A stretch of 33,006 nt of DNA from Beijerinckiaceae bacterium (GTDB lineage Bacteria; Pseudomonadota; Alphaproteobacteria; Rhizobiales; Beijerinckiaceae). A model generated the notes under the pieces. It searched no databases. It was not told the origin of the DNA and was given only the letters and a program-made list of their open reading frames with translations. This document shows, one piece after another, positions 1-33,006 of the stretch; position 1 is the stretch's first letter; each line of letters starts with the position of its first letter. The position numbers and the translations under genes were made by a program. The stretch is taken from positions 1-33,006 of the forward strand of contig JAIEQX010000285.1 of the NCBI GenBank assembly GCA_019747375.1. Reading direction: 5' to 3'.

Positions 1-220
1 CCAGCGCGCGCCCGGGCGTGTCGTAGCGCTCGCGCCGCGTCAGCCCATCCGACCCGTGCAGCAACAGGACGGCGGGGCGCCGGCCGCCTCCGCGCGCTTC
101 GAAACGTTCGATCGTCACAGGTTCTCCTGCGTTCGAGGAGGGGCGCGGCTGCGCCAGCAGGGGCGTGACGGGCGCGGCGAGGGCGCCGAGCCCGAGAGCG
201 ATGACATGGCGGCGGTTCAT
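1..220 (-). CDS. Dienelactone-hydrolase / alpha-beta hydrolase family protein, 5' part only (runs off the left edge)
   Basis: Reverse complement from ATG at 220 reads MNRRHVIALGLGALAAPVTPLLAQPRPSSNAGEPVTIERFEARGGGRRPAVLLLHGSDGLTRRERYDTPGRAL: signal peptide plus the LLLHG oxyanion strand typical of DLH-type hydrolases. Missing from the ORF track because it is truncated. Confidence 0.75.
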   Translation of the reverse strand, partial: MNRRHVIALGLGALAAPVTPLLAQPRPSSNAGEPVTIERFEARGGGRRPAVLLLHGSDGLTRRERYDTPGRAL

Positions 221-442
221 GAACGTCCTGTCGCAATGAGGGGTCAGACATGCAAACGCAGCATGAAGCCGTGCGGAACATTGCAGTGCGTCACGATGGC
301 GTGACGCGTCAAAAACCGGTTCGCGCCGGCGCATGGCAATCTTTCGGCGCCGCGCACCATGGATAGGCTTGCTGAGCCGCTAAACGCCCGCCATGATGCC
401 GTACCGAAAAAAGAACGCTGGCGTCGAGCGACGGGGGACCGC

Positions 443-1903
443 ATGGCCGATCAAACCAACACTGCGCCTGAGAAGGCCCTTGCGTTCGACTATGTCGATC
501 GCAATGCGGAAGCCATCGCGCTGCTCAACGACAGCATCTTCTATTTCGGCGAACTCGGCATGCAGGAGGTTGAGACCGCAAAGCTCATGACGGAGCTTCT
601 CGAAGACGGAGGCTTCAAGGTCGAGCGCGGCATCGCGGGTTTTCCGACTGGATTCTGCGCAACTTACGGGTCTGGTTCGCCGGTCGTGGCGATTCACACC
701 GAATATGATTCGAATCCCGACAATTCGCAGAAGCCCGGCGTTGTCGAAGCCGCCTCCATCGTGGAGGGCGCTCCGGGTCATTGCGAGGGCCACAACGTCA
801 ATGGAACCGTGCTGGTGGCCGGCGCTCTCGCGGCCAAGGCCGCGATGGAAAAATACGGCCTGAAAGGCACCCTCAAGGTCTTCGGCGCGCCGGCCGAAGA
901 GCAGTTGGTGAGCCGTCCCTATTTTGTGCGCGACGGCTGGTTCGACGATGTCGACGTCGCTCTGACGCCCCATATCGGCAGCGAATTCGGCGTCGGCTAC
1001 GGGCTGATCCAGAGCGCCCTGATCTCCGCTGTCTTCACCTTCCACGGCGAGACCGCCCATGCCGGCGTGGCCCCCTGGAAGGGCCGCGACGCGCTCGACG
1101 CCGTGGTGTTGATGGATGTCGGCATGGCCGAATATCGGGAGCATCTCATTCCGACCGGACAATGCCAGCGCGTCATCACCAACGGCGGCAACCAGCCCAA
1201 CGTCATCCCCAAGACCGCGGCGGTCTGGTGGTATTTCCGCGCCTCGACAGCCGAGGGCGCAATGTCGGTCTACGAGCGCGCCAAGAAGATCGCCGAAGGC
1301 GCAGCGCTGATGACCAACACGACCTATGATGTGGACCTGCAGAGCGCCGTCTGGCCGGTCCGCGGCAATCAGACCATGGCCGAACTCGTGCAGGCGGAAT
1401 ATGAGCGCGTCGGCGCGCCGGACTGGACCAGGGAAGAAGACGATCTCGCCCGCGCCCTGCAGGAAAAGGCCAAGGCGAAGGTCGAGGGCCTCAGCCGCAC
1501 GGTGTTCAGGATGAAGGGGCCGGCCACGCAGAAGACGGCCGCCAACGACGCCGGCGACGTGTCGTGGAAAGTCCCGATGGTGAAGATCTATTTTCCGGCC
1601 AATATCCCCAACATCAGCTTCCATCATTGGGCGGCGGGCGTCGCGCTCGCCACATCCATCGCCCACAAGGGCGCCGTCGCGGGATCGAAAGTGCTGGCCG
1701 GTTCGGTGATCGAATGTTTCCGCAATCCGCAGGTCGTGGCGGACGCGAAGGCGACCTTCGCGAAGGAACTCGAGGGCACGAATTATTTCAGCATGCTGCC
1801 GCCCGACCAGAAGCCCCCGGCCGATCTCAACCGCGCCATGATGGAAAAATTCCGGCCGCAGATGCGTGAGCATTACATCAAGGAACGCCCGAAATTCGTC
1901 TGA
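443..1903 (+). CDS. M20-family amidohydrolase, AbgB-like (aminobenzoyl-glutamate utilization protein B-like)
   Basis: MADQTNTAPEKALAFDYVDRNAEAI...; GHCEGHN metal-binding segment, GAPAEE, HGETAHAGVAPWKGRDALDAV, WYFRA. In-frame ATG at 443 preferred over 359. Confidence 0.85.
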   Translation: MADQTNTAPEKALAFDYVDRNAEAIALLNDSIFYFGELGMQEVETAKLMTELLEDGGFKVERGIAGFPTGFCATYGSGSPVVAIHTEYDSNPDNSQKPGVVEAASIVEGAPGHCEGHNVNGTVLVAGALAAKAAMEKYGLKGTLKVFGAPAEEQLVSRPYFVRDGWFDDVDVALTPHIGSEFGVGYGLIQSALISAVFTFHGETAHAGVAPWKGRDALDAVVLMDVGMAEYREHLIPTGQCQRVITNGGNQPNVIPKTAAVWWYFRASTAEGAMSVYERAKKIAEGAALMTNTTYDVDLQSAVWPVRGNQTMAELVQAEYERVGAPDWTREEDDLARALQEKAKAKVEGLSRTVFRMKGPATQKTAANDAGDVSWKVPMVKIYFPANIPNISFHHWAAGVALATSIAHKGAVAGSKVLAGSVIECFRNPQVVADAKATFAKELEGTNYFSMLPPDQKPPADLNRAMMEKFRPQMREHYIKERPKFV

Positions 1904-1974
1904 ACCCGCCCTTGTCGCAGCGCGCCCTCTTGCGCGCGTCTCTTCGCGACCAAGGTCGCGCCTGGAGGATTCCC

Positions 1975-3513
1975 ATGCAGCTTCGTGCTTCGCTTCCGGT
2001 GATCGCCGCTCTCGCGCTCCTCAACGCAGGTTCCGCCGCGCCGGCGCAGACCAAGCCCGCACCGTTGAAGACCATGACCATCACGGCGACCGAGCCGATG
2101 ACGACGGACAATCCGTACGGGGAATCCGCCGCGCCGGTCTATTCACTCTGGTGCCACACCTATGGTTGCCTCGGCCGCTACGACCATACGAAGAAAATGC
2201 CGGTCGGCATTCTTGCCGAGAAATGGGAAGCCATCGACCCGACGACCTGGCGCTTCACGCTGCGCAAGGGTCTGAAGCGCCATGACGGCGGGCCCGGCCC
2301 GACCTCCGCCGACGTGGTGCACAGCCTCAAGCGCATCCGCACCGATCCCGAAAGCGTGCAGAGCTCCTTCATCGCCATGGTCGACAGGATCGTGCCGGTC
2401 GACGACCACACGTTCGACATCGTCACCAAGGCGCCGGCGGTCAATCTCGTGATGGCCCTGTTCGACCGTTTCATCGTCACCTCGGCGGATCTTTACGCCA
2501 AGCACGGGCGCGAGGCCGACAAGAAATTCGCAGTCGGCTGGGGGCCCTACAAGCTTGAGGAATATCTGGCGGACCGGCGCGTCGCCATGCGCAAGAATCC
2601 GGACTGGACGGAGAGCGATGGCTCGAGCACCGCAGACTCGCCCGATCTCGTCATCCTGCAGCAGATGCGCGAGCCCGAGCAGCGCATCAACGCGCTGCTC
2701 AACGGGGAAGTGCAGGTGGCGCGCCTCGTGCCGCCGCAGCTCGTGCGCCGTCTCGAAAATCGGCCTGATGTAAAGATCCTCAAGACCGGCGGCATCGAAG
2801 TGATGTTCCTGGCCTTCAACAACAAGATGGAGCCATGGACCGACGTGCGCCTGCGCCGCGCCGTCGCTTACGCGGTCAATCGCCCGCTCATCATCGAACG
2901 CCTGCTCGGCGGCTATGCCCAGGTGCAGGAAGGTCTCGTGGGCCCGAACCAGTTCTGCTACACGGGCCCGCCCGAGCGCGCCAACGCCTACGATCCCGCC
3001 AAATCCAAGGCGCTTCTCGCCGAGGCGGGCTATCCCAACGGCGGCCCCGAGATCGATTTCTACACCGCCGTCGGCCGCTATGTGTCCGACAGGCAGGTGG
3101 CCGAAGTCGTCGCCCAGATGCTCCGTCAGGTCGGCTTCAAGGTGAAGCTCCATACGCCGGAATACGCCAACTTCTGGGCTGACGTCCGTCGCGGACGCTC
3201 GCCGTTCTACTACATGGGGCGCGGCTCGATCTTCGATCCTTCGGATTCGTCCGGCCAGCTGTTCGGCACGGGCGGATCGCCGCGCGTGCAATATTCCAAC
3301 CCGAAATTCGATGAACTGCTCAGCGCGCAGTACAAGGAGCAGGACCCGGAGAAGCGGTGCCAGATCTGGCGCCAGATCAATCAGGTGCTGATCGACGACG
3401 TGCCGTCGCATTTCATGTGGACGCATAATCTCGTCACGGGCCTGCGCGCCAATGTCGACATGCAGGTCGATTCGTCCGGCGAGTTCTGGCTGCCCGACGC
3501 GAAGATGAAATGA
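1975..3513 (+). CDS. ABC transporter substrate-binding protein, SBP_bac_5 (peptide/nickel type)
   Basis: Signal peptide MQLRASLPVIAALALLNAGSAAPAQT; PVGILAEKWEAIDPTTWRFTLRKGLKRHDG, DVRLRRAVAYAVNRPLI, AEAGYPNGG: classic SBP5 motifs. Confidence 0.93.
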   Translation: MQLRASLPVIAALALLNAGSAAPAQTKPAPLKTMTITATEPMTTDNPYGESAAPVYSLWCHTYGCLGRYDHTKKMPVGILAEKWEAIDPTTWRFTLRKGLKRHDGGPGPTSADVVHSLKRIRTDPESVQSSFIAMVDRIVPVDDHTFDIVTKAPAVNLVMALFDRFIVTSADLYAKHGREADKKFAVGWGPYKLEEYLADRRVAMRKNPDWTESDGSSTADSPDLVILQQMREPEQRINALLNGEVQVARLVPPQLVRRLENRPDVKILKTGGIEVMFLAFNNKMEPWTDVRLRRAVAYAVNRPLIIERLLGGYAQVQEGLVGPNQFCYTGPPERANAYDPAKSKALLAEAGYPNGGPEIDFYTAVGRYVSDRQVAEVVAQMLRQVGFKVKLHTPEYANFWADVRRGRSPFYYMGRGSIFDPSDSSGQLFGTGGSPRVQYSNPKFDELLSAQYKEQDPEKRCQIWRQINQVLIDDVPSHFMWTHNLVTGLRANVDMQVDSSGEFWLPDAKMK

Positions 3514-3556
3514 TGAGAGTCGCGAAAATTCACACGGTCATGGGAGCGCAATCGGC

Positions 3557-4570
3557 ATGGTGAGGGCGATCGCCTGGCGCGTCGCGGGCGTGGTCCCGGT
3601 TCTGTTTCTCGTCACGCTGGTTCTGTTCCTGCTGCTGCGGCTGGCGCCCGGCGATGCCGCCGACCTGCTCGTGCCGGATGACGCCAGCGAGGCTGAAATT
3701 CTGCGCATCCGCGAGCGATGGGGACTCGATCGTCCTCTGCTGGAGCAATATTTCAGCTTTCTGCTCAACCTGCTCAAGCTCGATCTGGGACGCTCCTACC
3801 GGTATGGCGCGGATGTCTTCGAGCTGATCGCGAGCCGCGTTCCGGCCACGATCGAGCTTGCGACTCTGGCGCTGCTCGCCGCCTCGCTCATCGCCATTCC
3901 GCTCGGCATTCTGGCGGCGCTGCGCAAGGGCACGGCGGTGGACGGCGCCGTCTCGGTCTTCGCCATCGCGGGCGTCAGCACGCCGACCTTCTGGCTCGGC
4001 ATCCTGCTGGTCCTGCTGTTCTCCGCCGAGCTGCATCTGCTGCCTTCCGGCGGCCGCTTGCCTTACGGCGTGCAATTGCCGGAGCGGACCGGCCTCCATC
4101 TCGTCGACGCCATGCTGGCCGGCCGCTTCGATCTTCTGGGCCTGATCGCCAGCCAGCTGATCCTGCCGGTGATGACGCTGGCCTTCAGCATGGTGGGCAT
4201 CATCTCGCGCATCACGCGCGGCGCGATCATCGACGTGGCGCAGGAAGAATTCATCACCACTTCGGTCGCCAAGGGGCTGACGCGCGGCGCGATCATCCGG
4301 CATCACCTGTTGCCGAACGCCACCGTGCCGATCACCACCATCCTGGGGCTGGAGCTCGGCGTGCTGATCTCGGGCTCGATCATCGTCGAGGTCGTGTTCA
4401 GCTGGCCGGGGCTCGGAACGCTGCTCTACCAGTCGATCTCGGTGCGCGACATCCCGCTCGTGACCGGCATCGTGGTCACCTACACGACGCTGTTCATCCT
4501 CATCAACGTGGTGATCGACGTCATCTATTTCATCATCGATCCGCGCATCCGCGCCTCGCAGGGAGCCTGA
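3557..4570 (+). CDS. ABC transporter permease, DppB-like
   Basis: FLLLRLAPGDAADLLVPDDAS, RERWGLDRPLLEQY, GLTRGAIIRHHLLPNATVPITTILGLELGVLISGSIIVEVVFSWPGLGTLLYQSI (EAA-type loop). Confidence 0.95.
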   Translation: MVRAIAWRVAGVVPVLFLVTLVLFLLLRLAPGDAADLLVPDDASEAEILRIRERWGLDRPLLEQYFSFLLNLLKLDLGRSYRYGADVFELIASRVPATIELATLALLAASLIAIPLGILAALRKGTAVDGAVSVFAIAGVSTPTFWLGILLVLLFSAELHLLPSGGRLPYGVQLPERTGLHLVDAMLAGRFDLLGLIASQLILPVMTLAFSMVGIISRITRGAIIDVAQEEFITTSVAKGLTRGAIIRHHLLPNATVPITTILGLELGVLISGSIIVEVVFSWPGLGTLLYQSISVRDIPLVTGIVVTYTTLFILINVVIDVIYFIIDPRIRASQGA

Positions 4571-4578
4571 GAGCGGAC

Positions 4579-5418
4579 ATGCGCAAAAGCGATTTTCTCA
4601 ACGCCAAATTCATCATCGGGGCTTCGTGCCTGCTCCTGATTCTGACGCTGGCGATTTTCGGCAATGTCATCACGGGCCACGATCCGCAGGAACAGGACCT
4701 GATGAGTTCGCTGCAGCCGCCGGGCTTTTCCAACGGCGGCTATTATCTCGGCACCGATCATCTGGGCCGCGATATTCTCGCCCGCATGGCCTCGGGCGCG
4801 CGCGTCTCCATCGTGATCGCCACCGCCATCGTGCTGATCTCGGGCGTGTTCGGCGTGCTCTATGGCGCGCTGTCGGGCTATTGGGGCGGCTTCCGCGATA
4901 TCGTGCTGCAGAAGATCGTCGAGACTTTCTGGGCTTTCCCGCCCATCCTTCTGGCGCTCGCCATCCTGGCGTTCTTTGGCCAGAGCCTCGCAAACATCAT
5001 CATCGCGCTCGCCATCCAGCGCTGGATTCCCTACTGCCGCATCGCCCGCGCCCAGGCGCTCGTGCTGCGCAACCGCGAATTCGTCGCCGCCTCGCAGATC
5101 ATGGGCGCGGGCACGGGCTGGGTGGTCACGCGCCACATCCTTCCCAACCTTCTGTCGGCCGCCATCGTGATCGCCACCTTCTCGATGGCGGGCGCCATTC
5201 TGGCCGAAGCCAGCCTGTCCTTCCTCGGCCTCGGCGTGCCGCCCGAAATTCCCACCTGGGGCGGCATGCTGGCGGAAGGCCGCTCCTATGTGGTCGGCGC
5301 GTGGTGGATCGCGGTCTTCCCGGGCCTCGGCATTTTCTTCACCGTGCTGGGCCTGAATCTTCTCGGCGACTGGCTGCGCGATCTGCTCGATCCCAAGGCC
5401 GCACTCAACCTGCGATAA
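4579..5418 (+). CDS. ABC transporter permease, DppC-like
   Basis: MRKSDFLNAKFIIG..., YYLGTDHLGRDILARMASGARVSIVIA, LPNLLSAAIVIATFSMAGAILAEASLSFLGLGVPPEIPTWGGML. Confidence 0.95.
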   Translation: MRKSDFLNAKFIIGASCLLLILTLAIFGNVITGHDPQEQDLMSSLQPPGFSNGGYYLGTDHLGRDILARMASGARVSIVIATAIVLISGVFGVLYGALSGYWGGFRDIVLQKIVETFWAFPPILLALAILAFFGQSLANIIIALAIQRWIPYCRIARAQALVLRNREFVAASQIMGAGTGWVVTRHILPNLLSAAIVIATFSMAGAILAEASLSFLGLGVPPEIPTWGGMLAEGRSYVVGAWWIAVFPGLGIFFTVLGLNLLGDWLRDLLDPKAALNLR

Positions 5419-5441
5419 GAAGTCCAACGAGGGAGCGTCAC

Positions 5442-6338
5442 ATGTTTCTGCAGGAATTTGGAGAGAAATGGGTCGACGTCGACGGCGTCCGAACGCGCTA
5501 TTTCGAAGCCGGGCAGGGCCGTCCCGTCGTGCTCGTGCATGGCGGCACGAAGGGCGATTCCTCGGGCGGCGCCAATGCGGAGGATTTCGAGCTCAACTTC
5601 GCCGAACTGGCGAAAAAATTTCGCGTCATCGCGGTCGATCGCCTGGGGCAGGGCTATACCGACAATCCCAGGCGCGACGAGGACTGGACCATGGCGGGCG
5701 CCGTGCGCCATCTCGCGGGCTTTCTGAAGGCGCTGGGCTCCGGCCCGTACAATCTCGTCGGCCATTCGCGCGGCGGCTATTGCGTGGCGCGCGTCACGCT
5801 GGACTACCCGCGGCTCGTCGAAAGCTGCGTCATGATCGACAGCAACACCGCCTCGCCCGGCCCTTCGCGCAACGAGATCGTCTTCGCGCTCAATCCCCAC
5901 AAGGCCGGGACGCTCGAATCCTCGCGCTGGGTCTACGAAACCTATTCCTGCAAGGTGGATCACGTCACGCCGGAGTGGATCGCCATGAAGCAGAAGATCA
6001 CCGAGCTGCCGAAGAACCGTGAAGCCATCGCCAAGATGAAGACCGAAGGCTATCTGGCGACGCGGTTCCTGCCGGAACTCCTGTCCGACAAGGAAGAGTT
6101 CTTCAACAAGATCGAGAAGGACGGCTTCATCCGTCCCGTTCTTCTGTTCTGGGGCTACAACGATCCCACCGCGCCGCTGACGCAGGGCATGGACCTGTAC
6201 AGGCTGATCGCCAGGAAACAGCCGCGAACCAGCATGCATATCGTCAACGAGGCGGGGCATCACAGCTTCCGTGAGCGCGCCGCGGAGTTCAACCGTGTCA
6301 TCACCGAATTCGTGGAGGGCGTCGGCCATGGCAACTGA
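5442..6338 (+). CDS. Alpha/beta-fold hydrolase (paralog 1)
   Basis: MFLQEFGEKWVDVDGVRTRYFEAGQGRPVVLVHGG; nucleophile elbow GHSRGGY; acid GYNDPTAP; catalytic His GHHSFRE. Confidence 0.92.
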   Translation: MFLQEFGEKWVDVDGVRTRYFEAGQGRPVVLVHGGTKGDSSGGANAEDFELNFAELAKKFRVIAVDRLGQGYTDNPRRDEDWTMAGAVRHLAGFLKALGSGPYNLVGHSRGGYCVARVTLDYPRLVESCVMIDSNTASPGPSRNEIVFALNPHKAGTLESSRWVYETYSCKVDHVTPEWIAMKQKITELPKNREAIAKMKTEGYLATRFLPELLSDKEEFFNKIEKDGFIRPVLLFWGYNDPTAPLTQGMDLYRLIARKQPRTSMHIVNEAGHHSFRERAAEFNRVITEFVEGVGHGN

Positions 6339-7266
6339 GGCTTTGAGCGATCCGACCTACGTGCCGTCTTCCGCCGACATGGGCGAGGAAAAGTGGATCG
6401 ACGTCGACGGCGTGCGCACGCGCTATTTCGACCAGGGATCCGGCGAACCCGTGGTCTTCATTCATGGCGCCCAGATGGGCGCGGGCGACGGCGCGAGTTC
6501 GGCCAAGACCTGGGCGCTGAACTTTCCCGTGCTGAAGGAATGGCACAATGTCATCGCCTTCGACAAACTCGGTCAGGGCTATACCGACAATCCGAAAAGC
6601 GAGGCCGACTACACGATGCACGCCATCGTGCAGCATGCGATCGGCTTTCTCGACGCCCTCGGCAAGAAGCCCTATCACCTCGTCGGCCATTCGCGCGGCG
6701 GCTATATCGTGACGCGCATCACCATGGAACGGCCCGATCTCGTGAAGAGCTGCGTCTGCGTGTCGTCGGGCACGCTCTCGCCGGGATCGACGCGGACGTC
6801 GCTCGTCCACAAGGACGCGCCCGAGCCGCGCCTGAGCCGCGAATCGATCCGCTGGTATTGCGAGCGCTATTCCTACAATCCGAAGATCGTCACCGAGGAC
6901 TGGCTCGACGGCTGCATGGCGATCGCCGCGACCGAGCGCAACAAGATCGCCGTCAAGACCATGGCGCAGGAAAAGGTGAAGCGGAATTTCGCCGCCCAGC
7001 TCTTCAACCAGCGCAATGAGACGCATCGCTGGCTGCTGAGCCAGGGCATGCCCTGCCCCACGCTCGTGGTCTGGGGCTTCGACGATCCCGCTGCCGACAT
7101 CGAGAACGGGCTGATGCTGGTCGACATCTTCATGCGCAAGCAACGACGCACGGAGGTGCGGATCTTCAACCGCTCCGGTCACTTCGTCATGCGGGAACAT
7201 CCCGCGGCCTTCAACCGTCTGGTGGATACGTATATCAAGGCGCAATCCACGCCCACAAACGCGTGA
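6328..7266 (+). CDS. Alpha/beta-fold hydrolase (paralog 2)
   Basis: EEKWIDVDGVRTRYFDQGSGEPVVFIHGA; GHSRGGY; GFDDPAAD; GHFVMRE. Start overlaps the end of the preceding hydrolase gene by 11 bp. Confidence 0.92.
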   Translation: MATEALSDPTYVPSSADMGEEKWIDVDGVRTRYFDQGSGEPVVFIHGAQMGAGDGASSAKTWALNFPVLKEWHNVIAFDKLGQGYTDNPKSEADYTMHAIVQHAIGFLDALGKKPYHLVGHSRGGYIVTRITMERPDLVKSCVCVSSGTLSPGSTRTSLVHKDAPEPRLSRESIRWYCERYSYNPKIVTEDWLDGCMAIAATERNKIAVKTMAQEKVKRNFAAQLFNQRNETHRWLLSQGMPCPTLVVWGFDDPAADIENGLMLVDIFMRKQRRTEVRIFNRSGHFVMREHPAAFNRLVDTYIKAQSTPTNA

Positions 7267-7280
7267 GCCGGGAGCGCTGC

Positions 7281-8257
<977 letters not shown>

Positions 8258-8261
<4 letters not shown>

Positions 8262-9283
8262 CGGACCTGTCGGACCTGCAGACGAACCGGACGCGCCCTG
8301 CCGGCGCCTCTGCGTTGCTTCGCGCACAGGGCGTGTCGAAATCTTTCTGGGGGCGCACGGGACTTTTCCGGCCGCGCGTTGAAAACCGCGCGCTGGATGA
8401 CGTCTCCGTCACGCTGGACGAAGGCGAGATCCTCGGTCTGGTGGGCGAGAGCGGCTGCGGCAAGTCGACCTTCGCGAAGGTGATGATCGGCCTCGAAAAG
8501 GCCGACGCCGGCACGCTCGATCTCGGCGGCCGGCGCATTTTCGGCCCCGCCGATCGCGCCCTGCCGCCCGCCGAGCGCGGCGTCCAGATGGTGTTCCAGG
8601 ACCCCTACGGGTCGCTCAATCCACGCATGAACGTGCACTCCATTCTGGCCGAGGGACTGCGCATCCGCGGTGGAATGTCGGGCGCCGAAATGACCGCGCA
8701 GGTGCGCCGCCACCTCGACCTTGTGGGCCTCGGGCAGGATTCGCTCGGCAAGTACCCGCATCAGTTCAGCGGCGGTCAGCGCCAGCGCCTGTGCATCGCG
8801 CGCGCGATCATCACGAATCCGCGTCTGCTGATCGCCGATGAGGCCGCCTCCGCGCTCGACGTCTCGGTGCAGATGCAGATCCTCAACCTGCTGCTCGACC
8901 TGCGCGAGCGCATGGGCCTCGCCATCATCTTCATCAGCCACGACATGGCGGTGATCGAATATCTGTGCGACCGCATCGCCGTCATGTATCGCGGCCGGAT
9001 CGTCGAGCAGGGGCTCTCGGCCGATGTGCTGGATCGCCCGCGCCATCCCTATACGGCGCGTTTGATCGCCGCGCGCCCGCGCGTCGGGCGCCGGCGCGTG
9101 CACGGGCTGGAGCCCGATGTGGAACAGATGGAGGCGCCGCTCGCCGCGGGCGCGTCGCGCTGCGTCTATGTCGAAAGATGCCCGCGTGCGACCGAGATCT
9201 GTCGCGCGCAGGCGCCCGCGCTGATCCAGGCGGAGGGCGCGTCTTACGCGTGTTTCCACCCGCTCGACGCGCCGCAGGACTGA
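8258..9283 (+). CDS. ABC transporter ATP-binding protein, DppF-like
   Basis: Walker A GESGCGKS, MVFQDPYGSLNPRM, FSGGQRQR, LLIADEAASALD. ATGA start/stop overlap with the upstream ATPase gene. Confidence 0.96.
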
Positions 9284-9299
9284 GCCCGCTTCGCTCTGC

Positions 9300-10316
9300 C
9301 TATTCGGCGACTTCCTTCGCCTTGGCGACAGCCGAAGGAGACGCCTTGTAGATGCGCTCGATGATGGCCTTGGCGTTCTCGCCTCGCACCGGGTTGATGG
9401 GCAATTGCAGCTTCTGGGCTTCGGCCAGGAACTGCGGATCCTTCATGGTGGCGTCGAAAGCGTCGCGCACGGCCTTCTGCCGGTCCTCCGGAACCGACTT
9501 CGACATGATGAAGGGGCGCCCGAGATCGCCGCCCGAGATGAACACGTCGAGCACTTCCTTCTGCTCCGGCGTGGTGGCGAAATTGCCGATGAACGGCACA
9601 TCCTTCGGCAGGTCGGGCGAGCCGAGCGGCGAGAAGCTCACCAGCGGGGTGATCTTCTTTTCGGCGATCCATTCCGGCGGAACGCTGCTCCAGGAGCCGC
9701 AGTCGCCGTCGAGTTCGCCGCGCTCCAGCGCCAGCTTCTGTTCGGCGCCGCCCGGGAAGCCGAGGATCTGCCGCACCTTCACGCCGAACATGTTCTGCAG
9801 GATCGCGCCGTTCACATAGGCGGCCGTGCCCTTGGCGGTGCTGCCCAGGATGAATTCCTTGCGGGCCTTGAGCTCGTCCCAATTGGCGATCTTGGCGGTG
9901 TGCCACGAGTAGCAGACGCGCACGTCGGGCGTCATGCTGCCGATCCACGCCACATCGGCGAAGCGGAACTTCACCTTCTCGGGGTTCATCAGCGAATCCG
10001 TGATGAGCGCCGGGTTGAATGTCGTGATGTAGGTGCCGTCCTTCGGCTGCGTGGCTTCCAGCTGGCGCACCGCGTTGAGGCTGCCGGCGCCGGGAAGGTT
10101 CTGCACGATGATGTCGGGCTTGCCGGGAATGTGCCGGCCGAGATGACGGGCGAGCAACCGCGCATAGGCGTCATATCCGCCGCCGGCGGAGAAGCCCACC
10201 ACCATGGTCATGGTCTTGCCCTTGTAGAATTCGGCGGGCTGGGCGGCTGCGGGGCTGGTCGCCGCGATGGCGCAGGCGGTGGCGAGCGCCAGTGCGGCGC
10301 CCCGGTGACTTGTCAT
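9300..10316 (-). CDS. Tripartite tricarboxylate transporter substrate-binding protein (TctC/Bug family) 1
   Basis: Sec signal peptide; [52 protein letters not shown]. Confidence 0.88.
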   Translation of the reverse strand: MTSHRGAALALATACAIAATSPAAAQPAEFYKGKTMTMVVGFSAGGGYDAYARLLARHLGRHIPGKPDIIVQNLPGAGSLNAVRQLEATQPKDGTYITTFNPALITDSLMNPEKVKFRFADVAWIGSMTPDVRVCYSWHTAKIANWDELKARKEFILGSTAKGTAAYVNGAILQNMFGVKVRQILGFPGGAEQKLALERGELDGDCGSWSSVPPEWIAEKKITPLVSFSPLGSPDLPKDVPFIGNFATTPEQKEVLDVFISGGDLGRPFIMSKSVPEDRQKAVRDAFDATMKDPQFLAEAQKLQLPINPVRGENAKAIIERIYKASPSAVAKAKEVAE

Positions 10317-10471
10317 GACGTTTCCTCCAAGGGGCGCATCGTTGGCGCCTGAGCGGGTGCGATCCGCATGGCGCGTTCGACCGTCGGGAGGAGATTAGAT
10401 TTCACGCTCCGGCAAGGCAAGGCGCGCGGGGAGGGCGGCGGCGGAAGGGTTCCGTCGCCGCCGCTTGCAGG

Positions 10472-11518
10472 TTAGCCGCCGGCCGCAATCGCCTGCCGGG
10501 CCTGCTCGATGATGTCGGGCGGCGTCGCATAGACGCGATCGAGCAGGGTCTTCATTTCATCGGCCGTGACGATCTCGAGATCCATCCGCAGCTTCTTCGC
10601 TTCCTCGAGAAATTCCGGATCGACGATCATGTCGTTGAACGCCTTCTTGACCGCCGCGAGCCGGTCCTGCGGCACGTCGGGCGGCATCACGAAGGGCCGG
10701 CCCCAGACCTGCGAGGCGAGGATCAGCTCCATCACCTGCCGCTCGCGCTCGTTGCGGGCGTAATCCATGATCAGCGGCAGGTCGGGAAACACCTGGCTCT
10801 TCTTCACCGAAAGCGCCACGAGAAAACGCACCTTGCCGGCGTCGAGCCAGGGCTGCAGCGTTTCCTTGTCGCCCGCCCACCCGGTGCTGACGCGCCCGCT
10901 CACCTCGCCGCGCTCCATCGCCAGATAGGCCTCGGTGGACCCTTTGTAGCCCGCCACCATCTTGAGCTTGGTCTTGAACACATTGTTGAGGAACAGGGGC
11001 AGGAATTCCGTCGACGGGCTCGAACTCCCGACGATCAGCTCGTGCTTCTGAAGGTCCTCGAACGTCCGGTGCGGCGTCGTGTGCCACGCCACCACGAGCC
11101 CGGTCTCCGTGTTCAGGCTGCCGAGCCAATTGAAGCGGCGCGGATCGTACCGCACCTGGATGTTGCGGGATTCGAGCAGCGGCGTCGTCAGCAATCCGCG
11201 CTGGATCGTCCCCATCGCGGTGCCGTCCTTGGCGGCGATATTGTAGAGATTGTTGGTGACCTGCATGCCGCCGCCACCCGGAATGTTCTGGATGATGAAG
11301 CCGGGATTGCCGGGAATGAAGCGTCCCAGGTGCCGGCTCACCAGCCGCGCATAGGCGTCGTAGCCGCCGCCGGCCGAAGACCCGACCATCATGATGATCG
11401 ACTTGCCCTTGTAGAACTCCGCCACGCTCTGGGCCTGCGCGGGCGCCGCCGCAAGCGCGAGCGCGCCGCCGGCTGCCAGCAGCCAGCGCCTGCGAGTCCA
11501 ATCCTTCACCTGCGACAT
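10472..11518 (-). CDS. Tripartite tricarboxylate transporter substrate-binding protein (TctC/Bug family) 2, possible Tat substrate
   Basis: N-terminus [31 protein letters not shown] (twin-Arg-like); [52 protein letters not shown]. Confidence 0.88.
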
Positions 11519-11690
11519 CGATCAAAACCTCCCTTTTGCCTGTTTGCAGGATCATCGAAGCAAGCCTCGCGCCAGCAGCGACCGCGGAGCTTCTGACGAC
11601 AATGTGTTCGCGTGGCCAAGGCTTGGGTTTGCGACTGGCGAACTTTGCCGCAGCTTCTATGTTGTGAGCGTGACTGTTTTCGAATCGAGG

Positions 11691-12455
11691 ATGACAATGG
11701 ATTTCGGCTGGATATCGGACCCGACCGCGCTGATCGCCCTGGCGACGCTGGTGATCATGGAGGTGGTTCTCGGCATCGACAACCTGATCTTCATTTCCAT
11801 CCTCAGCAACAAGCTGCCGCCCGAGCAACGCGCCAAGGCTCGCCGCATCGGCATCGCCCTTGCGCTCGTCCTGCGGCTCGGCCTTCTGTCCACCATCGCG
11901 ATCATCGTCAGCCTGACGCAGCCGGTCTTCACGATCTTCGACCACGCCTTCTCGTGGCGCGATCTGATCCTCATCGGAGGCGGCCTCTTCCTTGTCTGGA
12001 AGGCCACCAAGGAAATCCACCACACGGTCGATCCGGCCCCGACCGACGACGTCTTCGACACGGCTCGCGCCAGCCTGACGTTCGGCGCGGCGATCGGCCA
12101 GATCCTGCTGCTGGACCTCGTGTTCTCGCTCGACAGCATCATCACGGCCGTGGGCATGACCGATCACATCGCCATCATGGTGATCGCGGTCGTGGCCGCC
12201 GTCACGGTGATGCTGCTGGCGGCCGACCCGCTGGCGCGCTTCATCAACGACAACCCCACCATCGTGACGCTCGCGCTGGGCTTCCTGCTGATGATCGGCA
12301 TGACGCTGATCGCCGAAGGCTTCGGGGCGCATGTGCCGAAAGGCTATGTCTACGCCGCCATGGCCTTCTCGGGCTTCGTCGAGGCGCTCAACATGTTTTC
12401 GCGCCGCGCCGCCCGGCGCAAGAAGGACGCGCAGGCGAAAGCCCCCGACGCCTGA
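11691..12455 (+). CDS. TerC-family integral membrane protein
   Basis: [93 protein letters not shown]: TerC/YgdQ-type signatures. ATG at 11691 or 11697. Confidence 0.92.
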
Positions 12456-12463
12456 TCGACGCC

Positions 12464-12494
12464 GCCCGGAGGCCGCCTTTGGCGGTCTCCGGGC
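12464..12494 (+). terminator. Intrinsic-terminator-like hairpin after terC-like gene
   Basis: GCCCGGAGGCCGCC-TTT-GGCGGTCTCCGGGC: 14-bp stem with one G.U position and a 3-nt loop, 8 bp after the stop codon. No strong T tract follows. Confidence 0.6.
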
Positions 12495-12607
12495 CAGCTT
12501 GACCTCGGCGCGGCGAACGACCTGCGTCGCCCGCCGGCCCTTGCCTCCCCGTCTCCTTCCCGGCACATTGACGGAAATCCGAAAAACGGATGACCGGGAG
12601 GAATGGA

Positions 12608-13645
12608 ATGAAGCTCACCAGGCGCTGGTTAGGCTATGCATTTGCGACGGCTGTCGTGACGATGCCCGTGATGGCGTCCGCACAGACGCCGGAGACGTCC
12701 TACAAGGGCCAGACGCTGACCATCCTGGTCGGATACCCGCCGGGCGCCGCCTATGACGCCTATGCCCGCGTCATCGCCCGCCACATGGGCCGCCATCTTC
12801 CGGGCGCTCCCTCCATCGTGGTGCAGAATATGCCCGGCGCCGGCAGCCTGACGGCCGCCAACCACCTGTACAACAACGCCGCCAAGGACGGGACCGTGAT
12901 CGGCACCTTCTCGCGCGGCATGCCCATGCAACCGCTGTTCGACGAGCAGGGCGTTCGGTTCGATCCGCTGAAATTCAACTGGATCGGCAGCGCCGCCTCC
13001 GAGGTCAGCGTCGCGCTGGCGTGGGCCCAGAAGCCGTTCAAGACGTTCGAGGATCTGCGGACGCGGGAAATGACCATGGCGGGCACGGCTCCGGGCGCCG
13101 ACACCGTCATCTTTCCGACCGCCCTCAACGCCGTGCTGGGCACGAAGATCAAGGTGGTGACGGGCTATCGCGGCGCAGCCGATGCGCTGCTCGCGGTGGA
13201 GAGCGGCGAGGCCGATGGCGCCGGCGGCATTTCATGGTCGACGCTCGCCACGTCGAAGAAGGAATGGCTGACGGAGAAGAAGGTCAATTTCCTCGTGCAG
13301 CTCGCCCTGAAGGCGCGGCCGGACCTGAAGGACGTGCCGCTGGTGATCGATCTGGCCCGCAACGAGGACGAGCGGCGCGTGCTGGAATTGATTTTCGCCC
13401 GACAAGAAATCGCCTATCCGTTCGCCGCGCCCCCGGGCGTGCCGGCCGAGCGGCTGGAGCTCTTGCGCAAGGCCTTCATGGATACGCTCGCCGACAAGGA
13501 ATTTCTCGTCGAGGCGGACAAGAGCGGCATGACCATATCGCCGATCACGGGTGAAGAGGTGCGGGCGCTGCTGGCGCGTGTCTTTGCAAGTTCGCCAGAC
13601 GTCATCGCGCGCGCCCGCGCGGCGATCGGCGGCAAGGCGAACTGA
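12608..13645 (+). CDS. Tripartite tricarboxylate transporter substrate-binding protein (TctC/Bug family) 3
   Basis: MKLTRRWLGYAFATAVVTMPVMASAQT; SYKGQTLTILVGYPPGAAYDAYARVIARHMGRHLPGAPSIVVQNMPGAGSL. Confidence 0.86.
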   Translation: MKLTRRWLGYAFATAVVTMPVMASAQTPETSYKGQTLTILVGYPPGAAYDAYARVIARHMGRHLPGAPSIVVQNMPGAGSLTAANHLYNNAAKDGTVIGTFSRGMPMQPLFDEQGVRFDPLKFNWIGSAASEVSVALAWAQKPFKTFEDLRTREMTMAGTAPGADTVIFPTALNAVLGTKIKVVTGYRGAADALLAVESGEADGAGGISWSTLATSKKEWLTEKKVNFLVQLALKARPDLKDVPLVIDLARNEDERRVLELIFARQEIAYPFAAPPGVPAERLELLRKAFMDTLADKEFLVEADKSGMTISPITGEEVRALLARVFASSPDVIARARAAIGGKAN

Positions 13646-13664
13646 TCGTTCGCGACCGAAACCG

Positions 13665-14207
13665 TCACACCGGCGCGAGCCGCCGGTGTGGTCCGGCGGG
13701 CAGCTCGACGGCGATGTCGTCGCCGGGCGCCACCGGCCCGCCGCTCAGCACCACGCCCATCACGCCCGCCTTTCGCACCAGCTCGCCGTCGGGCGTGCGG
13801 TCGAGAACCGCGCTCATGAGGCCCGGCTGAAAGCGATCGATCTGTCCGCAAGGGTTGCGCAGGCCCGTCAATTCCACGACCGCCTGCGCGCCGAGCCGCA
13901 GCCGCGCGCCGGTCGGCAGCGCCAGCAGGTCGACGCCGCGCGTCGTGACATTCTCGCCGAGCTCGCCGGCCGCGACCGTAAAGCCCTTCCGGCGCAGGTC
14001 CTCGAACAATTCCTCGGCGATCAGATGGACCTGACGCAGGTTCGGCTGGTCGGGATTGGCGCGCACGCGCGACCGATGCTGCACCTTGGCGCCCGCATGC
14101 GAGTCGCCCGATACGCCGAGGCCCGCGACCAGATCGACGCGCTCGAGGCGCGCCTTCGAAAAATGATGCGAGGGGCTGCTCGCGACGGCCACGACCTTCG
14201 CCTTCAT
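13665..14207 (-). CDS. MOSC domain-containing protein
   Basis: MKAKVVAVASSPSHHFSKARLERVDLVAGLGVSGDSHAG...LHLIAEELFEDLR-like core..., ELGENVTTRGVDLLALPTGARLRLG, VELTGLRNPCGQID. Alternative start at 14249. Confidence 0.88.
   Translation of the reverse strand: MKAKVVAVASSPSHHFSKARLERVDLVAGLGVSGDSHAGAKVQHRSRVRANPDQPNLRQVHLIAEELFEDLRRKGFTVAAGELGENVTTRGVDLLALPTGARLRLGAQAVVELTGLRNPCGQIDRFQPGLMSAVLDRTPDGELVRKAGVMGVVLSGGPVAPGDDIAVELPAGPHRRLAPV
13666..13690. terminator. Hairpin between convergent TctC3 and MOSC genes
   Basis: CACACCGGC-GCGAGCC-GCCGGTGTG: 9-bp perfect stem overlapping the last codons of the MOSC gene. Confidence 0.45.
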
Positions 14208-14249
14208 GTCATGTCTCTCCGATGCAGCGCGATCCGTGCGCGACGCCAT

Positions 14250-14960
14250 TTAGGACAGAAGGTCGGGTCCCATCAACCGGTCGTAGGCCTGTTCCGGCGG
14301 ACCGTAGCTGCCGGCCGCAAGCTCCTCGAGCCGTGCGCGGTCGCGCAGCTGCACCATGCCGCGCGTCGCCCGGATGGCGCCGTGGCCCTCCAGTACATGG
14401 ATCGCCTGCGTGACGCCCGCGCGCCGGACAGCCAGCATGGTTGACAGGAATTCATGCACGAACGGGAGGTCGTCGCTGCCGGTGCGGTCGAAGCACATCA
14501 ACAGCCAGCGCGACAGACGTTCTTCAATCGTGAAGCTGCCATGCGAAAGCGCCGTATAGGCGATCTGCACCGACATGCTCTGCTGGAAGCGCAGCATCAG
14601 GCGCAGCGCTGTCGGGCGATCGTGCAGCCAGGCCGCATAGGCCGCGGCGGAGATCGAATAGGCGTCGCCGGGAAGCTGCACGAAGGAATTGAGCGAGCTC
14701 GTGTCGCCGTCCTCCAGAACCTGGTCGGTGGCGCCTTCGAAGCCCAGAATGGCGACTTCGATACGTTCCGCCCCGTCCATGCCGGCCACCATCGAAATGA
14801 TGCCGCTTTCAGGAAACAGGATGTCGGCGATCGGAACGCCCGGCACCACAATGTCCTGCTTGAGTTTCATCTTGACGAGCATGAGGTCTGGCGCGATCGC
14901 CTCGAAATCCGAGGATGAAAGACGACGCAGGAGCATGTTCTTGACGTTTGAGTGGCGCAT
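14250..14960 (-). CDS. Crp/Fnr-family transcriptional regulator
   Basis: MRHSNVKNMLLRRLSSSDFEAIAPDLMLVKMKLKQDIVVPGVPIADILFPESGIISMVAGM... cNMP-binding-like; ERLSRWLLMCFDRTGSDDLPFVHEFLSTMLAVRRAGVTQAIHVLEGHGAIRATRG HTH_Crp. Alternative upstream starts exist at 15014 and 15050. Confidence 0.85.
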   Translation of the reverse strand: MRHSNVKNMLLRRLSSSDFEAIAPDLMLVKMKLKQDIVVPGVPIADILFPESGIISMVAGMDGAERIEVAILGFEGATDQVLEDGDTSSLNSFVQLPGDAYSISAAAYAAWLHDRPTALRLMLRFQQSMSVQIAYTALSHGSFTIEERLSRWLLMCFDRTGSDDLPFVHEFLSTMLAVRRAGVTQAIHVLEGHGAIRATRGMVQLRDRARLEELAAGSYGPPEQAYDRLMGPDLLS

Positions 14961-15206
14961 TGACGCCCTCGCGGTTGCCGGGTCGGAAGACTTGAGCTTC
15001 TCCCAGCCGCTCATGACCTGAAAGAGTGAGCGATGGCGACAGCATAGCACGTTCGCCCTGCAATCGGACGAAAATCGGCAAAGCGCGGCTGTGGCGTTCT
15101 TCGGCCGTGCGACAAGCAGCTGTGGATCGCTCCAGCCTCACCGCCGCCGCGATTGCGCATCATGGCTGTCGGTGCACAATCAATGCGCCGGTCCGGAGTT
15201 CGCAAC

Positions 15207-15815
15207 ATGACGGATGAAGTCGTTTTCTACCACAATCCGCGATCGCGCGCCCAGATGGTCCACTGGATGCTCGAGGAATGCGGCGCGCCCTATCGCATCG
15301 TCCCGATCGACTTCACCCGGGGCGAACACAAGACGCCGGAGTTTCTCGCGCTCAATCCGATGGGCAAGCTGCCGGTCATCGCGCATCGCGGCGTCATCGT
15401 CACCGAAACCGCGGCCATCATTGCTTATCTCGCCGACCAGTTTCCCGATGCCGGCCTCGCGCCCGCCGCGCAGGATCCGTCGCGCGGCGTCTATTATCGC
15501 TGGTTGTTCTTCGCCGCCGCCTGTTTCGAGCCCGCGCTGTTCGACAGGCTGATGAAGCGTCCGGATCCGGAATCAAAGTCGAGTTCCGGTTACGGAAGTT
15601 ACGAGGACGTGCTGGCGGCGTTGAAGTCCGCGCTCGCCTCCGGTCCCTATATTCTCGGTGAAACATTCTCCGCGACCGACGTCTATGTCGGCGCCGAGCT
15701 CAACTGGGCGATGATGTTCGGCGCTCCCGGCGTCAAGGGCGATGTCGTCTTCGAGGATTATGTGGCGCGCGTCACCGCGCGCCGCGCCTATCTCCGCGTC
15801 GCCGCCGAAACCTGA
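15207..15815 (+). CDS. Glutathione S-transferase family protein
   Basis: MTDEVVFYHNPRSRAQMVHWMLEECGAPYRIVPIDF...LNPMGKLPVIAHRGVIVTETAAIIAYLADQFP (thioredoxin-fold N-domain, ESxAI-like TETAAI). Confidence 0.9.
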   Translation: MTDEVVFYHNPRSRAQMVHWMLEECGAPYRIVPIDFTRGEHKTPEFLALNPMGKLPVIAHRGVIVTETAAIIAYLADQFPDAGLAPAAQDPSRGVYYRWLFFAAACFEPALFDRLMKRPDPESKSSSGYGSYEDVLAALKSALASGPYILGETFSATDVYVGAELNWAMMFGAPGVKGDVVFEDYVARVTARRAYLRVAAET

Positions 15816-15818
15816 AGC

Positions 15819-16790
15819 TCAGCGGCCTTTCTTCGCCAGATATTCGCGGTAGAAGCGCTCGGCGCCGGGATGAAGCGGCACATCCATGGGCGTGCCTTCG
15901 GTATCGCTGAACACCTGTTCCACGCCCGTATAGGCATATTCCCAGACGATCTGCTCGGCCCGCGCCGCCACGCCCGCCGCCACCTCGTAGGCGATGTGCT
16001 CCGGCAGGTCGGCATGGGCGTAGAGCGGCCATCCGCCATAGTCGATGCAGGCATGGTCGCGCGTCACGCCCTTGAAGCGATCTTTTTCAACCATGACCTT
16101 GCGCCATCCGAGTTTCGCCAGATGGTCGAAATGTCCGTCTTCGAGATCGAGCAATTGCAGGCCGTGGTTCAGCGCCTCCTGCATCCAGACGTCGAGCCCT
16201 TCGTCGAAGATGGCGTCGAGTTCGCCGCTTTCGAGCGCATTCATGCGGCGCGCGTCCTTGGGCGAGCCCGTCAGGTTGAGCGTCCCGCCCCATGCGACAA
16301 TGTCGGCGAGCGAGAAATCGTAATAGGACAGGGCCTGGTCGATGAACACGCGCGTCGAATGCGTGATGTCTTCCTTCACCGAGACATGCAGCGGATATTT
16401 GCGCTCTTTCACGTCGCGCAGCGATTTCAGTCCGGTCTTCGGATGAACCATGAAGACGAAGCGGTCCCATGACGGGTAGATCGCGATGGTGCGCAGCGGC
16501 AGCGGCTTGTCGAACAGGCCGACGCCGCGATAGGCCTGCGTGAGGAAGCCCGACGGATTGACCATCGCCATTTCGAGCGAGCCGCCCGCAACGTCGAGCG
16601 CCAGGATGGGCGAACCCGTCGCCATCCGCAGGGCAGGGCGGAAATGCTCGCCCGATCCGTTGCCCACCGTGATGCACATGTCGCGGTCGCCGCCATAGGG
16701 AGTCGCAGGATTTCCCGCAACGCTCAGCCCGAGCTCCCAGAGGAATTTGGCCCGGCGGAAATTGGCGCCGCGCGGCAGCGGTTCGGTCAT
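15819..16790 (-). CDS. TAXI-family TRAP-type solute-binding protein-like
   Basis: ITVGNGSGEHFRPALRMATGSPILALDVAGGSLEMAMVNPSGFLTQAYRG...AGAERFYREYLAKKGR. Start MTEPLPRG at 16790. No obvious N-terminal signal peptide. Confidence 0.7.
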   Translation of the reverse strand: MTEPLPRGANFRRAKFLWELGLSVAGNPATPYGGDRDMCITVGNGSGEHFRPALRMATGSPILALDVAGGSLEMAMVNPSGFLTQAYRGVGLFDKPLPLRTIAIYPSWDRFVFMVHPKTGLKSLRDVKERKYPLHVSVKEDITHSTRVFIDQALSYYDFSLADIVAWGGTLNLTGSPKDARRMNALESGELDAIFDEGLDVWMQEALNHGLQLLDLEDGHFDHLAKLGWRKVMVEKDRFKGVTRDHACIDYGGWPLYAHADLPEHIAYEVAAGVAARAEQIVWEYAYTGVEQVFSDTEGTPMDVPLHPGAERFYREYLAKKGR

Positions 16791-16962
16791 GTGCGTCCTC
16801 CCGTGTTTTCTGGTCCTTGTTGGCGTCGACGATAAGGAGGCGGCGCCATGGGCACAAGACGGAGCCGCCGCCCGCCTTGCAGGCCCGGTCCCGCCTCCCC
16901 TATGATCCGGCCGCAAACAAAACAGCGGCGCAGGACGTCCGAAAAAACGAGAGGGAATTCTG

Positions 16963-18810
16963 ATGGCGAGTGGACACGACACGGCCAACCCCGGAGCCAC
17001 GAAGCTCGCCACCGCGACATTCCCCGGCAAGGACGCGCTGGTGAAGACCAGCAACGCCGAACTCGGCTGGGCGTCAGACGCGATGGCGGAAATGCTTCGC
17101 CGTCTCGATCTGCGCTACATCGCCCTGACGCCCGGCGCGAGCTATCGCGGCCTGCACGACAGTCTCGTGAATTATCTCGGCAACAAGGACCCGCAGATGA
17201 TCGTCTGCCTGCATGAGGAACATGCGGTGGCGATTGCGCAGGGCTACGCCAAGGTGACGGAACGCCCGATGGCGGTGGCGCTGCATTCCAATGTCGGACT
17301 GATGCACGCCACCATGGCGGTGTTCAACGCCTGGTGCGGACGCGCGCCGATCTTCATGCTGGGCGCCACCGGCCCGGGCGACGCCGAGGAGCGACGTCCC
17401 TGGATCGACTGGATTCACACGTCCAAGGACCAGGGCGCGTTGATCCGCCATTACACCAAATGGGACGACGAACCGCGCTCCGTCGGCGCCACGCTCGAAG
17501 CCATGATGCGCGCCTGCCAGATTTCCGCCACGGAGCCGCGCGGCCCCACCTATGTGTGTCTCGACGTCGCGCTGCAGGAATCGAAGCTCGACGGCCCGGT
17601 GACATTCCCGGAGGTGGAGCGCTACAAGCCGGGCCTGCCCGCCGCGCCGAGCGCGGATGCTGTGGAGCAGGCGGCCCGCATGCTGGTCGACGCCAAAAAG
17701 CCCCTGATCCTCATGGGCCGCATGTCGCGCAGCGAGGCCGACTGGCAGGCCCGCATCGAGTTGGCGGAATCGCTCGGCGCGCTCGTGCTCACCGACATGA
17801 AGACCGCCGCCGCCTTCCCGACCAGCCATCCGCTGCACGCGTTCGAGCCGCGCTTCCGGCCGTCGCCCGCAACCTCTGCCGCCATGAAGGAGGCCGACGT
17901 CGTGCTGTCGCTCGACTGGATGGATCTCAAGGGACAATTCGCCCAGACGCTCGGCAAGAACACGCCCGTGACCTCGAAGGTCATTCACTGTTCGCTCGAC
18001 GAATATCTGCACAACGGCTGGAGCATGGATTATTTCGGCCTGCCGCCGGTCGATCTGAAGATTCTGGCCTCGCCCGACGAACTCGTGCGTCCGCTCACCG
18101 AAGCGGTTCGCCGGCTGCGCAAGACGAGCGATAAGGCCGCGCCGAAATTCCCGGTGCGCGACGTCCCGGCCCTGCCGGCGCCGCGCCAGGAGGGCATGAT
18201 GGGCCTGAAGGATCTCGCGCTCGTCGTGCGTGAGTTCACCCAGTCGCGCACCGTCACCATGGCGGGTTTCTCGCTCGGCTGGCCGTCCGACACGGTCGAC
18301 TTCAAGCATCCGCTCGATTACGTCGGCTTCGACGGCGGCGGCGGCGTCGGCTCGGGTCCCGCCAACGCCATCGGCACCGCGCTGGCGCTGAAGGATTCAG
18401 GCCGCCTCGCCATGACGGTGGTGGGCGACGGCGATTTCGCCATGGGGGGCAACGCGCTCTGGACGGCCGCGCATCTGCAGATTCCCGTGCTGATCGTCAT
18501 CGCCAACAACCGCGTCTATTACAACGACGTCGCGCATCAGGAACGCATGGCGGTGGTGCGCGGCAGGCCGGTCGAGAACAAGTTCGTCGGCCAGCAGATG
18601 AACGACCCGCCGGTCGATCTCGTGGGTCTTGCGCGCGCCCAGGGCGTCGAAGGCGAAGGCCCGCTCGAAACGGCGGCCGAACTCGCCGCGGCGTTGCTGC
18701 GCGGAGAGAAGATCGTGCGGGAGGGACGCCCCTACGTCATCGATGCGCGCGTCGACGTCGGCGCGCCCGGCGACGGCAATCGCGGCCACACGGCGGGCCG
18801 TCGCGACTGA
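16963..18810 (+). CDS. Thiamine-pyrophosphate-dependent enzyme (acetolactate synthase large-subunit / benzoylformate decarboxylase-like)
   Basis: Catalytic Glu region CLHEEHAVAIAQGYAKVTERPM; TPP/Mg motif VVGDGDFAMGGNALWTAAHLQIPVLIVIANNRVYYN. Confidence 0.9.
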   Translation: MASGHDTANPGATKLATATFPGKDALVKTSNAELGWASDAMAEMLRRLDLRYIALTPGASYRGLHDSLVNYLGNKDPQMIVCLHEEHAVAIAQGYAKVTERPMAVALHSNVGLMHATMAVFNAWCGRAPIFMLGATGPGDAEERRPWIDWIHTSKDQGALIRHYTKWDDEPRSVGATLEAMMRACQISATEPRGPTYVCLDVALQESKLDGPVTFPEVERYKPGLPAAPSADAVEQAARMLVDAKKPLILMGRMSRSEADWQARIELAESLGALVLTDMKTAAAFPTSHPLHAFEPRFRPSPATSAAMKEADVVLSLDWMDLKGQFAQTLGKNTPVTSKVIHCSLDEYLHNGWSMDYFGLPPVDLKILASPDELVRPLTEAVRRLRKTSDKAAPKFPVRDVPALPAPRQEGMMGLKDLALVVREFTQSRTVTMAGFSLGWPSDTVDFKHPLDYVGFDGGGGVGSGPANAIGTALALKDSGRLAMTVVGDGDFAMGGNALWTAAHLQIPVLIVIANNRVYYNDVAHQERMAVVRGRPVENKFVGQQMNDPPVDLVGLARAQGVEGEGPLETAAELAAALLRGEKIVREGRPYVIDARVDVGAPGDGNRGHTAGRRD

Positions 18811-18819
18811 TGCGGTCGC

Positions 18820-18841
18820 CGCGCGGGTGACATCCCGCGCG
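18820..18841. terminator. Hairpin between convergent genes (TPP enzyme and small hypothetical gene)
   Basis: CGCGCGGG-TGACAT-CCCGCGCG: 8-bp perfect GC stem in the 51-bp intergenic gap, followed by TCCCGCTTTCT. Confidence 0.5.
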
Positions 18842-18861
18842 TCCCGCTTTCTGAGGGCGGG

Positions 18862-19107
18862 TTAAGGAAGCGTCCCGAGATCCGACGCCGTCTGCGCGGG
18901 TTGGGTCAAGGAGCGTTGCAGCGCTTCTTCCAGATGCGAACGCGCCGTATCGGCGTCGCCGTTGGCGAGCGCCGACAGCGCGAGGCGAATGCCGGCTTCG
19001 AGAATGTCGCGCTGTTTCTGCAGGCTGGCCGGCTCATCGACCGGCTCGGGCGTCGGCGCGCCCAGAACCTCTTCGGCGAATTGTTCGACGAAACCCTTCT
19101 CGCTCAT
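18862..19107 (-). CDS. Small hypothetical protein (81 aa, helical/acidic)
   Basis: MSEKGFVEQFAEEVLGAPTPEPVDEPASLQKQRDILEAGIRLALSALANGDADTARSHLEEALQRSLTQPAQTASDLGTLP; protein-like composition, ORF open in a gap with no competing gene. Confidence 0.6.
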   Translation of the reverse strand: MSEKGFVEQFAEEVLGAPTPEPVDEPASLQKQRDILEAGIRLALSALANGDADTARSHLEEALQRSLTQPAQTASDLGTLP

Positions 19108-19191
19108 TCTCTGGCTCCCCTCGCGGGCCGCACGTGCGGCGCCGCCCGCCCGCACAACACGCCGGACGCCGGAAAGCTCCCGCGTAAAAAC

Positions 19192-19392
19192 TCACGGGTC
19201 CCGGCGATAGCTCGGCTTGACCATGCCGGCGTGCGGCGGCCGCTTTCCCGCTTCCGATTGCAGCGTCGGCGGCTGCAGGGTCGCGCAATGCGGGCAGGCC
19301 ACCATGGCGTGCTCCTCCTGCGCCTCCCGCGCCGCCGGAAACGTCTTGCCGCAGTCGCCGCATATAAGCGTGACGGTGTCGGTGGCGTTCAT
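19192..19392 (-). CDS. Small zinc-ribbon-like protein (66 aa)
   Basis: Two CxxC pairs: LICGDCGKTFPAAREAQEEHAMVACPHCATLQPP. Confidence 0.65.
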   Translation of the reverse strand: MNATDTVTLICGDCGKTFPAAREAQEEHAMVACPHCATLQPPTLQSEAGKRPPHAGMVKPSYRRDP

Positions 19393-19475
19393 CTGTCGTC
19401 TCCGGTCGGTGGGTTCATTCCCGCGTCAGCGCGGAACCCGCCCCATGGTTCCCGGCGCAGAAGCAACATTCGCCG

Positions 19476-19517
19476 TTGACAGGCCGGCGCGACGCGAAAT
19501 ATGTAACGTTATAACAT
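19476..19517 (+). promoter_or_regulatory. Candidate sigma70-type promoter with overlapping Zur-box-like operator (site 1)
   Basis: TTGACA (19476-19481), 17-18 nt spacer, ATATGT/TATGTA -10; palindrome-like ATGTAACGTTATAACAT at 19501-19517 overlaps the -10, upstream of the TonB-dependent receptor. Confidence 0.7.
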
Positions 19518-19537
19518 AGTATGTGCATGAGGCTCCC

Positions 19538-21664
19538 ATGGTCCCCCGTCGCAAGCGTCTGTTCGGCAGCACGTTTCTCCTGTCCCTGCCGGTCGCGTCC
19601 CTCCCGGCGCTTGCCCAGACGACGGAACTTCCCGAGATCGTCGTGACCTCGCCGTCGCCGATCTTCACCCGCGCGCCCCAAAATGGCGCGGGCGTTCCGG
19701 GCGCGCCGCCCGCCGGCGCACTTCAGGTGGCGACCGACACGTTCGCCCCCGTCACGATCGTGTCGCGCGACGAGATCGAGCGCGACGCGCCGCGCACGCT
19801 CGGGGACGCCCTCGCGGACAAGCCCGGCATCGCGGGTTCGTCGTTCACGGCAGGCGCCAACCGGCCGATCATCCGCGGTCTCGACAATGTCCGCGTGCGC
19901 ATCCAGGAAAACGGCGTCGGCTCGCAGGATGTCTCGGAGCTCGGCGAAGATCACGGCGTGCCGATCGATCCGCTGGCCGCCGACCAGATCGAGGTGATCC
20001 GCGGCCCGGCGACATTGCGCTATGGCTCGCAGGCCATCGGGGGCGTGGTCAGCGCCACCAACAATCGCATTCCGACCTTCATTCCGGTGAACGGCTATCT
20101 GGGGCGGATCACCGGCAGCCTCGGGTCGGTCGACAGCGCGCGCGACGCCGCCGCCTCGATCGACGCGGGCGCCGGGCAGGTCGCCGTTCACGCGGATGGC
20201 TTCGTGCGCCGCGCCGGCGATTACGACACGCCGCGGGGCCGGCAGGCCAACACGGCCGTCGCCGCGCAGGGAGGCTCGATTGGCGCCTCCTATCTTTTCG
20301 ATCGTGGGTTCTTCGGCGTGTCGCTGACGCATTACGAAGCCATCTATGGCATTCCCGGCGCCGAGGCGGCGGCCAGCCGCACGCGCATCGACATGGCGCA
20401 GAACAAGGCGCAGGCGCGCGGCGAATACAGGCCGGAAAGCGGGCCCTTCGAGGCCGTCCGCCTCTGGCTCGGCGCGACCGACTACAAGCACGACGAACGC
20501 AGCGTCGAGAACGGCGTCGACGGCGTCGGCGCCACTTTCAAGAACCGCGAGATCGAAGGCCGTCTCGAAGCGCAGCATGCGCCGCTGGCGACCGGCTTCG
20601 GGACGTTGCGCGGCGCGGTGGGCGTCCAGTTTGGCGCTCGCAATCTCAGCACGGCCGGGGAGGCCGGCGGGCTGATCGCCCCGGCCCGCACCCGCACCGC
20701 CGCCACCTATCTGTTCGAGGAGCTCGAGCTTTCCCCGACCTTGCGTTTTCAGGCCGCCGGCCGCATCGAACATGCGGCTGTGTCGGGAACCGCGACGGAT
20801 TTTCCGGCGGACTTCCTGCCCGGCCCCGTGGCGCCGGTCGAGAGCGCGTCGCGCCGCGCCTTCACGCCGGGCAGCGTCAGTTTCGGCGTGCTGAAGACGC
20901 TTCCCATGCAGGTCGTCGCCAGCCTCAATGCGCAATATGTCGAGCGCGCGCCTTCCGCCCCCGAACTGTTCTCGCGCGGACCCCACGACGCCACCGCGAC
21001 CTTCGAAATCGGAGATCCGAATCTCAGGAAGGAAATCGCCCGCACGGTGGAATTCGCGCTCCGCCGAAAGGAGGGGCCGCTGCGCTTCGACGCGTCGCTC
21101 TACGCCACGCGCTACACCGGCTTCATCTACAAGCGGCTCACGGGCGTCCTGTGCGGCGACGACTTTTCCACCTGCGGAGCCGATCCCGAATTGCAGCAGA
21201 TCGTCTATTCGCAGCAAAATGCGAAATTCCACGGTCTCGACCTTGCGGTTCAGTACGACGCTTTCGCGCTGGGCGACGGCATGTTCGGCGTCGACGGGCG
21301 TTATGATTTCGTCCGCGCCCGCTTCGACGACGGAACCAACGTTCCGCGCATTCCGCCGCATCGCCTCGGCGCCGGAGTCTTCTGGCGCAATCAGGCGTGG
21401 TTCGCCCGCCTGGGTCTCCTGCATGCTTTCGCGCATGACAAGACCGCCCCGCTCGAAACACGCACGCCGGGCTACAATCTGCTGAAGGCGGAGCTGAGCT
21501 ACACGCACAAGCTCGCCAAAGGCGCGGGCGCGCAATCCGTCACCATGAGCCTCGTGGGCGACAACCTGCTCAACGCCGAGGTGCGCCACTCGACCTCGTT
21601 CAAGAAGGACGAAGTGCTGATGCCCGGCCGCACCGTCCGGGCCGCCATGACGGTGAGGTTCTGA
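19538..21664 (+). CDS. TonB-dependent outer-membrane receptor, ZnuD-like (predicted zinc uptake)
   Basis: Signal peptide MVPRRKRLFGSTFLLSLPVASLPALAQT; TonB box-like LPEIVVT; plug DALADKPGIAGSSFTAGANRPIIRGLDNVRVRIQENGVGSQDVSELGEDHGVPIDPLAADQIEVIRGPATLRYGSQAIGGVV; C-terminal ...VRAAMTVRF. Alternative GTG start at 19523. Confidence 0.92.
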   Translation: MVPRRKRLFGSTFLLSLPVASLPALAQTTELPEIVVTSPSPIFTRAPQNGAGVPGAPPAGALQVATDTFAPVTIVSRDEIERDAPRTLGDALADKPGIAGSSFTAGANRPIIRGLDNVRVRIQENGVGSQDVSELGEDHGVPIDPLAADQIEVIRGPATLRYGSQAIGGVVSATNNRIPTFIPVNGYLGRITGSLGSVDSARDAAASIDAGAGQVAVHADGFVRRAGDYDTPRGRQANTAVAAQGGSIGASYLFDRGFFGVSLTHYEAIYGIPGAEAAASRTRIDMAQNKAQARGEYRPESGPFEAVRLWLGATDYKHDERSVENGVDGVGATFKNREIEGRLEAQHAPLATGFGTLRGAVGVQFGARNLSTAGEAGGLIAPARTRTAATYLFEELELSPTLRFQAAGRIEHAAVSGTATDFPADFLPGPVAPVESASRRAFTPGSVSFGVLKTLPMQVVASLNAQYVERAPSAPELFSRGPHDATATFEIGDPNLRKEIARTVEFALRRKEGPLRFDASLYATRYTGFIYKRLTGVLCGDDFSTCGADPELQQIVYSQQNAKFHGLDLAVQYDAFALGDGMFGVDGRYDFVRARFDDGTNVPRIPPHRLGAGVFWRNQAWFARLGLLHAFAHDKTAPLETRTPGYNLLKAELSYTHKLAKGAGAQSVTMSLVGDNLLNAEVRHSTSFKKDEVLMPGRTVRAAMTVRF

Positions 21665-21689
21665 GACGGATCGTCGAAAATCCGGCCGA

Positions 21690-21720
21690 TTGGCAAGCCG
21701 GGTTCGTAACTGTATAACAT
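21690..21720 (+). promoter_or_regulatory. Candidate promoter with overlapping Zur-box-like operator (site 2)
   Basis: TTGGCA (21690-21695) - 17 nt - TATAAC (21713-21718); operator-like TCGTAACTGTATAACAT at 21704-21720 matches site 1 at 13 of 17 positions. Confidence 0.65.
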
Positions 21721-21754
21721 ATGCATCTCATCTCCTTCGCACCCCGGGCTCCAC

Positions 21755-21949
21755 GTGCCGACAGCGCTCGATCATTCCGGCCACCATCACGGCCCAGGCC
21801 ATGAGCATGCCCACGCCCATGCTCCGCACGCCCGGCCTGCGGTCCGGCTGCGGCCGTCCTGGATGCGCCATTCGCTGGCGCGACGGCTGATGATCGTCGC
21901 CGGCCTCCTGGTTCCGCTCTGGCTCGCCGTCCTGTGGGCGCTCGGATGA
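21755..21949 (+). CDS. His-rich small single-TM protein, first gene of zinc ABC operon
   Basis: GTG start: MPTALDHSGHHHGPGHEHAHAHAPHARPAVRLRPSWMRHSLARRLMIVAGLLVPLWLAVLWALG. ATGA overlap with the next gene (ATPase ATG at 21946). Confidence 0.72.
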   Translation: MPTALDHSGHHHGPGHEHAHAHAPHARPAVRLRPSWMRHSLARRLMIVAGLLVPLWLAVLWALG

Positions 21950-22770
21950 CCGGCTCCGCGCACCATCGCGTCCACAGGTCAGGGGCCTCGATCCATTTCG
22001 AGGATCTGACGCTGGGCTACGACCGCCATCCGGCGGTCCATCATCTCAGCGGCTCGATCGAGGCCGGGAGCCTGCTCGCCATCGTGGGTCCCAACGGCGC
22101 TGGCAAGTCGACCCTGCTCAAGGGCATCGTCGGCGCCCTGACGCCGCTGCACGGCAGCGTCTCGATCCGGGATGGCGCCTCGCCGGTGGAGACGCGCGCG
22201 CGTCTGGCCTATCTGCCGCAGGTCAGCGCCATCGATCATACCTTTCCGATCTGCGTCTTCGATCTGGTGGCGACCGGCCTCTGGCGCCGGTCCGGGCTCT
22301 TCGGCGGCGTCGGCCGCAAGGATTGCGATGCGGTGGAGCAGGCGCTGGCGGCCGTCGGCCTCACCGGCTTCGAGCGCCGCGAAATCGGCAAGCTGTCGGG
22401 CGGGCAATTGCAGCGCGCGCTCTTCGCCCGCCTGCTGCTGCAGGACGCCGACATCATTTTGCTCGACGAACCGCTGACGGCGATCGACAGCAAGACCGCG
22501 GCCGACCTGCTTGATCTCGTGCGGCGCTGGCACAGCGAGCACCGCACCGTCGTGGCGGTGCTGCACGATATGGCGCTGGTGCGCGAAATCTTTCCGCAGA
22601 CGCTCATGATGGCGCGCGAACTCGTCGCCTATGGCCGCACGTCCGACGTGCTGACGCCCGAAAACCTGCTGGCCGCGCGCCGCATGATCGAGGCTTTCGA
22701 CGAATCCGCGCATGTCTGCGCGGTGGATGACGGCGCGCGGCCGCAGGCGGCCGACAGGAAGGCGTCATGA
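21946..22770 (+). CDS. znuC: Zinc/metal ABC transporter ATP-binding protein, ZnuC-like
   Basis: Walker A GPNGAGKST, LPQVSAIDHTFPICVFDLVATG, signature LSGGQLQRALFARLLLQDADIILLDEPLTAID. Family is metal ABC; zinc specificity inferred from the Zur-like boxes and gene context. Confidence 0.9.
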   Translation: MTGSAHHRVHRSGASIHFEDLTLGYDRHPAVHHLSGSIEAGSLLAIVGPNGAGKSTLLKGIVGALTPLHGSVSIRDGASPVETRARLAYLPQVSAIDHTFPICVFDLVATGLWRRSGLFGGVGRKDCDAVEQALAAVGLTGFERREIGKLSGGQLQRALFARLLLQDADIILLDEPLTAIDSKTAADLLDLVRRWHSEHRTVVAVLHDMALVREIFPQTLMMARELVAYGRTSDVLTPENLLAARRMIEAFDESAHVCAVDDGARPQAADRKAS

Positions 22771-23639
22771 CGGTCTATGACGCCCTGGTGGCGCCCTTCG
22801 TCGAATTCGAATTCATGCGCCGCGCGCTCGTCGGCTCGATCGCGCTGGCGCTCGGCGCCGGTCCTGTCGGCGTGTTCCTGATGCTGCGCCGCATGAGCCT
22901 GTTCGGCGACGCCATGGCGCACGCCATCCTGCCCGGGGCGGCGCTCGGCTATCTGGTGGGCGGACTGTCCCTCACCGCCATGACGGCCGGCGGCCTCGTG
23001 GCGGGCTTCATCGTGGTCATGCTGGCGGGCCTGGTGGCGCGCAACACGTCGGTGAAGGAAGACGCCTCGCTGGCGGCCTTCTATCTCGTGTCGCTGGCGC
23101 TCGGCGTCACCATCGTGTCGTTGAAGGGCTCGAATATCGATCTCCTGCATGTGCTGTTCGGCTCCGTGCTGGCGCTCGACGACGCAGCCCTGGTCCTGCT
23201 GGCCTCGATTTCCTCCCTCACGCTCGTGGTGCTGGCGCTGATCTACCGGCCGCTGGTGCTCGAATGCGTGGATCCGAGCTTCCTGCAATCCGTCAGCCGT
23301 TCGGGCGGGCCGGTCCATCTCGTCTTTCTGGCGCTGGTGGTGATGAACCTCGTGGGCGGGTTCAACGCGCTCGGCACGCTGCTGGCCGTCGGCATCATGA
23401 TGCTGCCCGCAGTGGCGTCGCGCTTCTGGGCGAATGAACTCACCGGCATGATCTGCGCCGCGACCCTGATCGGCATCTTGTCGAGCGTCGCCGGGCTGAT
23501 CGCCTCCTATCATCTCGGCCTGCCGTCCGGTCCCACCATCATTCTGGCGGCCGGCTTCGCCTATATGGCCTCGCTCGCCTTCGGGCCGAACGGCGGCCTC
23601 GTCCTGCGCCTCATCCCCCGTCGTCACCTCGAAGCCTGA
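22767..23639 (+). CDS. znuB: Zinc/metal ABC transporter permease, ZnuB-like
   Basis: EFEFMRRALVGSIALALGAGPVGVFLMLRRMSLFGDAMAHAILPGAALGYLVGG, LVGGFNALGTLLAVGIMMLPAVASRFW: ABC-3 family. ATGA overlap with the upstream ATPase gene. Confidence 0.93.
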   Translation: MTVYDALVAPFVEFEFMRRALVGSIALALGAGPVGVFLMLRRMSLFGDAMAHAILPGAALGYLVGGLSLTAMTAGGLVAGFIVVMLAGLVARNTSVKEDASLAAFYLVSLALGVTIVSLKGSNIDLLHVLFGSVLALDDAALVLLASISSLTLVVLALIYRPLVLECVDPSFLQSVSRSGGPVHLVFLALVVMNLVGGFNALGTLLAVGIMMLPAVASRFWANELTGMICAATLIGILSSVAGLIASYHLGLPSGPTIILAAGFAYMASLAFGPNGGLVLRLIPRRHLEA

Positions 23640-23668
23640 AGGCTGCCGCCCTCATGAAAGGTTCGATC

Positions 23669-24589
23669 ATGCTTCATCGTCGCAACGTTATAACAAAACT
23701 CGTCGTCCTGTCGCTCATGGCGGCCCTTCCGACACTCGCGCAGGCCGAGCCGCGCCTGCGCGTCGTCGCCACCCTGTCGATCGTCGGCGACATGGTCGCG
23801 CAGGTCGGCGGCGAGGATGTCGAGGTCTCCACCCTGGTGGGTCCGGAAGGCGACGCCCATGTCTTCCAGCCGTCCCCCGCCGACGCCCGCAAGATCGCCG
23901 ATGCGAAGCTCGTTTTCGTCAACGGCCTCGGGCTCGAGGGCTGGATGGCGCGCCTGGTCAAGGCGTCGGGCGGCAAGGCGCCGTCCATCACTGTGTCGAA
24001 GGGCGTCAAGGCGATCCGCGAGAAGGAGCCGGCCGGCAAGCATGGCGGGCACGATCACGGCGCGCTCGACCCGCATGCCTGGCAGGACGTCGGCAACGCA
24101 AAGATCTACGTGGCCAACATCCGCGACGCGCTCGTGCAGGCCGATCCGGAAGGCCGTGCGCGCTACGAGCGAAACGCCGGCGCCTATCTGGAGAAGCTCG
24201 ACGCCCTCGACGCCGAAGTGCGCGACACGCTGAAAAAGATTCCGGCCGCCAACCGCCGCATCATCACCACGCATGACGCGTTCGGCTATTACAGCCGGGC
24301 CTATGGCATGACCTTCATCGCCCCGCAGGGCGTTTCCACCGAGGCCGAGGCCTCGTCGCGCGACGTCGCCCGCATCATCCGGCAGATCAAGGCCGAGAAG
24401 GTCCCGGCGGTGTTTCTCGAAAACATCTCGGACGCCCGCCTGATCACCCAGATCGCCCGCGAAACGCAGACCAGGATCGGCGAGAAGGTCTATTCCGACT
24501 CTCTTTCGGCCGCCGGCGGACCGGCCGCCACCTATATCGACATGATCCGCCACAACACGCGCGCCTTCGCGACGGCGCTCGGCGGCTGA
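23669..24589 (+). CDS. znuA: Zinc/metal ABC transporter substrate-binding protein, ZnuA-like
   Basis: Signal peptide MLHRRNVITKLVVLSLMAALPTLAQA; VVATLSIVGDMVAQVGGEDVEVSTLVGPEGDAHVFQPSPAD; His-rich KHGGHDHGALDPHAWQD; ITTHDAFGYYSRAYGM. Alternative start at 23654. Confidence 0.93.
   Translation: MLHRRNVITKLVVLSLMAALPTLAQAEPRLRVVATLSIVGDMVAQVGGEDVEVSTLVGPEGDAHVFQPSPADARKIADAKLVFVNGLGLEGWMARLVKASGGKAPSITVSKGVKAIREKEPAGKHGGHDHGALDPHAWQDVGNAKIYVANIRDALVQADPEGRARYERNAGAYLEKLDALDAEVRDTLKKIPAANRRIITTHDAFGYYSRAYGMTFIAPQGVSTEAEASSRDVARIIRQIKAEKVPAVFLENISDARLITQIARETQTRIGEKVYSDSLSAAGGPAATYIDMIRHNTRAFATALGG
23680..23696 (+). promoter_or_regulatory. Intragenic Zur-box-like sequence within znuA codons 4-10 (site 3)
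   Basis: TCGCAACGTTATAACAA shares the 12-nt core AACGTTATAACA exactly with site 1 and matches it at 13 of 17 positions overall. Confidence 0.55.
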
Positions 24590-24949
24590 TCAGCGCCGGC
24601 GGGCAGGTCTCTGGGCAGGTCTCTGGGCAGCTCTCTGGCCAGGTCGCCGGGCGGAAGAGGCCGCGGGCGGCGGCTCCGGGGTCCTGTCGATGACCAGTTC
24701 GAACATGTCGGGGGAGAAGCACGGCTCCTCCTCGCCCACGTGATCGTGCTGGTACGTCTGGTTCTGCAACTCCAGGAAGCGCAGCCCCTCGCCATGCGCG
24801 GGCGTCTCCACCACCTCCCGGACCGTGTAGACCCGGCCCTCGACGGGCAGGCTCAGCTCGCTGAGGAAATACGGAAGATCGACGTCAAGTCGTTGAATCG
24901 TCTGGAGGCAACGCACCTTGTCGCCTTTCAGGAACCGGATCCGAGCCAT
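24590..24949 (-). CDS. Conserved-looking hypothetical protein with low-complexity Arg/Gln/Ala C-terminal tail
   Basis: MARIRFLKGDKVRCLQTIQRLDVDLPYFLSELSLPVEGRVYTVREVVETPAHGEGLRFLELQNQTYQHDHVGEEEPCFSPDMFELVIDRTPEPPP...PGQRAAQRPAQRPARRR. Confidence 0.65.
   Translation of the reverse strand: MARIRFLKGDKVRCLQTIQRLDVDLPYFLSELSLPVEGRVYTVREVVETPAHGEGLRFLELQNQTYQHDHVGEEEPCFSPDMFELVIDRTPEPPPAASSARRPGQRAAQRPAQRPARRR
24601..24648. repeat. Four tandem 12-nt repeats in coding sequence
   Basis: GGGCAGGTCTCT / GGGCAGGTCTCT / GGGCAGCTCTCT / GGCCAGGTCGCC; in frame with the C-terminal tail of the - strand CDS. Confidence 0.85.
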
Positions 24950-25154
24950 GGTTCTCCACGATCCTGAATCTTAACAACAGGTTGACTCCGGGCCCCGCCG
25001 GATGGCACGAATCACCCGCCACAAGGCTTGGCCACAGTCAATCCGAAAACAAGCGCCTTGAAGTTTTATGCCCAAGGTGCCGGATTCTGGCCGCACTGCG
25101 CGTCTAAGCCGTTCCTGGCGACGAGCGCAGCCCAGCCACTGGAGAGTAGACGCG

Positions 25155-26549
25155 TTGAAGATTTTGAAACGACAGACCGCAGAAAACGTTCGATCCGTGT
25201 CCGAAGAACCCGCCCGGGTCCGGCATGAATTGAAAAAATCCAAGACCGGCAATCAATTCGCCGGTTTCGCGGTCCGCTCGCTCCTGGTCAGCGGCCTCAT
25301 GGCTTCGGGCTCCATGGCGGCCCTGTCCTCCTTCGGGCCGGCCGCCGACGCGCCCCGGCCCGTGCGCGCTTCGCTGGCCCCGGTTTTCGTTCAGGCCCCC
25401 GGCCAGTCCGGCAAGGCGCAGAACGTCGCGCCGGCCAGGATCGCGAGTGACGCCGCCGCCAGGGCGGATGTAGCCAAGGCGGAACTGGCCAAGGCGGAAG
25501 TGGCCAAGGTGGAGCTGGCCAAGGCGGAGGCCGCCAAGGTCGAGGCGTCAAGGCTCGACGCCGCAAGGTCCGCCGACATCAGGCTCGCGGCCCTGAAGGC
25601 CACGGACGCCCATCTCGCCGCCGAGACGCTGAAGAACGAAAGCCAGAAGACCGAGCAGGCGCGCGTCGCGCTCGCCGCCCGACTGGTCGATTTCGCCCGC
25701 GAGGCCGCGCTGGCCCGCCAGGAACTGGCGGAAAGCGCCGTCACCGTGATGGCCGCCACCGCGCCAGCGTCCGGCAAGGGCGTCACCGGCGCGCCGGACT
25801 ACGGTTTCTCGAAACTCTTCGACAGCATCATCACCGCCAAGCCCGATGAACTCGGCCTGTCGCAGGACATCATGAAATTCGGCCCGATGCGCGTGCGTCA
25901 GGATCTCGTCGGCACGATCGTGCGCGCCGCCAAGGTCACGGGCTCCGATCCCGTTCTGCTGATGGCCATCGCCGACAAGGAATCGAGCTTCTCGACATCG
26001 GTCGGCGCCTCGACGTCTTCGGCCGTCGGCCTGTTCCAGTTCGTCGAAGGCACCTGGCTCACCGTCGTGCGCCAGTTCGGCGCGCGTCATGGCCTCGCGA
26101 AAGAAGCCGCGCTCCTCGACGGATCGGAAGAGCTCTCCGGCAAGGATCGCGCCCGCATCCTCGAAATGCGCAAGGACCCGTATCTCTCGGCGCTGCTGGC
26201 GTCGGAAATGCTCAAGCGAGACACCAACGACATCGCCGCGAAGCTCGGCCGCGACCTGACGCCGGAAGAAATCTATCTCGCGCATTTCTTCGGGCCGTAT
26301 GACGCCTACAAGTTCCTCGACAAGGTCGATACGGAGCCCAAGCTCGTCGCCGCCAAGCTGCTGCCGCGTCCCGCCCGCGCCAACCGGCCGATCTTCTATG
26401 CGCGCAGCGGACGCAAGTCGAAGGGACTGTCCGTCGGCGAGGTGCACAAGAAGATCGAGACCGCCATGGGCCTGCGTCTGGATCGCTATCGCGACGTCAC
26501 CAATTCCATCTCCAACGTCACCGCCTACGCGCCGACGGCGGCGCGCTGA
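25155..26549 (+). CDS. Lytic transglycosylase (SLT-domain) protein
   Basis: C-terminal domain: DLVGTIVRAAKVTGSDPVLLMAIADKESSFSTSVGASTSSAVGLFQFVEGTWLTVVRQFGARHGL (catalytic ES, GLFQF). TTG at 25155 has GGAGAG 8 nt upstream; ORF track start is 25068. Confidence 0.82.
   Translation: MKILKRQTAENVRSVSEEPARVRHELKKSKTGNQFAGFAVRSLLVSGLMASGSMAALSSFGPAADAPRPVRASLAPVFVQAPGQSGKAQNVAPARIASDAAARADVAKAELAKAEVAKVELAKAEAAKVEASRLDAARSADIRLAALKATDAHLAAETLKNESQKTEQARVALAARLVDFAREAALARQELAESAVTVMAATAPASGKGVTGAPDYGFSKLFDSIITAKPDELGLSQDIMKFGPMRVRQDLVGTIVRAAKVTGSDPVLLMAIADKESSFSTSVGASTSSAVGLFQFVEGTWLTVVRQFGARHGLAKEAALLDGSEELSGKDRARILEMRKDPYLSALLASEMLKRDTNDIAAKLGRDLTPEEIYLAHFFGPYDAYKFLDKVDTEPKLVAAKLLPRPARANRPIFYARSGRKSKGLSVGEVHKKIETAMGLRLDRYRDVTNSISNVTAYAPTAAR
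25480..25554 (+). repeat. 15-nt in-frame tandem repeat encoding AKxEx pentapeptides
   Basis: Protein reads AKAEL-AKAEV-AKVEL-AKAEA-AKVEA, encoded by gccaaggcggaactg-like units within the transglycosylase gene. Boundaries approximate. Confidence 0.7.
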
Positions 26550-27164
26550 TCATCGCGCGGTAGACGGCGCCTCTCCGGCGGCCGTCTGCGGCTGCTTGTA
26601 GAGCGGGATGACGCGCACGTTGCGGTCGTCGCGGGGACGGGTCTGGCCCGGCTCGATGGCCGGCGCCGACACGCTCGCGGGTTTGACCGCCGGACTTGCC
26701 TGGGCCGGCGCGGCGCGGTCGTCCGGTCGCGCGGAGCGGTCGGTCAGCGGCGGACCGGCGACATTTTCCTGAACGGCCTGCGGCTTCGTGGCGACCTGCT
26801 TGACGGTCTTGTTGCGCGGCTTCGCCTTCGGCTTCTTCACGCGCTGAATGTCACGAACGACATGCTGCGGATCGATGACGAGTCGCTGGCGCGCCCGCGA
26901 CTCGCCTTCATATTCGTAGACGAGACGCTGATCGTCTTCGACGCGGCGCAGCCGACGCACATTGCCTTCGTAAGGCGCGATGGACGCTCGTCCCTCCAGC
27001 GGTTCGAGCGTGCCGGGCCGCACGTAGACGATGCGGTCTCCGGGCCTGATCTCTTCATATTGCGCCATGGCGGCGCCGCTCGATGCAAGCGAAGCGCCGA
27101 GCGCCGCAAGGGCCAACAGGCCGGTGTGCAGCAAAGCTTTCGTCGCCGTCCGTTGATGCGCCAT
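26550..27164 (-). CDS. Hypothetical exported protein
   Basis: Signal peptide MAHQRTATKALLHTGLLALAALGASLASSGAAMAQ; then YEEIRPGDRIVYVRPGTLEPLEGRASIAPYEGNVRRLRRVEDDQRLVYEYEGE and a low-complexity Pro/Ala/Lys tail. Confidence 0.7.
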   Translation of the reverse strand: MAHQRTATKALLHTGLLALAALGASLASSGAAMAQYEEIRPGDRIVYVRPGTLEPLEGRASIAPYEGNVRRLRRVEDDQRLVYEYEGESRARQRLVIDPQHVVRDIQRVKKPKAKPRNKTVKQVATKPQAVQENVAGPPLTDRSARPDDRAAPAQASPAVKPASVSAPAIEPGQTRPRDDRNVRVIPLYKQPQTAAGEAPSTAR

Positions 27165-27295
27165 GCCTGAGAAATCCCCACTGTAGAATTGCTCCAGACA
27201 ACGCGTCAGCCACCGCCATGGTTGCGCCCGTCGCGCTTGTCTGGACGCGGGGCGTGCGTGCTCCTATCGTGGCGCCTCACGTCGGGAGGGTTTGG

Positions 27296-28264
27296 ATGAA
27301 AGTCGTCTGCTACGATCCGTTTTCGCGCCGGGACGATCTCGGCCCCGCCATTGCGGCCTTTCCGTCCATCGACTTCGTCCGCCCCTCCAGCCTCGCAGAA
27401 CTCGCCGCAAGCCTCGCGGATGCGGAAGCGCTGGTGATCGGCAATCGCGCCTATGATGAAGAGGCGGCGCGCACGATCCGCCAGAATGGCGCGTCGCTGC
27501 GCTGGATCCAGTTCACAACGTCGGGCATCGACAAGGCCACGACCTTCGGCCTGCCGCGCGGCGTCGTCGTCACCAATGCGGCGGGCCTGCGCGCCTTTTC
27601 GGTCGCCGAACACGCGCTCGCCCTCATGCTGGCGCTCGTGCGCAATCTGCGCGCCACCGATCAGGGTCAGCGTGACAATGTCTGGTGTCGCGACGTCGTC
27701 ACGCCCCGCATGGACAATCTCGCGGGCAAGCATCTCGTGGTCATCGGCGTCGGCTCCATCGGGCAGGAGATCGCCCGCAAGGCGAAGGCTTTCGACATGG
27801 TCGTGACGGGCGTCAGCCGCTCGACGCAGCCGCTCGAACATTTCGACGTCGTGCGCCCGCGCGAGCAATTGCGCGAGGCGGTCGCCGCCGCCGACATGCT
27901 CGTCATGGCGGCCACCTATGAGGCGCAGACGCATGAAATGCTGAACCGCGCGCTGATCGACGCCATGAAGCCCACGGCCTATTTCATCAACATCGGTCGC
28001 GGCCAGCTCGTCGAAGAGCCCGCGCTGGTCGACGCCCTGCGCGAGAACCGCATCGCCGGCGCCGGCCTCGACGTCACAATGGTGGAGCCGCTGCCCGCCC
28101 AGCATCCGCTCTACAATCTTGGCAATGTCATCGTGACGCCCCATATCGCGGGCGCCGGATCCACCGGCACGGGCGCGGGCATGAGCAAGATTCTGGCGGA
28201 TAATCTGGCGCTCTGGCTGAAAGGCGAGAAGCTGCAGAAGATCGTCATCGAGAAGACCGAATGA
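27296..28264 (+). CDS. D-2-hydroxyacid dehydrogenase (NAD-binding)
   Basis: VVIGVGSIGQEIARKAKAFDMVVTGVSRS (GxGxxG), INIGRGQLVEEPALVDALRENRIAGAGLDVTMVEPLPAQHPLYNLGNVIVTPHIAGAG. Confidence 0.93.
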   Translation: MKVVCYDPFSRRDDLGPAIAAFPSIDFVRPSSLAELAASLADAEALVIGNRAYDEEAARTIRQNGASLRWIQFTTSGIDKATTFGLPRGVVVTNAAGLRAFSVAEHALALMLALVRNLRATDQGQRDNVWCRDVVTPRMDNLAGKHLVVIGVGSIGQEIARKAKAFDMVVTGVSRSTQPLEHFDVVRPREQLREAVAAADMLVMAATYEAQTHEMLNRALIDAMKPTAYFINIGRGQLVEEPALVDALRENRIAGAGLDVTMVEPLPAQHPLYNLGNVIVTPHIAGAGSTGTGAGMSKILADNLALWLKGEKLQKIVIEKTE

Positions 28265-29049
28265 CCGAAGACGCCGCCACGCCGCCGCCGCATCTCGAAC
28301 GCCAGCTTGCTTCTCCGGCCTACCGCCTCGCCGCGCTCGATCAGGACTTCCTGCTCGCCGATGCGCAGCGCGGTCTGCGTTTCATGCTCGAATACGAGAA
28401 AGCCGAACAGGCCCTGCGCGCCTGGGGCGTGCGCTCCACCGTGGTGGTCTTCGGCAGCGCCCGCACGCGCGAGGACGGGCCGGGGCGCCAGGCGCATTGG
28501 TACGCGCAGGCGCGCGCCTTTGCGCATCTCTGCTCGCGCGAGGGCGGCGCGCTCGACCACAATGGCGGGCAGCGCGACAATGTCATCGCGACCGGCGGCG
28601 GGCCGGGAATCATGGAGGCGGCCAACCGCGGCGCGAGCGAGGCGGGCGCGCCCAGCATCGGCTTCAACATCACGCTGCCGCACGAGCAATGGCCCAACCG
28701 CTACACCACCCCGGAACTGACCTTCCGGTTCCATTATTTCGCGATGCGCAAGATGCATCTGGCGATGCGCGCCAAGGCGCTCGTGGTGTTTCCCGGCGGC
28801 TTCGGCACATTCGACGAATTGTTCGAGATCCTGACGCTGCGCCAGACTGGCAAGGCGCCCGACATGCCCGTCATCCTGTTTGACGAGGCCTACTGGCGCT
28901 CCTGCATCCGCTTCGAGGGGCTGGTGGAGGCCGGCATGATCAGCCAGCGCGATCTCGATCTCTTCTGCTTCGCCGAAACGGCCGAGCAGACCTGGGCGGC
29001 GCTGCTGGCGCGCGGCGTGACCAAACCGATCGAGCCCAAGATCACGTGA
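28261..29049 (+). CDS. LOG-family / TIGR00730 Rossmann-fold protein
   Basis: VVFGSAR, VIATGGGPGIMEAANRGASEAG, MRKMHLAMRAKALVVFPGGFGTFDELFEILTLRQTGK (PGGxGTxxE). Confidence 0.92.
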   Translation: MTEDAATPPPHLERQLASPAYRLAALDQDFLLADAQRGLRFMLEYEKAEQALRAWGVRSTVVVFGSARTREDGPGRQAHWYAQARAFAHLCSREGGALDHNGGQRDNVIATGGGPGIMEAANRGASEAGAPSIGFNITLPHEQWPNRYTTPELTFRFHYFAMRKMHLAMRAKALVVFPGGFGTFDELFEILTLRQTGKAPDMPVILFDEAYWRSCIRFEGLVEAGMISQRDLDLFCFAETAEQTWAALLARGVTKPIEPKIT

Positions 29050-29086
29050 CGTCAGTCACGCCCACCCAAACGGACGCAGACCCGCC

Positions 29087-29770
29087 ATGCTGGACGCCGC
29101 CACCGCCGCCTTCAAGGAAATCCTGACGCCGCCCTTCCGGCGCGTGCTCTACAAGATCCTGGCGCTCACGCTGGGGCTTCTGGCGCTGGTCTGGCTCGGC
29201 CTCGACAAGGTCATCGAATCCTATATCGCCGTGCCCTATCCGTGGCTCGCCACCACCCTGTCGATCCTCACCGGGCTCGGCCTGTTCCTCGGCCTCGCCT
29301 TTCTGGTCGCGCCCGTGTCGATGCTGGTCGCGGGCTTCTTCGTCGACGAACTGGCCGAGCGCGTCGAGCGCGACACCACGGGGTCCACGGGCCGGGCGCT
29401 GCCGGCCGGGCAGGCGGTCTGGCTCGCGACCAAATTCGCCCTCGTGTCCGTGCTGGTGAACCTGTTCGCCCTGATGGTGCTGCTGCTGCCGGGCGTCAAC
29501 ATCATCGCGTTCTTCGTCGCCAACGCCTATCTGTTCGGCCGCGAATATTTCGAGCTCGCAGCCCTGCGCTACCGCCCCATCGAGGAGGTGCGCGAGATGC
29601 GCCGGCGCCACCGCTTCTATATTTTCCTGTGCGGTTTCTTCATGGCGGCCTTTGTGGCCGTGCCCATCGTCAACCTGCTGACGCCGCTGTTCGGCACGGC
29701 CTTCATGGTGCGCATCCACCAGAAACTGTCGCGCGACGAAGAGCGCCTGATCGGTCAGGCCGGGCGCTGA
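29087..29770 (+). CDS. EI24 / CysZ-like integral membrane protein
   Basis: MLDAATAAFKEILTPPFRRVLYKILALTLGLLALVW..., LPGVNIIAFFVANAYLFGREYFELAALRYRPIEEVREMRRRHR. Confidence 0.85.
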   Translation: MLDAATAAFKEILTPPFRRVLYKILALTLGLLALVWLGLDKVIESYIAVPYPWLATTLSILTGLGLFLGLAFLVAPVSMLVAGFFVDELAERVERDTTGSTGRALPAGQAVWLATKFALVSVLVNLFALMVLLLPGVNIIAFFVANAYLFGREYFELAALRYRPIEEVREMRRRHRFYIFLCGFFMAAFVAVPIVNLLTPLFGTAFMVRIHQKLSRDEERLIGQAGR

Positions 29771-30762
29771 CGCTCGAACTGCCCGGACTTGCGGAAGCGG
29801 TAGAGATAGGACGGCACGATCGATTCGATCGCCTCGGGCTCGATCTTCAGGCCCGCCAGCGTGCGGCCCTGCTGGATCGCCTCGGGCGACACCACATTGT
29901 CGCGTTTCAGCATCCGCACCTGGTCGCGCGTCGTCAGCAGCATCGAGGGATAGAGGCCGAGCGACAGCGTCGAGGCGATCTCTGTGGCGAGCGCCATGTA
30001 ATGCGCCGCCCCGAACGGCACGGGGATCATCACGCGCTTGCGCCCGATGGTGGCGCAGACATAGTCCATCAGCTCCCGAAACGTCTTCACCTCCGGCCCG
30101 CCGAGTTCGTAGATCGCGCCGGGCGTGGTCTCGCCCGCGAGCGCCTTGGCGACCGCCTCCGCGACATCGCCCACGAACACCGGCTGAAACCGCGTCTCGC
30201 CGCCGCCGATCAGCGGCAGGGCCGGGGACATGCGGGCCAGAGCCGCGAAGCGGTTGAAGAAGTCATCCTCGGGGCCGAACACCAGCGAGGGCCGCAGCAC
30301 ATTGGCGCCGGGAAAGAACTCGAAGGCCGCAGCCTCGCCCGCCGCCTTGCTGCGGGCATAGTCCGAATCGGATTTCGGATCGGCCCCCAGGGCCGACATC
30401 TGCACCAGCATGCGCACGCCCGCGTCGCGCGCCGCGCGCGCCACCGCCCGGGCCCCGAAACCCTGCACGGCGTCGAAGCGCTGCTGGCCGCTCTCGGTCA
30501 GAATGCCCACGAGGTTGACCACCGCGTCCGAGCCCTTCAGCGCGGCCGCCACGGAGGCGGGGTACCGCAGGTTCGCCTGCACGGCGTGGATCTGGCCGAC
30601 GCGGCCGATGGGTTGCAGATGGCCCGCCAGATAGGGGCGGCGCGAGGCGACGCGGATGCGCCAGCCCTGCCGGGCCAGCGCCCGCACGACATGGCGGCCG
30701 ACAAAGCCGGTTCCGCCGAAGATCGTCACCAGTCGGGTGGATGTGTCGTTGACCTCGACCAT
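29755..30762 (-). CDS. Complex I NDUFA9-subunit-like NAD(P)-binding protein
   Basis: LVTIFGGTGFVGRHVVRALARQGWRIRVASRRP..., DAVVNLVGILTESGQQRFDAVQ, LRPSLVFGPEDDFFNRFAALARMSPALPLIGGGETRFQPVFVGDVAEAV. Confidence 0.9.
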   Translation of the reverse strand: MVEVNDTSTRLVTIFGGTGFVGRHVVRALARQGWRIRVASRRPYLAGHLQPIGRVGQIHAVQANLRYPASVAAALKGSDAVVNLVGILTESGQQRFDAVQGFGARAVARAARDAGVRMLVQMSALGADPKSDSDYARSKAAGEAAAFEFFPGANVLRPSLVFGPEDDFFNRFAALARMSPALPLIGGGETRFQPVFVGDVAEAVAKALAGETTPGAIYELGGPEVKTFRELMDYVCATIGRKRVMIPVPFGAAHYMALATEIASTLSLGLYPSMLLTTRDQVRMLKRDNVVSPEAIQQGRTLAGLKIEPEAIESIVPSYLYRFRKSGQFERQRPA

Positions 30763-30846
30763 GGAATCCTCGCGTGCCGGCCTGTGCTTGTGGCTCGCTC
30801 CATAGTCGACGGGCGCCTGTCTGTACAGAGCGCCGTTTGAAGCAGC

Positions 30847-31155
30847 CTATTTGCGCCGCGCGCGGACCGGAATCGGGATCGGCTGCAGGCGGCCGCCATG
30901 GTCGTCGTCGTCGCGGTCGTCGGGCGACAGGCTCATCAGCGCGGTGCCGCAGACGGCGCTCCCGAACGTCACGGCGAAACCCGCGAACAGCAGCGCAAGC
31001 GCCGGCAGCGGCGAGTCGCTGCGCGCCAGCAGCGAGCCGAGGCCCGCCACGTCCCAATAGACCAGGAAGGCGGCGAACAGCACGCCCAGGGCCGCGCCCG
31101 CGGCGGCGTTCCAGGCGAGAAGGCGAATCACGTGACGCTCAGACCGCTTGATCAT
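30847..31155 (-). CDS. Small hypothetical membrane protein (two predicted TM segments)
   Basis: MIKRSERHVIRLLAWNAAAGAALGVLFAAFLVYWDVAGLGSLLARSDSPLPALALLFAGFAVTFGSAVCGTALMSLSPDDRDDDDHGG... Confidence 0.7.
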   Translation of the reverse strand: MIKRSERHVIRLLAWNAAAGAALGVLFAAFLVYWDVAGLGSLLARSDSPLPALALLFAGFAVTFGSAVCGTALMSLSPDDRDDDDHGGRLQPIPIPVRARRK

Positions 31156-31185
31156 GGAACGAACCTCGTTTCGACCTGTCCCGGG

Positions 31186-31207
31186 CCAAAACCCATGACG
31201 GTTTTGG
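31186..31207. repeat. Inverted repeat in the tRNA-Leu-proximal intergenic region
   Basis: CCAAAACC-CATGAC-GGTTTTGG, 8-bp perfect stem with a 6-nt loop. Confidence 0.6.
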
Positions 31208-31402
31208 GAGGGGGATCCGGCGTCAGGACCGAACGCATGGCCGCCGAAACCGTTTCGTGAAAAATCATTCTATCCCGAACACCACCGGAAAACTGTGTCG
31301 GGAATCCGGCTGCCCTGGGCATAATGACGATATGGGAACCAGAAGGTTGATGTGACAGGTCGGGCAGGGTCACGAAAAGGTCGCATCGGCGCGCCGCAGG
31401 CG

Positions 31403-31431
31403 TTGACAACGGGCCGTCCCGACCCGTAAGA
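31403..31431 (+). promoter_or_regulatory. Candidate tRNA-Leu promoter
   Basis: TTGACA (31403-31408), 17-nt spacer, weak -10 GTAAGA (31426-31431), about 10 nt before the tRNA 5' end. Confidence 0.45.
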
Positions 31432-31441
31432 CACCGCCCGT

Positions 31442-31528
<87 letters not shown>

Positions 31529-31536
31529 GCCATTTT

Positions 31537-32640
31537 TTAAGCTCCTGTCTTTCTTGGAGTTTCGACGTCCGCGCCCCCACCAGATCCTTGGTGAGGGCAT
31601 TTTTCGTTCCGGTTGTGATCCAGCAGCAGCTTCTCGGAAGCCTGCCGCGCAAGCCTTTGTTGATCGGCCGAGCGCGTGTAATGCGTCGCCATCTTCGCGG
31701 TCGACCAGCCGAACAGCGCCATCAACTCGCGGTCTGACGCGCTGTTGTTCGCCGCTCGTGTCGCGCCGGCCTTCCGAAGTCCATGAGCCGATCCCGGGCA
31801 CTTCGCGGCCGTGCATGCCTTCCGAAACCAGGTGCCGAAGCTTTCCTTGACGAAAGGCGTGCCGCGCTCGGTGGCTAGATAGGTGAGCGTTCCTGTCTTT
31901 GTGGCGGCGATCGAGGCGGCCAGGGGCGCAAGGATCGGAAGCACCAGTTGCTCGCGAGTCTTCTCGGCGCGGATCGTGATCACGCCTTCGCGCACATGCT
32001 GCCGGCCGACGCGGACTGCGTCGCCGCGGCGAAGGCCGGTGTAGAGCAGGATGTCGAGCGCGAGACGTTCGCGCGTGCCGACTGGCCAGCGTGCTTCGAA
32101 GCGCTCCACCTCTTCCTCTGTCCAAGTGTGAAAGCCGGTGTCGTCGTTCGCGCCTTTCAGGAGTGACACGCCTTTTGTCGGATCGACAGAAACGAGCTTG
32201 CCGTCGCCTGCCGCCCATCCGAAGAAGCCGCGCATTGCTTTCAGGAAATTGTTTGCCGAATGCGGCGTGGCGGCGCGACGTTCGCGTCCTGCCATGATCG
32301 CATCGCGGTGCAGATCGGTCAGGGGGGCGGCGCCAGCGGCCTGTATGACCGCACGATAGATGTTCTCGCGCTGGCGCCGAGTTGCGACCGCCAGGCCCGC
32401 CCACGCTGAACTGGCGCGATAGCGCTCGATCGCCCAGGCGAGGGTCTGTGGTTTGATTTTTGGAGCAGCCGATTGAACCGGCGAGCCTTCCAGTGCAGCC
32501 CGGTATTCGCGCCAGAATTCCGGCGAGTTGTAGGGCGCGCGGAGGCGGATGCGGTGGCCATGCTCGCGCCGCACGTACCAAACCTGCGCGCCGTGGCGCG
32601 TGGTCTCATGGTGGAGATAAGGCGGGCGAGGGCGCGGCAT
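31537..32640 (-). CDS. Tyrosine-type site-specific integrase
   Basis: Catalytic residues visible: R in LLYTGLRRGDAV, HGLR in GSAHGLRKAGATRAANN, W in LMALFGWSTAKM, Y in ATHYTRSAD. MPRPRPPYLHHETTRHGAQVWYVRREHG N-terminus. Confidence 0.95.
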   Translation of the reverse strand: MPRPRPPYLHHETTRHGAQVWYVRREHGHRIRLRAPYNSPEFWREYRAALEGSPVQSAAPKIKPQTLAWAIERYRASSAWAGLAVATRRQRENIYRAVIQAAGAAPLTDLHRDAIMAGRERRAATPHSANNFLKAMRGFFGWAAGDGKLVSVDPTKGVSLLKGANDDTGFHTWTEEEVERFEARWPVGTRERLALDILLYTGLRRGDAVRVGRQHVREGVITIRAEKTREQLVLPILAPLAASIAATKTGTLTYLATERGTPFVKESFGTWFRKACTAAKCPGSAHGLRKAGATRAANNSASDRELMALFGWSTAKMATHYTRSADQQRLARQASEKLLLDHNRNEKCPHQGSGGGADVETPRKTGA

Positions 32641-32825
32641 CAGAGGGCCCACTTGCGTTTGGGTTCGGTCGTCGCTGGCGTGACAGGCTGCTCGCCGGCA
32701 TTGGTTTCGATCGCCACGCCATCGGGGCGCGTGATCACCCGCGTGACCGTCAGGCCGGCGGCGATCACCGCGCGGATCGTGCGGGCGACATCAGTCTGGG
32801 AAACGGTCGCTGCGCGGCGCGCCAT
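32640..32825 (-). CDS. Small hypothetical protein encoded upstream of the integrase (61 aa)
   Basis: MARRAATVSQTDVARTIRAVIAAGLTVTRVITRPDGVAIETNAGEQPVTPATTEPKRKWAL; ATGA overlap with the integrase start codon. Confidence 0.7.
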   Translation of the reverse strand: MARRAATVSQTDVARTIRAVIAAGLTVTRVITRPDGVAIETNAGEQPVTPATTEPKRKWAL

Positions 32826-32828
32826 AGG

Positions 32829-33006
32829 TCAGCCCTCATGCTCTTCGGATTTCGCGTCGAAGTATGCGCGGACGCGGCGATTGATCTGGGCGACAGGGAT
32901 CAGCGCATAGGATGCGGCGTCCGGAAATTTCTCGCGAAGCTTGTCCGAATCGAATGCGTCGAGAGCCCAGCTTTCGGAAGGCTCTCCGGTGGGAAACACC
33001 AACCAC
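32829..33006 (-). CDS. Hypothetical element-encoded protein, 3' part only (runs off the right edge)
   Basis: Reverse strand reads ...WLVFPTGEPSESWALDAFDSDKLREKFPDAASYALIPVAQINRRVRAYFDAKSEEHEG*. Not in the ORF track because it is truncated. Confidence 0.55.
   Translation of the reverse strand, partial: WLVFPTGEPSESWALDAFDSDKLREKFPDAASYALIPVAQINRRVRAYFDAKSEEHEG

Follow-up and report, generated by a model that had tools for sequence, protein, structure and literature searches.

A 15-bp Zur box was identified within codons 5-10 of the znuA-like gene of a zinc importer operon, and we consider it rather probable that this box is a functional second Zur operator, maintained by selection and acting as a roadblock within the binding-protein gene. 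This reading is based on the match of the box to the Zur motif, its conservation among relatives, its codon composition and the absence of a promoter co-located with it. The analyzed window is the whole stretch of DNA, 33,006 nt long, and belongs to a 3.45-Mb genome bin of 389 contigs with 88% completeness (G000, here the own genome), for which genome-wide counts were obtained by pattern searches.

Organization of the zinc importer locus

The locus contains, in this order, genes for a ZnuD-like TonB receptor and a 64-aa His-rich protein, followed by znuC, znuB and znuA (Table 1). The last transporter gene, znuA, lies in a tight same-strand cluster with a promoter before znuC, and the gene spacing suggests that the cluster is co-transcribed. 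The best profile match of the znuA product is AztC (NF040870; 322.3 bits, under the equivalog cut-off of 350), whereas an E. coli-type ZnuA identity was rejected (NF007091; 79.3 bits vs the equivalog cut-off of 268). Since the proteins resemble the AztABC profiles just below their cut-offs, zniCBA/troCBA/aztABC type would be the more exact name; we keep znu for continuity. The znuA start was assigned to position 23669 because an SD-like AAAGG is located at 23657-23661, just 5' of it, because this position agrees with the alignment of the orthologs, and because initiation at the following Met would leave no usable signal peptide. With this start, the 12-mer described below falls in codons 6-9 and the 15-bp box in codons 5-10. 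Directly 3' of znuA, at 24605-24640, there are short tandem repeats of ~12 bp (ggtctctgggca).

ORFs resembling the 64-aa His-rich protein were found in 63 of 95 related loci. They share a common design, a His-rich head and a tail like SLLRxSxxQRLxxAxxLxxLLWxxVxWAL, and the protein of the window has no match above cut-off in Pfam and NCBIfam. It is possibly an undescribed zinc-handling partner of the importer.

Table 1. Features of the zinc importer locus in the window.
Feature	Positions	Strand	Description
Probable -35 of receptor promoter	19476..19481	+	TTGACA
Receptor Zur box	19503..19517	+	GTAACGTTATAACAT; before the TonB-dependent receptor gene
TonB-dependent receptor, ZnuD-like	19538..21664	+	289 bits, below the strict ZnuD cut-off of 950
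-35 element of operon promoter	21690..21695	+	TTGGCA; 17 bp before TATAAC of the operon promoter box
Operon promoter Zur box	21706..21720	+	GTAACTGTATAACAT; TATAAC at 21713-21718 serves as -10
64-aa His-rich protein	21755..21949	+	C-terminal hydrophobic segment; between operon promoter and znuC
znuC-like ATPase	21946..22770	+	AztA, 217.9 bits, cut-off 220
znuB-like permease, ABC-3	22767..23639	+	AztB, 268.6 bits, cut-off 280
znuA-like substrate-binding protein gene (AztC/ZniA/TroA type, Pfam ZnuA)	23669..24589	+	306 aa; signal peptide MLHRRNVITKLVVLSLMAALPTLAQA
Internal Zur box	23682..23696	+	GCAACGTTATAACAA; znuA codons 5-10, CGC AAC GTT ATA ACA AAA

Motif and uniqueness of the internal box

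An earlier note on this DNA had reported a 12-mer, AACGTTATAACA, that occurs twice in the locus, and a string search of the window placed it exactly at 19505-19516 and 23684-23695, the latter copy forming znuA codons 6-9 (AAC GTT ATA ACA); the expectation from shuffled sequences is 0.12 matches with at most two mismatches. No third copy was detected by pattern search in the 3.45 Mb of the own genome, even with one mismatch. The 16-mer GYAACGTTATAACAWA has two exact matches in this genome; the box at 21706 follows at two mismatches, and all the rest differ by three or more.

The 12-mer forms the core of the Zur box of alphaproteobacteria, which is 15 bp long. Zur boxes were defined by RNA-seq, MEME and EMSA in Paracoccus (GTAACGTAATAACAT, GTAATATAATAACAT, GTAATGTAATAACAT, GTAACGATATAACAT, GTTACGATATAACAT; PMC5387054), and the motif has been described as a 15-bp 7-1-7 palindrome in Sinorhizobium (PMC7029138) and as GTTA-N5-TAAC in Caulobacter and other proteobacteria (PMC4176598). 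The internal box agrees with the 15-bp motif GTWAYnnnATAACAT, is identical to GTAACGTTATAACAT at 13 of 15 positions and, in keeping with the association of such boxes with zinc-uptake genes, sits in a zinc importer operon. It is the lowest-scoring of the three boxes of the window (18.2 vs 28.9 and 25.0). When a matrix derived from the five EMSA-tested Paracoccus boxes alone was applied to all 15-mers of the window, these three boxes took ranks 1-3 (receptor, 27.5; operon promoter, 19.6; znuA, 17.8), consistent with the predicted Zur-type site of the earlier note.

The zur gene was not found in the own bin, though the window has three Zur boxes. Given the 88% completeness of the bin, the gene was probably lost in assembly or binning, and its absence is a gap in the argument for this genome in particular. 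Among the genomes that carry the internal box (hereafter carriers), Zur is present in G036, G035 and G007 by NCBIfam, PDB and sequence evidence. A FUR protein at C377 of the own genome was rejected as Zur, scoring 98.8 bits as the iron regulator Fur vs 28 as Zur; the Fur-like protein of this genome adjoins a second metal importer.

Conservation and taxonomic distribution of the internal box

The first comparative set consisted of the loci of 60 relatives (L038-L097) and the window. The box was found at one and the same offset, +13 nt from the znuA start, in G000, G039, G036, G007, G041, G035, G031 and G001, and also in G004 once its znuA start was corrected; a scan of GTDB contigs added the carriers L157 and L185, the latter a MAG labelled Alsobacter soli. 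Within the genus, 9 of 51 are carriers, and since most relatives are without the box, it is not essential. Protein identity to the znuA product of the window is 56-62% for most carriers and 79% for G039, and the remainder of the signal peptide, outside the box residues, barely aligns among them.

We then searched 397 genomes of the family and 398 of the order (~790 in all, as the two draws partly overlap) with a gene-blind 27-nt exact pattern, ATG-N9-YGN-WAY-KTT-ATA-RCA. Sixteen matches open frames of ~290-320 codons, and each of the 16 is a znuA ortholog located behind znuB. These 16 carrier species represent five genus codes (g1, g60, g63, g69, g159) and two family codes (f1, f35). The non-znuA matches comprise six that stop after 4-9 codons and one that opens an unrelated frame of 150 codons, the only other long ORF with the box; the reversed-pattern control gave one match among the family genomes. 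Loss of the nucleotide sequence in orthologs, named by the earlier note as an outcome that would speak against it, is the opposite of what was found: the box is kept at codons 5-9 in at least 16 species. A broad pattern with two mismatches gave no signal over its reversed control, so short degenerate patterns are uninformative genome-wide.

A census of boxes scoring at least 17 in 132 loci (1.29 Mb) yielded 124 boxes vs a single one in the same loci after block shuffling. Of these, 67 lie in the region preceding znuC and 23 in the immediate leader of znuA. A further 11 occupy znuA codons 4-9, the rest of znuA being free of boxes, and znuB contains one (in G079). The remaining 22 include boxes at receptor promoters, at promoters of stand-alone znuA genes, which are located slightly farther upstream, and at the znuC-znuB junction of G045. 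Hence, nearly all boxes either precede zinc-uptake genes or occupy znuA codons 4-9. In four carriers (G007, G041, G001, G031) the internal box outscores the znuC promoter box.

Other placements of Zur boxes were observed in operons of this type. In G059 and the Bosea lineage (10 loci), a Zur box is found in the znuB-znuA gap instead (the gap-box loci, mostly Bosea, are L131, L147, L155, L160, L161, L172, L173, L175, L179 and L189); thus, znuA repeatedly has a Zur input beyond that of the operon promoter, and this takes more than one form. In G045 (L065), a Zur box with its own promoter, TTGCCA-15-TATAAT, lies directly before znuB, ~898 nt before the znuA start, and forms another internal Zur-controlled point. 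In G079 (L083), a strong Zur box (GTTATCTTATAACAT) is located within the 3' end of znuB, 145 nt before the znuA start, and represents a second kind of coding-embedded Zur box.

When 98 loci were placed in a tree of ZnuB+ZnuA, the 11 carriers were scattered over about six positions, so that at least six changes are required. A single old origin of the internal box followed by several losses is likelier, as the codon position is identical.

Promoter context and proposed mode of action

Most boxes preceding znuC contain a TATAAC or TATAAT with a TTG-type -35 element at a distance of 16-18 bp upstream (scores mostly 9-13), and this spacing identifies the hexamer as the promoter -10; in the window, the operon promoter reads TTGGCA-17-TATAAC. 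At the internal boxes, the matching position lacks such a -35 (it reads ATCATG in the window). The best sigma-70-like score in the 150 nt before the znuA start is within background in 10 of 11 carriers (3.2 in the window; null median 4.6, 95% 10.6), with the reservation that the sigma-70 consensus only partly describes the promoters of this group; L185, at 11.0, is above the 95% value. Both the -35 geometry and the upstream scores therefore agree with the earlier note, which saw no good -35 for an internal promoter. An internal promoter with its -10 in the box was rejected by this geometry and by the position of the start codon, since the transcript would then begin behind it. An antisense promoter on the box was likewise rejected, having no consistent -35.

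Zur boxes usually overlap a promoter or precede the start codon, and the internal box does neither; its placement is that of roadblock operators, downstream of a promoter within transcribed DNA and without promoter overlap. Such a promoterless operator, at the beginning of the operon's last transporter gene, fits a roadblock, the mode of action preferred in the earlier note. Its proposal of a second Zur input is partly supported: the selected box within the operon and the lack of a visible promoter stand, and the input itself is a prediction.

From the sequence we infer that Zur would bind the internal box, block elongation and control znuA more tightly than znuBC. When zinc is plentiful, Zn-Zur would occupy the box, ~14-28 nt behind the znuA start codon, and stop RNA polymerase that enters znuA either from the already Zur-repressed znuC promoter or by leaky upstream transcription. 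Repression would then be tighter for the binding protein than for the preceding permease genes, and the signal-peptide residues R-N-V-I-T would be largely dictated by the operator. High zinc would in this way probably turn znuA off a second time, from within the operon. Roadblocks are most effective at low polymerase flux, because read-through by several polymerases needs strong promoters (PMC4132739), and low flux is expected here as Zur also represses the znuC promoter. The proposed roadblock is the simplest mechanism that fits. The broader proposal, that a Fur-family repressor serves as a conserved elongation roadblock, that zinc thereby sets the ZnuA:ZnuBC ratio, and that the operator dictates five signal-peptide residues in two families, is put forward tentatively, with slightly less than even confidence.

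It is possible, if rather unlikely, that the box instead represses an internal promoter at the end of znuB or in the znuB-znuA gap, the binding-protein gene being a unit under Zur control with a promoter of its own; this promoter, which would give the binding protein its own supply, would be blocked by Zur bound immediately behind the start site. In general, more binding protein than permease is commonly needed. The gap boxes of the Bosea lineage and G059 and the Zur-boxed promoter before znuB in G045 point in the same direction, as does the gap of at least 23 nt in the carriers, many non-carriers having overlapping genes, although gap length is suggestive only. The background-level promoter scores of 10 of 11 carriers, including the window, and the misplaced transcript start of a -10 at the box TATAAC argue against it. 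As the sigma-70 consensus fits only in part, the explanation keeps some weight, and a weak or non-sigma-70 internal promoter may exist.

Codon-level evidence for selection on the DNA

The codons of the box are rare in six CDSs of the window: ATA accounts for 1 of 108 Ile codons, ACA for 7 of 143 Thr, GTT for 12 of 214 Val and AAA for 13 of 99 Lys codons, so that ATA, ACA and AAA are indeed as unusual as had been supposed at the outset. In pooled counts, ATA makes up 4.8% of Ile codons and 4-9% near gene starts. The box Ile is ATA in all 16 carriers, at a position where the search pattern itself specifies ATA; in the 11 aligned carriers, Ile-8 is ATA in 11 of 11 and Thr-9 is ACA in 10 of 10. 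Eleven of the other twelve conserved Ile columns are mostly ATC, column 315 near the C-terminus being mostly ATA, and none of the other four conserved Thr columns is mostly ACA.

In a codon-redraw test, the protein was kept and the codons were redrawn by each genome's own usage. The observed box score was reached in 0-0.4% of draws with genome usage and, with N-terminal usage and the Paracoccus-only matrix, in 0.005-0.5% of draws for each of the 16 species. A start-codon ramp or AT-rich N-terminal codons were rejected as an explanation, the N-terminal ATA share of 4-9% being far too low. Among the 132 loci, the strict peptide [RC][NY][VF]I[TA] is confined to the 11 carriers, whose amino acid differences in it (R/C, N/Y, V/F, T/A) each arise by a change of one base and leave the TTATA core intact. 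Protein and codon usage together cannot explain the codons of the box, which is kept at the same place in 16 species; selection at the DNA level, as the earlier note suggested, is strongly supported.

These data also bear on whether the site has a function. We regard it as improbable that Zur binds the internal site without a transcriptional effect, as a tolerated site, or is stored there. The PhoB sites within E. coli genes are for the most part inert (PMC10294691), and the intragenic Zur boxes of B. subtilis had no zur-dependent effect (PMC4324032); however, inert sites such as those of PhoB are generally unconserved, and the internal box is kept at the same codons, rare ones, in 16 species. 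Even less credit is due to a relic, the box of a former stand-alone znuA promoter overtaken by coding sequence: znuA does stand alone in several relatives, preceded by a box at 31-88 nt from its start, yet a relic would decay, whereas the internal box outscores the operon promoter box in four species and its place within the codons is fixed. Chance or protein constraint, in which a Tat-like or general signal-peptide motif RRNVIT resembles a Zur box with the help of AT-rich codons near gene starts, is already refuted in substance: RR-containing n-regions are common in this family, but non-carriers with RRHVIA, RRHLIA or RRYLIA encode Ile by ATC or ATT and have no box, and redraw probabilities are ~10^-2 to 10^-5 per species even with N-terminal usage.

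Comparison with known systems

The rarity of conservation is one reason why intragenic transcription-factor sites are usually regarded as noise. The internal box is an intragenic site with evidence of codon-level selection in 16 species, in a simple system of one repressor, one metal and one operon, and control of elongation by the Fur family is thus directly testable with synonymous mutants. If true, the roadblock would be a way to set the stoichiometry of binding protein and transporter from one operon.

The aztABC, zniCBA and troCBA importers of P. denitrificans, R. leguminosarum and A. tumefaciens have in common with the window an AztC-like binding protein and a Zur box before the first gene, and the C-B-A gene order of the window is that of zniCBA. 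Unlike the window, no internal box in the binding-protein gene is mentioned in the available portion of that literature. The Zur boxes of Paracoccus denitrificans, Sinorhizobium fredii, Rhizobium leguminosarum and Caulobacter crescentus share with the internal box the 15-bp palindrome (e.g., GTAACGTAATAACAT and GTAACGATATAACAT) and a zinc ABC importer as target type; the known sites overlap the promoter or precede the start codon, whereas the internal box is embedded in codons 5-10 and is not accompanied by a promoter. Searches of the open-licence literature returned no description of a Zur box conserved in frame within the gene of a binding protein.

Many Zur sites within coding regions are known in Streptomyces (PMC5472717), and ChIP detected 35 intragenic Zur sites in B. 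subtilis, where the boxes lowered expression in cis 4- to 9-fold and deletion of zur made no difference (PMC4324032). As in the window, these boxes are in coding sequence and a roadblock was proposed; however, they belong to another Zur lineage with another box, lie >200 bp inside genes that mostly have no relation to zinc uptake, and showed no Zur-dependent effect (PMC4324032), whereas the internal znuA box lies in the first codons of a core gene of the Zur regulon and is kept across genera. Intragenic Zur boxes as such are therefore already known in Bacillus, and what is new here is an unusually well conserved variant. Established roadblock operators (CodY and CcpA in B. subtilis, purB/PurR in E. 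coli and the LacI model system, PMC4132739) likewise have a site inside or early in a gene without promoter overlap; they belong to other repressor families, and the roadblock at the internal znuA box is proposed from its sequence.
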